From contig JAKIUJ010000002.1 of assembly GCA_021647625.1 (NCBI GenBank), positions 1-59,905 of the forward strand: a DNA stretch of 59,905 bases, written 5' to 3'. A model generated the notes under the pieces. The model made no database searches and was not told where the DNA came from. It saw only the letters and a list, made by a program, of their open reading frames with translations. Position numbers and translations under genes: made by a program. How positions within the stretch are numbered: the stretch's first letter is position 1; each line of letters opens with the position of its first letter. Shown piece by piece: positions 1-59,905 of the stretch. The stretch comes from Desulfobacula sp. (GTDB lineage: Bacteria > Desulfobacterota > Desulfobacteria > Desulfobacterales > Desulfobacteraceae).

Positions 1-416
1 TTAAAATCATTTTTACGGTGTTCCCTGGCTTTTTGCAACAGTTCATTGGCAAGATCCACACGCTGAAAATCCCAGGCAAGAGTCATACCGGCAAACAAAT
101 AAGCATCCCAGAACCAGGGATCTAAATCAGTTAATATCTTCATGGCATCATAGATAAATAGAACATGCTTGTCTTCAAAGATCTCTTTATCAAGAATTTT
201 TCCACCGAAAAAAGTAGTCATCTTTAAAAATAAAAAATCAGATACAATACCTTTAAATTCTAAGGATAAGGGTCCTGTAATTTTCGAAGGCAGCACATAA
301 CCCATATAGTTTTTAGCTATAAAATCATCTCTTTTTATTTGAAGAGCATCCCGTGAATACAGGCAAAGACCGATAAATACTATCAGGATAAATATCGAAA
401 CAGCCCGCTGTTTCAC
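1..416 (-). CDS. Hypothetical protein, N-terminal part (truncated by the window edge)
   Basis: The minus frame from 416 stays open to the window edge (138 codons read, no stop). It starts with GTG at 416, which overlaps the TGA of the upstream permease gene (GTGA, 413-416), the usual sign of translational coupling. A stop lies just upstream of the GTG in the same frame (432-434), so the start must lie near here. The product has one N-terminal hydrophobic segment (about residues 6-19, rich in I, F, L and V) and a largely helical remainder that could be TPR-like. I do not recognise a family. Its position downstream of an ABC ATPase and permease suggests a membrane-anchored accessory of that exporter. 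Confidence 0.6.
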   Translation of the reverse strand, partial: MKQRAVSIFILIVFIGLCLYSRDALQIKRDDFIAKNYMGYVLPSKITGPLSLEFKGIVSDFLFLKMTTFFGGKILDKEIFEDKHVLFIYDAMKILTDLDPWFWDAYLFAGMTLAWDFQRVDLANELLQKAREHRKNDF

Positions 417-1228
417 CGAAGTTCTCTTCTTTTAAAAATCATGGATGCCAACAATAAAAGAACAATTGTATAGGCACTGCTGTAGCAGGTAATTGTAAAT
501 AAATAATCCCTGGAGATTATAATGGCATGGGCTGATTGAACCTTGAGATCAAACACGGAAAGATTTGGTAAAATATATTGAAAGACATTAATCAGGGCAT
601 CAATGCCTTGACTCATTACCATGCCGTCTGCTTGTTCCGTTTTTAAAAAAAGGACTACTTCTTCAATGGTCTGGCCTGCTATATAAGTGGAGATACTAAA
701 TAGCAGAGTAATGAAAGAGCTTGTGGTAATGGTTGAATAAAAGATGACAAAGGCATTCAGCAAACCGAACATTAATACTTGTGCATAGACAGCCTTGTAA
801 AATTCTATCCAGATAAATCCTTTAAAATAATCCTGATACTGGGATTTGGTAAACCATATGGTTAAAGAGGCGCAAAGCGATAACATCAATAGAGCCACTA
901 CGATCAATAACATGATCCCCATATACTTGCCCCATATATACTGGGCCCGTGAAAACGGCTTTGACATGACAAGATAAATTGTTCTCCGGTCCATATCTTT
1001 TGCCATCAAATTAATGGAAACAAAAAAGGTCAATAATAAACCGGCAAAAGCAGTAGCTGAAAGATTAATGTCCACTGTCACTTTGCTAAGTTCTCTCATA
1101 AACATACTGACAACCAGAAACGATCCCGCCATCAATGCAATAGAAAACAATCCAATACCAAAAAGGGCCCGGTCCCGAACCCCTTCTTTATAGGTTAAAA
1201 CGGCCAGCGCAAAGAGTCGATGCCACAT
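413..1228 (-). CDS. ABC-2 type transporter permease
   Basis: This is a polytopic inner-membrane protein of about 271 residues with six predicted hydrophobic segments, typical in size for an ABC-2 family permease. The stretch AKDMDRRTIYLVMSKPFSR after the second or third segment is the characteristic cytoplasmic motif of this permease class. The start at ATG 1228 overlaps the TAA of the ATPase gene (TAATG). An in-frame ATG five codons upstream (1243) is possible but less likely. It should pair with the ATPase encoded just before it to form an exporter of unknown substrate. The gene downstream (1-416) overlaps its stop. Confidence 0.85.
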   Translation of the reverse strand: MWHRLFALAVLTYKEGVRDRALFGIGLFSIALMAGSFLVVSMFMRELSKVTVDINLSATAFAGLLLTFFVSINLMAKDMDRRTIYLVMSKPFSRAQYIWGKYMGIMLLIVVALLMLSLCASLTIWFTKSQYQDYFKGFIWIEFYKAVYAQVLMFGLLNAFVIFYSTITTSSFITLLFSISTYIAGQTIEEVVLFLKTEQADGMVMSQGIDALINVFQYILPNLSVFDLKVQSAHAIIISRDYLFTITCYSSAYTIVLLLLASMIFKRRELR

Positions 1229-1986
1229 TATTTTTTCCCGCAAATGGTTTGTAGAAATATTTCTTCCATATTATTGATCGTATAATCAATGGATTTATTG
1301 GTGCCTTGGTGAATCTGCTCCCGGGTCAATACTTTTTTGAGCTGTCCCTTGTCCATGATGCCGACGCGATCACAGATACGCTCCACATCATTTAAAATAT
1401 GAGAACAAAACAATACGGTTTTCCCCTGCGCCTTTAAATGCTCAATCAAATCAATCACCATCCGTCTGCCAAAGGGATCAAGACCAGACATGGGCTCATC
1501 CAGAATAATAATATCCGGATCATGAACCAGGGAAAAACAGATGCCGGCTCTCTGGGTCATCCCTTTTGAATAGGTGCGGAGCTTGTGATGCTGGACATCC
1601 GTTAATCCAAGCTTTTCTAAAAGCAAATCGATTCGCTCATTTGATTCTTTTTTCCCCAGTCCCGAAGTCCTGGTGCTGAATGTTAAAAGCTCTCTAGCTG
1701 ACAGGTTATCATAAAAATATGGATTTTCGGGCAGATAACCGACTTTAAGCCGGGAATCGGGATCGCTGGGATCGCGGCCGGCAACAAAAATTTGACCCTT
1801 ATCCGGTCGAATAAACCCTAGGATCATTTTAATGGTGGTGCTTTTCCCGGCACCGTTCACACCAATTATTCCGAAAATTTCAGCTGTTGGAATGGATAAG
1901 GAAAGATCATCAACAGCTTTTTTTTTCTGTCGTTTAAATTCGGAAACAAATGTTTTTGATATATTTTTGAGTGTGATTTCCTGCAT
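1228..1986 (-). CDS. ABC transporter ATP-binding protein
   Basis: This is a single nucleotide-binding domain of 252 residues, the usual length for an ABC-2 exporter ATPase. Visible motifs are Walker A GVNGAGKST (about residues 42-50), the ABC signature in YSKGMTQR, Walker B with the catalytic Glu (IIILDEP), and the switch His in FCSHIL. The C-terminal part after the H-loop is short. It is the first gene of the three-gene minus-strand unit, followed at TAATG by the permease. It energises the membrane partner; the substrate cannot be read from the sequence. Confidence 0.9.
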   Translation of the reverse strand: MQEITLKNISKTFVSEFKRQKKKAVDDLSLSIPTAEIFGIIGVNGAGKSTTIKMILGFIRPDKGQIFVAGRDPSDPDSRLKVGYLPENPYFYDNLSARELLTFSTRTSGLGKKESNERIDLLLEKLGLTDVQHHKLRTYSKGMTQRAGICFSLVHDPDIIILDEPMSGLDPFGRRMVIDLIEHLKAQGKTVLFCSHILNDVERICDRVGIMDKGQLKKVLTREQIHQGTNKSIDYTINNMEEIFLQTICGKK

Positions 1987-2021
1987 GAGATTAATAATCC
2001 ATATCAGTGAAGAAAAAACAA

Positions 2022-2061
2022 GAAAAAAAAGCAGGATTCAATATCAAGAACCCTGCTTTTT
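2022..2061 (-). terminator. Rho-independent terminator after the pilin genes (possibly bidirectional)
   Basis: A perfect 10-bp stem, AAAAAGCAGG (2026-2035) with CCTGCTTTTT (2052-2061), encloses a 16-nt loop. Read on the minus strand it is followed by a T run (plus-strand A run 2022-2030), so it fits termination of the pilin transcript before the ABC genes. A T-rich tract also follows on the plus side. Confidence 0.75.
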
Positions 2062-2093
2062 AGATTTTTTTTATTAATTTTTTATCTCAGGGA

Positions 2094-2435
2094 TCATGAT
2101 CCCCCTTTTATTGTATATCCTGATGGTGCAGTTGTATAAGTAGTACTGGCGGCAGTACACGCATAATCCGTTGCCTGTACTTTCTGGTAAATGCTGTTAG
2201 TGCCTGATATCATTGCATATTCAATTCCGTTTGAGGTGGTTGTTTTTGTACTGGCAGAGCCTATATAGAAGCCTGTAGCACTTGTAGATGAAACCATTGT
2301 TGTGCTCGGCGAAGTTGTAAATACCAAATTCACTCCCCCTGAATTGGTTCCGTCAATCGTCAGTGTTTCTGCCCATGCACTGGATGCCAATGTGATCATG
2401 AGTAAGCTCAATATTATAATTATATATTTTGTCAT
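2094..2435 (-). CDS. Small secreted protein downstream of the short pilin (PilA-C-like candidate)
   Basis: This 113-residue protein has a clear Sec signal peptide (basic start, hydrophobic core, probable cut after SSAWA near residue 22). The mature part is rich in Ser, Thr, Gly and Tyr with a beta-like pattern (VNLVFTT, GFYIGSAS, YQKVQA, GYTIKGG). It starts about 55 bp downstream of the short pilin gene, has a good ribosome site (GGAGAACAAAAATG), and shares its terminator. In Geobacter a short pilin (PilA-N) is followed by a small secreted protein (PilA-C/Spc) that corresponds to the globular C-terminal part of a long pilin. The position, size and composition here match that arrangement. The assignment is inference, since I cannot align the two. 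Confidence 0.6.
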   Translation of the reverse strand: MTKYIIIILSLLMITLASSAWAETLTIDGTNSGGVNLVFTTSPSTTMVSSTSATGFYIGSASTKTTTSNGIEYAMISGTNSIYQKVQATDYACTAASTTYTTAPSGYTIKGGS

Positions 2436-2492
2436 TTTTGTTCTCCTTAAAATTTTAATTAAATTGTTGATTGTTCAGCAAAAAACAATATA

Positions 2493-2711
2493 TCAATTCG
2501 GATACTCCTCCCATTCTGCATAGTATGCTTCCATATCTGTTCTCAGATTCCGTATATCACTTAACGAACCGGAATTATAGGACTTTGCCCGGTAGCTGGA
2601 AAATTGTGGAATCGCAATTGCAGCAAGGATACCGATAATTGCAATAACAATCATGAGCTCGATCAAGGTAAAACCTTTTTGATTCTTTCTTAGTTTTAGC
2701 CAATTAAACAT
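2493..2711 (-). CDS. pilA: Short type IV major pilin (PilA-N-like)
   Basis: This 72-residue prepilin has a 13-residue basic leader ending in Gly, then mature FTLIELMIV with Glu at +5, the PilD cleavage and assembly signature. The mature chain is only 59 residues, so it is almost entirely the N-terminal alpha helix without a globular domain, as in Geobacter PilA. Aromatics in mature numbering fall at F1, F24, Y27, Y32, Y50, Y51, W54 and Y57, eight of 59. The ribosome site AGGTG lies just before the ATG. It is probably the main pilus subunit, with the next gene supplying a separate C-terminal partner. The minor-pilin operon sits 18 kb away in this window. Confidence 0.88.
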   Translation of the reverse strand: MFNWLKLRKNQKGFTLIELMIVIAIIGILAAIAIPQFSSYRAKSYNSGSLSDIRNLRTDMEAYYAEWEEYPN

Positions 2712-3097
2712 ACGTCACCTCCATGGTTTATGTTAATAAAATTTCTTGGTCATTAAGTTGATTAGTGTTTTAAGACTGTCATTTTAAAATTCTATAATTC
2801 AAGAAGAATGCCAAGAAAATAATATTTTTATTTTTTATTGTAAGAACCCGAAATAATGCCAAATAATTCCATTTTTGATTTAAGATGGTTCTTTTTACAA
2901 ACAAACAAGCCCACAACAATATACAATTTTTGAAATATTTTACCAAAATTTGTCCACTTTACGAAATGGCCTGATATTTACTAAATTTTGACAATCTTAT
3001 CTTTCAAATATCCCTTTTAATATTAAACATAATAATGCTATAGTCTTTTCATTTTTAAAGACATGAAAATTCCAGCAGGCCCAATAAAAATAACGTG
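2712..3097. other. Divergent intergenic region, pilin / UbiA-family gene
   Basis: About 385 bp of very AT-rich sequence separates the minus-strand pilin from the plus-strand UbiA-family gene. Apart from the weak -24/-12 candidate at 2798-2813 I see no conserved promoter, repeat or small gene. It should hold the promoters of both units. Confidence 0.5.
2798..2813 (-). promoter_or_regulatory. Weak sigma-54 promoter candidate for the pilin
   Basis: Read on the minus strand, TGGCATTCTTCTTGAA has a perfect -24 element (TGGCA) and 10-bp GG-to-GA spacing, but the -12 element is TTGA instead of TTGC. It lies about 85 nt upstream of the pilin ATG. Geobacter pilA is sigma-54/PilR dependent, which makes it plausible, but the missing GC weakens the call. 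Confidence 0.3.
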
Positions 3098-3979
3098 ATG
3101 GGAAAACAACAATCCACAATTTCATATAAAGAAATCCTAAAATTAATCCGTCCCTATCAGTGGATTAAAAACCTGTTACTATTTTCACCCTTGTTTTTTT
3201 CAGGCCACTTGCCGGACAAATCTTTTTTTATAACGTTGTCGGGCGTTTTAGTTTTTTGTCTTGTTTCCGGTATCGGCTACATTATCAATGATTGGATGGA
3301 CAAAGAGAACGATGCCTTCCATCCCCAAAAAAAAAGCCGCCCGTTTTGTGCAAAAACGATTTCAGGACAACACGCTGTTGTTCTTGTAAGCTTCCTGATT
3401 TTACTTATATTACTCATATCCATATTTTCCAATTTTCCGGGCTCATTTATTATTTACACCGTCACATACCTGTGCATGACGATAGGTTACAGTCTGTTTT
3501 TTAAATCAATTGCCATTCTTGAAATATTTGCCGTGGCACTTGGGTTTGTCATTAGAATTCTTGCGGGCGGAGCTGTCAGCCAGGTTGCAGTTTCAAGCTG
3601 GCTTTTTATGACCGTCTTTTTCATAGCCATGATGATTTCCATTGCCAAACGGGTAAATGAATTAAAACAGCTTGGTCCGGATACTGCCGTGCTGCATAGA
3701 AAAAGCCAGCATGCTTATTCCTTAAACTATCTTAATTCAATGCTCTGGGCCTGTGGCAGTATCACACTTGTGGTATACAGCCTCTATTCGGTTGAACGAG
3801 GGGCCTTGGTCGTTTATTCTATTTTGCCGGCGACCTATGGTATTTTCAGATTCATCTATCTGACAGATTTAGGGAAAGGATCTGATCCTATAAAAACTCT
3901 TTTTTCGGATAGACAATTATTGCTGACAACAACAATTTTTTTATTGTTTCTCACCTTGGTTATTTACAATTCACCATGA
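3098..3979 (+). CDS. UbiA-family polyprenyl transferase (decaprenyl-phosphate phosphoribosyltransferase-like)
   Basis: This is an inner-membrane enzyme of about 293 residues with roughly eight hydrophobic segments. It begins with RPYQWIKNLLLFSPLFF and carries NDWMDKENDAFHPQKKSRP, an NDxxDxxxDxxHPxKxxRP motif typical of the decaprenyl-phosphate 5-phosphoribosyltransferase branch of the UbiA superfamily. That branch transfers phosphoribose to a polyprenyl phosphate, giving a lipid-linked pentose donor for cell-surface glycans. I prefer ATG 3098; an in-frame GTG sits directly before it at 3095. It overlaps the GT9 gene by ATGA. The epimerase genes that usually accompany it are not in this window, so the final sugar is unknown. 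Confidence 0.8.
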   Translation: MGKQQSTISYKEILKLIRPYQWIKNLLLFSPLFFSGHLPDKSFFITLSGVLVFCLVSGIGYIINDWMDKENDAFHPQKKSRPFCAKTISGQHAVVLVSFLILLILLISIFSNFPGSFIIYTVTYLCMTIGYSLFFKSIAILEIFAVALGFVIRILAGGAVSQVAVSSWLFMTVFFIAMMISIAKRVNELKQLGPDTAVLHRKSQHAYSLNYLNSMLWACGSITLVVYSLYSVERGALVVYSILPATYGIFRFIYLTDLGKGSDPIKTLFSDRQLLLTTTIFLLFLTLVIYNSP

Positions 3980-5052
3980 ACCTTACCCGAATTATAAAAT
4001 TCGTTGACCGTGTTATCGGTCCCCTTTTACTTCTCATCACACCCAGTTCACCTGTTCATAAAAATCTCCTTGGCCATAAAAATCTCCTTGAACTGACAAG
4101 AAAAATCTTAGTCATTCGTCCGGGGGGTATGGGAGATGCACTTTTGCTTTTACCAGTATTAAAAAAAACAAGTGTTTCTCGTGGTGTAACAATTGACATT
4201 CTGTGTGAACCAAGAAACAAAACTATTTTTGAAAACGCTGAATTTATCAACAAAGTTTTCTCATATCAAAATCCCTTATCTGCTCTGTCGCTTTTTCAAC
4301 ATAGATATGATGCTGTGATTGATACAGAGCAATCCTATATTCTGTCAGCATGGACAGCAAGGCTTGTTCCGGCAAAATTAAGGGTGGGCTTTGATACATT
4401 TAAACGGAAAAAAATGTTCAACCGATCAATCGCTTACCATGCAAACTATGAAGCAGATAATTTCTGGCAATTATTTTCAATAGTTTTCAAATTCAAAAAA
4501 CCTTTTAGTTTCAATTATCCATACATTAAGGCTTCAAAAACAAAACAATCGCTTTATAACAATCTTGAAAATATTATCTGCCTGTTTCCCGGTGCGACAA
4601 CCCATCAGCGACACTGGCCTGAAAAAAGATGGGCTCAAGTATGCGATCACATTGCAGCCAGAGGGTACACCCCGGTTCTTATCGGTGGTTCAATGGAAAT
4701 TCAATCGTGTAACAAGATCTTTGCTGACTGTACCGCTAAAAATATAGTGAACTTGAGTGGTGAATTGTCCATTGCTCAGACTGTACATCTTTTTACACAC
4801 GCGAAAGGCTTAATCAGTACGGATTCCGGGATTCTTCACTTAGGAGTCATCTGCAACATTCCAACGATTTCTCTATTTGGACCGTCATCCCCAAAGAAAT
4901 GGGGTCCCACAGGGCGGTTTGACCAAATTATCCATAAAGGAATTGATTGTGCCCCTTGTGCCTCATTTGGAACGATTCCTGCCTGCCGGAATAAAAACGC
5001 TTGCATGCAAAAAATTGTAGTAGAGGATGTATTAAACGCATTTGAGAACTGA
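3976..5052 (+). CDS. Glycosyltransferase family 9 (heptosyltransferase-like)
   Basis: This 358-residue protein has the two-Rossmann GT-B layout of ADP-heptose:LPS heptosyltransferases. VIRPGGMGDALLLLPVL near residue 46 is the N-terminal acceptor-side motif, and LISTDSGILHLG near residue 278 is the nucleotide-sugar motif containing DSGxxH. FGPSSPKKWGPTG follows as in WaaC/WaaF/RfaQ proteins. A Cys-rich tail (CAPCASFGTIPACRNKNAC) is common in this family. It begins at an ATGA overlap with the UbiA-family gene, so the two are coupled, and ends 10 bp from the convergent CDP-alcohol transferase gene. The acceptor is probably LPS core or a related surface glycan. Confidence 0.85.
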   Translation: MNLTRIIKFVDRVIGPLLLLITPSSPVHKNLLGHKNLLELTRKILVIRPGGMGDALLLLPVLKKTSVSRGVTIDILCEPRNKTIFENAEFINKVFSYQNPLSALSLFQHRYDAVIDTEQSYILSAWTARLVPAKLRVGFDTFKRKKMFNRSIAYHANYEADNFWQLFSIVFKFKKPFSFNYPYIKASKTKQSLYNNLENIICLFPGATTHQRHWPEKRWAQVCDHIAARGYTPVLIGGSMEIQSCNKIFADCTAKNIVNLSGELSIAQTVHLFTHAKGLISTDSGILHLGVICNIPTISLFGPSSPKKWGPTGRFDQIIHKGIDCAPCASFGTIPACRNKNACMQKIVVEDVLNAFEN

Positions 5053-5062
5053 AATTCTCTAA

Positions 5063-5800
5063 TTAAGGAAATTTTCCATCCCCTGAATGGACAGCCCAAA
5101 ATGTAGAAAAAATAGTATACAGCACCACACATACAAGTATAAAAAAACCAATAAAAATTCCCTTTGAGGGTATACCGATTACAGGAAAGACAATAAACAC
5201 AAAGAATTCATAATCAGGAAATGAAACAAATGATTTAATATTATTTTTTAAAAAAAAATTTCTATAATTTTGATAAAATCCTAGTATTCCTGAAAATTTA
5301 TTTTCAGTACTATTTGTATAAAACTTTTTGTCTTTAACTATAAACCCGGTGAGATAGCTGATATATGCTTCAAAAATATGCATCATACACATTGATATGA
5401 CCATGATTGAAAAAAGTTGCCCCTGCCCAAAGGCAAGACAACATAAAATGAAAAGATCGCCTAAAAGATCAGATAAATGATCAAGATATCGACCGAATTC
5501 AGAAGACTTGTTTGTGAGCCTTGCAACAGGCCCGTCAGTGCAGTCTAAAACATAAGCAAAGTAGAATAAAACCGCACCTGCAATGTTAAAAAACCAATTT
5601 CCGGTTAAAAAGCTGATTCCTGAAATTATTCTTAAGAAAAATGCAGCAATTGAAATTATGTTCGGAGATATCTTTGTATGATTAACAATGATAAGAACAA
5701 TTCTGTTTGCCAAGGGGAGCACTCCCCAAATGGCCCACCATGTTTTAAGCTGTAACGTATCTTCAACCTGTTCAAGAGTATAATGCTTTAGCGTATCCAA
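5063..5800 (-). CDS. CDP-alcohol phosphatidyltransferase family protein
   Basis: This integral membrane enzyme has 245 residues and carries the family signature D-x2-D-G-x2-A-R-x8-G-x3-D-x3-D as DCTDGPVAR, then G and LDHLSD, near residues 90-115. Such enzymes displace CMP from a CDP-alcohol and move the phospho-alcohol onto an acceptor alcohol. The start is TTG at 5800, placed 7 nt after AAGGA. It lies 12 bp downstream of a gene for a fused cytidylyltransferase/dehydrogenase that could make a CDP-polyol such as CDP-ribitol. A role in adding a phospho-polyol to a lipid or glycan is therefore possible; a phospholipid role cannot be excluded. Confidence 0.8.
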   Translation of the reverse strand: MDTLKHYTLEQVEDTLQLKTWWAIWGVLPLANRIVLIIVNHTKISPNIISIAAFFLRIISGISFLTGNWFFNIAGAVLFYFAYVLDCTDGPVARLTNKSSEFGRYLDHLSDLLGDLFILCCLAFGQGQLFSIMVISMCMMHIFEAYISYLTGFIVKDKKFYTNSTENKFSGILGFYQNYRNFFLKNNIKSFVSFPDYEFFVFIVFPVIGIPSKGIFIGFFILVCVVLYTIFSTFWAVHSGDGKFP

Positions 5801-5812
5801 ATCATTTCCTTT

Positions 5813-7171
5813 TTAGGCAATTTCAAAAACACTTCCCGTTGTCTCTTGAAGGAGTGCAGATAAAATTTTTTTTGCTACATATTCCGTATTAAGAAGCATT
5901 TTGGGATCTTCTTTTCCAAAATTCCTGTACCTTAACGGCGTATCAACCCGGCCCGGGCTTGCTACGTTAACTCTAATGTTATAAGTGCTGACTTCCTGGG
6001 CAAATGCCTGGCAAAAATTAACAAGAGCAGCCTTTGAACTGCAATACGCTGAATAGCCTGCCCGTCCTCTTGTGTATGAGCTTGAACCCACAAACATAAT
6101 ACTTCCGTAATTTTGTTTTTTTAAATAAGGAAGAAGGGCTTTTGTTAAAAGAAAAGTTCCTTTAACATTCACATCATAGATATGGTCCCACTCTTCAACA
6201 CTTGTGAACTCTACATCTTTTCTTATGAGATCACCGGCACAATTGATTACATAATCAATGCTTTTGTTCTTTTCCCATATTGTTTTAAGGGTATTTTTTA
6301 TCGTATCATAATTTGTAATATCAAATTTTGGAGATGTCTTTCTACTAAGTGCATACAGTCTTTTCACATAAGGTTTCAGCAATGTATTTATGGCTTTGCC
6401 AATCCCACTGGTACCGCCTGCAATTATAATTGTTTTATCAGAAAATTGTTCAAGCAGAGTTGCATAGATGTTTTCTTCGGAAGGTTGACACCGCAACTGG
6501 AAAAGCTTATCTGCAATATGAAGATCAATGGGATATGTAATTTTCATATTCTGCTTATTCCCGATCACAGTGAATACAGGGTGATTCATCTGCATGACAA
6601 GGGCGCAATCATCTGTTGAATTTTGAATGTTTCTTTTTAAGGCATCTTCATGCGCTTTTTTTATGAGCTGATATTCAAAAGCCTGCGGGGTTTGGCCTCG
6701 TCTTAATAAAGTTCGATCCGGAATATTATCAATATAATTATTTTTATCTATTTGAACAATCGTGTCTGCTGATGGAATAACGGTATCAACAGCCTTATGT
6801 ATCTTAACCGAGTTAGCCAATTGATTAATTGTTTTATTTGATATAAACGGTCTCACGCCATCATGGATGAGTACGAATCCTGTATTTTTATCGCAACAGT
6901 CTATCCCAATTCTTGAAGATTCCTGTCTGGTTTCACCGCCAGCCACAACTCGTAAGATTTTACTTAAAGAATATGTCCTGGCAAATTCCCAGACAAGATC
7001 CACAAACTCTTCATTAGTTACAACAATGATATTCTGAATATTTTTATTTTCCTGGAATACCTTTAAGGTATGAACAAGGATAGGAAGTCCTGCAAGTTTT
7101 GTAAACTGCTTAGGCGTCTTCCCCATAAACCGTTCACCGGAGCCGGATGCTAATATGATCGCTGAGTTCAA
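5813..7171 (-). CDS. Bifunctional IspD/TarI-like cytidylyltransferase - short-chain dehydrogenase (CDP-ribitol synthase-like)
   Basis: Two domains are visible. Residues 1-220 form an IspD/TarI nucleotidyltransferase (AIILASGSGERFMGKTPKQF, then VVAGGETRQESSR and LIHDGVRPF). Residues 230-452 form an SDR oxidoreductase with GGTSGIG, NCAGD and Y-x3-K in YSAYCSSKAA. The same domain order and length occur in Haemophilus Bcs1, which reduces ribulose 5-phosphate and activates the product as CDP-ribitol. I place the start at TTG 7171 because AAAGG lies 7 nt upstream and the protein then begins MNSAIILASG; the frame opens further upstream (TTG 7210) inside the previous gene. The product could be CDP-ribitol or another CDP-polyol. 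Confidence 0.8.
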   Translation of the reverse strand: MNSAIILASGSGERFMGKTPKQFTKLAGLPILVHTLKVFQENKNIQNIIVVTNEEFVDLVWEFARTYSLSKILRVVAGGETRQESSRIGIDCCDKNTGFVLIHDGVRPFISNKTINQLANSVKIHKAVDTVIPSADTIVQIDKNNYIDNIPDRTLLRRGQTPQAFEYQLIKKAHEDALKRNIQNSTDDCALVMQMNHPVFTVIGNKQNMKITYPIDLHIADKLFQLRCQPSEENIYATLLEQFSDKTIIIAGGTSGIGKAINTLLKPYVKRLYALSRKTSPKFDITNYDTIKNTLKTIWEKNKSIDYVINCAGDLIRKDVEFTSVEEWDHIYDVNVKGTFLLTKALLPYLKKQNYGSIMFVGSSSYTRGRAGYSAYCSSKAALVNFCQAFAQEVSTYNIRVNVASPGRVDTPLRYRNFGKEDPKMLLNTEYVAKKILSALLQETTGSVFEIA

Positions 7172-7187
7172 GGTGGGACCTTTATTA

Positions 7188-8429
7188 TTAATTTTTATTA
7201 TCCAAAGCAAAACGATAGGCTTCTATTGTTTCATCAGCACACTTTTTCCATGAAAATATTTTTGAACGTTCAATTCCTTTTTTTGAAAGTTCTGCGCGAA
7301 GCTTATTATTTTTCACGATATTAATCATGGCCTGACATAATGCATCTTCGTCTTCTGGATCAATTATTATACCGGCATCACCAACCACCTCGGGTAAAGA
7401 ACTTCGATCAGATGTAATAACCGGTGTGCCACACTGCATAGCCTCAAGTGGCGGCAGACCAAACCCTTCATAAAATGAAGGATAGATAAATGCAAGGGCA
7501 CCGCTGTAAATAGCACTTAAATACTCATCGGGAATAAACCCTGTGAATATAACACGTTCTTTTAAAATAGTATCCGAAAGAATATTCTGAGAGAAATGAT
7601 CTGTTTTCCACCCTTTATTACCTACGAGTATGTATTTAAAGTGACTCATTCCTGGTTCGGAAAGAATTTTTTTAAAACACCTGACGGCAAATTGTAAATT
7701 TTTCCTCGGCTCTATGGTAGCAATACTTAAAAAATAATCATTCTGCGGAAGGTGAAATTTATACAGGGCTTTATTTATTTGTCTTTTATCTTTTATAGGA
7801 TAATATAGCTCAGGGTTTGCAGCTAGGTGTGTAATAAAAATCCGATCCTTTGAAAGGCCCGTATACTCACACAAATCTTGTTGGGTGGCTTTAGATACAG
7901 CCAAAACCCAGTCTGTGTGGATATTGATACTTTGAACGATTTGTTGTGTCCGTTTTTTCTGGTTTATCGTGCAGAAATCCGGATATAGAATAAAAATAAT
8001 ATCATGGATTGTAATGAATCTTCTGGTATAGGATGGATTGATAAACTCAGGTATTGGGAAATAGGATGAATGGAAAATATCAAATGAGCGAGGTAATGAT
8101 TTGGACTTTAATGATTGGAATAATGTGGCAATAATCAGTGATAATAAAAAATTATATTTCATCGAACGGCGTCTATTTAAAAAATCATACACCCGATTTT
8201 CAAAGTTTGAATTCTTAAAAAGATATTGTACACCCTGCCCTTTTTTTTTAAAATGAACCAGTGACTCTTCCATTGCATGTGGAAATTTCAAAAAACTCAG
8301 AAAAAGTTCAACATCCGATCTGCTCAGCATCTGTTCCAACAGGTTCGCCGAATAACGATAGATACCGGTTCTACCGGAATTTTCAATCCGGCCTTGAGCA
8401 AATTTTGATATATCCAATGCGATCTTCAT
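7188..8429 (-). CDS. Glycosyltransferase family 4
   Basis: This 413-residue GT-B glycosyltransferase carries, in the C-terminal domain, [20 protein letters not shown] and [18 protein letters not shown], the E-x7-E donor-sugar motif of GT4, followed by [11 protein letters not shown]. The start is ATG 8429, giving [12 protein letters not shown], which matches the N terminus of the neighbouring paralog. A longer frame to 8786 would only cover the tail of that neighbour. It sits 25 bp after the paralog and is clearly similar to it along its length, so the two arose by tandem duplication. It should add a sugar to the locus glycan; donor and linkage are unknown. Confidence 0.88.
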
Positions 8430-8454
8430 TACATTTTTCTGATCAGCTCCATGG

Positions 8455-9702
8455 TTATTGTTTTTTATTTTCCAAGGCAAAATGATACGCCCTAATAGTC
8501 TCATCAACACATTTATCCCAGGAAAAAAAAGCAGAGCGTTCAAGTCCTTTTTGGGACAAGTCACTTCGCAGACTCTTTGTTTTAGCAATATCAACCATGG
8601 CCTGGCATAAAGCATCCTCGTCATTTGGATCAACCATGATTCCGGCATCACCGATAACTTCCGGCAGTGAACTGCTATTGGAAGTAATGACAGGTGTACC
8701 GCATTGCATGGCTTCAAGGGGTGGCAAACCAAAACCTTCATATAGAGAAGGATATAAAAAAGCCATGGCTCCACCATAGATGGCACTTAAGTTTAAATCT
8801 GGTATATATCCTGTAAATATAACATTTTTTCTTAATTGCATATTAGAATCAACATAATCATATAACTCATCTATCAGCCAGCCTTTTGACCCTGCTATAA
8901 CAAACTTCAAATGATTCAACCCAGGTTCATTGATCACTTTATGAAAACATTTTAAAGCAAATAAAAGATTCTTTCGCGGTTCGAGAGTTGCTATACTTAA
9001 AAAATAATTCTTATCTGGAATATTATATTTTATAAGCGTTTTCTGGATCACTAAATTATCAGTTTCCTGAAAATATATATCCTTTGATGCTGCCAAATGG
9101 GTCACAAATATTCTATTTTCAGGTATGACACACAAATCAATCAAATCCTGTTTTGTTGATTCGGATACAGCAATAATCCAATCTTTATGTTTGTTAATGC
9201 TATTGAGAATTCCTTTTACACGGTTGACAAGACCTGGTGTGAAAAATTCAGGATGCTTTAAAGCAATAATGTCATGAATAGTAATAAATTTGATTATTCC
9301 ATTTGAAAAAAGGTTTTTAGGGAAAGGGAAAAAAAAACTATGGAAAAGAGTATTTTTCTTTTTTATTTTTCTTTTTTGGGTAAGTTGAAATAACTTTGAA
9401 ACATATAGCATTGTGCCATATTTATGAGGAAAATTCGGCAAGTTATAAAGTTTTTCATAAATACGATTTTCAATGAGACGATTTGGAAATAGATATTTTA
9501 ATGCATATTTTTTTTTAATAAAATAGTCGGAAACAAGCATTTCTGAGTGTTGCAGTGCAGACAAACAAATATAGGGATTAATATCATTTCTGCTCAACAA
9601 CGTTTCTGTCAGCATAGTTGCATATCTGAAGATTCCAGTTTTCAGAGCTGGATTCAGCAAACCTTGACCAATAATACTTGCTTCAAGAATTATATTTTTC
9701 AA
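8455..9702 (-). CDS. Glycosyltransferase family 4 (tandem paralog)
   Basis: This 415-residue GT4 enzyme carries SIATLEPRKNLLFA, GSKGW and [18 protein letters not shown] with the two catalytic-site glutamates, and SSLPEVIGDAG. It shares long near-identical stretches with the gene downstream (7188-8429) but differs in its N-terminal acceptor-binding half, the expected pattern for duplicated transferases that now use different acceptors. The start is TTG 9702, supported by AGGA six nt upstream. It is separated by about 75 bp from the GT2 gene, one of the few loose junctions in this locus. Confidence 0.88.
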   Translation of the reverse strand: MKNIILEASIIGQGLLNPALKTGIFRYATMLTETLLSRNDINPYICLSALQHSEMLVSDYFIKKKYALKYLFPNRLIENRIYEKLYNLPNFPHKYGTMLYVSKLFQLTQKRKIKKKNTLFHSFFFPFPKNLFSNGIIKFITIHDIIALKHPEFFTPGLVNRVKGILNSINKHKDWIIAVSESTKQDLIDLCVIPENRIFVTHLAASKDIYFQETDNLVIQKTLIKYNIPDKNYFLSIATLEPRKNLLFALKCFHKVINEPGLNHLKFVIAGSKGWLIDELYDYVDSNMQLRKNVIFTGYIPDLNLSAIYGGAMAFLYPSLYEGFGLPPLEAMQCGTPVITSNSSSLPEVIGDAGIMVDPNDEDALCQAMVDIAKTKSLRSDLSQKGLERSAFFSWDKCVDETIRAYHFALENKKQ

Positions 9703-9775
9703 TCTTTATCCTGTTTTTCATTCGGTCCTGCATCTTTATGCAATCTGCACAAATGTGAGAATTTTTTTTGTCGGA

Positions 9776-10789
9776 TTAATATTGAGGCAAGTAAGGGATC
9801 AATGACCGAATGAAAATTTTAAGTTGCCGAAAATATTTAATAAACAGCCGTCCGCCTCTGGTTTTGACTTTGCGCAATTTAACTTCACTTGTAAACTCTT
9901 TTAATAATTCATTTATTTGAATAAATTGGTCAGTATCAATCTGTCGCCCCCAAGGTGCTGTACCAATCAAATAGTAATAATAATATTGACACCGCCTGCT
10001 TATATATTCCGGCCCATAATGTTTTATAACGTTAGCAAGATCATCATTTTTTTTTGCCTCATTCTGCAAGAAGCCAAGGTGTTTTTTCAATCCCAAAAAA
10101 AGTTTGTCCTGATTCGGGTTACCTGAAATGCTGCCCTCATGAAAACGATATGAGAAACAAACATTAGGGGATGTTGCCCTGAAAGTGCTACCTATGAGCT
10201 TCATCCAAAGCGTATCATCCGCAAACATTAGATTTGGATATGGCGGGATACCACCAATTTCATCATATAATTTTGAGCGCATGACATAGCCTGTACCGAA
10301 TGAATCTCTTATCTCTGCCATTCTAGCCGCCAGAAACTCAGCCGCAGACTCAAGCTTCGGCATCGGCCGGCAGTATCTAATCAGTTTATTTTTGCTATCA
10401 ATGAGTCTGTAGTGAGTAAGATAAAGATTAGCACCTGGTTCTTCATGAATAGTCTTGTTTATTTCTTCTATAAAATTTGGGTCAAGCAAATCATCATGGC
10501 CAATTATTGACATAAATTCATTTTTTAAAACCTTTAATATCCTTTGCCAATTATCCTCTATGGACAATGAGATTTCAGATGGTATCACCTTAACCCTGGA
10601 CTCTCTTTTTTCAAGAGTTTGGAGCCATTCGGCTGTTCCATCCGTGCTTTTATTTTCCAGAATAATAAGATCGAAGTTTTTATAGTTTTGTGCCAATATA
10701 CTTTCAACGCATAAGGGCAGGTATGCCCCACCATTTTTTACCGGAAGTAAAAAGGAAAATTCAGGGTTGTCTTTTCTATGCATTGTCAT
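9776..10789 (-). CDS. Glycosyltransferase family 2
   Basis: An N-terminal GT-A fold is evident from FSFLLPVKNGGAYLPLCVESIL, LIILENKSTDGT and IGHDDLL, the last serving as the metal-binding DxD-like site. The C-terminal half is helical, with a basic tail and a short hydrophobic end (FIRSLIPYLP). I place the start at ATG 10789 (MTMHRKDNPEFS) or ATG 10783, which overlaps the previous gene by 8-14 nt. The frame is open further upstream to 10864 but only over the neighbour's tail. It probably adds one residue of the O-antigen-like repeat unit. Confidence 0.82.
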   Translation of the reverse strand: MTMHRKDNPEFSFLLPVKNGGAYLPLCVESILAQNYKNFDLIILENKSTDGTAEWLQTLEKRESRVKVIPSEISLSIEDNWQRILKVLKNEFMSIIGHDDLLDPNFIEEINKTIHEEPGANLYLTHYRLIDSKNKLIRYCRPMPKLESAAEFLAARMAEIRDSFGTGYVMRSKLYDEIGGIPPYPNLMFADDTLWMKLIGSTFRATSPNVCFSYRFHEGSISGNPNQDKLFLGLKKHLGFLQNEAKKNDDLANVIKHYGPEYISRRCQYYYYYLIGTAPWGRQIDTDQFIQINELLKEFTSEVKLRKVKTRGGRLFIKYFRQLKIFIRSLIPYLPQY

Positions 10790-11732
10790 CTTTAAAAGAA
10801 GCTTTTTTCCATGCCATTGAAAATAATTTCCTGCGCCTTTGTGGAGATCCATACTGGTAATCACGAGTCTGATTGTCTGCGACCAGTAAATTTTCCTGCT
10901 CGGATTTCCAAAAGGTATTGCTCTTATCCCACTCTTCCTTTTTATAACTCATTCCGTCTTTCCCGACAACGCATACTTTCTTTTCCATGTTAAGGATTTG
11001 TTTTGTGATCCCTTTGCTTCCACTCTCGAACCTATAGGCATCCATTTTGGTTTTCATGGCGGGGCATTCAAGTGTTTTCATTAATTTTCCTGAGATCATG
11101 AAAGCGTTGGTTCTGATATGATAGTTGGGGAAAGGATCGAAATAAATGATCAACGGGAATTGAGCCAATGCACCCTTAATTGTGGGAATTATTTTTCTCA
11201 AACAGGAACTTTCTTTTATTAGAACTTTTTTTGTTCCCGTATTCGTAATTATCTTCTTTTGTTTTCTTTTGAGCAATAGATCTTGGATAGTCTCTGCCCT
11301 GCAACGAAACCATATATATGCGTTTGTGCTGTTACTGTTCCATGAACCTGTCGCACCGACCAGACCTACGCCCGGCTTGGAAACGCTTTCATGGAGCTTT
11401 CTCAGCCAGTCTTGCTCCAGGATCTCGCTGTAAGAATTCAAGAAACAAAAAAAACGATATTTTTCCGAATAACATCGAATTGCGGTGAAATAAGCCGTAA
11501 TATCAAATCCATCATCCGAAACTTCAAGTGTTAAATATTGAATAGGCGGTAACAATGCCTGATATTTTTCGATGTCTTTCTGAAACTCAAAGCCTTTGAA
11601 TATGATCAACAGGTCATGTTCAATCCCACTGTGATTGTTCCTATAAGATTCAAGAAAACGACGGAAAGGTTCTATACCATTATGGGCACGAACGAGATGT
11701 ACAACACAAAGTTCTTTCATCAGTTTATTCAT
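10776..11732 (-). CDS. Putative glycosyltransferase-like protein in the glycan locus
   Basis: This 318-residue protein starts like a GT-A enzyme (CVVHLVRAHNGIEPFRRFLESY, then HDLLIIFKGF) and contains GVGLVGATGSWNSNST. The usual DxD is not obvious; FLNSYSEIL sits where a metal-binding acidic motif would be expected. I therefore call it glycosyltransferase-like only. It begins at an ATGA overlap with the upstream GT2 gene and its stop is overlapped by the next one, so it is embedded in the translation chain of the locus. A role in sugar transfer or in modifying a sugar is plausible. Confidence 0.6.
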   Translation of the reverse strand: MNKLMKELCVVHLVRAHNGIEPFRRFLESYRNNHSGIEHDLLIIFKGFEFQKDIEKYQALLPPIQYLTLEVSDDGFDITAYFTAIRCYSEKYRFFCFLNSYSEILEQDWLRKLHESVSKPGVGLVGATGSWNSNSTNAYIWFRCRAETIQDLLLKRKQKKIITNTGTKKVLIKESSCLRKIIPTIKGALAQFPLIIYFDPFPNYHIRTNAFMISGKLMKTLECPAMKTKMDAYRFESGSKGITKQILNMEKKVCVVGKDGMSYKKEEWDKSNTFWKSEQENLLVADNQTRDYQYGSPQRRRKLFSMAWKKASFKDDNA

Positions 11733-12934
11733 GGCTCTTTAAAATCAATTCTGCATTGTGTCTGGGGATCAACTAATTTAAAAACATCAAGTATTGTATT
11801 AAATTGCCCTTCAATGGCCGGCATATTGGATCCAGGATGTGATCCGGATGCTTTCCGTATCCGATGGGAGAGGTCACTTCGATAACGCCGGGGTGCTATC
11901 CTTGCAACGGCAGAAAACAACAACCCAAAACGCAACCACTCGACAAAGCTCATTTTTCCTTTCAATTGCCTGTATGCCTTTTTAGCGTTTTCTTTTCCCA
12001 TGATCAGATCAGAGTATAGATCAAAAATTTGAACGAGCCGATAGCGGGCGTAGTTCACATCAATTTTGAACTCGTCAACAAAATTGACAGCAAGCGTTTC
12101 CATGGAAATCAACCATGACGTATTCATTACTTTCCCAGGCAATATTACTTTTTGCAGTCGGTTCACAATTGACTTATCTGGAAGGTTATTGAGGAATTCA
12201 TTGCCGTCGTTCTCTGCATCGTTGAAATAATAGAAGCCAAACGATTTGGGGCTGATTCCTATTGTTACCAGAGGAAGTGGTACAACAAGAATACGTTTGG
12301 CTTTCAGCATCATGGCATTGGTTGCGTAGTAGTCTGGATAGGGGGATTGATAGAATGGACCGTAATGCTTCATTTCCATAATAAGCCTTCTGCTTACCAG
12401 GGAAAATTGCATATTAAAATCAAAAGTCACCTTAAAATTAAGGGCGTCTTTGACAAATCCCATTGCCTGATTCTTTTTAAGCAAAAACGGCTCGCTTTCC
12501 GATTGATAAATTTTTCTGCGGCTATATGTTCTAAGAAATCCATCTTGAACACCTGGCATGACGTCGGGATAGGCATAAAGAAAAGCATTGGTATAAATGA
12601 AATCAGGCGATTCGAACGTCCTAATAAATCTTTTTAAGGTTGAAAAATAGCCCTTCATCAGACAGTCGTCATCCCCAAGCATGATGACATAATCACCAGT
12701 ACACTTATCCAGCGCATTGTTCCAGTTATCCGTGACGGGAATAAAGCTTTGGGTACGAAAATATTTGATGCGGGGCTCGACAAGTGATTTGATATAACCG
12801 GCAATATCCTCATCGGAAAAATTATCGGATACGATAATTTCCCAGTCACTATAATCCTGGCGCAGTATCGTTTCAATGGCACAAGCAAGCAGGTCGAGGC
12901 GATTGCGTGTTGGTAACAGTACTGAAAATTTCAT
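11729..12934 (-). CDS. Glycosyltransferase family 2
   Basis: This 401-residue protein opens directly with a GT-A domain: FSVLLPTRNRLDLLACAIETIL, DWEIIVSDNFSD and the metal site LGDDDCL near residue 93. The C-terminal 150 residues are helical and probably set acceptor specificity. The start at 12934 follows the stop of the methyltransferase gene by only 1 nt. No transmembrane segments are obvious, so it should act on the cytoplasmic face on a lipid-linked glycan before Wzm/Wzt export. Confidence 0.85.
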   Translation of the reverse strand: MKFSVLLPTRNRLDLLACAIETILRQDYSDWEIIVSDNFSDEDIAGYIKSLVEPRIKYFRTQSFIPVTDNWNNALDKCTGDYVIMLGDDDCLMKGYFSTLKRFIRTFESPDFIYTNAFLYAYPDVMPGVQDGFLRTYSRRKIYQSESEPFLLKKNQAMGFVKDALNFKVTFDFNMQFSLVSRRLIMEMKHYGPFYQSPYPDYYATNAMMLKAKRILVVPLPLVTIGISPKSFGFYYFNDAENDGNEFLNNLPDKSIVNRLQKVILPGKVMNTSWLISMETLAVNFVDEFKIDVNYARYRLVQIFDLYSDLIMGKENAKKAYRQLKGKMSFVEWLRFGLLFSAVARIAPRRYRSDLSHRIRKASGSHPGSNMPAIEGQFNTILDVFKLVDPQTQCRIDFKEP

Positions 12935-12935
12935 A

Positions 12936-13823
12936 TTATACCTTCTTGCGGAAAACTAGGGTATAAGCACTACCCTTCCCTTCCATTTTTTCGATTAGGC
13001 TGAACAACCTTGCCGCTGCACGGCCGACTATCTTCAACATTTTTTTGACCATAAGATCAGCGCACATATTGGAGAAGAAAAATTCCCATCCGAAAATATT
13101 CCAGCCGAGTCCGCCTTCGTCGGTTGTCGTGATCAACTCCACCCGCATGCCCAAGGCTTCCATCTTTTCCACAAGAAGTTTAATGGGAATAAGCATGACA
13201 TGACGAGGTGCATCGAGATGCGGCCAATAACGGCCGAGGATATGAAATTGAAATGCATCGGGATTGGGTGCAGCCAGAACCAGAATACCGTTATAATTTA
13301 ACTTTTCACAAATCCCTTCCAATGTTTCCCATGGATTTGGCAGATGTTCAATAACATGCCACATAGCAATTACATCATATGATTTTACCGTCCTAAGCGC
13401 GCCGCATACATCGCTACTATTGATAGTAAGTATTCCTGCCACCTCATTTAGGAACTTGCTGCATTCTGCATCCATTTCTATCGCTTCGGCCTCAAAGCCT
13501 GCGTTTTTAGCCAAATAGGTAAAGCAGCCATAAGATGGCCCGATCTCCAGCAAACCTCCTTGTTTTACATATTGCTGAATAATTTTTATTTTATATCTCT
13601 CATGTGCTGCATTTGCTTTGAGAATTCCCAATGTTTCCGGTGCAAAATGATAAGTTGGCGGATAATAGTCACCAAGATCCTCCGGTACCGGAAAAATAAA
13701 AATAAGGCCACAGTTCGGGCAACAATAATAGGCGAATATTTCCTGTGTTACCCGACGGTTGTAGTCCCTGCTCCGGAAATAAGGTTTTGCCTCGGTATGG
13801 CAATATGAGCAAAGTTTTTTCAT
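12936..13823 (-). CDS. Class I SAM-dependent methyltransferase with N-terminal zinc ribbon
   Basis: This protein has 295 residues. An N-terminal CxxC...CxxC pair (CSYCHTE and CPNCG) suggests a zinc ribbon. The SAM domain follows with LLEIGPSYGCFTYLAK as motif I, and YDVIAMWHVIEHLPNPWETL as the typical post-motif with an HVIEH core. This architecture is common in O-antigen loci, where such enzymes methylate sugars. The start is ATG 13823, which overlaps the TGA of the RfbD-like gene (ATGA); the frame extends upstream to 13862 without support. It is distinct from the C-methyltransferase at 15233-16457. Confidence 0.82.
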   Translation of the reverse strand: MKKLCSYCHTEAKPYFRSRDYNRRVTQEIFAYYCCPNCGLIFIFPVPEDLGDYYPPTYHFAPETLGILKANAAHERYKIKIIQQYVKQGGLLEIGPSYGCFTYLAKNAGFEAEAIEMDAECSKFLNEVAGILTINSSDVCGALRTVKSYDVIAMWHVIEHLPNPWETLEGICEKLNYNGILVLAAPNPDAFQFHILGRYWPHLDAPRHVMLIPIKLLVEKMEALGMRVELITTTDEGGLGWNIFGWEFFFSNMCADLMVKKMLKIVGRAAARLFSLIEKMEGKGSAYTLVFRKKV

Positions 13824-14695
13824 TTCATGGCTACTGAACCATACTTTTCTGCCAAATAACACTTCAATGCATCGCGCCTGTGAGGCAAGGTTATTCCAAG
13901 TGCACCAGCCTTGGTATTGGCAAGAGCAGAATAAAGCGGCCGTTGCATTTCTCCACTCATGCCGCCACGGTCAACCGGGTACAGCTTTATATTGATGTCC
14001 ATCAATTCATATATAGCCTGGGTGAATTCAAACCAGGTACACGCGCCTTCATTCACCAAGTGATAAATACCCGGGACTATTCCGGGGTGCTCGATGAGTT
14101 TTAACAAAGCCTTTGCAAGATCAACCGTATAGGTCGGTGAAATTATCTGATCGCATCCCATTTCCAGTTGGATATGGTTTTGTGCATCGGATATTCGTTG
14201 ATCAACAAAATTCCCGCCCTTGGAACTTGCCCCAACCAAGCCATAAAGACCGCAGGTACGAATAACCACCGCGTGTTCAGGTGCGGTTGCCAATGCCGCA
14301 AATTCTCCACACAACTTTGAGATGCCGTATATCTGTAGCGGGTTGGTTCGGTCATCCTCCTGGTATGGTACATTCTGCATACCATCAAAGACGTAATCAG
14401 TGCTAAATGTAATTAAAAGAGCACCTGTCTTTTTACAGGCAAGTGCCAAGTCACGAACAGCCAGACAGTTGACCTTAAACGCCCGGTGCTGTTCAATTTC
14501 ACATTGCGGAACATTGTGGAATGCAGCTGTGTTTATGACCACATCCGGACACAATTCTGCAATCATTTTCTGGCATGATTTCCTGGATTCAATATCGAGT
14601 TCTGTACGATCCGGTGAAAATATCCGATGAACAGTATTTTCTTTGAGGATGCTGTGACCGAGTTGACCTGTGCGACCTATTAAAAGAATATTCAT
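13820..14695 (-). CDS. rfbD: NAD(P)H-dependent 4-keto sugar reductase (RfbD/RmlD-like SDR)
   Basis: This extended SDR has 291 residues. ILLIGRTGQLG is the nucleotide-binding GxxGxxG, FSTDYVFDG and YGISKLCGE carry the catalytic Thr/Ser-Tyr-Lys set, and the C-terminal region contains the substrate-site stretch NEGACTWFEF. By family it reduces the 4-keto group of an NDP-6-deoxy-4-keto sugar, as RmlD does in dTDP-L-rhamnose synthesis. No RmlA or RmlB is present here; its neighbours are RfbF and RfbG. The substrate is therefore more likely a CDP-linked 4-keto-6-deoxy sugar. It overlaps its neighbours by ATGA on both sides. Confidence 0.85.
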   Translation of the reverse strand: MNILLIGRTGQLGHSILKENTVHRIFSPDRTELDIESRKSCQKMIAELCPDVVINTAAFHNVPQCEIEQHRAFKVNCLAVRDLALACKKTGALLITFSTDYVFDGMQNVPYQEDDRTNPLQIYGISKLCGEFAALATAPEHAVVIRTCGLYGLVGASSKGGNFVDQRISDAQNHIQLEMGCDQIISPTYTVDLAKALLKLIEHPGIVPGIYHLVNEGACTWFEFTQAIYELMDINIKLYPVDRGGMSGEMQRPLYSALANTKAGALGITLPHRRDALKCYLAEKYGSVAMK

Positions 14696-15231
14696 AGAGC
14701 AAACTCTTTAAAATCGGGATAATGTGCATCTCGATCAGAAATCACAGCAATTTTTTCAGGCCAGTCTATGGCGAATGCCGGATCATTCCAGCGGACACCA
14801 GATGAAGATTCAGCATGAAAAAATTCTGACATCTGATACAACACCTCTGTATCATCCGTGATGGTAAGAAAACCATGTGCAAAGCCTTCAGGTATGTAGA
14901 CTGATTTCCTGTTTTCAGCAGTCAATTCAACTCCAAACCATTGGGTAACTGTTTCGGAATTGCATCGTAAATCAATGATAACATCATAAATAGCACCCCG
15001 AATGCATTTGACAAGTTTTGCTTCACCATACGGTGCCTTTTGGTAATGCATTCCACGCAGAGTGTTGCGTACTCTGTTGTATGAAATATTACATTGAACA
15101 AAATTTGGGTTGAGTCCTTTTTTTTTAAATTCGTTCCGGCAATATATTCGTGCAAAAAACCCTCTATCATCTGAAAATGGTTCAGGCTCAATCAAATAGG
15201 AACCAGCAAATTTTGTTGGTATAAAACGCAT
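14692..15231 (-). CDS. rfbC: NDP-4-keto-6-deoxy sugar 3,5-epimerase (RfbC/RmlC-like)
   Basis: This 179-residue cupin has the usual RmlC length. RDYR-type family landmarks appear as FSDDRGFFARIY, the catalytic His region LRGMHYQ, LVKCIRGAIYDVIIDLR, and IPEGFAHGFLTI. It should epimerise C3, C5 or both of a 4-keto-6-deoxy sugar before reduction. The context (RfbF, RfbG, a C-methyltransferase and an RmlD-like reductase) points to a CDP-linked substrate and not to dTDP-rhamnose. The start at 15231 follows the methyltransferase stop as TAAGATG. Confidence 0.87.
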   Translation of the reverse strand: MRFIPTKFAGSYLIEPEPFSDDRGFFARIYCRNEFKKKGLNPNFVQCNISYNRVRNTLRGMHYQKAPYGEAKLVKCIRGAIYDVIIDLRCNSETVTQWFGVELTAENRKSVYIPEGFAHGFLTITDDTEVLYQMSEFFHAESSSGVRWNDPAFAIDWPEKIAVISDRDAHYPDFKEFAL

Positions 15232-15232
15232 C

Positions 15233-16457
15233 TTATAACACGCTAATCGAGGGCACGGCTAATGCAAACATACCGCCCCATTCTCGTATATAGTTCATTT
15301 GTTCCTTCACTTCTGCTTGAATATTCCAAGGCAGGATTAATACAATGTCAGGCATACGTTCACGTATTTCACCAGGATGAAAAATTGGAATATGAGATCC
15401 AGGCAAATATTTACCATACTTTGAAGAAGAAGCATCACACACATAGGGTAGCAAATCGGTTTTAATGCCTGCATAATTCAATAATGTGCACCCCTTTGCC
15501 GCAGCACCATAGCCAGCTACTTTTTTCCCCTTTCGTTTCTGGTCGATCAGGAAAAGCAATAAATCGTCTTTTACACGGTCAGCCCTTGGCTGAAATGTCT
15601 GATAGGTCTCCAGTCGATTCATTCCTCCGGCTCTTTCCTCAGTCAGCATCTCAGGCACCGCATTATTGATTAATCTGGTTTTCTCTGCGTGGCAGCCGTA
15701 GATCCTCAAGCTACCACCATGCGTTGGAAGTTCCTCCACATCGTAAATAAGCAAGCCTGCATCTTTGAATATCCTGTTGACAGAAGATAAGGATAGATAA
15801 GAAAAATGCTCATGGTAAACCGTATCAAACTGAGTGTATTCAATCAAGCGCATCAGATGCGGAAATTCCAGTGTTATAGTGCCTCCCGGTTTAAGGGCAG
15901 ATTTAAGCCCGGCAGTGAAATCATTGATATCTGGAACGTGAGCATATACGTTGTTGCCTATAATAAGATCAGCCAGCTTACCTTCTTTCTCCAAGCGTTG
16001 TGCCAGAGAGTTGCTAAAAAATTCACAGAGAATCGGAATTCCATTTTTTTTTTGCAGCAGCAGCCGTATCAGCAGTGGGCTCAATACCCAGACATGGAAT
16101 GCCTGCGGTAACAAAATTTTTCAGCAAATACCCATCGTTTGCACCCACTTCAATCACATAACTGTTTTGATTCAAATCAAGACGTGCAGTTACCATATCG
16201 GCATATTGGGCTGCATGAGTTAACCAGCTTTGTGATACCGAAGAAAAATAAGCGTAGTCATCTTTGAAGAGTTCATCCGCCGAAGTATAATCTTTTGTTT
16301 GTACCAACCAGCAATATTCACAAACAAATAGTTTTAAAGGGTAATACCGTTCGGGCTTATCTAAATCATATTCTCTAAGGTATGCATTGGATGGTGGTGC
16401 AAAACCCAAATCAAGGAATACGTGTTTTAAAGGATGGAAGCAATGACGGCAGTTCAT
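15233..16457 (-). pseudogene. Sugar C-methyltransferase, frameshifted in an A10 tract
   Basis: Two overlapping frames together make one protein of about 407 residues. The first (16457 down to the stop at 16023) has the zinc-binding start CRHCFHPLKHVFLDLG, a second CxxC (CEYC) and the SAM site VIEVGANDGYLLKNF. The second continues with GIPILCEFFSNSL, NVYAHVPDINDF, the YHEHFSYLS core and the C-terminal YGAAAKGCTLLNYAG. This order is that of TylC3-type NDP-sugar C-methyltransferases. The join is a run of ten A on the coding strand (plus-strand T run 16044-16053). Nine A would restore the frame (KKNGIPIL). It could be a sequencing error, a real mutation, or slippage. Start ATG 16457 overlaps RfbG (ATGA). 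Confidence 0.85.
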
Positions 16458-17524
16458 ATTGATATTTGTCCTTGAAAATCGGCAATTTGTTTCAATGAAA
16501 ATTCACGCATATTTTTTCCCAGCAAATAGGCCTTGTGCCATGAGACAATATTTTCCAAAGCTTGTGTGAGTGATACTCCGGGATTCCAGTTCAAATATTT
16601 TTTTGCTTTTGAACAATCAAGTTTGAGATAATGCGCTTCATGTGGCTGCTTAGTTTTGTCTAACACCCAGCTTGCGTCTTTCCCCCATTGTTCGGTAATT
16701 TGTTCAACGATCCATTGCACAGTTTTTGCATCATCTTCCTTTGGGCCAAAATTCCACCCTTCGGCATATTCCACACCCTGTTCATATAATTTCTGGGCTA
16801 ATGTCAAGTAGCCCGATAACGGCTCTAGTACAAATTGCCAAGGACGAATTGCTCCCGGATTGCGGATCAATACAGCGCTTTTCTTGGTAATAGCTGCCAT
16901 AATATCAGGTATTAAACGATCTGCGGCCCAATCGCCGCCGCCAATCACATTGCCGGCACGAACACTGGCGATCGCAGTTGAAACGCCTCTCGTCTCATTG
17001 AAGAAAGATTGACGATAAGCGGCTGTAACCAGTTCGGCGCACCCTTTACTATTAGAATAGGGGTCACGACCACCAATTTCATCGTTTTCGCGATAGCTCC
17101 AATCCCATTCCCGGTTCTCATAACATTTGTCGCTAGTGATAATAAGAACGGCTTTCACACAGGGTGTATGTCGGACAGCCTCCAAAACATTGACCGTACC
17201 CATGATATTTGTGGAATAAGTTCCAACCGGATTCTGGTAGGAATACCTAACCAGAGATTGGGCTGCCATGTGTATAACAATTTCTGATTGATGCCGGGCC
17301 AGGGATCTCTGCATCTTCTCGAGATTTCGAATATCCCCTTTCAGGGAAATCATGCTATCTGCAATGTGTCCAACTTCAAATAGGTTAGGATTGCTGGGCG
17401 GAGAAAGTGCATATCCCATCACTTTAGCCCCCATATTTTGTAACCATAAAGACATCCAGCTGCCTTTGAAACCTGTATGACCGGTTAAAAAAACACGCTT
17501 TCCCTTCCAAAAGTCAGGTATCAT
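16454..17524 (-). CDS. rfbG: CDP-glucose 4,6-dehydratase
   Basis: This extended SDR has 356 residues. [18 protein letters not shown] is the NAD-binding start, [15 protein letters not shown] and the catalytic [10 protein letters not shown] lie near the middle, and [10 protein letters not shown] has the Tyr-x3-Lys pair. TSDKCY and [11 protein letters not shown] are typical of CDP-glucose 4,6-dehydratase and differ from the dTDP-glucose enzyme RfbB. The product would be CDP-4-keto-6-deoxyglucose. I choose ATG 17524, which overlaps the RfbF stop by ATGA; the frame is open to 17560 but that part covers the RfbF tail. It is followed by the broken C-methyltransferase gene. Confidence 0.9.
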
Positions 17525-18291
17525 TTCCACACCTTCCATGGTGCCTGACTGGAATTCCAAAGTCTTTCTAAATATTTTTTATCACGCAAGGTATCCATCG
17601 GTTGCCAAAATCCTTTATGAAAATAAGCTGACAGCTTTTTCTCTTCTGCCAGACGTTTCAACGGTTGCTCTTCCCAGGTTGTTTCATCTCCTTCAATATA
17701 TTTAAACACTGATGAAGAGCAAACAAAAAATCCTCCGTTTATCCAACCACCGTCACCTGCCGGTTTTTCCTGAAAACCGGTCACCTTGTTTCCTTCCAGT
17801 TTCATCGAACCAAAGCGCCCTGGGGGCTGCACGGCTGTCATTGTGGCTTTTCCCTTTGTTTTTTTGTGAAAGGCAAGCAGGTCACTAATATTAATATCGC
17901 TTACGCCATCTCCATATGTAAAACAAAAGTCTTCATTATCCACGTATTCACGCACCCGGGCAAGACGTCCACCTGTCATGGTTTTTTCTCCTGTGTCAAC
18001 CAATGTGACACGCCACGGCTCTGAATAATTATGATGAACTTTCATTCTGTTTTTTCGCATATCAAAAGTCACATCTGACATATGCAGAAAATAATTTGCA
18101 AAATACTCTTTTATAAAATAACCTTTATATCCACAACAAACGATAAAATTATTGATACCGTGAGCGGAATATATCTTCATGATATGCCACAAGATCGGCT
18201 TTCCACCTATCTCCACCATGGGTTTTGGCCTGATAGTTGTTTCTTCAGAGATGCGGGTTCCAAGACCGCCTGCTAAAATAATGGCCTTCAT
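17521..18291 (-). CDS. rfbF: Glucose-1-phosphate cytidylyltransferase
   Basis: This 256-residue nucleotidyltransferase begins [37 protein letters not shown], the RfbF-type signature for CTP and glucose 1-phosphate, and has [12 protein letters not shown] at the metal site. It makes CDP-glucose, the substrate of RfbG encoded next (ATGA overlap). This pair commits the locus to a CDP-6-deoxyhexose. The ATG at 18291 overlaps the stop of a 27-codon reading frame that bridges from wzt. Confidence 0.92.
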
Positions 18292-18371
18292 GATTTAATA
18301 CCAATCACTTCAAGACAACCATCATTTGGATGCCACAGTTTTATGATATTATTCATTATAATTGTTTTCAT
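18288..18371 (-). CDS. 27-codon reading frame bridging wzt and rfbF
   Basis: ATG 18371 follows the wzt stop as TAAGATG and has GGAG just upstream. The frame runs 27 codons ([19 protein letters not shown]...) and its TGA overlaps the rfbF ATG as ATGA. It may be a coupling leader that carries ribosomes from wzt to rfbF, or the remnant of a deleted gene. Chance is possible at this length. I do not recognise the peptide. Confidence 0.4.
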
Positions 18372-18372
18372 C

Positions 18373-19656
18373 TTATTCTCCTTGACTAACTATCTGTGTA
18401 TTCCATATGAGATCAGGTCTGACAATGCCCGGAATAGGTCCAAAATAAAAAGCTCTCAATACTGAATCATTCACTTTGAACGATACAACACTTTTTTTAT
18501 GAAGATGCACCTCCCGCATTGGAGTTGTGAGGATAATATCAAGCTGAAAATTACCTTCCTTCATTAACTTTGCTGGTATGACGCATGTACACCTGTATCT
18601 GCAGCGGCCATACTCAGTTTTCTCTTCATGGGGTTTGATGCTCATGAAAACACATATTCCGGATTGATTCATTATTTGAATTTGAGCAACGAGTGGAACG
18701 AAGCTTTTTCTCAGCACGATATACTCGAATTGTAAATGGATTGACTCTCTACGTTCAAAAGATCCTGACACCACTCCTTTTCCATTTAACACTGCTACTT
18801 TGAGAAGTTTGGCAACGTCATCTCCCGGAGCCTTATCGATACACCATTCAACAGCAGATAGCTGGTTGGTATTGCCGTAATTCACATATTGTTCAACTGC
18901 GACTTGAGTAGGGGCATCCAAAACAAGCTTGCCTTTGTCCATAATTAAAACCTTATTACAAAGCGCCGAAATGGCGGTCATGCTGTGACTTACAAAAATA
19001 ACAGTACGCCCGTCACGTTGGGATGTATCATTCATTTTGCCTATACACTTCTTTTGAAACTGAGCATCCCCAACGGCCAGCACCTCGTCCACTATTAGTA
19101 TTTCAGGTTCGAGATGTGCCGCAACTGCAAAGGCAAGACGAACATACATACCTGAAGAGTAGCGTTTTACAGGCGTGTCGAGAAATTTTTCAACTTCAGC
19201 AAATGCAACAATCTCATCAAAACTTTTTTTTATATCCACACGGTTCATACCGAGAATTGCGCCATTTAAAAAAATATTTTCCCTGCCTGTAAGTTCTGGA
19301 TGAAAACCCGTACCAACTTCTAACAAGCTTGCAACCCTGCCTTTTATCGTAATACGGCCAGTGGTTGGCTTGGTAATGCGGGAAAGGATTTTTAAAAGAG
19401 TTGACTTGCCGGCACCGTTTCGACCGATAATCCCGACCCGGTCGTTCTGTTTAATTTCTAAATTAATATTATCAAGCGCCCAAAATTCTTCAAGAATTGT
19501 CTTTTCTCTATTGGGAGATAGCGGATGACGAATTCTCTGGACAATCCCACGTATTTTATGCGAGATAACATCTCGCAAGGTGGTGTACCTTTCCTGCTTT
19601 TGATGCCCTATTACATATCTCTTGCTCAGGTTTTCAACTGTTATGATACTTCCCAT
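18373..19656 (-). CDS. wzt: Polysaccharide ABC exporter ATPase with C-terminal glycan-binding domain (Wzt)
   Basis: This protein has 427 residues. The N-terminal ATPase (about 1-250) has Walker A GRNGAGKST, the Wzt-specific GTGFHPELTGRENIFLNGAILGM, signature YSSGMYVRLAFAVA and Walker B LIVDEVLAVGD. Residues 270-427 form the beta-sandwich that in O9a-type Wzt binds the modified non-reducing end of the finished glycan. This tells that the polymer is completed in the cytoplasm and exported by the ABC route, with no Wzx/Wzy. The C-terminal module suggests that a terminal residue, perhaps methylated, is the export signal. Confidence 0.92.
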   Translation of the reverse strand: MGSIITVENLSKRYVIGHQKQERYTTLRDVISHKIRGIVQRIRHPLSPNREKTILEEFWALDNINLEIKQNDRVGIIGRNGAGKSTLLKILSRITKPTTGRITIKGRVASLLEVGTGFHPELTGRENIFLNGAILGMNRVDIKKSFDEIVAFAEVEKFLDTPVKRYSSGMYVRLAFAVAAHLEPEILIVDEVLAVGDAQFQKKCIGKMNDTSQRDGRTVIFVSHSMTAISALCNKVLIMDKGKLVLDAPTQVAVEQYVNYGNTNQLSAVEWCIDKAPGDDVAKLLKVAVLNGKGVVSGSFERRESIHLQFEYIVLRKSFVPLVAQIQIMNQSGICVFMSIKPHEEKTEYGRCRYRCTCVIPAKLMKEGNFQLDIILTTPMREVHLHKKSVVSFKVNDSVLRAFYFGPIPGIVRPDLIWNTQIVSQGE

Positions 19657-19662
19657 AATATC

Positions 19663-20487
19663 CTATATTATATCGGCAAACTCCCGTTCGGTTTTATTGA
19701 AATATATAAGTCCGAAAACAAAAAGAAACATTGAAATTCCTATGGAAATTAAAAAACCCGGCCAGTAAATTGCTATGTCTTTTCCCAGAAGGGCCCATCT
19801 AAATCCGTCAATAACCCCCACCATCGGGTTTAATGAATAAATGATCCGCCATTTTTCAAGAACAAGACTGCTGCTAAAACCAACAGGTGAAATATAAAGC
19901 CCGAATTGAACAATAAACGGGATTACATATCTGAAATCCCGGTATTTCACGTTAAGTGCACAAATGATATATCCGGCACCCAGAGATGTTAATATGGCCA
20001 TTAGAAGCAGTAACGGCAGCAAACATACTCTTATATCCGGCATTACCCCGTACCAGAGCATCAAAGCAATAAAAATTGCCAATGAGATAGCAAAATCAAT
20101 CAAACTTACGACCATCGCTGTTGTTGGTATAATAATTCTTGGAAAATAGACTTTTGAAATAAGCTGGGTATTATTAATTAAAGAATTGCCCGCTTCAGAA
20201 AAAGTATTGCTGAAAAACTGCCAGGGGATCATCGCAGCAAAAACCAATAATGGGTATGGTATATCATCCGAAGGAAGTTTTGCAATTTTGCCAAAAACAA
20301 TAGTAAAAACAATCATAGTTAAAACAGGTCTTAACACACTCCAGGCAATGCCGATCGCTGTCTGCTTATAGCGTACAAGGATATCCCGCCAGGCAAGAAA
20401 ATAGAACAGATCTCTGTATTGCCAGAGTTCCTGCCAGAAGTAGTTCATGGTTTTGTGAGGTTCAATAATCAATATGGATTTTGGCAT
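19663..20487 (-). CDS. wzm: Polysaccharide ABC exporter permease (Wzm)
   Basis: This ABC-2 type membrane protein has 274 residues. It has a Trp/Tyr/Phe-rich amphipathic start (YRDLFYFLAWRDILVRYKQT), the LGAGYIICALNVKYRDFRYVIPF segment typical of KpsM/Wzm proteins, and SPVGFSSSLV with SLNPMVGVIDGFRWALLG near the end. Six hydrophobic segments are expected. It forms the channel that moves lipid-linked glycan across the inner membrane with Wzt, encoded 6 bp downstream. It is the first gene of the minus-strand locus, so the locus promoter should lie in 20488-20650. Confidence 0.92.
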   Translation of the reverse strand: MPKSILIIEPHKTMNYFWQELWQYRDLFYFLAWRDILVRYKQTAIGIAWSVLRPVLTMIVFTIVFGKIAKLPSDDIPYPLLVFAAMIPWQFFSNTFSEAGNSLINNTQLISKVYFPRIIIPTTAMVVSLIDFAISLAIFIALMLWYGVMPDIRVCLLPLLLLMAILTSLGAGYIICALNVKYRDFRYVIPFIVQFGLYISPVGFSSSLVLEKWRIIYSLNPMVGVIDGFRWALLGKDIAIYWPGFLISIGISMFLFVFGLIYFNKTEREFADII

Positions 20488-21102
20488 AATGATTCCAATG
20501 ATTCGTTTTGAAATACTAATTATCTTTGATTTAGAATAAAAGACTGTAGAAAGACAATATTATAAATTCTAAATCTGCTTAATCGTACACAGGCAGATAC
20601 TACCCTGATCGCAGGGCAAAATCAAACGAATTCACATGGTTTCCGGATACTGTTCATAGTGAAATAAAACCAATTTTAAAAAATTGTAATTTATATTACA
20701 AACATTTGGCTATATTTCACCACATGATCAAGGTTGTTTGTTTTTTAAATTAAACAATTGAAACATTTTTTGTTAAAAAAAACCAATTTGCGGCATGATA
20801 TATTAACATAAACCCGTCATCTGCCCAACTGCAGCCGGGAACAAATCAAACACACACCCCTTTTAAAATCAGCAGATCTGATTTTTGTATTGTCATGCAG
20901 CAGTACTTTAAAGAAAATCAATAAAATCAAACAAATCTGGTATCATTTTTGCAAGTTTCGAAATTGAAACATGAAACAAAAATGGATATAAATTGACTTT
21001 ACCCTGGGGGAATTGGTAGTGTGTGGAATAGTGTTTCACTTGTTATCCAAAAAAGAATTTTCCCATTGTTTCCGGCAATTTAATTATTTGAAAGAACTTT
21101 TT
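20488..21102. other. Divergent intergenic region, wzm / minor-pilin operon
   Basis: About 600 bp of AT-rich sequence lies between the divergent wzm and fimT-like starts. It holds a sigma-54 promoter candidate at 20938-20953. On the minus strand a TATAAT-like hexamer occurs near 20560 without a good -35. I found no JUMPstart/ops element and no small gene. A frame upstream of 21103 (to 21013) lacks a ribosome site and a leader-like sequence. Confidence 0.5.
20938..20953 (+). promoter_or_regulatory. Sigma-54 (-24/-12) promoter candidate of the minor-pilin operon
   Basis: TGGTATCATTTTTGCA has the invariant GG and GC dinucleotides 10 bp apart and matches the consensus TGGCAC-N5-TTGCA at most positions. 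It lies about 150 bp upstream of the first minor-pilin ATG. An RpoN gene and a PilR-like activator are both encoded in this window. Confidence 0.6.
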
Positions 21103-21654
21103 ATGACCAGCAAAACAAAAAACGGTTTTGGTTTTACCATAGTGGAGTTGATCATTGCAATGGCCATTATCAGTATCATGATCGGGTTTGGGGCACCGGC
21201 TCTCATGGACGCGTATGGCAATTTAAAATTAAGAGGGCAGGCACGGGATATGTATTCTGCCTTTCAAAAAGCACGATCTGAAGCAATAAAGCAGGACTCT
21301 GACGTTATTATAGTTTTTTGCGAAACAGGAGATCCACTGGCATCTGACGGTGTGGATAACCGGTATCTGATTTTTATTGATAATGGAACCGGTAATGGCG
21401 GCACTGATAAAGGCAACGGGGTCTGGAACGATTCTGATGAGCTTTTGCTGGATATCAAAATGCCCGGCGATATAACCATTGTCAGCAGCAGTTTTACAGG
21501 CGCCCAGTCAGACACATCATTTAACAGCCGCGGGATTCCAACAAAAAGCGGATCCATTGTGATGAAAAATAGCGTCAGATGGTATAAACTGTCCTTAAGT
21601 ACGGCAGGTAACGTCAACATGCAGATAAGTCAGGATGGCACATGGCCCCCATAA
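21103..21654 (+). CDS. Minor pseudopilin, FimT/GspH family
   Basis: This prepilin has 183 residues. The leader MTSKTKNGFG is followed by FTIVELIIAMAIISIMIGFGAP, with Glu at +5, and then by RGQARDMYSAFQKARSEAIKQ, the helix-end motif typical of GspH/FimT proteins. The globular part is beta-rich and contains a Gly/Asn/Asp loop region (DNGTGNGGTDKGNGVWNDSD). I choose ATG 21103; the frame opens at 21013 but the extension would disrupt the leader. As the first gene of the operon it should help prime pilus assembly at the inner membrane with PilV, PilW, PilX and PilY1. Confidence 0.87.
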   Translation: MTSKTKNGFGFTIVELIIAMAIISIMIGFGAPALMDAYGNLKLRGQARDMYSAFQKARSEAIKQDSDVIIVFCETGDPLASDGVDNRYLIFIDNGTGNGGTDKGNGVWNDSDELLLDIKMPGDITIVSSSFTGAQSDTSFNSRGIPTKSGSIVMKNSVRWYKLSLSTAGNVNMQISQDGTWPP

Positions 21655-22373
21655 AACAACATAATTACAATGCAGGTTTCACCCTGATCGAAATAATGAT
21701 TACATTATTGCTTTCAAGTATTGTTATAGGCGCGGTATTCATGACCTATTCAAACCAGCAGAAAACATATATCAGTACAGACAACCTGGCTGACCTTCAA
21801 CAAAACTTGCGTGCAGCCATCATGATTATGTCAACTGAAATCAGAGAAGCCGGGTGCGATCCGACACAGGATTCTGAAGCCGGTGTAGTGACTGCCACAT
21901 CAACACACTTTCGTTTTACCAGGGATATAAAAGGACACACCCTGGCTCCGGACACCAGGGCAGACGGTGATGTCGATGATACACAGGAAGATATTGAGTT
22001 CGGCTTTTCAACGGCCAGTGTTGATACAAACGATGACGGGATAGCCGATGCCGGTATTGGTGGAATTGGCGATTTGGGAAGACAAACCGGCGGCGCAGGA
22101 GGATTTCAGCCCATTGCTGAAAATATCCAGGCCATTGAATTTAATTATATTTTGGAATCCGGTAATACTGTTTCAAATCCCAACTCGTCCCAACTGAACC
22201 AGATTCGCGGAGTGCAGGTAAGCCTTTTGGCAAGATCATCGGTTATTGAACAAAATTTCACCAATACTCAGCAGTATACAACGATTTCCGGGACAACATG
22301 GGGACCATACAATGACAATTATAAAAGACGGTTTGTTTCGGTAACCATAATGTGCCGAAACCTGGGGATGTAA
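21642..22373 (+). CDS. pilW: Minor pilin PilW-like
   Basis: This prepilin has 243 residues with leader MAPIKQHNYNAG, then FTLIEIMITLLLSSIVIGAVFMTYSNQQKTY. The QQKTY-type helix end and NLRAAIMIMSTEIREAGCDP are typical of PilW. A calcium-type acidic loop (DTNDDGIADAG) lies near residue 130. It overlaps the fimT-like gene by 13 nt. PilW proteins are core minor pilins of the priming complex. Confidence 0.88.
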   Translation: MAPIKQHNYNAGFTLIEIMITLLLSSIVIGAVFMTYSNQQKTYISTDNLADLQQNLRAAIMIMSTEIREAGCDPTQDSEAGVVTATSTHFRFTRDIKGHTLAPDTRADGDVDDTQEDIEFGFSTASVDTNDDGIADAGIGGIGDLGRQTGGAGGFQPIAENIQAIEFNYILESGNTVSNPNSSQLNQIRGVQVSLLARSSVIEQNFTNTQQYTTISGTTWGPYNDNYKRRFVSVTIMCRNLGM

Positions 22374-22375
22374 TT

Positions 22376-22891
22376 ATGGTATTTAAAAACAACGATGGAT
22401 TTACTATCATTGAAGTGATGATCACCATTGTCATTCTCTTTGTGGGAATTCTGGCAATGAGCCTTATGCAGATCGGTGCAATTAAAGGCAACAGCTCTGC
22501 ATTCTCAAGATCCACAGCCAATTCAATTGGATTAACTTTTCTTGAAGAACTCAAGCGACTGCCCTTTGACAGCACCAGTCTCACGACTGGAGCAGATCTT
22601 GATGCCGGCAAGGCACCTGCAGGCGGCACTCCGAATCCTGCTCTTGCCGATCATCAATATACTGCTGCAAATCTGCCGTCACTTGCAAACATGTTTACCG
22701 TGGACGGTACACAGATCATCGATAATGCAGGCAATAGATTCACTCTTTTCTGGAATGTGGTTACCTCTTCAATAACTGTTGGTACAGATACCTTTACTCC
22801 CTTTGGAACCATTCGTCTGTTCATGTACTGGAATACGCCGGCAGGGCAGAATTCTTTAAACATTACAATGGTTAAATTTAATAACACTTAA
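22376..22891 (+). CDS. pilV: Minor pilin PilV-like
   Basis: This prepilin has 171 residues. The leader MVFKNNDG precedes FTIIEVMITIVILFVGILAMSLMQIGAIKGN, and the FVGILAM helix is the usual PilV/GspI form. ATG 22376 starts 2 nt after the pilW stop with GGGG about 8 nt upstream; the longer frame from 22352 overlaps pilW and lacks support. The mature domain is Gly/Ala/Thr-rich. It should work with PilW, PilX and FimT in the tip complex that carries PilY1. Confidence 0.87.
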   Translation: MVFKNNDGFTIIEVMITIVILFVGILAMSLMQIGAIKGNSSAFSRSTANSIGLTFLEELKRLPFDSTSLTTGADLDAGKAPAGGTPNPALADHQYTAANLPSLANMFTVDGTQIIDNAGNRFTLFWNVVTSSITVGTDTFTPFGTIRLFMYWNTPAGQNSLNITMVKFNNT

Positions 22892-22907
22892 GGTACAGGC
22901 AGGTAAA

Positions 22908-23504
22908 ATGGTATCCGACAACATATGTAAAAATACTTTTAAATTAATAATGAAAAATGAAAACGGATCTATTCTTGCAATTGCCATGTTCAGTCTCCTG
23001 ATCTTGAGTATGCTTGGTACATTTGCACTGAACACGGCTGACTTTGAAATCACAATTGCCAGTAATCAGCAGCAGTGGGAAAAAAATTTCAACATATCTG
23101 AAGGCGGCACCACATTAGAGGGCTTTCACATCGGTTACGCCGGGGTGAACGGCCTTTATTCCTGGTATGAGATTGCAGATCCTGAAGACCATGATAAGCC
23201 GCTGTATCCTGACACCCTGGCCAATTATGATCCTTCATTGGGTTCTGATCTGTCGCTGACCTTCGATATTACAAATGACTTTTCACAGACCAATGCAGAC
23301 ACCTGGCCAAGACAAAATATATTGGCACTCACAGCAGACGACCTTTACGATTATGCCTACCTTGTCACCTACCTTTATCCTGATGTACCACCAAAAGGAT
23401 ATGATGCCACACAGCATGCATCCTACAAATTCCGAATCAATGGAAAAAGGCAGGTAAGTATTGAGATGGGCGGACAGAAAGTCGGCGTTAAGAACCCTTT
23501 GTAA
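22908..23504 (+). CDS. pilX: Pilus assembly protein PilX-like
   Basis: This protein has 198 residues. KNENGSILAIAMFSLLILSMLGTFALNTADFEITIASNQQQ is the PilX N-terminal form: no classical FTLIE, but a Gly before a hydrophobic helix and a conserved NTADFE-type helix end. The rest is a small beta-rich domain with many Tyr and Asp residues. It is preceded by AGGCAGG and lies 16 bp after pilV and 31 bp before pilY1. PilX belongs to the minor-pilin/PilY1 priming complex. Confidence 0.82.
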   Translation: MVSDNICKNTFKLIMKNENGSILAIAMFSLLILSMLGTFALNTADFEITIASNQQQWEKNFNISEGGTTLEGFHIGYAGVNGLYSWYEIADPEDHDKPLYPDTLANYDPSLGSDLSLTFDITNDFSQTNADTWPRQNILALTADDLYDYAYLVTYLYPDVPPKGYDATQHASYKFRINGKRQVSIEMGGQKVGVKNPL

Positions 23505-23535
23505 AAAAGCAACTTGAATTATTAAGGAGATATTC

Positions 23536-26500
23536 ATGGTTAATCGCAAATCAAATAAATACAATACCATCTTTGCCTTCTCTATTCTGATTATCCTCCT
23601 GGTCGGCAGCATGTCTCTTCTTTTTGCAAAAGATACCGACATTTATGATGTCAGCATCAAGCAGAACGCTTATATCCTCCTGGATAACTCAGGTTCCATG
23701 GATTTTGGCGTTTATGAGCAGAGCATTGACTACGGTGCCATGTTTGACTATCTGTTTACTTTAAATGATGCTGGCAGCCAGGCTGATTATATTTATGACA
23801 CCATTAACAACAGCAATTATTTTTATCAAAATCACAAAGAAAGAAAAAAAATATTTTTATGGAAAGGCAGAATCGGAGTGACCACAGCTACCGTAGATGG
23901 GAAAACTGTGGCCTTCACAGGAGATGCAGCCGATCCCAATTATCTCTGGTTCAGTGCAGATCTTGTAGATACAAATACTCTGATTGACTCAGACGGTAAC
24001 CTGATCTATGACGGGTCAGGCACACAAAGGCTGACAACTGATGCTGACGGCTATGTTCTTCTGGATGGTAACCGCCTGCCTTTAAGCCGGGACATCCTGC
24101 TTCATAATGTGCAGACCATGTATAATGGCAGCCAGGTAGACGCAGGATTTGGCGGGCTTTTAAATGCTCCGGGATATTATTTTTCAGGCTATGAAGGAGT
24201 TTCTGCAGGCAGCCTGAATGTGGCAGAAAGCGGTGATCAGGATATCTATTTTTTTGTTACCGGCAACTGGGTGAACATGCAGGCCATGTACAACCTGCAT
24301 TATAAAGACAATCCTGTCCCCCAGGGTGCATCCATCGGAGATCCTGCATGGAAATATGAAGTCTATCCAATTACTCAGGCTGCCTGGCTGGAACTTGCCC
24401 ATACTGTAAAATATCCTGCCAGTGGTCAATATGCCAATAATCTTCCGGAAAACCAGACAATGAAAACCATTACCCATCCAGGCGCAAAAAAAATGCAGGT
24501 TCATTTCAGTGCCTTTGATGTGGAACGCGACAATAGAACATCGCAATGGAGATATGATTATGTAGCCATATATGATGGTTCCGGTACTCTGGTGGCAAAA
24601 TATGATGGAGACAACCCCCCGACAGGAGGGGATGGGTGGTCTGCCACGGTTAATGATGAAACCGTAATGATTGCATTAAAATCAGATGGCAGTGTCGTTG
24701 GAAACGGATATACCATCGACAAAATCAGAGTAACCTATGAATCAGGCAGCGGCGGTTATCTTATGCAGAACCGCCTGGATGTTGCAAAGGATGCTATTTT
24801 ATATGTTGTTGATACTTTTCAGGGCAAAATGAACTGGGGATATGCAAGTTTTAAGTATCTTGGCACCTCGGGTGATGGTGCCACGATCAAGTCTGCTTTA
24901 AATCCCAATTTAACTGACGATCAAAACAGGGCTGCCATCAGAACCCATGTCCAGAACGAAACACCACAATACGGCACACCATTGGGTGAAGCACTGCAGG
25001 ATGTGTTTGAAAAAGGTTATTGGACCAAACGCAATGCTCTTGACAATTTAAACTGCCGCAAAAATTATATTATTTCCGTGACCGATGGATTTCCGTCTTC
25101 TGATACTGACTGGAACAGGATAAGTGACCCTGGAAGTGATCCAAAGCTTCCTTTTCTTGACTGGGATGGTGACGGATGGACATCAGATCCTTACCAATAT
25201 TCCTCTCCACCTGCAAATTATTATGATGATGTAGGAAACTGGATCTATACCCATTCCTGGCAGAGCGATACCAAAGCTTCTGTATCAGATCCGGCCAACT
25301 CATATGAAAACGTCATAACTCACCATATTGCATTTGGGGCTGACCATCCTCTTTTAAAAGATGCAGCAGGAGAATCCGGCGGCGAATACATTGTTACATT
25401 TAATAAAGAACAGCTTGTTGCGGCATTTTATTCCCTTGCTCTGCAAATGACCGAAGCTGTTTCTTTTACCTCACCTGTTGTTTCCATTGATGCGGCCAAT
25501 AAAATCCAGAACGGCGACGATCTGTACATGGGGCTTTTTCTGCCCCAGGATAATCAGACCTGGATGGGAAACATTAAAAAATTTGTTCTGGGTGACGGCA
25601 GCACAAACCGGCCCAATGTATGGATGCTCTACGATGGTAACAATAATGAAGCTATCAACAGCGATGGAGAGTTTTTAGACAATACCGCAGCTTTCTGGGG
25701 TGATGATACCGATACAAATGATTCAGACAGCTATGGCAGTTCGGATGTACGTGAAGATGGCGTAGGTGAAGTCTTAAAGGAACGTATGGACTTTGATTTT
25801 TCAAATACTAATTACTGGGACCGCCCGATTTACACCTACAGCACAACATTGGATTCAATCATAAAGGTTAAATATGATACTATCACCGCCACCGATCTGA
25901 ATGTTGCAGATGATGCTGCACGGGATAAGGTCATCAATTACCTTTACGGATATACCTATGATGCCGATGCCGTAACCCATGCCCCTTCTGCTGTCAGAGA
26001 CTGGGTATTAGGCTCCATAGTACATTCACGACCTGTGGTTGTTGATTATTATGACCCCATTGATACCCTTTTAAAACGATATATTGTGGTTGGGGCCAAT
26101 GACGGCATGCTCCATGTGTTTGATGACACAGACCCCACTGATGTCAATTATGGAAAAGAAATTTTTGCTTTTGTCCCCGAAGACATGCTGACTAAACTTT
26201 CAAATATTTCACAAAATCCAATGGTTGATGCGGTTGACGGATCAATAACCCTTTATCGATCTAACAAAGCCCCTAAATATCTTATTTTCGGTGAAAGGCG
26301 CGGGGGCAGCAAATACTGGGCTTTGAATATTACAGATAAAAATCCTTTGAACTGGACAGTTCAATGGCAGTACTCCAACTCTGAAATCCTTCAAACCTGG
26401 TCTGATCCCATTACTGCAAAAATACCTGTTTCAGTGAATGCTTCAACCGGTGAACGTGGATTTAAGGATGTTCTTGTATTCACAGGAGGGTATGATACAG

Positions 26501-28056
26501 AAGAAGACTCTTTTCCCGAACCCTTTACCGATCTTGACAATAATGGGAAACCCTATAAAGCCAATGGCACCATAGACACAGCAGAATGGAGTCTGAGCGA
26601 TGCTGCCCAGGATGTAAATAATAATAATACTTATGATAAATATAATCTGGATAAAAACGAATATGGACGGGGAATTTTTATTGTGGATATTGATAATCCT
26701 GCAACTGTCACCAATGACAGCTCAGGAAACCAGATCCTGCCATTTTCAGCAACCTATGGTGCAGCAACAACATCAGATACCAATGGTGCAGTTCAAACAC
26801 TGTCTTCCATGAAATTTTGTTTTCCTGCCTCGCCGGCTGTTGTTACAACTTCCATGGCCTATCTTTACAAACTCAGTGGTGTAATTACCGAAGGCCGAAA
26901 ATCAAATGTTCTTTCAACCATTTATGCAACTGATATTTATTCAAATGTATATCGGATCGGCTATACTTTTACCGTTGACCCTGATAATCTGGACACAGAT
27001 ACGTACACAGTTAAAACAAACAAGTGGACAATAACTAAAATTTTTTCCGGAAATCCGGGCAGCCTGAGTGACAGCAGCGAATTTGACAAAGGCGCAGACA
27101 CAAGTGACCAGGGAAGAAAAACATTTTATCCGCCGGCAGTATCCTGGGGTGGCTCCTTCACTTATTTTGATTCCGGCAATTACAGGTTTGATGATACTAT
27201 TTTCCCTGGAACAGATCAAATTGCCACTATATTTTTTGGTACAGGAGACAGGGAGCATCCCACATACACCATGATTAAAAATCGTATGTATGCTGTATAT
27301 GATGATTCCCAGGTGACAGGAATTCTGGACCCGGATGGCCTTAAAACTAATATTACCGTCACAAGTGTTCCCTATACCGAGGATAATTTGTTAAATTTAA
27401 GCTGTGATGAACTGGGCAAGGGAACAACCCTTACCGGAGTTACAAAAGAGGACCTGGAAGAAATTTTAACTGATAATCCAACATATAACAGCTTTACCAG
27501 TCTTGAAAACGGCGCCGCATATGAAGATGACGGCAAAGGCTGGTATATTGTTTTAGAAGATCAGGGAGATGCAACCGAATGCGCCCACTGCTCTTACAGC
27601 GGTACTGTTTCAAACACAAGCACATCAGACAGGGACAACCATGATGGTGAAAAAATCCTAAGCCGCATCAGCCTTTATTCAGGGGTGCTGTATTTTACAT
27701 CTTACCAGCCATCTGTATCTGATCCCTGCAATCCCCAGGGTAACGGTTTATCATACTCTCTTAATTATCATGACGGATCTGCGGCTTATAACTTAAACAC
27801 TGTTAATGACAGTACCGAACCTGTATACGATGTTACTGACAGATACCATAAAAAAGTAAAAATATTTGGTATTCCCTCCAGTTATTCCATTGTTATTAGA
27901 AAAGGTACGGCTGGAGCCATGTCAATGATGGGCGGGGATATTATCGGCCCTGACCCTGATAACCCTGATGATCCTGATAACCCTTTTAAAATAAACAGCC
28001 CGGAATACGGTCTGGATCTCTACTATTGGAAAGAAGGCAGTACACTGGATCATTAG
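23536..28056 (+). CDS. pilY1: PilY1-type pilus tip adhesin
   Basis: This exported protein has 1506 residues and an N-terminal signal peptide. A von Willebrand A-like part starts at the MIDAS motif DNSGSM (about residue 50) and resumes near 440-660 (TPLGEALQDVFEKGYW; EF-hand-like DWDGDGWTSD near 542). A stretch at about 310-400 with YDYVAIYDGSG looks like a CUB-type insertion. The C-terminal PilY1 beta-propeller begins near 830, with VVGANDGMLHVFDD around 850 and ERRGGSKYWALNI, and a candidate calcium loop DVNNNNTYD near 1025. The tail has DPDNPDDPDNP repeats. PilY1 sits at the pilus tip and promotes extension, adhesion and surface sensing. Its gene ends the minor-pilin set. Confidence 0.92.
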   Translation: MVNRKSNKYNTIFAFSILIILLVGSMSLLFAKDTDIYDVSIKQNAYILLDNSGSMDFGVYEQSIDYGAMFDYLFTLNDAGSQADYIYDTINNSNYFYQNHKERKKIFLWKGRIGVTTATVDGKTVAFTGDAADPNYLWFSADLVDTNTLIDSDGNLIYDGSGTQRLTTDADGYVLLDGNRLPLSRDILLHNVQTMYNGSQVDAGFGGLLNAPGYYFSGYEGVSAGSLNVAESGDQDIYFFVTGNWVNMQAMYNLHYKDNPVPQGASIGDPAWKYEVYPITQAAWLELAHTVKYPASGQYANNLPENQTMKTITHPGAKKMQVHFSAFDVERDNRTSQWRYDYVAIYDGSGTLVAKYDGDNPPTGGDGWSATVNDETVMIALKSDGSVVGNGYTIDKIRVTYESGSGGYLMQNRLDVAKDAILYVVDTFQGKMNWGYASFKYLGTSGDGATIKSALNPNLTDDQNRAAIRTHVQNETPQYGTPLGEALQDVFEKGYWTKRNALDNLNCRKNYIISVTDGFPSSDTDWNRISDPGSDPKLPFLDWDGDGWTSDPYQYSSPPANYYDDVGNWIYTHSWQSDTKASVSDPANSYENVITHHIAFGADHPLLKDAAGESGGEYIVTFNKEQLVAAFYSLALQMTEAVSFTSPVVSIDAANKIQNGDDLYMGLFLPQDNQTWMGNIKKFVLGDGSTNRPNVWMLYDGNNNEAINSDGEFLDNTAAFWGDDTDTNDSDSYGSSDVREDGVGEVLKERMDFDFSNTNYWDRPIYTYSTTLDSIIKVKYDTITATDLNVADDAARDKVINYLYGYTYDADAVTHAPSAVRDWVLGSIVHSRPVVVDYYDPIDTLLKRYIVVGANDGMLHVFDDTDPTDVNYGKEIFAFVPEDMLTKLSNISQNPMVDAVDGSITLYRSNKAPKYLIFGERRGGSKYWALNITDKNPLNWTVQWQYSNSEILQTWSDPITAKIPVSVNASTGERGFKDVLVFTGGYDTEEDSFPEPFTDLDNNGKPYKANGTIDTAEWSLSDAAQDVNNNNTYDKYNLDKNEYGRGIFIVDIDNPATVTNDSSGNQILPFSATYGAATTSDTNGAVQTLSSMKFCFPASPAVVTTSMAYLYKLSGVITEGRKSNVLSTIYATDIYSNVYRIGYTFTVDPDNLDTDTYTVKTNKWTITKIFSGNPGSLSDSSEFDKGADTSDQGRKTFYPPAVSWGGSFTYFDSGNYRFDDTIFPGTDQIATIFFGTGDREHPTYTMIKNRMYAVYDDSQVTGILDPDGLKTNITVTSVPYTEDNLLNLSCDELGKGTTLTGVTKEDLEEILTDNPTYNSFTSLENGAAYEDDGKGWYIVLEDQGDATECAHCSYSGTVSNTSTSDRDNHDGEKILSRISLYSGVLYFTSYQPSVSDPCNPQGNGLSYSLNYHDGSAAYNLNTVNDSTEPVYDVTDRYHKKVKIFGIPSSYSIVIRKGTAGAMSMMGGDIIGPDPDNPDDPDNPFKINSPEYGLDLYYWKEGSTLDH

Positions 28057-28085
28057 ATATTGTTTCTAAATGAAAGGATTTGACC

Positions 28086-28433
28086 ATGAGAAAAACAAAA
28101 TCATACATTTTGCATATAATCACAGGGATTGCACTTCTGGCAATCATTCTCCCTTCGGGTGTGACTGCTAAAATATTTATTGAGACTTCTTTAATTGCAG
28201 GGCAGGTGATTTCTATCAGTGAAAAAAATATAATACAACTGGATAACGGATCTGTTTATCTGCCGGCGCATGAAAATATTAAGTTAAACATTGTTCCAGG
28301 ACAGATAGTTACGATAAGATACTATATCCTTGATCAGGAAGAAAAAAGATATATAGAAGTTGCACCCGGGAAAAACAGTCTCAAAATAACAGCTATGCCG
28401 GAAGATACAACCCGGCCCAAGTCAAAATTGTAA
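28086..28433 (+). CDS. Small exported protein downstream of pilY1
   Basis: This 115-residue protein has an N-terminal signal or anchor (ILHIITGIALLAIILPSGVTAK, probable cut after VTA). The mature part is one small beta-domain, with AGQVISISEKNIIQLDNGSVYLP and GQIVTIRYYI, and a basic C-terminus. The ATG at 28086 has AAAGGA 7 nt upstream, 30 bp after pilY1. I do not recognise the family; the beta pattern resembles a small OB or SH3-like fold. Position makes it the last gene of the pilus operon and so a candidate accessory of PilY1 or the tip complex. Confidence 0.7.
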   Translation: MRKTKSYILHIITGIALLAIILPSGVTAKIFIETSLIAGQVISISEKNIIQLDNGSVYLPAHENIKLNIVPGQIVTIRYYILDQEEKRYIEVAPGKNSLKITAMPEDTTRPKSKL

Positions 28434-28440
28434 GAGCCCA

Positions 28441-28580
28441 CTCAAAAATAATTTTACATTTTGAGAGACGTTTCATCCCGCCCGGTTGCGTTGTGGAAAC
28501 TAATACATATCATGATATGCCTTAAGTTTCCACGCCATACCGGCCAGGCGATTCAACTCACAAAATTGGTAATTAATTTA
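28441..28580. repeat. Imperfect inverted-repeat element with a 14-bp palindrome
   Basis: The arms near 28443-28470 and 28551-28580 are imperfect complements. Inside them GTGGAAACT (28493-28501) pairs with AGTTTCCAC (28525-28533), flanking the perfect palindrome CATATCATGATATG (28506-28519). The stretch is non-coding and lies between the convergent pilus operon and the regulator gene. It could act as a transcription stop or belong to a dispersed intergenic repeat family. Confidence 0.55.
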
Positions 28581-28752
28581 ATTCCCGTTCCTAAGGAACG
28601 TACATTAAATAACTTACCCATAATTATTGCTTTTTTTGCCGTCTTCTGCGTTTCTCGTTGGGCACATAGCCCGTTATGCTTCCTCCTCGCGCCTTGAATA
28701 CGACAAAAACTTCTGCTGATTATGGGCAACTTATTTAATTCCCGTTCCTAAG
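28577..28752. repeat. Intergenic element bounded by 19-bp direct repeats with internal inverted repeat
   Basis: The 19-mer TTTAATTCCCGTTCCTAAG occurs at 28577-28595 and exactly again at 28734-28752, abutting the regulator stop codon. Inside, TTAAATAACTTACCCATAAT (from 28605) is the inverse complement of 28719-28738 with two mismatches. CGTTCC-TAA-GGAACG is a further small hairpin. The form is like a small non-autonomous element or structured RNA repeat; no transposase is present. Confidence 0.6.
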
Positions 28753-30147
28753 CTATTCAGGATAATCGGTTTTATCCAGGCGGTAGCGCATGGATCGCAG
28801 GCTTAATTTTAAATAATCAGCTGCCTTGCTCTTGTTACCACTGGCAATTTCCATGGCTTTCTTTAAATAGGACTGCTCAATAGTGGATAAAATTTCATCC
28901 AGGTCAACGCCCTGCTCCACTTCAGCCAGATCAAACCTTCTATCTTTAATACCTTCCACCCAGCGGCGTTTCATATGCATGGAAATGGTAAGGCTTTCCG
29001 GCAAAATAATATTAGTGGATGATAATGCAACACTTCGTTCTATAAGATTTTCCAATTCTCTGACATTGCCCGGAAAACTGTATTTATTTAAAAAATCAAT
29101 GGCATATGAAGAAAGTTTGACAATATCTTTATTCATTATTGCAGAATACTTTTCAGCAAAATGTTTGGATAAAAGTTTTACATCCCCTTTTCTGTCTCGC
29201 AGTGGTGGCACCTTAATAGGGATGACATTGAGCCTGAAAAAAAGATCTTCCCTGAAATTTCCTTCAATAACTTCCTGTTCAAGCTTTTTGTTGGTTGCAG
29301 AAATAATTCTAACATCCACGTCGACTTCTCGTGTGCCTCCAACGCGTTTGACCGTAGTTTCCTGGACTGCCCGCAACAACTTCACTTGAAGCGCAGGAGA
29401 AAGTTCTCCAATCTCATCTAAGAAAATAGTCCCGGTATTGGCTGCTTCAAACAATCCTTTTTTATCTGCTACAGCACCGGTAAATGATCCTTTCACATGA
29501 CCAAAGAATTCGCTTTCAATTAAGGTATCCGGAATTCCACCGCAATTGACCACGACAAATGGTTTGTTAGCCCGATCCGAATTTTCATGGATGGCGCGGG
29601 CAATCAACTCTTTTCCTGTTCCGCTTTCCCCGGAAATCAAAACATTTGTCTTTGTCGGTGCAATCTGTTCGATTCTGGTATAAATAGCCTTCATGCCCGG
29701 ACTCTTACCGATAATACGGTTAAAGTGTATATTCTCACGAAGTTCCGATGAAGTGCTTTTCCTCTCCTGCTCTAAAGTCTTTAGTTCAAGTGCCTTTGCA
29801 ATGGTTTGTTTTAACTCATCATTATCAAATGGTTTGGGAACAAAATCATAGGCACCCTCATTCATTGCTTCAACTGCTATTTCCGTTGTCGAATACGCGG
29901 ATATCATAATCCCAATTGTTTGAGAATTTTTCCTTTTTGCCTCTTTTAAAACTTCAAGGCCGGTGATATCACCGAGACGAATATCCGTCAGTATAAGATC
30001 GTAATTATTTTTTTGTATCATCTTGAGTGCCTGTTTCCCATTTTTGGCATCAAAAACGGAATATCCTTCTTTAGACAACAAGACCTCAAGAAATTCACGC
30101 ATGCTTTGCTCATCGTCAACTACAAGTACTTTGTGTGGTGCACCCAT
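28753..30147 (-). CDS. Sigma-54-dependent response regulator, NtrC family (PilR-like)
   Basis: This protein has 464 residues in three domains. The receiver (1-120) has DDE near the start, phospho-acceptor Asp in DLILTDIRLGD and the switch Lys in FVPKPFD. The AAA+ domain (about 145-375) has Walker A GESGTGKE, the sigma-54 contact loop GSFTGA (GAFTGA form) and Walker B IFLDEIGE. The C-terminal Fis-type helix-turn-helix is KSKAADYLKLSLRSMRYRL. The SMRYRL ending resembles PilR. No partner kinase gene is adjacent. Lying opposite the pilus operon, it is a good candidate activator of the -24/-12 sites in this window; that link is inference. Confidence 0.9.
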   Translation of the reverse strand: MGAPHKVLVVDDEQSMREFLEVLLSKEGYSVFDAKNGKQALKMIQKNNYDLILTDIRLGDITGLEVLKEAKRKNSQTIGIMISAYSTTEIAVEAMNEGAYDFVPKPFDNDELKQTIAKALELKTLEQERKSTSSELRENIHFNRIIGKSPGMKAIYTRIEQIAPTKTNVLISGESGTGKELIARAIHENSDRANKPFVVVNCGGIPDTLIESEFFGHVKGSFTGAVADKKGLFEAANTGTIFLDEIGELSPALQVKLLRAVQETTVKRVGGTREVDVDVRIISATNKKLEQEVIEGNFREDLFFRLNVIPIKVPPLRDRKGDVKLLSKHFAEKYSAIMNKDIVKLSSYAIDFLNKYSFPGNVRELENLIERSVALSSTNIILPESLTISMHMKRRWVEGIKDRRFDLAEVEQGVDLDEILSTIEQSYLKKAMEIASGNKSKAADYLKLSLRSMRYRLDKTDYPE

Positions 30148-30180
30148 GATTATGATCTCTTTATATTTTTAATATGTATG

Positions 30181-31458
30181 TTACCTTCTTTGATAAACCA
30201 CTTGCCCGTTGACAAAAGTTACATCAGCGCAACCTTTAACCGACATCCCGGAAAAAGGTGTATTGCGACTTTTTGATTTAAATGTATCAGAATCAATTTT
30301 ATATAAATACTCAGGATTGATGATCGTAAGATCTGCAATATTACCAGGTATGATATCATTATTCAAACCAATTATCTTTGCAGGCTTCTTTGACATTTTA
30401 ACAATTAGTTCTTCCATGGATAAAAATCCGTCATGGACTAATCTCAAAGACAGGGGTAACGATGTTTCAAGACCCAAGATACCAAAGGTCGCACGATCGA
30501 ACTCAACATCTTTTTCTAAAACACTGTGGGGTGCATGATCGGAAGCAATCAAATCAATGGTATCGTCGCAAAGGCCTTTGATTATTGCCTGGCGGTCATT
30601 TTCGCTTCGTAAGGGTGGGTTCATTTTAAAATTGGTATCATAATCTTTTACGTCTTCATCGGTCAGGGTAAAATAATGGGGTGCTGTTTCACAGGTTATA
30701 TTTGCACCTCTTTCTTTTGCCTGTCGAATGGCTTCAACAGATTCTCTGGTACTGATATGACAAAAATGAACATGCGCACCTGTCAGTTCGGAAAGAGCTA
30801 TATCTCTAACCACCATAATGGTTTCTGCTGCATTGGGAATACCTTTAATTCCCCAAAATGTGGCAAAGGGACCTTCATTCATGGCTCCGCCATCCACCAG
30901 TGTATGATCTTCTGCATGAACAAAAACCGGCATATCAAGCCCATTGCAATACTCCAGGGCATGGCGCATCATATTTGTGTTTTCAACAGGAAGACCATCA
31001 TCTGTTACCGCAACAATACCCGCTTTTTTCATGTCATAGATTTCTGCCAGTGCCTGCCCTTTTGACCCCTGGGTAATGGCACCTGCTGGAAATACCTTTG
31101 AAAATCCAAGTTTTTCAGCCTGGTTGATGATAAATCCTGTAACCTGACTATTGTCATTGACAGGTAAAGTATTCGGCATGGAACAAACCGCAGTAAACCC
31201 ACCGGCTGCTGCCGCCTTAAGACCTGTTTCAAGAGTTTCTTTATATTCATGTCCGGGTTCTCTTAGATGGACATGAATATCAATTAAACCGGGAACAACG
31301 ATCATGCCTTTTGCATCAATGACATTCACATTCGTATCAGTTAAATTTTCATCAGGATTAACAACAGCTTTTATGTACTCATCCTCGATAATGATGTCCC
31401 TGGGGCCGTCAATATTTCCCGGATCAAGAACCCGCGCCCCTTTAATCCGAATCTGCAT
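30181..31458 (-). CDS. pyrC: Dihydroorotase
   Basis: This amidohydrolase of 425 residues is the long, PyrC type I form. DIHVHLREPGHEYKE carries the metal-binding HxH, VHAED and HFCHIST the further His ligands, and IASDHAPHS the catalytic Asp. It converts carbamoyl-aspartate to dihydroorotate, the third step of UMP synthesis. The start overlaps the end of pyrB by 17 nt, so both enzymes are made together. The first and last pyrimidine genes are not in this window. Confidence 0.95.
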   Translation of the reverse strand: MQIRIKGARVLDPGNIDGPRDIIIEDEYIKAVVNPDENLTDTNVNVIDAKGMIVVPGLIDIHVHLREPGHEYKETLETGLKAAAAGGFTAVCSMPNTLPVNDNSQVTGFIINQAEKLGFSKVFPAGAITQGSKGQALAEIYDMKKAGIVAVTDDGLPVENTNMMRHALEYCNGLDMPVFVHAEDHTLVDGGAMNEGPFATFWGIKGIPNAAETIMVVRDIALSELTGAHVHFCHISTRESVEAIRQAKERGANITCETAPHYFTLTDEDVKDYDTNFKMNPPLRSENDRQAIIKGLCDDTIDLIASDHAPHSVLEKDVEFDRATFGILGLETSLPLSLRLVHDGFLSMEELIVKMSKKPAKIIGLNNDIIPGNIADLTIINPEYLYKIDSDTFKSKSRNTPFSGMSVKGCADVTFVNGQVVYQRR

Positions 31459-32380
31459 GTCGGCTGCCTCCTGCTACGAGATAAAATAAGGCCATTCTCA
31501 GTGCCACGCCATTGGTGACCTGCTCCAAAATAATTGACCCTTCGGAATCTGCAATATCACTTGAAATCTCAACGCCGCGATTCATAGGCCCCGGGTGCAT
31601 GATAATGGCATCTTTTTTTGCCAAACCCAGTCTTGCTCTATTTAATCCATAGAGTGCTGCATACTCTCTTTCTGTTGGAAAAAGGATATTGCCCTGGCGC
31701 TCTTTTTGTATACGAAGCATCATGATCACATCAGCGCCTTCAACACAGGTTTCCATATCTGGAGCGATGGTACATCCTAAATTTTCAATTCCCATGGGAA
31801 TCATGGTTTCCGGTGCGCATATGGTGACCTTGGCACCCATTTTTGAAAATCCGGTAATATCTGAGCGAGCAACCCTTGAATGTGCAATATCACCAATAAT
31901 AGAAATATTCAGGCCGTCAATTTTCCCCTTATTCTCCCTGACACTCATAATATCCAAAAGCGCCTGGGACGGATGGGCATGAATGCCGTCACCTGCATTG
32001 ATGACAGAACATTTCACGCGTTTTGCAATAAGGTGTGGTGCACCGGATGATGGGTGCCGCAATACAATCACATCCGGCTTCATTGCTTCAAGATTTTTTG
32101 CCGTATCGATCAGGGTTTCACCTTTCACGATACTGGATGAACTCTTTGAGATGGAAATACTGTCCGCACTCAGTCTTTTGGCAGCCGTATCAAATGATAA
32201 TTTTGTCCGAGTGGAGGGTTCATGGAAAAAAAGAACAATTGTTTTCCCCCGCAGGGTAGGCACTTTTTTCACAGGCCTTTGTGATATTTCTTTCATCCCT
32301 TGAGCCGTATCAAGTATCAGTGATATTTCTTGGGAGTCAAGAGAATTAATATCCAGAATATCTTTTTTTTCAAAACGCAT
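31442..32380 (-). CDS. pyrB: Aspartate carbamoyltransferase catalytic subunit
   Basis: This enzyme has 312 residues, the usual catalytic-chain length. FFHEPSTRTKLSFDTA is the carbamoyl-phosphate site (STRT). SSSSIVKGETLIDT provides the Ser and Lys that reach over from the adjacent subunit, HPSQALLDI carries the HPxQ motif, and HPGPMNRGVEI the aspartate site. It condenses carbamoyl phosphate and aspartate, the committed step of pyrimidine synthesis. No PyrI regulatory gene is seen. A hairpin with a T run lies just upstream of the gene (32404-32483). Confidence 0.95.
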   Translation of the reverse strand: MRFEKKDILDINSLDSQEISLILDTAQGMKEISQRPVKKVPTLRGKTIVLFFHEPSTRTKLSFDTAAKRLSADSISISKSSSSIVKGETLIDTAKNLEAMKPDVIVLRHPSSGAPHLIAKRVKCSVINAGDGIHAHPSQALLDIMSVRENKGKIDGLNISIIGDIAHSRVARSDITGFSKMGAKVTICAPETMIPMGIENLGCTIAPDMETCVEGADVIMMLRIQKERQGNILFPTEREYAALYGLNRARLGLAKKDAIIMHPGPMNRGVEISSDIADSEGSIILEQVTNGVALRMALFYLVAGGSRHADSD

Positions 32381-32403
32381 AATTACATCCTTAGGGTCGG
32401 CTC

Positions 32404-32483
32404 AAAAAATAGTTCACATTCTGTTTGCAAAATGTCCAGTCCCTTTGGGGCTTTCGCAGACAGATTATGTGAAATTATTTTTT
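32404..32483 (-). repeat. Long hairpin between lepB and pyrB, possible terminator or attenuator
   Basis: The arms 32404-32428 and 32456-32483 are near-complementary (AAAAAATAGTTCACAT... against its inverse). Between them a small GTCCC-TTT-GGGGCT hairpin forms. On the minus strand the structure ends in a T run about 25 bp before the pyrB ATG. It may end the lepB transcript or regulate pyrBC; it also resembles the other structured repeats in this window. Confidence 0.6.
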
Positions 32484-32492
32484 AACGATCCC

Positions 32493-33113
32493 TTACATTA
32501 AAAGATTCCCTAATCTATTCCATCTGACACCTTTATTTTTTTCCCAGGACCAGTAAATAATAAACGCCTCTCCCCGCACTGCTGTTAAATCGACAAAGCC
32601 CCAGAATCTGCTGTCATGACTATTGTCTCTGTTATCACCCATGACAAAAATCTTGTTTTCCGGAATAGTAATTTTGCGATGATTATCCCTTGTTGTAAAT
32701 TTGCCAGGAATAATCTGGCGATCTTTATGTATGGCATATGGCTCATCTTTTACAAGTTTACCATTGATAAAAAGCTGTTTATTCACAATTTCCAGGGTAT
32801 CCCCGGCCGTTGCCACCACCCGTTTAATGAAATCCTTACTGGGATCTTCAGGATATTTAAAAACAACTATATCTCCTTTTTCAGGATTCTTTACCGGAAT
32901 GATGGTTTTTCCATTTGTGAAAGGAATTTTAACGCCATAGATAAATTTATTAACAAGAATCTGATCGCCGATCTGCAGGGTCTCCAGCATGGACCCGGAT
33001 GGAATTTTAAACGCCTGAACAATGAAGGTCCGAATGAACATAGCAATTATAATGGCAATAATTATTGCCTCGGTATTTTCCCGCAAAGCGCTTCTGGTTT
33101 TCTGTACTGTCAT
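32493..33113 (-). CDS. lepB: Signal peptidase I
   Basis: This 206-residue membrane protease has one N-terminal transmembrane segment (AIIIAIIIAMFIRTFIVQAF), the catalytic Ser in IPSGSMLETL (near residue 40), the catalytic Lys in FIKRVVA (near 98) and the box GDNRDNSHDSRFWG. It removes signal peptides of Sec and Tat substrates, of which several are encoded nearby. The ribosome site AAAGGATATAAA precedes ATG 33113. It is somewhat shorter than E. coli LepB and has one membrane anchor instead of two, as is usual outside enterics. Confidence 0.95.
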   Translation of the reverse strand: MTVQKTRSALRENTEAIIIAIIIAMFIRTFIVQAFKIPSGSMLETLQIGDQILVNKFIYGVKIPFTNGKTIIPVKNPEKGDIVVFKYPEDPSKDFIKRVVATAGDTLEIVNKQLFINGKLVKDEPYAIHKDRQIIPGKFTTRDNHRKITIPENKIFVMGDNRDNSHDSRFWGFVDLTAVRGEAFIIYWSWEKNKGVRWNRLGNLLM

Positions 33114-33151
33114 TTTATATCCTTTGAGAGTGATATCTTTAACAATGGTGC

Positions 33152-34315
33152 TTAATAGAATGTATGTTGCGGTTGTCCGATAAAAAACTCCCCACTCAGT
33201 ATGGACTTTTTCAAAATATCGGCAATCTTGCGGGCCTTCACCATACTGGACAATGGGACTGTGGGTATTTTTTTGCCTTTGAGCATGATGGAGCCGCTTT
33301 TTAATTCAGAATAGCTGACTTGGCCGTAAGATTTTGAAACAGCTTCAGGATAATCGTATCCGTAATCAACAATCTGTGTAAATATCTGATCATCAGAAAC
33401 TGCTGTATATTTTAAAATCTCTTCGTTTAATATGGGGATTGGAATACCAAATCCTATAGAAAGAGAAACACCATACCCGCGAATACTTTGCCCCACCAAC
33501 CACTCCGATGACATCTCTTTTAGATCACCTATCACAGAAAGTGTTCCGGATGGAACCAGAGGCACCCCGTTCAATCCTCTTTCTACATCTTTTTTATGCT
33601 GCGTTCCAGTCCAGGTGACATATCCTTGAGCGCCACCTAAAAAAATCCGGGTTCCCACACCTATTGTTTTTAAGTATGGGTCATTTAGCAAGGGACTTAA
33701 TTCACCGGCACTGCAATAATTTGCATTGCCCATATCCGGCTTTAAGGTTCCCATATATGTATATTTTATTTTATCCGCCCGATTGACTGCACAGTTATAA
33801 TTTTGATACGCATTTCTCGGATTGCAGAGCATGGCATTGGGCAGATCTTTCAGGGTTACCAATTTTTCAATCTGTCTATTTGGATAACAGTCCGTACCAT
33901 AGCTTTCAGCTTTTATATGAACCTGTTTGCCGGCAACAAAATCTTGAATCACATGTCCGCCACCATAATTAAATTCACCGGGATGACGTTTGTTTAACGG
34001 ATCATCTTCACAAATCTGAGTTGCACCCAGATAACAATCAACTGCTGCAACACCTGAGTAAGCTGCAACATTATTGAACCAGGTTTTTGTTGTCCGCACC
34101 AGTGGTTTGGATTGGCCGATATTGATAAATGCACCGGATGAGCACATAGGTGCGAATGTACCTGTGGTAACGACATCAATGCTTTTTGCGGCCTCAACCA
34201 CGCCTTTTTTTTGGGCTATATCGATGATCTCTTCCGCAGTTACAACAACAGCTTCACCATCTGCAATCTTTTTATTAATTTGCTCAATCGTCTTTGTCAC
34301 TTTAAAATCACTCAT
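33152..34315 (-). CDS. Homocysteine biosynthesis protein (DUF39 / HcyBio family)
   Basis: This 387-residue protein is of the DUF39 family, recognised from the start KTIEQINKKIADGEAVVVTAEE, TTGTFAPMCSSGAFINIGQ, the Cys-bearing VDCYLGATQ and SYGTDCYP, and PNAYQNYNCAVN-type stretches. In methanogens and Desulfovibrio, members work with a small ferredoxin to convert aspartate semialdehyde and sulfide to homocysteine, replacing the classical transsulfuration or sulfhydrylation enzymes. Conserved Cys residues are visible (C58, C89, C141 region). The usual ferredoxin partner gene is not adjacent. It is encoded 38 bp upstream of lepB. Confidence 0.85.
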   Translation of the reverse strand: MSDFKVTKTIEQINKKIADGEAVVVTAEEIIDIAQKKGVVEAAKSIDVVTTGTFAPMCSSGAFINIGQSKPLVRTTKTWFNNVAAYSGVAAVDCYLGATQICEDDPLNKRHPGEFNYGGGHVIQDFVAGKQVHIKAESYGTDCYPNRQIEKLVTLKDLPNAMLCNPRNAYQNYNCAVNRADKIKYTYMGTLKPDMGNANYCSAGELSPLLNDPYLKTIGVGTRIFLGGAQGYVTWTGTQHKKDVERGLNGVPLVPSGTLSVIGDLKEMSSEWLVGQSIRGYGVSLSIGFGIPIPILNEEILKYTAVSDDQIFTQIVDYGYDYPEAVSKSYGQVSYSELKSGSIMLKGKKIPTVPLSSMVKARKIADILKKSILSGEFFIGQPQHTFY

Positions 34316-34344
34316 TCCACACCTTTTTGGCTTAAACGTTGGGT

Positions 34345-35730
34345 TTAATCGTTCGGAATTTGTCTAATTTTTTCAATTTTCGACGTAATATTATTTTTTA
34401 TCCAGGAGCTATCCCACCATTCAACCGGATTAACAAATACATTATTCACGATCATGGAAAAATGCAGGTGGTCGCCTCCGGTCAATCCGGTCAGGCCTGT
34501 AGTACCGATATCCTGGCCCTTTTCGATCAGTTGATTTTCATTCACTGAAATCTGGCTTAAATGGGCATATAGGCTGCACAAACCAAAGCCATGATCAATA
34601 ATCACTGTATTGCCGAAAATACCTTCAAAGGCTGCAAATATGACCCTGCCTGAATTGGCCGCTTTTACCGATGCGTTAGATGTTGATGCCAGATCAATAC
34701 CCAAGTGAACAGCTTTGTCTATCTCCTTGCCCTTATACTTGTAAACCCGCCTGTCTGCAAAACCGGATCGTCGGGCAGAGCCTTTCAATCGTGAGAAACG
34801 ACCGTTCCAGTATAGCTTATTTTCAGTCACTTTGGATTTGCTTAATATGGTTTCAACATTCTGTTTTCGGATCTCACCATTAATATAAAGATATTTTTCC
34901 AATAAGGGATTTTTTTCATTTTGAAAATTATTTTCAGCGTTGATACCGATCTCAAAATCAGGAATTGTATGTTCAAGAAAACGATCCGAAATATTGAGCA
35001 CATCGTTTTTAAACCGTTTATCTCGAATATAATGATAAAATCCTCGATTAGTTGTATTACCCGCAGCGTCCTCAGCAACCACTGAAATTTGGGTATCCGG
35101 TCCCTGTAGATGATTTAATGCAAAAAAAGCAGCATGTATATTTTCATCATCAAACATTCCGGCATGACCTGGAAAATAATTATTTCCGACTTTGATACCA
35201 GTTTTAATATTCTTCTCAAACACTTTATAGATAATCAGACCCGAGCCGCCTCGCTCGATATTATGACGTCTGGTTAAAATAGTTACCTTTGGCGGTTTTG
35301 AATCAATGGTCACTTTCTTTTCAACATAAAAAATATTGCCTTTGCCCCATCCACGCCAGGAAAAATCTGAAACCATCACACGAAAAACAGCCTCACCGTC
35401 AGTCATCCCATACTTCCACGATTCAATAGGTATTAAAAACGCATCCTGTTTGATCTTGGTATCGGAAAAAAAACCGGATATTCCTGGTGCCTGATATTCT
35501 TTTTCAAGCAATACTTTTTCATTTCCCTCCTGCATAATGGAAATGACTATTTTGCGAAGGCCTGTTTTTTGATCGGCTATGTTTACAGACATCTCATAGG
35601 ATTTTTTCAAATATTGTGACGGCAATTTAATATCAACAGATGGCAGGGTTCCCTCAAATTTGTTAATAAGCACCCAGGCAAACGAAATGAACGTAACTAT
35701 AACAAGAGCGGATACGACAACTTTTTTCAT
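34345..35730 (-). CDS. M23-family (LytM) metallopeptidase with N-terminal beta domain
   Basis: This protein has 461 residues. An N-terminal signal anchor (ALVIVTFISFAWVLI) is followed by a long beta-rich region that reads like Ig-type domains (YEMSVNIADQKTGLRKIVIS; VTILTRRHNIERGG). The C-terminal M23 domain has HLGIDLAS (first His and Asp ligands), VIIDHGFGLCSLYAHLS and DHLHFSMIV, so the zinc site is complete and it should be an active endopeptidase on peptidoglycan cross-links. ATG 35730 has GGGA upstream; a TTG sits directly before it. It acts in the periplasm in wall remodelling. Confidence 0.85.
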   Translation of the reverse strand: MKKVVVSALVIVTFISFAWVLINKFEGTLPSVDIKLPSQYLKKSYEMSVNIADQKTGLRKIVISIMQEGNEKVLLEKEYQAPGISGFFSDTKIKQDAFLIPIESWKYGMTDGEAVFRVMVSDFSWRGWGKGNIFYVEKKVTIDSKPPKVTILTRRHNIERGGSGLIIYKVFEKNIKTGIKVGNNYFPGHAGMFDDENIHAAFFALNHLQGPDTQISVVAEDAAGNTTNRGFYHYIRDKRFKNDVLNISDRFLEHTIPDFEIGINAENNFQNEKNPLLEKYLYINGEIRKQNVETILSKSKVTENKLYWNGRFSRLKGSARRSGFADRRVYKYKGKEIDKAVHLGIDLASTSNASVKAANSGRVIFAAFEGIFGNTVIIDHGFGLCSLYAHLSQISVNENQLIEKGQDIGTTGLTGLTGGDHLHFSMIVNNVFVNPVEWWDSSWIKNNITSKIEKIRQIPND

Positions 35731-35965
35731 CAATAATCCCTATTTTTTCAGTAGGTTAGTTCAGTGCTAAATCAAAATTACCGTAAAATAGCAGCTATGA
35801 TCAAACTTATCAAGGAATTTTGTATGCTTGCCCCGTACAAACACATCTAAATCTATTCAATCTTATGAATCCAGTGTTTTAACGCAGACCTGTATGCCCA
35901 GTGTAATCCATTGTAAATTGAAAAATTAAAACCTATACAAATTTTACATGCGTTCACCCTAATTC

Positions 35966-35992
35966 TTGACATTTTTGAACTCAAAATATAAT
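35966..35992 (+). promoter_or_regulatory. Sigma-70-type promoter candidate of the kdsA-lpt-rpoN operon
   Basis: A perfect -35 (TTGACA, 35966-35971) and a perfect -10 (TATAAT, 35987-35992) are separated by 15 bp, two shorter than ideal. They lie about 35 bp before the kdsA ATG, in an otherwise empty 280-bp gap after the divergent M23 gene. Confidence 0.55.
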
Positions 35993-36027
35993 TTGGCTCC
36001 AAACAAACTCTATTTTTGGATTCATTT

Positions 36028-36840
36028 ATGACAAATTTTTTTTCAAAGTTAACCGACACACCCGAACCTGAATTTTTCCTTATTGCAGGCCCATGCGTTA
36101 TAGAAAGTTATGATATAACTTTTTCAATAGCACAGCAATTAAAACTCATTTGTGATCGGCAAAAAATCCCATTTATTTTTAAAGCGTCGTGTGACAAAGC
36201 AAACCGTACATCAATCCATTCTTTCAGAGGGCCCGGGTTTGATGAAGGATTGGATATTCTTGGCACGATAAAAAAAAAGCTGGCTGTCCGCGTGATTTCG
36301 GATATTCACCTGCCGGAACATGCCAAGATGGCAGCAGATACACTTGATGTCATTCAAATCCCTGCTTTTCTATGCCGCCAGACAGATTTAATTATTGCTG
36401 CCTGCAAAACCCAAAAGCCTGTGAATATAAAAAAAGGACAATTCCTTTCACCAAAGGAATGTGGAAATATTCTGAACAAAGTCAAAGAAACCGGGAATCC
36501 GGACATCTGCATTACTGAACGCGGAGTGTCTTTTGGCTACAATAATCTTGTGGTGGATTTCAGATCCATCCCCATTATCCAATCTTTCAATGTACCGGTT
36601 GTTTTTGATGCAACCCATAGCGTTCAACTGCCGGGTGGTGCCTCTGATTCTTCTGCAGGAGACAGGGAATATGTCCCTACCCTGTCAAAAGCCGCCATTG
36701 CGGCAGGTGCTGACGGATTATTCATTGAAACTCACCCGGACCCGGATAAAGCGCTTTGCGACGGCCCAAACTCATGGCCCCTGAATCAGATAGAAGACCT
36801 GTTAAGAAAACTTAGAGCGATCAAACGAGTAGTCGGATAA
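36028..36840 (+). CDS. kdsA: 3-deoxy-8-phosphooctulonate (KDO8P) synthase
   Basis: This TIM-barrel enzyme has 270 residues. FFLIAGPCVIES is the PEP-site start, FKASCDKANRTS a family hallmark, and KKGQFLSPKE with ITERGVSFGYNNLVVDFRS complete the arabinose-5-phosphate site; the ATHSVQLPGG stretch carries a metal-type His. A Cys is present near GPCVIES. It condenses arabinose 5-phosphate with PEP to form KDO 8-phosphate for LPS core. I choose ATG 36028 over an in-frame TTG at 36016. It opens the plus-strand operon with kdsC. Confidence 0.95.
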   Translation: MTNFFSKLTDTPEPEFFLIAGPCVIESYDITFSIAQQLKLICDRQKIPFIFKASCDKANRTSIHSFRGPGFDEGLDILGTIKKKLAVRVISDIHLPEHAKMAADTLDVIQIPAFLCRQTDLIIAACKTQKPVNIKKGQFLSPKECGNILNKVKETGNPDICITERGVSFGYNNLVVDFRSIPIIQSFNVPVVFDATHSVQLPGGASDSSAGDREYVPTLSKAAIAAGADGLFIETHPDPDKALCDGPNSWPLNQIEDLLRKLRAIKRVVG

Positions 36841-36845
36841 GAATA

Positions 36846-37361
36846 ATGGAATCGAAACTATCCAAAATTAAAATGCTATTGCTGGATGTTGACGGTGTGC
36901 TCACAGATGGTAGCGTTACCTATACAGATGCCGGCGAACAAATCAAACAATTCAATGCAAAAGATGGCCTGGGATTAAGGCTTTTAATGGATTCTAATAT
37001 TAAAGTTGGGATTATCACAGGTAGAACATCCAAGGCACTGCACCATCGTTGTAAAAATCTTGGTATCAGCTTAATCTTTGATGGTATCAAAGACAAATCC
37101 CGTGTACTTTCAAAAATTACAACTCAAACCGGTATAGATCCTGAGCATATTGCCTTTGTGGGTGATGACCTGATTGATCTTGGCGTTATGAAACGGGTGG
37201 GTCTGCCCATTTGTGTAGCCGATGCAGCGCAGGATGTCATTTGCCATGCACACATTGTTACCAAAAAAGGGGGGGGCCAAGGTGCTGTGAGAGAAGTGTG
37301 CGAGCAGATTTTAAAAGCAAAAGGATTGTGGGACAATATTCTGGATAAATATGCATTATGA
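36846..37361 (+). CDS. kdsC: KDO8P phosphatase, HAD family
   Basis: This protein has 171 residues, the typical YrbI/KdsC length without a cap domain. LLLDVDGVLTDGSVTY is the HAD motif I with both catalytic Asp residues, GIITGRTSKAL motif II, and HIAFVGDDLIDLGVMKRVG motif IV. It removes phosphate from KDO 8-phosphate just after KdsA. It is encoded 5 bp after kdsA and overlaps lptC by ATGA, so KDO synthesis is tied to LPS transport genes, as in many proteobacteria. Confidence 0.94.
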   Translation: MESKLSKIKMLLLDVDGVLTDGSVTYTDAGEQIKQFNAKDGLGLRLLMDSNIKVGIITGRTSKALHHRCKNLGISLIFDGIKDKSRVLSKITTQTGIDPEHIAFVGDDLIDLGVMKRVGLPICVADAAQDVICHAHIVTKKGGGQGAVREVCEQILKAKGLWDNILDKYAL

Positions 37362-37936
37362 CCCAATCAGTTCAACACAAACTGACCTACTCCTTAATTG
37401 GAACAATGATCTTGGTGTCACTTGTTATCGGTGGGTATTTTTACATCGACAAATGGCTCTCCGAGCCCATAGAGATAAAAGATGTCAAAATAGATACTAA
37501 AGCTGCACTTAAATTAAACATATTAAAACAGATTTCAAAAAAAAACGGCATAAAAGAATGGGCACTTGAAGCAAAATCAGCCACACTGTTAAAAAATGAG
37601 GACAAGGCCGTACTTATTGAAGTCAGCGTTGTCTTTTTCACCAAAGACAACAAACAAGTACATTTAAAATCACAAAAAGGTGTATTGGATACCAAAAAGC
37701 ATAACATGACCTTTTCAGACCATGTTGTTGTTACCTATGAAGCTTCTGTACTGCGAACAGATCAGTTGCATTATAACAAAAAAAAACATATAATCTATTC
37801 CGATGCGCAAGTGAGGCTTGAAAAGCAGGGTTCGATCATTGAGGCCGATTCAATGACCATAAATCTAAACAACACCACCACCATTTTAACAGGACATGTT
37901 AAAGGACAATTCCGTGATAATTTCAAACTCCAATAA
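37358..37936 (+). CDS. lptC: LPS export protein LptC
   Basis: This protein has 192 residues. One N-terminal membrane anchor (LIGTMILVSLVIGGYFYI) is followed by a periplasmic beta-jellyroll. Repeated beta motifs such as WALEAKSATLLKNEDKAVLIEVSVVFF and HNMTFSDHVVVTYEA are typical of LptC. It hands LPS from LptBFG to LptA in the periplasm. Sequence conservation in this family is low, but the order kdsC-lptC-lptA-lptB makes the call firm. Confidence 0.9.
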   Translation: MTQSVQHKLTYSLIGTMILVSLVIGGYFYIDKWLSEPIEIKDVKIDTKAALKLNILKQISKKNGIKEWALEAKSATLLKNEDKAVLIEVSVVFFTKDNKQVHLKSQKGVLDTKKHNMTFSDHVVVTYEASVLRTDQLHYNKKKHIIYSDAQVRLEKQGSIIEADSMTINLNNTTTILTGHVKGQFRDNFKLQ

Positions 37937-38483
37937 TGCCAGATCGATACTATCTTTAACCTTTCTTATCATTGGTTTATCCATATTTTTTATATTTGAC
38001 CCGGTCTTTGCACAATCTGAAACTAAAATAGACAAGACCATCCCGACGTATGTGGTATCCGACAAAATGGTGGCCAAAAAAAACACCTCAATGGTTGAAT
38101 TTATCGGGAATGTTAAAGTAACCCGTGATGATTCAATCATGCTGGCCGACTCAATAAAAATCTTTTTTAATGAAAATAATAATACCAATAATAAAAAAGA
38201 CGACTCCCCTCAAAACAATGTAAAAAAAATAGTATCAATCGGAAATATTCGATATACAGCAGGAGAACACAAGGCATTTGCAGACCGGGCAGTATATACA
38301 ACAGCAGATGGAATATTAGTTTTAACCGGAAAGTCTCCAAAACTCGTCACAGGTTCAAGCTTTGTTACAGGTAAAAAAATTACATTGTTTCGAAAACAAG
38401 ATAAGGTAATCGTTGAAAGTGATGGTACACAACGCGTAGAAGCACTTTTTAACCCCGAAGACACCCCCGAAGACAAACAATAA
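37914..38483 (+). CDS. lptA: LPS periplasmic bridge protein LptA
   Basis: This protein has 189 residues with a signal peptide (LSLTFLIIGLSIFFIFDPVFAQ) and an LptA/OstA jellyroll (TSMVEFIGNVKVTRDDSIMLADSIKIFF; IVSIGNIRYTAGEHKAFADRAVY). A low-complexity Asn/Lys insertion (NENNNTNNKKDD) sits between strands. I place the start at GTG 37914 because AAAGGA lies 7 nt upstream; an in-frame ATG at 37896 lies further inside lptC. It overlaps lptC by 23 nt. It forms the periplasmic bridge for LPS. Confidence 0.88.
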   Translation: MIISNSNNARSILSLTFLIIGLSIFFIFDPVFAQSETKIDKTIPTYVVSDKMVAKKNTSMVEFIGNVKVTRDDSIMLADSIKIFFNENNNTNNKKDDSPQNNVKKIVSIGNIRYTAGEHKAFADRAVYTTADGILVLTGKSPKLVTGSSFVTGKKITLFRKQDKVIVESDGTQRVEALFNPEDTPEDKQ

Positions 38484-38496
38484 CGGCCAGACAATA

Positions 38497-39219
38497 ATGA
38501 CCCAACTGGTATTAAATAATCTGATAAAGATCTATAATGGCAAAAAAGTTGTAGACAACGTGAGCCTCTGTGTAAAACAAGGCCAGGTTACCGGACTTTT
38601 GGGCCCCAACGGTGCGGGAAAAACAACCACTTTCTATATGTCTGTCGGCTTGATCAAGCCCAATGGTGGAACCGTTCTTATTGACCAGGACGATATTACA
38701 CAATACCCCATGTACATCAGGGCGCGTAAGGGGATCGGATATTTACCCCAGGAATCAAGTATTTTTAAAAAATTGACCGTAAAGCAGAATATAACGGCTA
38801 TACTTGAAGTCATACAAAAAAACAAATTTAATGCACAAGAAAAAGCCATGGGCCTTATGAAAGAGTTGGGTATTGATAATCTTGCCGGTCAAAAAGCGCA
38901 TTCTCTTTCAGGTGGAGAGAGACGTAGACTTGAAATTTGTCGTGTTCTGGCTACAGACCCTTTATTCATTCTTCTGGATGAACCCTTTGCCGGCATTGAT
39001 CCTCTGGCCGTAATTGATATTCAACAGATTATTTATCAGTTGACTAAAAAAGGAATCGGCGTTTTAATATCAGACCATAATGTAAGGGAAACTCTTGGTG
39101 TTTGTAATAATGCATACATTATGAACCAGGGAAAAGTTATTGAATCGGGCGACCCTGAGACAATCATTTCAAGTAAAATAGCAAAAAAAATATATTTGGG
39201 AGAGAATTTTAAACTTTAA
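38497..39219 (+). CDS. lptB: LPS transport ATPase LptB
   Basis: This ATPase has 240 residues. Walker A GPNGAGKTTTFYM, Q-loop GYLPQESSIFKKLTV, signature LSGGERRRLEICR, Walker B FILLDEPFAGIDP and the switch His in LISDHNVRETLG match LptB closely. It powers extraction of LPS from the inner membrane with LptF/LptG, which are not in this window. Its TAA overlaps the rpoN ATG (TAATG), the conserved lptB-rpoN junction. Confidence 0.95.
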   Translation: MTQLVLNNLIKIYNGKKVVDNVSLCVKQGQVTGLLGPNGAGKTTTFYMSVGLIKPNGGTVLIDQDDITQYPMYIRARKGIGYLPQESSIFKKLTVKQNITAILEVIQKNKFNAQEKAMGLMKELGIDNLAGQKAHSLSGGERRRLEICRVLATDPLFILLDEPFAGIDPLAVIDIQQIIYQLTKKGIGVLISDHNVRETLGVCNNAYIMNQGKVIESGDPETIISSKIAKKIYLGENFKL

Positions 39220-40661
39220 TGGAACTTGGATTACATCAAAGCCTTGTATTAACGCAGCAACTTGTAATGACGCCTCAGCTGCAACAGGCCATCAAACTGC
39301 TTCAATTGTCCCGCCTTGAACTTGCTGAAATGATCCAGCAGGAAATGGAACAGAACCCGGCATTAGAAGAGTCAAGTTCCCAAGATTCGAATGACAACAA
39401 AATTACTGCCAAAGAAAGCGAAACGCTTTCTTCTGAAAAAGAAGCACCGATTAAAGAAGTCACCATAGAAGAAAAAGTCAGGAGCGATACTGACTGGGAG
39501 AACTACATAAACGAGTACAACTCCACGGGTCGTGTATATTCACAATCCGAGTACACGGAAGCACCAAATTTTGAAGCATTCACTTCAGCCAAAAAAACAT
39601 TAGACGTCCACTTAACATGGCAATTGAGACTACATGAACTGAATGAAGAAGATAAAAAAATTGGTCACCTGATCATTGGTAATTTAAACAGAGATGGATA
39701 CCTTTGCAGTGATATGGAAGAGCTTGCCGAAGTTTCCGGTTCCAGTTCGGAACGTGTCGAAGAGGTGCTAAAAATCCTCCAGAAATTTGACCCGCCCGGA
39801 GTCTGCGCAAGAGATCTTTGTGAAACCTTGCTTATTCAAGTCCAGCAACTGGGAATAGAGAACAGGATCATTACTCAGATTATCACCCATCATTTAAAAA
39901 ATCTTGAGAACCGCAACAGCAAAAAGATTGCAAAAGCATTAAAAATAACGGTTGAAGATGTCAGAGCTGCGGTTAAAATCATTCAATTTCTCGAACCTAA
40001 ACCCGGTCGCAAATTCTCTACTGACGAACCCGCCTATATCACTCCTGACATTTATGTATACAAGGACGGAGACGGATTTAAAATTGTAATGAATGATGAC
40101 GGATTACCCAAGCTTAGAATCAACCGTTTTTACAAAAATGCGATTGCCAACGGGCAAAAGATTTCCAAAGATACAAAAAACTATCTTAACGAGAAGATGC
40201 AGTCTGCGTCCTGGCTGATTAAAAGTATTCATCAGCGTCAAAAAACCATCTATCTTGTTATGGAAAGTCTTTTAAAATTTCAAAGTGAATTTTTCGAAAA
40301 AGGTATCGCTTATTTAAAACCATTGATTTTAAAAGATATTGCCGAAGACATTGAAATGCATGAATCTACAATCAGTCGTGTTACCACAAACAAATATGCC
40401 TACACCCCGCAGGGACTTTTTGAACTTAAATATTTTTTCAATTCATCCATTGAGCGGACCGGAGGAGACTCCATGGCCTCTGCCAGTGTTAAAGAAAAAA
40501 TAAGGCTTTTGATTGGGAAAGAAGATCCGGAACACCCGTTAAGTGATGAAAAAATTGCAAGTATTCTGCAAGATGCCAATATCCAAATAGCGAGGCGAAC
40601 GGTTGCCAAGTACAGGAAAGTATTAAATATACTTCCTTCAAATAAACGAAAACAGCTTTAG
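39219..40661 (+). CDS. rpoN: RNA polymerase sigma-54 factor
   Basis: This protein has 480 residues in three parts. Region I is Gln/Leu-rich (LGLHQSLVLTQQLVMTPQLQQ), which binds activators; region II is acidic; region III contains the core-binding domain, the HTH (LKDIAEDIEMHESTISRVT) and the RpoN box ARRTVAKYRK near the end, which reads the -24 element. It directs polymerase to GG-N10-GC promoters, and three candidates with differing quality occur in this window. It is coupled to lptB and followed 10 bp later by hpf. Confidence 0.96.
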   Translation: MELGLHQSLVLTQQLVMTPQLQQAIKLLQLSRLELAEMIQQEMEQNPALEESSSQDSNDNKITAKESETLSSEKEAPIKEVTIEEKVRSDTDWENYINEYNSTGRVYSQSEYTEAPNFEAFTSAKKTLDVHLTWQLRLHELNEEDKKIGHLIIGNLNRDGYLCSDMEELAEVSGSSSERVEEVLKILQKFDPPGVCARDLCETLLIQVQQLGIENRIITQIITHHLKNLENRNSKKIAKALKITVEDVRAAVKIIQFLEPKPGRKFSTDEPAYITPDIYVYKDGDGFKIVMNDDGLPKLRINRFYKNAIANGQKISKDTKNYLNEKMQSASWLIKSIHQRQKTIYLVMESLLKFQSEFFEKGIAYLKPLILKDIAEDIEMHESTISRVTTNKYAYTPQGLFELKYFFNSSIERTGGDSMASASVKEKIRLLIGKEDPEHPLSDEKIASILQDANIQIARRTVAKYRKVLNILPSNKRKQL

Positions 40662-40671
40662 GGAGGTTTTT

Positions 40672-41223
40672 ATGCAAACAACGGTAACCTTTAAAAAGAT
40701 AGATCCCTCAAGTTCCTTAAAAACCTATGTCAAAAAAAAATTAGACCGATTTGATAAAATGCTGGACAGTCCGTCCGAAGCACATATTGTTTTGTCCGTT
40801 GAAAAAATCAGACACATAGCTGAAATCACTTTGACATGTGATCGGCTGAAAATTCATGCCAAGGAAGATTCTGAGCACATGTATGCATCTATAGATGCAC
40901 TGATGGATAAAGTTAAATCTCAAATCAGCAAACACAAAGAAAAAATCAAACATCATAAGTCCGGAAACAAACAAAGCATTAAAAATGAATCCATTGAACC
41001 CGTTGACTCCGACTATTCAACAGGTTCTTTTGATCAATCGGTGTTCGACTCTATTATTATCGAAACCATAGACTATAAGCCCATGGACGTTGAAGATGCA
41101 GTTATTGAATTGAACTCTGGAAAGCAGTCTTTTTTTGTTTTTAACAATGCCAGATCCGAGCAACTTAATGTCTTATATAAACACAATAACGGTAAGCTGG
41201 GACTTATCCAGCCCATAGGATAA
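40672..41223 (+). CDS. hpf: Ribosome hibernation promoting factor, long form
   Basis: This protein has 183 residues. The N-terminal HPF/YfiA domain (about 1-95) ends in a Lys/His-rich helix (KVKSQISKHKEKIKHHKSG). The C-terminal dimerisation domain (about 120-183) includes KPMDVEDAVIELNSGKQSFFVFNNA and LGLIQP. Long HPF joins two 70S ribosomes into inactive 100S dimers in resting cells. The site GGGAGG precedes the ATG. It is conserved behind rpoN, hence the older name sigma-54 modulation protein. Confidence 0.93.
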   Translation: MQTTVTFKKIDPSSSLKTYVKKKLDRFDKMLDSPSEAHIVLSVEKIRHIAEITLTCDRLKIHAKEDSEHMYASIDALMDKVKSQISKHKEKIKHHKSGNKQSIKNESIEPVDSDYSTGSFDQSVFDSIIIETIDYKPMDVEDAVIELNSGKQSFFVFNNARSEQLNVLYKHNNGKLGLIQPIG

Positions 41224-41232
41224 ATTAAGTAA

Positions 41233-41691
41233 ATGAAAATCAGTCAGCTTCTTGATAAAAATACGATTATAGCCGACCTTAAATCCACTGATAAAAGCGG
41301 TGTTATTGCAGAACTTGCAGCCGCCATCTCAGAATGCACCAAAGCCACTGCAGATCAAATTGCCGAAGTTTTAAAGGAACGCGAACAATTAGGCAGTACC
41401 GGTATTGGTGGCGGTATTGCCATACCACACGGCAAACTTGATCTGGTCGATACCATTGTCGTGGGATTTGGTTTGAGCCCAAAAGGACTTGAATACGATT
41501 CCCTTGATAACAAACCCGTCCATATCTTTTTTGTATTGTTAACGCCTGTGAATTCCACGGGCGGACATCTCAAGGTATTGGCGCAAATTTCCAAGCTCCT
41601 GAAAATGGAACAATTTAAAAAGGGCTTGATGGCTTCAACATCCGTTGATGAAATTTACGATCTAATCAAGGAGCAAGATGAAGATTTCTAA
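41233..41691 (+). CDS. ptsN: Nitrogen PTS EIIA protein
   Basis: This EIIA-fructose/Ntr type domain has 152 residues. GSTGIGGGIAIPHGKL contains the phospho-acceptor His, and HIFFVLLTPVNSTGGHLKVLAQISKLL is the second hallmark. It takes phosphate from NPr/EI-Ntr and acts as a regulator of carbon, nitrogen and potassium balance rather than of sugar import. It follows hpf by 9 bp, in the order rpoN-hpf-ptsN-rapZ known from many proteobacteria. Confidence 0.93.
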   Translation: MKISQLLDKNTIIADLKSTDKSGVIAELAAAISECTKATADQIAEVLKEREQLGSTGIGGGIAIPHGKLDLVDTIVVGFGLSPKGLEYDSLDNKPVHIFFVLLTPVNSTGGHLKVLAQISKLLKMEQFKKGLMASTSVDEIYDLIKEQDEDF

Positions 41692-41700
41692 ATAAACGGC

Positions 41701-41808
41701 ATGACCGGAGCAAGAATGGCCAAAAAACCAAAGGTCTTGACAAAAGATGAAAGGTTTGACTGTTTGCAAGCTATTGAAATAATAATATTTGCAAATTCTT
41801 TCATATAA
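41701..41808 (+). CDS. Possible 35-codon reading frame between ptsN and rapZ
   Basis: The frame ATG 41701 to TAA 41808 encodes a basic-to-hydrophobic peptide (MTGARMAKKPKVLTKDERFD, then LQAIEIIIFANSFI). It fills nearly all of the gap and ends 1 nt before the rapZ ATG, which itself lacks a clear ribosome site. Translation of this frame could feed rapZ. Length alone does not exclude chance. Confidence 0.3.
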   Translation: MTGARMAKKPKVLTKDERFDCLQAIEIIIFANSFI

Positions 41809-41809
41809 A

Positions 41810-42685
41810 ATGCAAAAAGTATACATTATAACCGGTCTTTCCGGATCAGGCAAAACAACGGCGATCCAGGCCTTTGAGGATGCATCTTTTTATTGCGTGG
41901 ATAATATGCCCATTGAACTTCTACCCAAATTCCTTGACCTGCCGTTAAAAGAGAATCCTGATATCAAAGGCCTTGCATTTGTAATGGACATGCGAAGTAA
42001 AAATTTTGTATCCAACTATGAGCCGGAAATGAATGTTGTAAGAGAGTTGGGATTTACGCCCAAAATCATTTTTCTTGAGGCCGATATTGATACACTTCAA
42101 AAAAGATATAGTCAGACACGTCGTCAGCATCCTATTTTTAAAGAAAAAAATCTGCTCGAAAGTATAAAACGAGAAGCGCAGATGATGATGCCGATTAAAA
42201 AAACAGCGCATTCTATTATCAACACAACCAAATTAAATATTCATCAATTAAAATCAAAAATATTAACTTTGATTCACGATGGTGATACAAATTTTAACTT
42301 AACCAAGATTAATATCATTTCATTTGGTTTTAAATACGGTGTCCCAAGAGATGCAGACCTTGTCATGGATATGCGCTTCCTCGCAAATCCATATTTTATT
42401 GCTGAACTTAAAAATCAAGATGGAGAATCCAAGGCCGTTAAAAAATTTATTTTATCAAATCAGGAAACAAAAATTTTTCTTGAAAGGTATCTGGAACTTT
42501 TGGATTATTTAATCCCCCTTTACAAACGGGAAAACAAGGCATACCTTACTATCGCTCTTGGCTGCACAGGTGGTCGACACAGGAGCGTTGCCCTGGCCAG
42601 AAGCATTTTTGAACATCTAAACAACAAAGGGTTCAATCCCGGTTTGATCCACAGGGATATTGACAGGGACATAAAAAACACATGA
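41810..42685 (+). CDS. rapZ: RNase adapter / P-loop protein RapZ
   Basis: This protein has 291 residues. MQKVYIITGLSGSGKTTAIQAFEDASFYCVDNMPIELLPKFL is the RapZ/YvcJ N-terminal P-loop and CVDN motif. The C-terminal domain carries LTIALGCTGGRHRSVALA. In E. coli it senses glucosamine-6-phosphate and guides RNase E to GlmZ; elsewhere it binds GTP and metabolites. I choose ATG 41810; a frame from 41789 would start with TTG. It overlaps the EIIA gene by ATGA. Confidence 0.93.
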   Translation: MQKVYIITGLSGSGKTTAIQAFEDASFYCVDNMPIELLPKFLDLPLKENPDIKGLAFVMDMRSKNFVSNYEPEMNVVRELGFTPKIIFLEADIDTLQKRYSQTRRQHPIFKEKNLLESIKREAQMMMPIKKTAHSIINTTKLNIHQLKSKILTLIHDGDTNFNLTKINIISFGFKYGVPRDADLVMDMRFLANPYFIAELKNQDGESKAVKKFILSNQETKIFLERYLELLDYLIPLYKRENKAYLTIALGCTGGRHRSVALARSIFEHLNNKGFNPGLIHRDIDRDIKNT

Positions 42686-43095
42686 TAGGTATTTTATTAG
42701 TTACACATGCAAATTTAGGTAGTACACTTATTGAAACCGTCGAATTTATACTGGGCGTGGAACAAGAAAATTTAGCTTTTGTCTCAATTAATATTCAGGA
42801 CAAACCCGACAGCCTGAGAAAAAAAATCAAAAAAGTCATTTCAACAGTCGGGACTGAAGATGGGGTACTGATCCTGACGGATATGTTTGGTGGTACACCA
42901 TCCAATTTAAGCTATTCATTTTTGGAAGAAGGCCGGATTGAAGTTATTTCCGGCGTAAACCTTCCGATTCTTTTAAAAGCAGTTACTGCACGATCTAAAC
43001 TTGACATGGAAACATTGACCCTGGCACTCGTAGAGCATGGAAAAAGAAGCATTTCTCTTGCCAGCGGAATCTTAAAAGGGAGCAGGAGAGCCTGA
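42682..43095 (+). CDS. PTS EIIA component, mannose family
   Basis: This 137-residue domain begins MIGILLVTHANLGSTLIETVEFILG, with the phospho-His at residue 9, and contains ILTDMFGGTPSNLSYSF, the EIIA-Man signature. No IIB, IIC or IID mannose genes are nearby, so it is probably regulatory, as in deltaproteobacteria that keep only part of the PTS. It is coupled to rapZ (ATGA) and followed 37 bp later by gap. Confidence 0.9.
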   Translation: MIGILLVTHANLGSTLIETVEFILGVEQENLAFVSINIQDKPDSLRKKIKKVISTVGTEDGVLILTDMFGGTPSNLSYSFLEEGRIEVISGVNLPILLKAVTARSKLDMETLTLALVEHGKRSISLASGILKGSRRA

Positions 43096-43132
43096 GAATT
43101 TTTGTTCCACTAAACCCAAAAGGAGGCAAAGC

Positions 43133-44140
43133 ATGGCGATTAAATTAGGTATCAATGGCTTTGGTAGAATCGGTAGAATGGTATTTCGTGCCGCTTTAAA
43201 AAATCCTGATGTTGAGGTTGCTGCAATTAACGATCTGACCGACACCAAAACCATTGCCCATCTTCTTGAGTATGATTCGGTTCACGGAATTTTAAATAAT
43301 GACATTTCAGCCGCTGATGATGCAATCATTGTTGATGGTAAAAAAATTCTTGTGACCGGTTTTAAAGACCCTGGACAAATTCCGTGGGCAGAATCAAATA
43401 TTGATATTGTTTGTGAATGTACTGGTTTTTTTAGAGACAGAGATGGTGCATCTAAACATTTCGAAGGCGGTGCAAGAAAAGTTCTAATTTCAGCCCCCGC
43501 CGGCAATCCGGATATCACAATCGTTATGGGGGTGAATCACGACGACTATGATCCGGCATCTCATAATATCATTTCAAATGCTTCCTGCACAACCAATTGC
43601 CTTGCGCCTGTTGCAAAGGTTTTACTTGAAAACTTTGGTATAGTTTCCGGAATGATGACAACGATTCACGCCTATACCGGTGACCAGCGCATTCTTGATT
43701 TTCCCCACAAAGATTTACGCAGGGCACGCGCAGCCGGCCTTTCCATGATTCCCACGACCACCGGGGCGGCAAAAGCGGTAGCCCTTGTATTGCCCGAACT
43801 TGAAGGCAAACTAAATGGTCTGTCCGTACGCGTGCCCACGCCCAATGTTTCCATGGTTGATTTTGTTGTTGTCACCCAAAAAAAAGATTTATCCCTCAAA
43901 GATATAAATAACGCACTGGAAAATGCTTCAAATAATCAGTTAAAGGGAATTTTGGGATTTTGCACAAAACCTCTGGTTTCCATTGATTTTAACTCCAATC
44001 CTTTATCTTCAATCGTTGATGCCTCCTGTACGGATGTTATCAACGGTAATATGGTTAAAATTTATTCCTGGTATGATAATGAAGCCGGTTATTCAAACAG
44101 GCTGATTGATCTTGCCATAATGGTTGGTGAATCCCTATAA
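43133..44140 (+). CDS. gap: Glyceraldehyde-3-phosphate dehydrogenase, type I
   Basis: This protein has 335 residues. KLGINGFGRIGRMVFRAAL is the NAD-binding start, with Asp in AINDLTD favouring NAD over NADP. SNASCTTNCLAPVAKVL carries the catalytic Cys, and HAYTGDQRILDFPHKDLRRAR and WYDNEAGYSNRLIDL complete the family. It works in glycolysis and gluconeogenesis. AGGAGG stands before the ATG. It is followed 19 bp later by tpiA. Confidence 0.96.
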   Translation: MAIKLGINGFGRIGRMVFRAALKNPDVEVAAINDLTDTKTIAHLLEYDSVHGILNNDISAADDAIIVDGKKILVTGFKDPGQIPWAESNIDIVCECTGFFRDRDGASKHFEGGARKVLISAPAGNPDITIVMGVNHDDYDPASHNIISNASCTTNCLAPVAKVLLENFGIVSGMMTTIHAYTGDQRILDFPHKDLRRARAAGLSMIPTTTGAAKAVALVLPELEGKLNGLSVRVPTPNVSMVDFVVVTQKKDLSLKDINNALENASNNQLKGILGFCTKPLVSIDFNSNPLSSIVDASCTDVINGNMVKIYSWYDNEAGYSNRLIDLAIMVGESL

Positions 44141-44159
44141 TCTTATCCGGAGGTAGACA

Positions 44160-44918
44160 ATGAGCAGAATCCCGCTCATCGCAGGCAATTGGAAAATGTA
44201 CAAAACCGGCCCTGAAGCCATAGAAACTGCAACTCAACTGGTACGCCTGTGTACTGATGTACAAGACATGGACATTATGATTGCACCCACGATGCTTTCA
44301 CTGCCCTTGGTGGCCCAAAGTGTTCAGGCAAGTAATATAAAACTTGGTTCACAGAACCTGTATTTTGAAAAAGAAGGGGCCTTTACAGGAGAAGTTTCCG
44401 CAGCAATGATAAAGGCAGCAGGTGCCCAATACGCAATTATAGGACACTCGGAAAGAAGACAATTTTTTGGTGATACCGATGCTTTAGTCAACAAAAAAAT
44501 CAGGGCAGCACTATCCTGTGGTTTAAAACCCATTTTGTGTATTGGCGAAACAGAAGAGCAACGGGATGCGGGAAAAACCTTTTTGATACTTGACAAACAG
44601 GTCTCAGATGGGTTAAAAGGCGTAGTTCTTGATGAACTGACCGATCTGGTTCTTGCATACGAACCGGTCTGGGCAATCGGCACGGGAAAAACAGCCGATA
44701 CCCTGCAGGTTGATGAAGTTCATCAATATTTGCGGTCTTTGCTTGAAAACTTGTTTTCCAAAACGTTTGCCGACAGTGTCCGAATTTTATACGGCGGATC
44801 TGTAAAACCGGCGAATGTAGCGGATCTGATGGGTATCAAGGACGTTGACGGCGCTCTTGTCGGTGGCGCAAGTCTGGATGCCGATACTTTTTTTAACATT
44901 ATAAATTATAATAGTTAA
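44160..44918 (+). CDS. tpiA: Triosephosphate isomerase
   Basis: This TIM barrel has 252 residues. GNWKMYK holds the catalytic Lys, IGHSERRQFFGD the His, LAYEPVWAIGTGKTA the catalytic Glu and flexible loop, and YGGSVKPANV the phosphate loop. It interconverts the two triose phosphates. It has a good ribosome site (GGAGG) and sits between gap and secG, the common gap-tpiA-secG order. Confidence 0.96.
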   Translation: MSRIPLIAGNWKMYKTGPEAIETATQLVRLCTDVQDMDIMIAPTMLSLPLVAQSVQASNIKLGSQNLYFEKEGAFTGEVSAAMIKAAGAQYAIIGHSERRQFFGDTDALVNKKIRAALSCGLKPILCIGETEEQRDAGKTFLILDKQVSDGLKGVVLDELTDLVLAYEPVWAIGTGKTADTLQVDEVHQYLRSLLENLFSKTFADSVRILYGGSVKPANVADLMGIKDVDGALVGGASLDADTFFNIINYNS

Positions 44919-44922
44919 CCTT

Positions 44923-45207
44923 ATGACATTAGTAGTCGCATTACACATTACAGCTTGCATCTTGTTAATATTAATTGTCTTGCTTCAAAGCGGGAAAGGT
45001 GCAGAGATGGGAGTTTCATTGGGCGGTGGCGCAGGGCAAACGCTCTTTGGAGCATCAGGGCCTGCTACCTTATTGACTAAAATCACAACAGTAGTGGCCA
45101 TTATTTTTATGGTAACCTCTCTGACACTGGCCTATATGTCCGGGCATCAGTCAGAAAGTTCGGTCATGAAAGGCAACCCAATACCGGTTGAGAAAACCAC
45201 AAAATAG
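44923..45207 (+). CDS. secG: Protein translocase subunit SecG
   Basis: This protein has 94 residues and two membrane segments: LHITACILLILIVLLQSGKGAEMG, and TKITTVVAIIFMVTSLTLAYMS. Between them lies the conserved GKGAEMGVSLGGGAGQTLFGASG loop. It belongs to the SecYEG channel. It starts 4 bp after tpiA and is the last gene of this operon; a structured repeat follows and could end transcription. Confidence 0.94.
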   Translation: MTLVVALHITACILLILIVLLQSGKGAEMGVSLGGGAGQTLFGASGPATLLTKITTVVAIIFMVTSLTLAYMSGHQSESSVMKGNPIPVEKTTK

Positions 45208-45215
45208 TTAACATA

Positions 45216-45361
45216 GTGGCTGACCGAAAACTCGTGTTTGGACGAAAAGTTGCCCATATGCAAGGCGCAAGGAATTCTGAAACCGGAGGGTACTACTGTA
45301 CATGAGGATTTCAGGATTTTGCAGCAACAAAGCAGATGGGTGAGTTTTCGTTCAAACACTA
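45216..45361. repeat. Structured intergenic repeat, copy 1
   Basis: The element runs from GTGGCTGACCGAAAACTCG to the AAACACTAA at 45354-45362. GTGTTTGGACGAAAA near its left end is the inverse complement of TTTTCGTTCAAACAC near its right end with one mismatch. An inner CTGAAA/TTTCAG pair encloses TACTACTGTA. A second copy is at 51348-51515. It separates secG from the tRNA gene. Confidence 0.75.
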
Positions 45362-45381
45362 ACATACGCATTTAATATTTT

Positions 45382-45466
45382 GCCGAAGTGGTGGAACTGG
45401 TAGACACGCACGCTTGAGGGGCGTGTGGGGCAACCCGTGGGAGTTCAAATCTCCCCTTCGGCACCA
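45382..45466 (+). tRNA. tRNA-Leu (anticodon GAG)
   Basis: The acceptor stem GCCGAAG (45382-45388) pairs with CTTCGGC (45456-45462). The anticodon stem CACGC/GCGTG encloses loop TTGAGGG, giving anticodon GAG for CUC and CUU codons. A long variable arm typical of class II tRNAs follows, then the T-arm GGAG-TTCAAAT-CTCC, discriminator A and encoded CCA. The total length, 85 nt, is normal for tRNA-Leu. Confidence 0.95.
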
Positions 45467-45558
45467 TAATAATAAAAGAGCTGCGGGCAATATTTGTTCG
45501 TGGCTTTCTGTGTTTTTCCTAATTGTATGCTTAATTTAAGGAATAGGGCCAAGCACTT

Positions 45559-45747
45559 ATGGAAAATAAAAGAAATTGTTATAAATGTCAGTTTTATTAT
45601 GTTACCTGGGAAGAACAACATCCGAATGGATGTAAAGCACTTAAATTCAAATCCAGGCAATTACCAAGCGTTGTTGTATTCCAGTCCTCTGGAAAACCTT
45701 GCGAATATTATAAAAAAAAAGTGCAGAAGCTACCTGAATCATCTTGA
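45559..45747 (+). CDS. Small conserved Cys-rich protein
   Basis: This 62-residue protein contains CYKCQFYYVTWEEQHPNGC, then KFKSRQLPSVVVFQSSGKPC. Four Cys residues (7, 10, 25, 48) in this spacing and the CxxFYxTW...PxGCxA...FKSxxLPS...SSGxxC pattern are those of a short family common in anaerobic and delta-class bacteria, sometimes mislabelled as uracil-DNA glycosylase. The Cys set suggests a small zinc site. The function is unknown. A longer overlapping frame on the same strand (45494-45784) has no such pattern. Confidence 0.75.
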   Translation: MENKRNCYKCQFYYVTWEEQHPNGCKALKFKSRQLPSVVVFQSSGKPCEYYKKKVQKLPESS

Positions 45748-45780
45748 TTTGTTAATATTTTTACTTATCTTAACTCTATT

Positions 45781-47526
45781 ATGAAAAATAAAAAAAATAT
45801 CATTTCCCAGTATCCTAGAAAAATAGAAAAAGAGCTTGGCGAATTTTTAAATAAAAAATTCGGTGGGAGTGTCAAAATCATCAACCCTTCTGTGGTTCCA
45901 CAACCTGAATCAATAACAGGAAAATCAACATCCAAAAAGAAAACAGAACTGTTGAATTTTAATATTAAACCCAAAGAACTGATTGATTATCTCGATCATT
46001 ATGTCATCAGGCAGGCAAAGGCAAAAAGTGTTCTCGCAACAAAAATATGTACCCACTTTAACCGTATCCGCCATGCCAAAAGCAGTGAAGAGGGCATTTT
46101 AAAAATTACCGGTAATATCAAATCCAATATTTTAATGCTTGGACCCACGGGTATTGGAAAGACATATCTTATAAAACTAATTGCCAAAAGAATTGGCGTA
46201 CCATTTGTAAAAGCGGATGCAACAAAATTTTCTGAAACCGGATATGTCGGTGGTGATGTTGAGGATCTTATCCGGGACCTGGTTCGAGAAGCTGATGAAG
46301 ACATTGAACTTGCCGAATGCGGAATTGTTTATATTGATGAAATCGATAAAATTGCATCAAGTCCGAATGTGATTGGTGCCCAGGTATCGAGGACAGGTGT
46401 TCAGCGAGCACTCCTAAAACCCATGGAGGAGACCGATGTTGACCTGAAAGTTCCCCATGATCCCGTATCCATGATGCAGGAACTGGAATCTTTTCAAAGG
46501 ACCGGCAAACGAAGTAAAAAAAGAGTAAACACCGCCAATATCCTTTTTATCGTCAGCGGGGCCTTTTCAGAATTGTCCGAAGTGATCAAAAAAAGGTTAT
46601 CAAAACAGACTATTGGATTTGGATCAACTTTGATCAAGTCCCAAAATACCCAGGATCTATTAAAGCAAACCAAGGCCCAAGACCTTGTAAATTTTGGTTT
46701 TGAATCTGAATTTATCGGTCGATTACCTGTGCGGTGTATTTTAGAAACCTTGACCGAAAAAGATCTATTCGATATTCTTAAGATGCCGAATAATCCTGTC
46801 ATCTTAAGCAAACGGCTTGATTTTACTGCGTATGATATAAATATTATTTTTACCGATGATGCCTTAAACCTTCTTGCCAAACGCGCCTACAAAGAGAACA
46901 CGGGTGCCAGGGGGCTTGTCAGTGCTGTTGAAGAAGCACTGCTTGTCTTTGAAGAAAATCTGCCTTCTCAAAAAATCACTCAATTTGTCATTACAAAAGA
47001 GGTGATAAAACACCCACAAACACATCTTAAAAAGCTTATTTCAAATAAGGACCCAAAAAAATGGAATAATCTTTATGAAACAGCTTTCAATGATCATAAG
47101 GAGTATATTTCCACTTATTTAAAGAATAATTGGAAAACTTTTTCCATTCGACATGGGTTGACTCTTTCAGAGGTTAGATGTGATATGGTTGCTCATTACT
47201 TTTGTAACCACGTAATGGAAATTAAAGATGCGATTAAAAGAATCAAAAAATTTCATGATTCTATTAAAAAAATTGAACTTGAAGTCTCAAAAAGCTATGA
47301 TCTTAATATTATATTTGAAGAAGATGCCGTTGATTTTTTAATTGAACAGTTTATCCAGCACCAGGCAAGCTGTGAGGAAATACTGACCAAATTTTATGAT
47401 AATTATTATGACGGATTTAATCTTGTCCGTGAAAAAACAGGAAAAAACAGATTTTTTCTATCAAAAAATGCTTTAGTTAACCATAAAACCTACCTTAACG
47501 AACTAATTAGGAAAGAAATAACATGA
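45781..47526 (+). CDS. ClpX-like AAA+ unfoldase without zinc-binding domain, with C-terminal extension
   Basis: This protein has 581 residues; ClpX is usually about 420. It lacks the N-terminal Cys4 zinc domain but matches ClpX from PKELIDYLDHYVIRQAKAKSVL onward. Walker A GPTGIGKT lies near 121, the pore loop GYVGGD near 153, Walker B GIVYIDEIDK near 181, and IGFGS near 278 corresponds to the IGF loop by which ClpX binds ClpP. Sensor-2 ARG is in ENTGARGLVSAVE. After about residue 420 an extra Lys-rich helical region follows. ATGA overlap with ahbC couples it to the heme genes. It is probably a ClpX paralog acting on specific substrates; docking to ClpP is inferred. Confidence 0.82.
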   Translation: MKNKKNIISQYPRKIEKELGEFLNKKFGGSVKIINPSVVPQPESITGKSTSKKKTELLNFNIKPKELIDYLDHYVIRQAKAKSVLATKICTHFNRIRHAKSSEEGILKITGNIKSNILMLGPTGIGKTYLIKLIAKRIGVPFVKADATKFSETGYVGGDVEDLIRDLVREADEDIELAECGIVYIDEIDKIASSPNVIGAQVSRTGVQRALLKPMEETDVDLKVPHDPVSMMQELESFQRTGKRSKKRVNTANILFIVSGAFSELSEVIKKRLSKQTIGFGSTLIKSQNTQDLLKQTKAQDLVNFGFESEFIGRLPVRCILETLTEKDLFDILKMPNNPVILSKRLDFTAYDINIIFTDDALNLLAKRAYKENTGARGLVSAVEEALLVFEENLPSQKITQFVITKEVIKHPQTHLKKLISNKDPKKWNNLYETAFNDHKEYISTYLKNNWKTFSIRHGLTLSEVRCDMVAHYFCNHVMEIKDAIKRIKKFHDSIKKIELEVSKSYDLNIIFEEDAVDFLIEQFIQHQASCEEILTKFYDNYYDGFNLVREKTGKNRFFLSKNALVNHKTYLNELIRKEIT

Positions 47527-48713
47527 TTGGAATTTCAAAGCTTTATTGTGCCACTGTCGAGCCATCGGATGCTTTAAGATACTCAAGACAATCAAATGAA
47601 CTGCCCTCTCATCTTCTACAGTTTTCAAAAGATAAAAAGCCCGTAGTCGTTTGGAATATGACGCGTCGTTGCAATCTAAAATGTGTTCACTGTTACGCCA
47701 GGTCCGAGGATATTTCCTACGACAATGAATTAAATCATGAACAAAGTCTTGCCATGATTGATGATCTTGCGGACTTTGGTGTGCCTGTTTTGTTATTTTC
47801 AGGTGGAGAACCCCTTGTACACCCCCGTCTTATCGAATATGCACAATATGCGGTCAAAAAAGGCATGAGAGCTGTAATTTCAACCAATGGAACCTTAATC
47901 ACAAAGGAAAAAGCCAAGCTTTTAAAAGAGATCGGCTTGTCCTACGTCGGTATCAGCCTTGATGGCTTGGAGGCAACCCATGATAAATTCAGAGGGGTCA
48001 AGGGCTCGTATAAAAAAGCCATGGCCGCCATTGAAAATTGTCAGCAAGCCGGTATTAAAGTGGGATTGCGATTCACTATCAACAAAAGAAATGTAAATGA
48101 TATACCTGGTATTTTTGATCTTCTTGAACAAAAAAATATCCCCAGGGCCTGTTTTTACCACCTGGTCTATTCAGGCCGCGGGTCGGAAATTGCTAAAGAA
48201 GACCTGTCGCATGAAGATACACGAAAAGTGCTTGATTTAATCATGGACCGAACAAAAGACTTGCACGACCGGAATATACCCAAAGAGGTTTTAACCGTGG
48301 ATAACCATGCAGACGGGCCCTATGTCTACCAGCGCCTTTTGGATGAAGATCCCGAAAGAGCTGCTGAGGTTTTAGAGTTGCTTGAGATGAATGAAGGCAA
48401 TAACTCAGGCCGTGGTATTGGCTGCATCTCATGGGACGGTGAAGTTCATCCTGATCAGTTCTGGCGTGAAAAAACCCTTGGTAATATTAAAGACATGCCC
48501 TTTTCCAAGATCTGGACAAATGAAGACAATGACTTTCTGATGAAAATGAAAGAGAAAAAAAAGCATGTTAAAGGCCGGTGCGCCCAGTGCAAATGGCTTG
48601 ATATTTGCGCCGGAAATTTCAGGGCAAGAGCGGAATCTGTTGCCAATGATCCCTGGGACAGTGATCCTGCATGCTATCTTACAGATGAAGAGATCAAAAA
48701 GGAGAAATCATAA
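47523..48713 (+). CDS. ahbC: 12,18-didecarboxysiroheme deacetylase (radical SAM)
   Basis: This protein has 396 residues. The start MIGISKLYC and SHLLQFSKDKKPVVVWNMTRRC are the AhbC hallmark. The radical-SAM cluster motif is CNLKCVHC, with GGEP further on. C-terminal Cys residues (GCISWDG; CAQCKWLDIC) are for an auxiliary 4Fe-4S cluster. It removes the two acetate side chains of didecarboxysiroheme to give Fe-coproporphyrin III. It follows the ClpX-like gene by ATGA and precedes hemB by TAATG. Confidence 0.93.
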   Translation: MIGISKLYCATVEPSDALRYSRQSNELPSHLLQFSKDKKPVVVWNMTRRCNLKCVHCYARSEDISYDNELNHEQSLAMIDDLADFGVPVLLFSGGEPLVHPRLIEYAQYAVKKGMRAVISTNGTLITKEKAKLLKEIGLSYVGISLDGLEATHDKFRGVKGSYKKAMAAIENCQQAGIKVGLRFTINKRNVNDIPGIFDLLEQKNIPRACFYHLVYSGRGSEIAKEDLSHEDTRKVLDLIMDRTKDLHDRNIPKEVLTVDNHADGPYVYQRLLDEDPERAAEVLELLEMNEGNNSGRGIGCISWDGEVHPDQFWREKTLGNIKDMPFSKIWTNEDNDFLMKMKEKKKHVKGRCAQCKWLDICAGNFRARAESVANDPWDSDPACYLTDEEIKKEKS

Positions 48714-49687
48714 TGCTGTTCCCAGATTTTCGGGGAAGACGATTGAGAGCCAGTTCTAATTTCCGCAGAATGATACGTGAAACCACCCTCTCACGCAATG
48801 ATTTGATTTTACCCCTGTTTGCCATTGAAGGAAAATCAGTTAAAAAACCCATAGAATCCATGCCTGGACATTTCCAACTTTCGGTTGATCATATTGTCAA
48901 AACGGCACAAAAAGCCAATGACGAAGGCATTCCGGCGATTATATTATTTGGTGTGCCGGATAAAAAAGATCCTCTTGCCACCCGAGCCTATGCACCGGAT
49001 TCTATTGTTCAAAAAGCAATTTATGCTGTTAAAGAGAAAGTACCGGATATTAGTGTGATTACCGATGTTTGTCTTTGCGGATACATGGATCACGGTCATT
49101 GCGGTGTTGTGGATAAAGGTATCATTGATAACGATGCCTCTCTTGACCTTCTGGCAAAAACAGCGCTGTCACATGCAAAGGCCGGTGCAGACATGGTCGC
49201 CCCATCCGATATGATGGATGGCAGGGTTGCTGAAATTCGAGGACTTCTTGATGATGAGGGGTATTCCCATATTCCGATCATGTCTTATGCCGTTAAATAC
49301 AGTTCCGCCTTTTACGGACCATTCCGGCAAGCTGCGGAATCAGCTCCGCAATTTGGTGACAGAAAAACCTACCAGATGGATCCTGCCAATTCCAACGAAG
49401 CCATCAGGGAAGCCACCATGGATATCGAGGAAGGTGCCGATATCATCATGGTTAAGCCCGCCCTGTCCTATCTCGATATTATTTATCGGCTAAAAGAAGA
49501 GATTGATCTTCCCATTGCAGCATATAATGTCAGTGGCGAATACTCCATTATGAAGGCCGGTGAAATCATGGGTTGGGTTAATGCCCGGGAAATGATCATG
49601 GAAACACTATTATCCATAAAAAGAGCAGGTGCTGATTTGATACTGACATATTCCTCTATCGATGTTGCAAGGGAGTTAAATAAATAA
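48713..49687 (+). CDS. hemB: Delta-aminolevulinic acid dehydratase (porphobilinogen synthase)
   Basis: This TIM barrel has 324 residues. DVCLCGYMDHGHCG contains the three Cys residues of the catalytic zinc site, so it is the zinc-dependent form. KYSSAFYGPFRQAAESAP carries one Schiff-base Lys and MVKPALSYLDII the other. It joins two aminolevulinates into porphobilinogen, early in tetrapyrrole synthesis. TAATG junctions on both sides tie it to ahbC and ahbD. Confidence 0.95.
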   Translation: MLFPDFRGRRLRASSNFRRMIRETTLSRNDLILPLFAIEGKSVKKPIESMPGHFQLSVDHIVKTAQKANDEGIPAIILFGVPDKKDPLATRAYAPDSIVQKAIYAVKEKVPDISVITDVCLCGYMDHGHCGVVDKGIIDNDASLDLLAKTALSHAKAGADMVAPSDMMDGRVAEIRGLLDDEGYSHIPIMSYAVKYSSAFYGPFRQAAESAPQFGDRKTYQMDPANSNEAIREATMDIEEGADIIMVKPALSYLDIIYRLKEEIDLPIAAYNVSGEYSIMKAGEIMGWVNAREMIMETLLSIKRAGADLILTYSSIDVARELNK

Positions 49688-50781
49688 TGAATCATCCCCA
49701 CGGACAAGGAACAAAACCCGATACAAAGCCAGGTGCCGATATCATACGTCTTGTGGCTTGGGAAACAACCCGGCGGTGCAATCTTAAATGCAAGCATTGT
49801 CGTGCCGTTGCCGAAGACCATCCATATGAAAATGAACTGGATACAAAAGCGTCTTTCAAGCTGCTTGAGCAAATTTCAGAGGTGGGCAACCCCATTATCA
49901 TTTTAACGGGTGGAGAACCCCTTCTCCGTGATGATATTTTTGATATCGCAGCCTATGGCACCAAGTTGGGCCTTCGTATGGTGATGGCCCCTAACGGGAC
50001 CCTGATTACTCCTGAAACTGCCAAAAAAATGAAAGACTCCGGTATTAAACGAATCAGTATCAGCCTGGATGGTTCTACCCCAAACACCCATGATGCATTC
50101 AGGGGGGTTAAAGGGGCCTATAAAAGCGCTATGCAAGGCATCGAAGTCGCAAAAACCGCTGGTATTGAATTTCAAATAAATACAACGATTACAAAAACAA
50201 ATCTTGATCAAATCCCAAAAATCCTTGCATTGGCTGAAGAATTAGGAGCTGTTGCCCATCATATTTTTCTTCTTGTACCGACAGGTCGTGGCAAATACAT
50301 TGCTGACAGTGAGATTAATGCCAATGAGTACGAGGAAACCTTGAACTGGTTTTATGATCAAAGAGAAAAAACCAAGCTACAGCTCAAAGCCACCTGTGCA
50401 CCGCATTATTATCGAATCCTGCGACAGCGTGCTAAAGAAGATGGCAAAAAAGTTACATTTGAAACCCATGGATTAGATGCCGTCACCCGGGGCTGCTTAG
50501 CCGGAACAGGATTTTGCTTTATTTCCCATGTTGGCCGCGTTCAAACCTGCGGATTTCTTGATGTTACCTGTGGAGATGTTACCAGACAAACCTTTAAGGA
50601 CATATGGGATAACTCCCAGGTATTTAATCAATTAAGAGATTTTACAAACCTGGAAAGCAAATGCGGTATCTGTGAATTCAAGCGGGTCTGCGGCGGGTGC
50701 AGGGCCCGTGCCTACGAGGCAACCGGCAGCTATTTAGAAGAAGAACCTTTGTGTTCCTATCAACCTGCAAAAACCAAATAA
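49687..50781 (+). CDS. ahbD: Heme b synthase (radical SAM)
   Basis: This protein has 364 residues. The radical-SAM motif CNLKCKHC follows LVAWETTRR; GGEPLL and SISLDG match the fold, and the C-terminal CGICEFKRVCGGCRARAYEATG is a SPASM-like auxiliary cluster site of AhbD. It decarboxylates two propionates of Fe-coproporphyrin III to vinyl groups, giving heme b, the last step of the siroheme route used by sulfate reducers and archaea. The AhbA/AhbB decarboxylase genes are not in this window. A terminator follows directly. Confidence 0.93.
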   Translation: MNHPHGQGTKPDTKPGADIIRLVAWETTRRCNLKCKHCRAVAEDHPYENELDTKASFKLLEQISEVGNPIIILTGGEPLLRDDIFDIAAYGTKLGLRMVMAPNGTLITPETAKKMKDSGIKRISISLDGSTPNTHDAFRGVKGAYKSAMQGIEVAKTAGIEFQINTTITKTNLDQIPKILALAEELGAVAHHIFLLVPTGRGKYIADSEINANEYEETLNWFYDQREKTKLQLKATCAPHYYRILRQRAKEDGKKVTFETHGLDAVTRGCLAGTGFCFISHVGRVQTCGFLDVTCGDVTRQTFKDIWDNSQVFNQLRDFTNLESKCGICEFKRVCGGCRARAYEATGSYLEEEPLCSYQPAKTK

Positions 50782-50784
50782 AAA

Positions 50785-50822
50785 GGGGCGGAAAGAATTA
50801 ATTCTTCCCGCCTCCTTTTTTT
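50785..50822 (+). terminator. Rho-independent terminator after ahbD
   Basis: The 13-bp arms GGCGGAAAGAATT and AATTCTTCCCGCC differ at one pair and abut with almost no loop (50787-50813). A T7 run follows at 50816-50822. It starts 4 nt after the ahbD stop and ends the AAA+-ahbC-hemB-ahbD unit. Confidence 0.85.
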
Positions 50823-50859
50823 GTTCCATCAATTTTAAAATTGCGCTGTGTATTTTAAA

Positions 50860-51048
50860 TTAAGTTTTAATCAGATTTTTCGTAAGCCCCGCTGCAATCA
50901 ACAACCCCGATCCTATACCCAAAAGTGCAAAGGGTGCAGGTAACGGATTCACAGCAAAGTACTGCCCGATTTTATCTGCGTGAGCAAACACGGGATAAAA
51001 AAATATAGCAGTTATGAATATGGCATACAGTATAATATTGCGTTTCAT
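50860..51048 (-). CDS. Very short exported protein with PEP-CTERM/VPLPA-like C-terminus
   Basis: This protein has 62 residues. The N-terminal signal peptide is MKRNIILYAIFITAIFFYPVFAHA, with a cut predicted after AHA. Only about a dozen residues (DKIGQYFAV) separate it from NPLPAPFALLGIGSGLLIAAGLTKN, which has the form of a PEP-CTERM/VPLPA sorting signal: a Pro-rich motif, a hydrophobic helix with GSGLL, and a basic end. GGAGG lies 6 nt before ATG 51048; the frame open to 51195 has no support. A strong sigma-54 candidate lies 87 nt upstream. PEP-CTERM proteins are sorted by exosortase, not seen here. Confidence 0.75.
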   Translation of the reverse strand: MKRNIILYAIFITAIFFYPVFAHADKIGQYFAVNPLPAPFALLGIGSGLLIAAGLTKNLIKT

Positions 51049-51134
51049 TTCAATCCTCCACTCTCTTGCGATAAAAAGAAATATTCTTTCAAATATTTTG
51101 TCTTCTTGTTTAATTTTCATTTTATTATGTACAG

Positions 51135-51150
51135 AGCAAAGAGTGTACCA
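51135..51150 (-). promoter_or_regulatory. Sigma-54 (-24/-12) promoter candidate of the PEP-CTERM-like gene
   Basis: Read on the minus strand, TGGTACACTCTTTGCT differs from the consensus TGGCAC-N5-TTGCW only at one place, and GG and GC are 10 bp apart. It lies 87 nt upstream of the 62-residue gene. PEP-CTERM genes are known to be sigma-54 dependent in some proteobacteria, which supports the call. Confidence 0.62.
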
Positions 51151-51347
51151 AGTCGTTATTTTTTCACAATTTAAAACAAAATATTCTTTAAACACAATGC
51201 TTTACCATTAAAGACACAGCAAGTTTATAAAATTTTTGTATCAACGATTATGAAAACAATTAAACAAATTTATGTATTTTTTTTCTTAGTTTTTATAACA
51301 TTTTTTTAAAGTCTTCTTTTGTGATATACTACAAAGCATTCTAATTT

Positions 51348-51515
51348 GTGGCTGACCGAAAACTCGTGTTTGGACGGCTCGTAGAGGAGCAAAGCTCACA
51401 AAGTTGCCCATATGCAAGGCGCAAGAACTGCTGAAACCGGAGTGTACTATAGTACATGAGGATTTCAGGATTTTGCAGCAACGAAGCAGATGTGTGGGTT
51501 TTCGTCCAAACACTA
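51348..51515. repeat. Structured intergenic repeat, copy 2
   Basis: This shares with 45216-45361 the left end GTGGCTGACCGAAAACTCG, the middle TTGCCCATATGCAAGGCGCA, CATGAGGATTTCAGGATTTT and the right end. The terminal arms (GTGTTTGGACG... and CGTCCAAACAC) are complementary. It has about 22 extra bases after the left arm, including the mini-hairpin GAGC-AAA-GCTC. It lies in the otherwise empty gap 51151-51557, before the TPR/barrel gene. Confidence 0.75.
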
Positions 51516-51557
51516 ATTTGATATTTTAATCGCTACCAATAACAATCGGTCGTTTGA

Positions 51558-52886
51558 ATGAAAAAAACTCTATATTTAATAATTCTTATCTGGTTTTATT
51601 GTTACAGCACTTTTACAGTCTGCTTTGCGGATTCTCAAGAATATACCTATCGCACAGGGATAGACTTGTTTAACCAAAAGAATTTTGAACCAGCCTATAA
51701 AATATTTTTACTGATTTTCGAAAATGATCCTGAAAATCTGGAATTAAATTTTTATCTCGGACGTTCGGCTTTTGAGACCGGTAACTATGAAATGGCTGTT
51801 ATGGCCTTTGAAAGAATTTTGATTGTATCCCCTTTTGAACAAAGAGTTAAACTGGAAATCGCACGATCCTTCCATAGACTTGGTGCGAATAATATTGCTA
51901 AAAAATATTGTAAAGAAGTTTTAGACGCTAACCCACCGGATATTGTAAAAAATAACATAAAAAATTTTCTTTCCTTGATTGACAAATCTGAACAAACTCA
52001 TTTTATAGATGGATATCTTACCGTTGGTGTCGATTGGAATAATAATGTCTGGGCATCCCCCTCCAATAAGACAATCAAAACCGTCATCGGTGATATCAAC
52101 CTGACAGGACCATCTTCGGCAAAAACCCAGGACTGGATCTACAATACTGTTTTTGGACTCAACCATACTTTTCGTTATCCTTATTCCAAAAATTTCTGGA
52201 AAACAAAGACCATTTTTTACCAGGGTTTGTATGGAAAAACCAGTGATCTTGACACCATTTACATTTCAGCTCAGACAGGACCTGAATTCAATTTTGGTAA
52301 AAATCGATTAAAGACAAAATTTTTAATGGCCCAGCTTCAACTTGACAGGGACAAATATGAATCAACTATTGGTGTTCTGGTTGCACTGGATCACATTATA
52401 AATTCCGGCTTAATATTGACCACAACCTTAGATTACAAAATTCAGGATTTTCCTGATAATTCTTTAAAAGATTCCACCGATAAAAGTATTACTTTTGAGG
52501 CACATTTCCCGTACCGAAAGAACTGGTTTGGCATTGGATCCAGGGTCCAGGAAGAATCCGCTTTTGATGATGAATACAGTTATAATAAATATTCAGCTTT
52601 TATTACGGCAAGCCGGGAATTTTCACCAAATACGATTGGATTTTTCAATTATGAATATCAATATGCCGGATATAAAAAGGCTGCTTCTCTTTTTTCAAAA
52701 AACAGGATGGATCAATTGCATTTTGCCGGTTGCGGTCTAAGTAAAAAATTATGGCAATCATCCCAAGACAGTATGCAAAATATTTTTTTTAACCTGAATT
52801 ATCAGCACATATGGGCATTTTCCAATATTTCCTTATATGAATATACCAAGGATCTTATTCAATTGTCCCTAACATACAATTTTTAA
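51558..52886 (+). CDS. TPR and beta-barrel outer-membrane protein (Slam / type XI secretion-like)
   Basis: This protein has 442 residues. A signal peptide (cut after CFA) is followed by TPR-like helices from about 27 to 150 (YRTGIDLFNQKNFEPAYKIFL; YLGRSAFETGNYEMAVMAFERIL). Residues 155-442 alternate in polar/aromatic strands (GVDWNNNV, WIYNTVFGLNHTFRYPYS) and end in Tyr-Asn-Phe, the mark of an outer-membrane barrel. This layout is that of DUF560/Slam proteins, which move TbpB-like proteins to the cell surface. The gene 12 bp downstream encodes a protein with a TbpB-like C-terminal barrel, the expected cargo class. The Slam call is inferred from layout and context. Confidence 0.7.
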   Translation: MKKTLYLIILIWFYCYSTFTVCFADSQEYTYRTGIDLFNQKNFEPAYKIFLLIFENDPENLELNFYLGRSAFETGNYEMAVMAFERILIVSPFEQRVKLEIARSFHRLGANNIAKKYCKEVLDANPPDIVKNNIKNFLSLIDKSEQTHFIDGYLTVGVDWNNNVWASPSNKTIKTVIGDINLTGPSSAKTQDWIYNTVFGLNHTFRYPYSKNFWKTKTIFYQGLYGKTSDLDTIYISAQTGPEFNFGKNRLKTKFLMAQLQLDRDKYESTIGVLVALDHIINSGLILTTTLDYKIQDFPDNSLKDSTDKSITFEAHFPYRKNWFGIGSRVQEESAFDDEYSYNKYSAFITASREFSPNTIGFFNYEYQYAGYKKAASLFSKNRMDQLHFAGCGLSKKLWQSSQDSMQNIFFNLNYQHIWAFSNISLYEYTKDLIQLSLTYNF

Positions 52887-52898
52887 AAGGGAAAAAAG

Positions 52899-55100
52899 AT
52901 GCAGCCAAGTCAAATATCAAGCCTATTATGTGGTTTTATAGTCATCTTCATGATTTTATCAATCCCGCCTTTGAAGTCAAACGAATCATTTGCAAGCGAA
53001 TCGGTTTTTGATCCTGTTGGTAAAGTTGTTGCGATTCGAAAAAAAGCCTGGGCCATTGATTCAAAATCTAAAAAAAGGGTGCTGTTCATTAAAGCCGCCA
53101 TCTATCTGCACGATACCATTAAGACGACACAGGGCCGAATCCAGATTATTTTTAAAGATAAAACCATTGTCACCTTGGGCAAAAAAACACAAATGAAAAT
53201 CACGCGCTACATCTGGCAGCCTGATAATCCTGAGTCTGAAATGGAAACACAGATAAATGAAGGCAGTTTTAGAATTATGGGGGGATCCATCACCAAAACT
53301 GCTCCCCAAAACTTTAAAACCAACACACCCTCAGGCACCATTGGCATCAGAGGGTCCATGTATGCCGGCCTTGTAAAAGAAGATTTCTTAGAAATTTTCT
53401 TTCAAGGAGGCAAAGGGATTGTAGTCAAAAATACTTTTGGGACGGTTGAGCTAAAGCGCCCTGGGTATATGACAACAATCAAAGGAATTCTGTCCCCACC
53501 TGAAAAACCAAAGAAAGCTGATCCCAAAAGATTAATAGAGTTTGAAAACACCCTTGCCCAGGTCAACGAAGCACCATTGGATCAAGAGCCATTGGATCAA
53601 GATTCCGAACAAACTGAGGCACATTTTTTTAACATGGAAAAAACAATAGTAGCACTTGATGATAGCACGACAGCTCCACTTGACGGGCTTGACCCCATTG
53701 AGCCGCTACCCGTGACTTCATCCATTATTGGCAATTCAGTGATTGATTCAACTCAAAACAATTTAGATAAGAGCCTGGACCCATCAACTGATGAAAGTAA
53801 AATCCTTTTCTCATTGTTAAACCTTGGTTTTACCGGTCAACAATCCACAAGCGTACCCGCCACAGGGATATCAGAGTATAAGGGGATACTTGAAAACCAG
53901 GTTCTGAACGAATCTCCCGGTGGTATCAAATTCATTGTAAACTGGGCAAACAAAAAAATTATTGCAATAGAGGATCTGCCGTTCGGGGCTAAAAATCTTG
54001 GTACAGGATTTGGGTTTGGCTCAGTTACAGCCAATGGTGGTATTGACAATATCGTTGTTTTAGGATCGGGTGGTTTTTTGGATAATAATAATATCTATGC
54101 ATTAACAGGATCAGAAACCTTTGGCCATTTTTATGGAACCAATACAGATGCCATAGGCATTGCCATGGAAGGGTATGATATCAATTTAAATAATGTCTCA
54201 GATCGGATATTCTGGAAGGACATTGCAGCGGCAACATTGGCATCCTCAAACAACAATACATATACAGGCCAACATGTTTGGAAAGGTTTTTTTGTTGGCG
54301 TGGCCGAAGACATGGCTGATATAGATACAGGCCGACGTATTTTTACCAATACAACTGCGAATGATTTTACCCTTACCATTGAAAAAAGCGATGGCACATT
54401 AAGCGGCTTCATGTCCGGGAGTGACTTTAATAATGGGGCAAATACTCTCAATTCTTTATCAATTGGCGGGACAATAGGTGAACCTGAAAAATCCGTGTTC
54501 ATCAATGATGTTGCAATGGCGGCAAAGCTCACCGGCAGCGGCAGCGTCCTGACAATAAATTCAAATAGCGGGGATATCAAAACAAATGGTAATTTCATGG
54601 TGACTTCGGGCGAATCCCAACTATCCGGGCACACAACATGGGGATACTGGGAAACGGCCTTTAGTGAACCTGGTACTGGAAAAAATTATCATCTTCATGT
54701 TCCCGGCGCTTTATGGATCGCTGGAGAGCCAACCTCCGCAAGCACAATTTCTCCTCTTATAGGTGGAACCTTTGAAGGCACATATGCAGGAAAAGCAAAA
54801 GGAATCATGATCGACGGCACAGGTATAAAAACACTGACCAACGGTACCACTAATCTGTTTATTGATTTTGATGCAACAGACAAAATAACCGGAAATATCT
54901 CATTTTCAGAAAAAACACTGACAATAGGGGCCTACTCAGGTTCAATCTCCACATCAGGATTTTCCGCAGCCATTGATGGTGCAACAAGCAGTAATGTAGA
55001 TGGTGCTTTTTATGGTTCCGCACTTGAGGGAATCGGTGGCAATTTTTCTGCTGATTTTTCCGGCACACAATATCACGGCATTTTTGCAGGAGACAAATAA
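52899..55100 (+). CDS. FecR-domain protein with C-terminal TbpB-like beta-barrel
   Basis: This protein has 733 residues with a signal peptide (cut after SFA near 34; no convincing lipobox). Residues 38-200 form a FecR domain: VGKVVAIRKKAWAI, GRIQIIFKDKTIVTLG, and TPSGTIGIRGSMYAG. A linker with acidic and Pro-rich parts follows (about 205-310). From about 320 the chain is Gly/Ser/Thr/Asn-rich and beta-like, and ends with DGAFYGSALEGIGGNFSADFSG and YHGIFAGDK, the closing pattern of transferrin-binding-protein-B-type barrels. It lies between a Slam-like gene and a cyclase gene. It is a likely surface-directed or periplasmic sensor protein. Confidence 0.78.
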   Translation: MQPSQISSLLCGFIVIFMILSIPPLKSNESFASESVFDPVGKVVAIRKKAWAIDSKSKKRVLFIKAAIYLHDTIKTTQGRIQIIFKDKTIVTLGKKTQMKITRYIWQPDNPESEMETQINEGSFRIMGGSITKTAPQNFKTNTPSGTIGIRGSMYAGLVKEDFLEIFFQGGKGIVVKNTFGTVELKRPGYMTTIKGILSPPEKPKKADPKRLIEFENTLAQVNEAPLDQEPLDQDSEQTEAHFFNMEKTIVALDDSTTAPLDGLDPIEPLPVTSSIIGNSVIDSTQNNLDKSLDPSTDESKILFSLLNLGFTGQQSTSVPATGISEYKGILENQVLNESPGGIKFIVNWANKKIIAIEDLPFGAKNLGTGFGFGSVTANGGIDNIVVLGSGGFLDNNNIYALTGSETFGHFYGTNTDAIGIAMEGYDINLNNVSDRIFWKDIAAATLASSNNNTYTGQHVWKGFFVGVAEDMADIDTGRRIFTNTTANDFTLTIEKSDGTLSGFMSGSDFNNGANTLNSLSIGGTIGEPEKSVFINDVAMAAKLTGSGSVLTINSNSGDIKTNGNFMVTSGESQLSGHTTWGYWETAFSEPGTGKNYHLHVPGALWIAGEPTSASTISPLIGGTFEGTYAGKAKGIMIDGTGIKTLTNGTTNLFIDFDATDKITGNISFSEKTLTIGAYSGSISTSGFSAAIDGATSSNVDGAFYGSALEGIGGNFSADFSGTQYHGIFAGDK

Positions 55101-55131
55101 AAATCATTTTTTTTAATCCTATAAACAATCT

Positions 55132-57396
55132 ATGATTCAATCTATTAAATCGGCTTTAAATTTTCCTTGTTTGATCCTTGGCGCCTTGCTTGTTATTTCC
55201 TCGTGTCTTGTTTACTACAGTTTCGGTAACCAAAAACCCGCTCTTTTGACTTTAATTGACTATCGTGTCATGGATATGATGTTCAATATCAGGGGTCCCC
55301 AACCTGATTCAAAAAATGTAGTGATTATCGATATTGATGAAAAAAGCCTTAAAATTCTCGGACAATGGCCCTGGCCCAGAAATATTCTTGCAGATCTGAC
55401 ACAAAAACTCCATAAAGCCAATGTTCGATCCGTTGGATTCGACATTCTTTTTGCTGAAAAAGATAGAAGCTCTCCGGCATTTTATTTCCAAAATCTGGAT
55501 CCATCCATCATAAGCCTAATTCCACAAGACATACTTGTCTCCCTTTTGAACAATGATGCTTTGGATTATGACTCGCTTTTTGCAAACGCACTCGGTTCCG
55601 GCCCAAGCGTTCTTGGATACGCATTTCAGACTATAAACGATGGCTTGAAGTCTGATGAAGATCTGCCCTTCCCATCAAGTATTATACGTATTCACCCAAC
55701 CTCCTTTAATTTTAAAGACCTATCACTTAGATCTGCCTATCGAGCCATCGTCAATCATCCATCCGTTGCCATGGCCGAAACAGAAGGTTTTTTCAATGTA
55801 TTTCCGGATGAATCGGGTACCACACGCCAGGTACCGCTTATTATGATGATGGATGATATTCCGTATCCATCACTTGCTTTAGAGACTTTTAGACTTGGGA
55901 TAAAAACACCATCAATCACCATCCATGTGTCAAAAACAATTAAAACACGCAAGCCACCTGTACTTGGACTTCAAATCAACGACCGGTTTATACCAACAGA
56001 CAGCTTTGGACAATTGTTCATCAACTACCGTGGATCTTCCGGCACATTTAAATCTATATCCGCCATTGATATTTTAAATGGAAAACGAGTGTCTGAAGTG
56101 ACTGAAAAATTTATCATTATCGGCTCGTCATCCAAAGGCTTGTATGATTTAAGAACAACCCCTTTTTCAAGAGCCGTCCCCGGGGTTGAAATCAATGCCA
56201 ATATTATTGATAACCTGATCCAATCAGATCCCTTTGTCTATGATCATTTAACTGAAATTGGATTGACCTATACGCTAATTATCGCTGGTGGACTTTTACT
56301 TGCACTTATTCTCTCATTTTTAGGGCCTCTGGCCGGCAGTCTGGGTGCCGTAATCCTGATTTTATCTGCCAGTGTAGTGAACTATTATTATTTTTTCCTG
56401 AATCATCGATATGTCGGTATGACGTATCCGCTTGTCACATGCGGATTTATTTTATTGATAACCAGTATTTATAATGCCTTTAAAGAACAAAAAGCCAAGC
56501 GATATATTAGAAAAGCATTTTCCCACTATGTTTCCAAAGATGTGGTTTCCGAATTGATCCGAAACCCAAAGGCCTTGTCACTAAAGGGCGAGGAAAAGAT
56601 TCTCACCGTGCTATTTTGTGACATAAGGGGATTTACAGGTATTTCCGAAAAAATGAACTCCCGGGATCTGGGAAATTTCATGAACAATTATTTAACCTGT
56701 TTGAGTCATATTATTATGAAGAACAAGGGAACCGTGGATAAGTTTATTGGTGACGCCATCATGGCATTCTGGGGTGCCCCCAAAGATGATCCAATGCATG
56801 CTCTAAAATCGGTTCGCGCAGCAATGGAAATTAAGGCTGAGATTTCCAATCTTGCCGGTGATTTTGCAAACCAAAACCTGCCGGACATTCGTGTTGGAAT
56901 TGGTATCAATACCGGACTGATGAGTGTTGGTAATTTTGGAAGTAAGGAGCGATTTGACTATACGGTTATGGGAGACAATGTCAATATCGCCTCAAGGCTT
57001 GAAGGCGCCAATAAAAATTACGGAACAACCATCCTGATCTCAGATGCTACAAAAAATATCATCAAGGACACCTTTTTTTGCCGATATATTGATAAAGTCC
57101 AGGTAAAGGGACGTTCACAGGCTCTTGATCTTTTTGAACCACTGACAAATGGTATCCCTGATGCGGAGTTGATAAAAAAAGTCGAACAATTTGAAAAGGG
57201 AGTTACAGCCTACCAGAATCAAAATTTTAAAACTGCAAAAACCATAATGGAAACACTTTATCAAAACGAGCCCGATAGGCTGTATCAATCATATCTTGAT
57301 CGAATCAATGCTTTTATAGCTTCCCCGCCACCATCGGAATGGATCGGCACGGAACGACGTACGACACTACCGGTCAATAAGCTGACAACCAAATAA
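55132..57396 (+). CDS. CHASE2-domain adenylate cyclase, class III
   Basis: This protein has 754 residues. The first segment (ALNFPCLILGALLVISS) anchors a periplasmic CHASE2 sensor (about 35-375; DIDEKSLKILGQWPWPRN and PGVEINANIIDNLI are typical). Three membrane segments follow (about 380-450), then the cyclase at 495-680: LFCDIRGFTGIS with the metal Asp, KFIGDAIMAFWGAP with a Lys, and DYTVMGDNVNIASRLE. Lys with Thr at the base-reading positions favours ATP over GTP. A TPR-like tail ends it. It should make cAMP in response to an outside signal. It follows the FecR gene by 31 bp. Confidence 0.9.
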   Translation: MIQSIKSALNFPCLILGALLVISSCLVYYSFGNQKPALLTLIDYRVMDMMFNIRGPQPDSKNVVIIDIDEKSLKILGQWPWPRNILADLTQKLHKANVRSVGFDILFAEKDRSSPAFYFQNLDPSIISLIPQDILVSLLNNDALDYDSLFANALGSGPSVLGYAFQTINDGLKSDEDLPFPSSIIRIHPTSFNFKDLSLRSAYRAIVNHPSVAMAETEGFFNVFPDESGTTRQVPLIMMMDDIPYPSLALETFRLGIKTPSITIHVSKTIKTRKPPVLGLQINDRFIPTDSFGQLFINYRGSSGTFKSISAIDILNGKRVSEVTEKFIIIGSSSKGLYDLRTTPFSRAVPGVEINANIIDNLIQSDPFVYDHLTEIGLTYTLIIAGGLLLALILSFLGPLAGSLGAVILILSASVVNYYYFFLNHRYVGMTYPLVTCGFILLITSIYNAFKEQKAKRYIRKAFSHYVSKDVVSELIRNPKALSLKGEEKILTVLFCDIRGFTGISEKMNSRDLGNFMNNYLTCLSHIIMKNKGTVDKFIGDAIMAFWGAPKDDPMHALKSVRAAMEIKAEISNLAGDFANQNLPDIRVGIGINTGLMSVGNFGSKERFDYTVMGDNVNIASRLEGANKNYGTTILISDATKNIIKDTFFCRYIDKVQVKGRSQALDLFEPLTNGIPDAELIKKVEQFEKGVTAYQNQNFKTAKTIMETLYQNEPDRLYQSYLDRINAFIASPPPSEWIGTERRTTLPVNKLTTK

Positions 57397-57404
57397 AAAA
57401 AATA

Positions 57405-59504
57405 TCAAATCGAATTCAATATCAATGTGATGGGTCTGTCTTCCTCTGTGTTTTTTGAAAACATGACCGGCCCGGGTCGTCGGTATCTGTCCTGGTTGGA
57501 TTCAAGGGCAAGCCATTGATCCCGCAGGGCTTTAAACACTCTGAATGCATTGGAGTTCAGATCAACGATACTTTTTTCAATAACCAGTTCCAATTTGCCC
57601 TTTCTCTCTTCAAGGTGCATCAGGCCGGCAATGGGGATACCAATGGGTTCCCATTCATCAAATGTTTTTTCAAGGTTTTTGATTGCCGCCATCTGGCCTG
57701 TGGCACCGTTGGCAATCAGATGAAATGCAGTCAATCCAAGATTGTAGGTATAGTTACAATCAAAATGGGTTGGATCGGAGCCTCTGCCATCATATCCGTA
57801 AAAATGTGTCTGGGTTTTAAATTGGGGCTCGGATTTCTTAAAGAGTTCCAATACTGCGTCTGGAATCGTTTCATCGGCACCTATGATGTTGCTGTCCACC
57901 AATGCCTGATGCAGTGTTTTCCGAGAAATTATATTTTTTTTCATCAACAAAAATTTTGAATCCGGATCTTGAAAAATCGCCTTGGCAAAGCCATCTTTGT
58001 TCAGCATGGCATTTTCCATGATTCCGGTATAAGACAATCTGTCAATTCCAATTTTATAACGCCCCTGTTCTTTTAATACCCCAAGATACTCTTTGACCAT
58101 ATCCAGAATAATCTGCTCTGTTCGTACTTGTGAAAACTGAAAATTGCCATGAGTATCCCGTTCCACCAAAAGGCCTTTTTGGAAAAATGTCGGCAGCTGA
58201 TTAAACAACTCATCATCCCTTAAATTCCAGATGAGTATCCCGCCGGTATCCGCAAGCCCCTGGGACAATCTTTTAAGATAGTCAAGTTTGCTTGTTACCA
58301 AGGGAAAAGAGGTATGAAAATCAAGGTCGTGGATACGATTATAGTCAGCAATAATTTTATTTAATTTTATAATAAAAATCTGAATTTCATTTATGAATTC
58401 GAGAATACCTTCCGGGATAATAATCACACCAAAATTTTTACCACTTGCCGCCCGTTTTAAAATGGTATCGCATATCAAGCGGGACAGATGACGCAAAGTC
58501 ATTCCATAAGCAGTATAATCGATGATTTTTTTTTTTTTGGCTTTGTCTATTCGGCGCTGATCAACATAATCAGCAAACTCTTCTCCAATAAGACTTAAGT
58601 TTGCATGAGTCTGAAATGCGCATTCCAAAGTAAGATGGCTTGCCACCCTGCCCATGACTTTACAGACATGCCAGTATTTGATATCGGAGCTGGCATCTGT
58701 GGTCAAATTACTTATATTTCGAGAAAAAGCAACCGCAGCCGTATGAAATCCAAACGAAATGGCACAAAGCGTCTGCCCCTCATTGGATTTTACCTGGATA
58801 TCACCATCAATGGTTTTGGGTACACCAATGACCTTAATACCGGAATTTTTAAAAGCCTGGGCCAAAAAAGCCGCATTGGTATTTGAATCATCGCCGCCAA
58901 TAATCACCAGTGCATCCAACTCAAGCGACATGCACGTTTTTAAAGCCAATTGAATTTTATTTACAGAATCAATTTTGGCGCGTCCGGTCTTGATCATGGA
59001 AAAGCCACCCATATTACGGTGTGCATCTACAAGACTTGCCGTAATTTCAACATATTTCGATTCAAGCAACCCGGCAGGTCCCATCAAAAACCCATACACC
59101 TTTGATTCAGGATTATATTTTTTAGTTTCATCATAAATTCCGGAGATGACATTATGGCCGCCAGGTGCAGGTCCACCTGAAAAAATAACACCGATATTCC
59201 GGCGAAGACAAAAATTTTTTTTCTCTCTTTGATTTTTTTGCCCCCCGGAAATCAATTTCACAACAGAATTATCTATAATATCAGGTAATAACCGTTGCGC
59301 TTGGTTATCTTTTTTAAAAGTGCATTCCAATAAAGGTTCAAGATTTGAATATTTTGATGCAAAAAGCTTTATTTGCTTCGGAGAAAAAGCTCGTCTCTCG
59401 ATGGTCTCTTTATTTACATCGGATGTTGCGTGGCTTGTCTTTGGGTGGTTGAGCAAAAATTCAAGTTCTTTTTGAGTGTGGAGCGTCATATCCTTTTTTA
59501 GCAT
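57405..59504 (-). CDS. pfp: PPi-dependent 6-phosphofructokinase, long form
   Basis: This protein has 699 residues, longer than most PFP chains (about 550-620). GVIFSGGPAPGGHNVISG is the phosphate-donor site. GGDDSNTNAAFLA has Asp in place of the Gly of ATP enzymes and PKTIDGDI has Lys at the matching site; both mark PPi use. The PKTIDGDI Asp is catalytic. HLTLECAFQTHANLSLIGEE fits the plant-type long subfamily. The N-terminal 100 residues are unusual. A second ATG at 59489 is possible. It makes fructose 1,6-bisphosphate reversibly and uses pyrophosphate, which is abundant during sulfate activation. It converges with the cyclase gene, 8 bp apart. Confidence 0.9.
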   Translation of the reverse strand: MLKKDMTLHTQKELEFLLNHPKTSHATSDVNKETIERRAFSPKQIKLFASKYSNLEPLLECTFKKDNQAQRLLPDIIDNSVVKLISGGQKNQREKKNFCLRRNIGVIFSGGPAPGGHNVISGIYDETKKYNPESKVYGFLMGPAGLLESKYVEITASLVDAHRNMGGFSMIKTGRAKIDSVNKIQLALKTCMSLELDALVIIGGDDSNTNAAFLAQAFKNSGIKVIGVPKTIDGDIQVKSNEGQTLCAISFGFHTAAVAFSRNISNLTTDASSDIKYWHVCKVMGRVASHLTLECAFQTHANLSLIGEEFADYVDQRRIDKAKKKKIIDYTAYGMTLRHLSRLICDTILKRAASGKNFGVIIIPEGILEFINEIQIFIIKLNKIIADYNRIHDLDFHTSFPLVTSKLDYLKRLSQGLADTGGILIWNLRDDELFNQLPTFFQKGLLVERDTHGNFQFSQVRTEQIILDMVKEYLGVLKEQGRYKIGIDRLSYTGIMENAMLNKDGFAKAIFQDPDSKFLLMKKNIISRKTLHQALVDSNIIGADETIPDAVLELFKKSEPQFKTQTHFYGYDGRGSDPTHFDCNYTYNLGLTAFHLIANGATGQMAAIKNLEKTFDEWEPIGIPIAGLMHLEERKGKLELVIEKSIVDLNSNAFRVFKALRDQWLALESNQDRYRRPGPVMFSKNTEEDRPITLILNSI

Positions 59505-59537
59505 CCTTTTTTAAATTGATTTTCGATCAGACATTAA

Positions 59538-59905
59538 TTAATAGACCAATACCTGATTCCTGCCTTTTTCTTTTGCTTTATACACAGCGACATCTGCACG
59601 TTCGAAAATTTGTTGTTGATTTTTATCAAAAACAGTAAAGCTACCAACTCTTGGAATATCGTACTGTGAAGCACCACCTTGATATACATCTAGTCGGTCT
59701 TGAACCAATCCAAATTCAAGAGACCCATTTTTAAACAAGATCTTATCCAAAACCCTGACGTTTGAAATAGATGTAGTCGCTACTGACTTACTGCGTCCAT
59801 CAAAGTTACGTCCTACTTGGTCAATTGGAGAAAGAGGACCTTCGTATAAAATATATCGTGTAGAACTTGTTACTCTGGTATTATTATATTTATACGTTTT
59901 ATACT
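59538..59905 (-). CDS. Partial gene with a GGDEF-domain-like C-terminus
   Basis: The minus frame is open from the window edge to the stop at 59538 (at least 122 codons). The last 35 residues (SFTVFDKNQQQIFERADVAVYKAKEKGRNQVLVY) are the usual end of a GGDEF diguanylate cyclase (ADxALYxAKxxGRN). The preceding part (LYEGPLSPIDQVGRNFDGRSK; VLDKILFKNGSLEFGLV) does not look like the rest of a GGDEF domain, and no GGDEF/GGEEF motif is present. It may be a fusion of a degraded cyclase, or an assembly join near the contig end. Function cannot be assigned. Confidence 0.5.
   Translation of the reverse strand, partial: YKTYKYNNTRVTSSTRYILYEGPLSPIDQVGRNFDGRSKSVATTSISNVRVLDKILFKNGSLEFGLVQDRLDVYQGGASQYDIPRVGSFTVFDKNQQQIFERADVAVYKAKEKGRNQVLVY

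Follow-up and report, generated by a model that had tools for sequence, protein, structure and literature searches.

A Slam-like barrel, a FecR-TbpB-like protein and a CHASE2 cyclase as a candidate envelope signalling unit in sulfate-reducing bacteria

We asked whether three adjacent genes of sulfate-reducing bacteria, which encode a Slam-like outer-membrane protein, a FecR protein with a TbpB-like end and a CHASE2 cyclase, could act together as one signalling unit of the envelope. In the window, the 59,905-nucleotide stretch of Desulfobacula sp. DNA that was analysed, the list of open reading frames places all three on the plus strand (51558-52886, 52899-55100 and 55132-57396), separated by 12 and then 31 bases, as the initial annotation had described. 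Profile searches identified the flanking genes in the window as ahbC, hemB, ahbD and PPi-phosphofructokinase; that is, ahb heme genes adjoin the set. The features are as follows (coordinates, strand, description, evidence).

51558..52886, +, gene 1, Slam/T11SS-like outer-membrane protein, 442 aa (SlipAM above cut-off; structure model)
51648..51995, +, TPR-like domain of the Slam-like protein, residues 31-146, presumed periplasmic (helices in model; identity; G003 homologue)
51996..52883, +, outer-membrane barrel of the Slam-like protein, residues 147-442 (SlipAM match 207-442; 14 long strands)
52899..55100, +, gene 2, FecR-TbpB-like protein, export predicted, 733 aa (Pfam, NCBIfam, model, fold search)
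53010..53513, +, FecR domain, residues 38-205 (Pfam match residues 72-155; structural match to BDI_1681 and PupR; 54% mean identity)
53514..53786, +, linker, residues 206-296, pLDDT <50 at 221-294 (model; 20% mean identity)
53856..54311, +, first beta lobe, variable, residues 320-471 (strands in model; 32% mean identity)
54336..54623, +, strand-rich handle-like segment between the lobes, residues 480-575 (strands in model; 39% mean identity)
54630..55097, +, C-terminal TbpB-type barrel, residues 578-733, presumed Slam export signal (Pfam, NCBIfam, model, fold search; 46% mean identity)
55132..57396, +, gene 3, CHASE2 cyclase, 754 aa (Pfam)
55225..56274, +, CHASE2 domain, residues 32-381, presumed periplasmic (Pfam)
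56494..57141, +, class III cyclase domain (Pfam; aligned residues)

Domains of the three proteins

Gene 1 had been placed in the DUF560/Slam family, and the Pfam scan bore this out: SlipAM (PF04575) scored 29.2 bits against a cut-off of 22, and scores in orthologues rose to 62.1 bits. Generic TPR matches fell under their Pfam cut-offs, as did the Slam-specific TPR model PF24575 (12.4 vs 35.2). The structure model (pLDDT 89.1) contains helices at residues 31-145 and 14 long strands. Slam barrels have 14 strands; however, the strand count is not Slam-specific, since a fold search with the gene 1 barrel matched many barrels, with BcsC at the top. No Slam was named among the best 50 PDB matches, and we did not take the fold search as proof of a Slam. 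Mean pairwise identity was 49% in the TPR region versus 34% in the barrel. We concluded from its sequence that the gene 1 product belongs to the SlipAM (Slam, T11SS) family and joins a probable TPR domain to a barrel, with a predicted function as a port that moves cargo across the outer membrane.

The gene 2 protein begins with FecR (PF04773, 28.3 bits vs a cut-off of 24), as was first suggested. The accompanying claim of a TbpB-like barrel stood on fold and orthologues and failed on the window protein's own Pfam score, where TbpB_B_D (PF01298) reached 19.1 bits, under the cut-off of 26; two of the three orthologues scanned exceeded it (L072, 39.1; L074, 35.9) and one did not (L064, 20.5). The NCBIfam model 'Slam-dependent surface lipoprotein' (NF041636) matched with an E value of 2.3e-8 and a score of 34.5, below its cut-off of 80. 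When the AlphaFold model (pLDDT 82.0) was searched against the PDB, ranks 1-29 were TbpB structures (best E 3.4e-9) and ranks 30-32 and 34 were FecR-type anti-sigma regulators. The hemophilin fold was also among the matches. TM-scores to TbpB were low (0.17-0.20 by query, 0.22-0.27 by target), and the likeness is therefore one at the level of lobes. The N-terminus is hydrophobic, and by rule-based calling 27 of 28 family members lack a lipobox. A T11SS cargo has a Sec signal, lipidated or soluble, which gene 2 appears to encode, and an eight-stranded C-terminal TbpB-type barrel, for which the fold and the two orthologues argue and the window Pfam score does not. Slam-dependent export of the gene 2 protein is a prediction. 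FecR is its best conserved part, and across the set identity in FecR, TPR and CHASE2 exceeds that in the first lobe, the Slam barrel and the linker. The first lobe may bind a ligand, and the word 'handle' for residues 480-575 is used by analogy.

Gene 3 matched CHASE2 at 191.5 bits and Guanylate_cyc at 82.2 bits, each well above its cut-off, in agreement with its first description as a CHASE2 cyclase. Residues D497, K537, D541, T611, N618 and R622, which we take to be the catalytic and adenine-selective positions, were invariant among 12 aligned sequences. The product is probably an adenylate cyclase and may use GTP as a substrate. CHASE2 sensor domains are common in bacteria, and few of their inputs are known.

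Companions in relatives and exchange of ports

The proposed linkage of the three families recurred in relatives. A six-frame profile search found the order Slam, FecR-barrel, CHASE2 cyclase on a single strand in 25 of 32 loci, which include near-copies (L094 and L095) and which, being retrieved via the cargo barrel, measure the companions of the cargo and not the frequency of such cargo beside Slam or the cyclase. Contig ends interrupt six of the other seven. Six-frame searching underlies these counts, as ORF calling misses genes in L100, L101, L103 and L113; loci L118-L147 were left out, and matches to the Slam-like protein that were weak and confined to its TPR were left uncounted. Among 29 genomes, 23 of 54 FecR places had a CHASE2 place within 3 kb versus 0.31 expected; from the CHASE2 side, 22 of 74 were linked to FecR. 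The G-series genomes and the GTDB contigs overlap (e.g. L096 = G016, L090 = G007), and the two sets were never summed. The FecR and CHASE2 pair also occurs without Slam.

The three parts are not strictly obligate partners, because some loci lack members. G048 keeps the cyclase, the stretch between ahbD and the cyclase holds no Slam or FecR gene, and no FecR-cargo match was found across that whole genome. In L102 and G070, Slam and FecR-cargo occur with no cyclase alongside. Four further loci (L154, L155, L156, which ends at a contig end, and L158) carry Slam-like and FecR pairs with neither a C-terminal barrel match nor a CHASE2 protein in view.

Inspection of N-termini by eye also placed ahbC-hemB-ahbD next to the set in several relatives, with cobalamin genes at that place in L066 and L068 and hemA in L071. 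We rejected a general tetrapyrrole link (a heme or cobalamin ligand), as inspection of N-termini by eye recognised no such gene beside the set in L109-L117. A tetrapyrrole may serve as ligand within the family.

A tree was built from 48 hand-chosen cyclase rows, 20 of them labelled as Slam type; for L069, L076, L094, L097 and L112 this label rests on the FecR-barrel gene, the Slam gene lying past the contig end. One clade of 24 rows, supported at 100/100, spans loci with differing ports. In a congener (G003:C402), the cyclase is 62% identical, and FecR (7.6e-75 to the FecR profile) and the Slam-type TPR (5e-34) are retained, the TPR now forming the end of a TolC-like protein. Missing together are the Slam barrel and both lobes; this TolC-like protein, three HlyD-domain proteins and a DUF4347 protein replace both barrels. 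We call this locus type I-like on its TolC-like and HlyD parts only, because no ABC ATPase was in view. The retention-module model scored 30.8 bits against the G003 orthologue, under its cut-off of 50. At G069:C5, FecR and the cyclase accompany two-partner secretion, in the form of ShlB and a TPS-domain exoprotein; no TPR was seen in the 15 kb covered.

Likeness to known systems

The initial annotation knew of no described system that combines these parts. This did not hold: passages in PMC7529298 and PMC13001267 describe NsrA of Sinorhizobium meliloti as an outer-membrane barrel receptor and CyaK as a CHASE2 cyclase, with a signal that leads to cAMP, and the genetics of the pair are reported in PMC7529298. 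We confirmed the gene pair and its domains in L083, where the FecR protein lies immediately upstream of the CHASE2 cyclase, and a domain scan found FecR and TPR in one chain, the barrel being published. Both systems thus have a FecR protein beside a CHASE2 cyclase, an outer-membrane barrel and TPR, but NsrA is a single FecR-TPR-barrel chain, whereas the window set divides the same parts between two proteins. Profile search did not support the NsrA barrel as a Slam homologue: the Slam-barrel profile gave no match at E <1, and the cargo-barrel profile reached only E 0.02-0.05, with no recognised TbpB lobe. By analogy with NsrA-CyaK, an outside signal that raises cAMP is putative for the window set.

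According to passages of PMC9239204, CHASE2 cyclases of Campylobacterota share a gene cluster with a phosphodiesterase, a TPR protein and an outer-membrane protein that carries a FecR domain, proposed there as one pathway. Compared by description only, that cluster has the cyclase, FecR and TPR in common with the window set and differs by its phosphodiesterase; those passages name no Slam or TbpB. In the Burkholderia BiofilmReg operon, a LysM-FecR protein adjoins a CHASE2 histidine kinase, and the part of PMC5192318 that covers it describes no barrel or cyclase. The window set shares with T11SS (Slam/DUF560 with TbpB or hemophilin) the SlipAM barrel, a TPR-like domain and a neighbour with a C-terminal TbpB-type barrel, and differs in the N-terminal FecR of its cargo and the cyclase in its operon. 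The main text of the T11SS papers checked makes no mention of FecR, CHASE2 or cyclase, and our literature search found no paper linking CHASE2 with T11SS. We concluded that the parent idea of FecR with a CHASE2 cyclase is already known from NsrA-CyaK and the Campylobacterota cluster, and that the Slam form of the system and the exchange of ports within one cyclase clade are new.

A model of the set and its alternatives

On balance, we think that the three genes work together as a signalling unit of the envelope, made up of port, partly displayed FecR protein and CHASE2 cyclase relay. The favoured reading is a core of FecR, TPR and CHASE2 docked on an outer-membrane export port. Targeting of the gene 2 protein to Slam would rest with its C-terminal TbpB-type barrel. 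The variable lobe would point outward and bind a ligand, and the N-terminal FecR would fold and remain in the periplasm against the TPR of the port, forming the inward part of a surface receptor. A change of ligand or export state in the displayed half would then pass through FecR and TPR to CHASE2 and alter cAMP. The retention module of LapA-type adhesins remains inside, and the holding of FecR would be analogous. RTX-repeat proteins in L078 and L079, clustered with a related CHASE2 cyclase, match FecR and retention-module models at their start, the latter under cut-off; the window protein gave no match to the retention-module model NF033682 at E up to 0.1. Because a lipobox is lacking in 27 of 28 members, surface attachment needs explaining, and a FecR plug would serve. 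The core would be separable from the export machinery, as its place beside other ports in relatives suggests.

Counting against such a tether is the proposal, in passages of PMC9090332, that known Slam cargo crosses unfolded over its entire length, which would carry FecR beyond the reach of CHASE2. The gene 2 protein might then be fully exported whenever the port works, so that only an unexported periplasmic pool presents FecR to CHASE2 and cAMP signals that the port is blocked or saturated. This agrees with complete translocation and with the exchange of export systems, and the non-lipidated N-terminus suits soluble secreted cargo. Nevertheless, it leaves unexplained both the conserved TPR beside FecR in G003 and NsrA, where FecR is part of the outer-membrane barrel protein, and we consider it unlikely.

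It is quite unlikely that the Slam-like barrel serves as the surface receptor in its own right, with the FecR-TbpB protein as a periplasmic adaptor to CHASE2 and no export. The single chain of NsrA would suit such an arrangement, as would those Slam-like and FecR pairs in which no C-terminal barrel was matched, and the fold search that singled out no Slam. However, the Slam-barrel profile misses the NsrA barrel at E <1, G003 has lost the Slam barrel and both lobes together, and passages of PMC12282271 give a C-terminal TbpB-like barrel as the signature of this family's cargo.

We judged it very improbable that gene 2 encodes an ordinary T11SS scavenging protein for heme or metal, with FecR as a structural extension only and an operon that happens to include its own cAMP regulator. 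The TbpB and hemophilin folds and the ahb, cobalamin or hemA neighbours fit scavenging, but the lack of tetrapyrrole genes recognised by eye beside the set in L109-L117, the conservation of FecR above the rest of the cargo and the pairing of FecR with CHASE2 without Slam do not. Classical FecI-FecR regulation, in which a regulator with a cytoplasmic anti-sigma segment adjoins a FecI-type sigma factor, was rejected on the signal-like hydrophobic start of gene 2 and on the neighbours ahbC, hemB, ahbD and PPi-phosphofructokinase.

Returning to the docked core, we tentatively propose a general class in which a FecR/CHASE2-cyclase core, often with TPR, reads the state of a protein that is retained by an outer-membrane secretion port or in transit through it. 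In the course of evolution the core may have moved between ports of type XI (Slam), type I-like (TolC) and type Vb (two-partner) secretion, and in NsrA it may have gained its own barrel. If FecR proteins held in ports do partner CHASE2, many orphan CHASE2 cyclases and kinases would gain a testable input, and type XI secretion would serve in signalling as well as in nutrient binding. Relatives that have swapped secretion systems would then offer a natural experiment on where in the set the signal is carried.

Gene content and predicted proteins

Three adjacent genes in the window encode a Slam-like outer-membrane protein (protein 1), a FecR-TbpB-like cargo (protein 2) and a CHASE2 cyclase (protein 3), with heme synthesis genes directly upstream:

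47523-50781, + strand: ahbC-hemB-ahbD, alternative heme synthesis genes
51558-52886, + strand: protein 1, Slam-like (ORF call)
52899-55100, + strand: protein 2, FecR-TbpB-like (ORF call)
55132-57396, + strand: protein 3, CHASE2 cyclase (ORF call)

Genes 1 and 2 are separated by 12 bases and genes 2 and 3 by 31 bases. A terminator search returned nine terminator-like sites on both strands of the window (vs 6.4 in shuffles); because the three on the + strand each fell within a gene, the set is likely one operon. A convergent PPi-dependent phosphofructokinase gene lies downstream, and ahbC-hemB-ahbD was also recognised by eye upstream of the set in several relatives. Other ORFs of the window include a ClpX-like ATPase upstream of the heme genes (45781-47526, +, 581 aa), which has an additional C-terminal part and scored 321 bits, below the ClpX cut-off of 359. 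A short ORF (50860-51195, −, 111 aa) matched nothing in Pfam at 0.001 or in NCBIfam at 1e-6; we take its end to resemble a PEP-CTERM/VPLPA-type sorting tail. An ORF of 1506 aa (23536-28056, +) had no NCBIfam match at 1e-6.

Protein 1 scored 29.2 bits for SlipAM in Pfam (cut-off 22), and its orthologues reached 62.1 bits; matches to the Slam-specific TPR model and to generic TPR models were below their cut-offs. Its predicted structure (pLDDT 89.1) had TPR-like helices and 14 long strands, and fold comparison returned many outer-membrane barrels, BcsC at the top, without singling out Slam. The putative Slam assignment is based on sequence together with the neighbouring cargo gene.

In protein 2, Pfam placed FecR above its cut-off and TbpB below. 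The initial annotation had proposed a TbpB-like end for this protein, which the window's own Pfam score did not bear out; it was upheld by two of the three orthologues scanned, which passed the TbpB cut-off, and by fold. In the predicted structure (pLDDT 82.0), FecR forms an ordered domain, the linker is disordered and there are beta lobes; TbpB supplied the best 29 PDB matches, followed by the FecR-type regulators BDI_1681 and PupR (ranks 30-32 and 34), with factor H binding protein and hemophilin among the next. TM-scores to TbpB were low; therefore, the likeness holds lobe by lobe. A simple rule found no lipobox in 27 of the 28 cargo family members, and the sole motif (in locus L116) was placed ahead of the hydrophobic stretch.

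Protein 3 matched CHASE2 and cyclase domains far above cut-off. Residues D497, K537, D541, T611, N618 and R622, presumably the metal, adenine and transition-state residues, were unchanged across 12 aligned sequences. Because the window's genome has 15 cNMP-binding domain matches, none linked to the three-gene operon, cAMP receptors may be present for the system.

Linkage and conservation in relatives

The cargo barrel, used to scan a single genome for each GTDB species, retrieved 32 loci, mostly from MAGs titled Desulfo- or Deltaproteobacteria, plus the isolate Desulfospira joergensenii DSM 10085. A six-frame profile search found all three genes, in order and on one strand, in 25 of these loci, some cut at an end; together with SlipAM, FecR and CHASE2/cyclase scores above cut-off, this confirmed the three families, side by side on one strand, that had been described initially. 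Two loci had an opposite-strand ORF ahead of the cyclase (L087, L088), and in another the cyclase was split in two pieces (L101). Six of the seven loci without the full set were cut by a contig end (L090, L094, L097, L104, L108, L112); the seventh, L102, had no cyclase in the 8 kb examined by the same search. Beside its Slam-like gene, L102 encodes a FecR-barrel protein grown to 2128 aa (L102:2493-8879). In the tree, the cyclases of L094 (labelled Zixiibacteriota) and L095 (Desulfuromonadaceae) were almost the same, so the L094 contig is perhaps misbinned or recently transferred.

In a second sample of 97 genomes, the window's own included, a cargo match extended to the barrel in 15, and the cyclase adjoined in 12. 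In two of the others (G007, G011) the contig ended ahead of any cyclase, and G070 carried a 49% identical cyclase on a separate contig. The cargo was patchy within the genus (5/26 genomes: G000, G007, G011, G016, G021). Phylum-wide, the cargo profile matched 75/395 genomes at 1e-15, mainly across FecR alone.

Mean pairwise identity in the cargo was 54% for FecR, 46% for the C-terminal barrel, 39% for the middle segment, 32% for the first lobe and 20% for the linker; values were 49% (TPR) and 34% (barrel) in the Slam-like protein, and 51% (CHASE2) and 59% (cyclase) in protein 3, comparison between proteins being only rough because the alignments differ in rows (28, 22 and 12). The pattern is consistent with an outer face that varies around a constant signalling core and export signal.

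Exchange of export ports

The cyclases of Slam-FecR sets formed one clade in the tree (24 rows, 100/100), which included three exceptions and one distal case. The first exception, contig G003:C402, has a 62% identical cyclase within a four-row genus subclade (100/100), a stand-alone FecR (7.6e-75) and a TolC-like protein (PF02321, 1.3e-24) that ends in a homologue of the Slam-type TPR domain (5e-34). It also encodes a DUF4347 protein and three HlyD-domain proteins, one also matching peptidase M50 below cut-off; no ABC ATPase was in the stretch in view, so we infer a port that is type I-like. The second, G069:C5, encodes ShlB (6.7e-29), a 2666-aa GLUG protein with a TPS domain (9.7e-35), a FecR ORF that stops at an unread base, and a cyclase whose place within the clade the tree does not fix; no TPR was seen there. 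In the third, G048 (L172, G048:C222), the cyclase is kept and the Slam and FecR genes are both missing between ahbD and cyclase; a genome-wide search found no cargo match, an apparent paired loss.

A related cyclase clade (8 rows, 100/100) came from 8 of 16 loci fetched, where the cyclase gene stands divergent from a type I cluster; Pfam confirmed TolC-like proteins in four of its eight loci (L177, L180, L184, L185). Clusters with a CHASE2 cyclase in three of its genomes encode large RTX-repeat proteins whose N-termini fit FecR-type and retention-module profiles:

L078:5287-9519: large repeat protein
L079:6826-11109: large repeat protein
L080:6926-9421: large repeat protein

The retention-module matches, at the start of all three, were below cut-off, and Pfam found FecR at the start of both proteins tested (L078, L079), hinting that the FecR and retention-module domains are related. 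Partial sets also occur: a Slam-like and FecR pair without a C-terminal barrel match or CHASE2 in view (L154, L155, L156, L158; L156 is cut by a contig end and L158 weakly matches the first-lobe profile, E 0.0016), a Slam-like and FecR-barrel pair without CHASE2 in view (L160), and Slam with TbpB-like cargo lacking FecR (L167).

FecR-CHASE2 signalling and the proposed mechanism

Across 29 genomes, 23 of 54 FecR places lay within 3 kb of a CHASE2 place, vs 0.31 expected at random placement (22 of 74 from the CHASE2 side), a count that overstates the evidence because related genomes are not independent; three FecR places scored under the cut-off for the family, and some of the places may be fragments of a single gene. 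Long FecR proteins (948-1130 aa ORFs) adjoined CHASE2 cyclases in five genomes (L148-L152), all with FecR above cut-off; TPRs were found by Pfam in L148, the only one so scanned, and by weak profile matches in L149-L152. On an Ensifer sp. PDNC004 plasmid (L084), a cyclase that aligns over 97% of protein 3 neighbours FecR, a small TPR protein and genes carrying the annotations NHLP-type exporter, secretion protein and cyclic-nucleotide-binding protein; here again an export system stands alongside FecR/TPR/cyclase parts.

Surface signalling by FecR and CHASE2 cyclase, the parent kind, is already known. The pairing is published for NsrA-CyaK (PMC7529298) and Campylobacterota (PMC9239204), and with a CHASE2 kinase for Burkholderia (PMC5192318). 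NsrA-CyaK resembles the set in that a FecR protein adjoins a CHASE2 cyclase, but NsrA itself carries FecR, TPRs and barrel. In the NsrA protein from the nsrA-cyaK genes of a pSymB record we found FecR at 66-160 and TPRs at about 420-590; Pfam matched the published barrel (PMC7529298) below cut-off only. Thus, the initial view that no described system combines these parts did not stand for FecR with CHASE2 cyclase. The Slam/TbpB form, like the port exchange, was not found in the open-licence literature searched, T11SS papers included.

The main rival reading is a backlog sensor, in which only an unexported periplasmic pool of cargo would show FecR to CHASE2, and cAMP would report a blocked or saturated port. 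Slam cargo has been proposed to cross unfolded over its whole length (PMC9090332), which counts against retention of FecR at the port. The best supported reading is Slam-dependent display: the TbpB-like lobes would be exported to the surface while FecR is held at the port, where CHASE2, together with the TPR, would contact and read it, giving a cAMP output.
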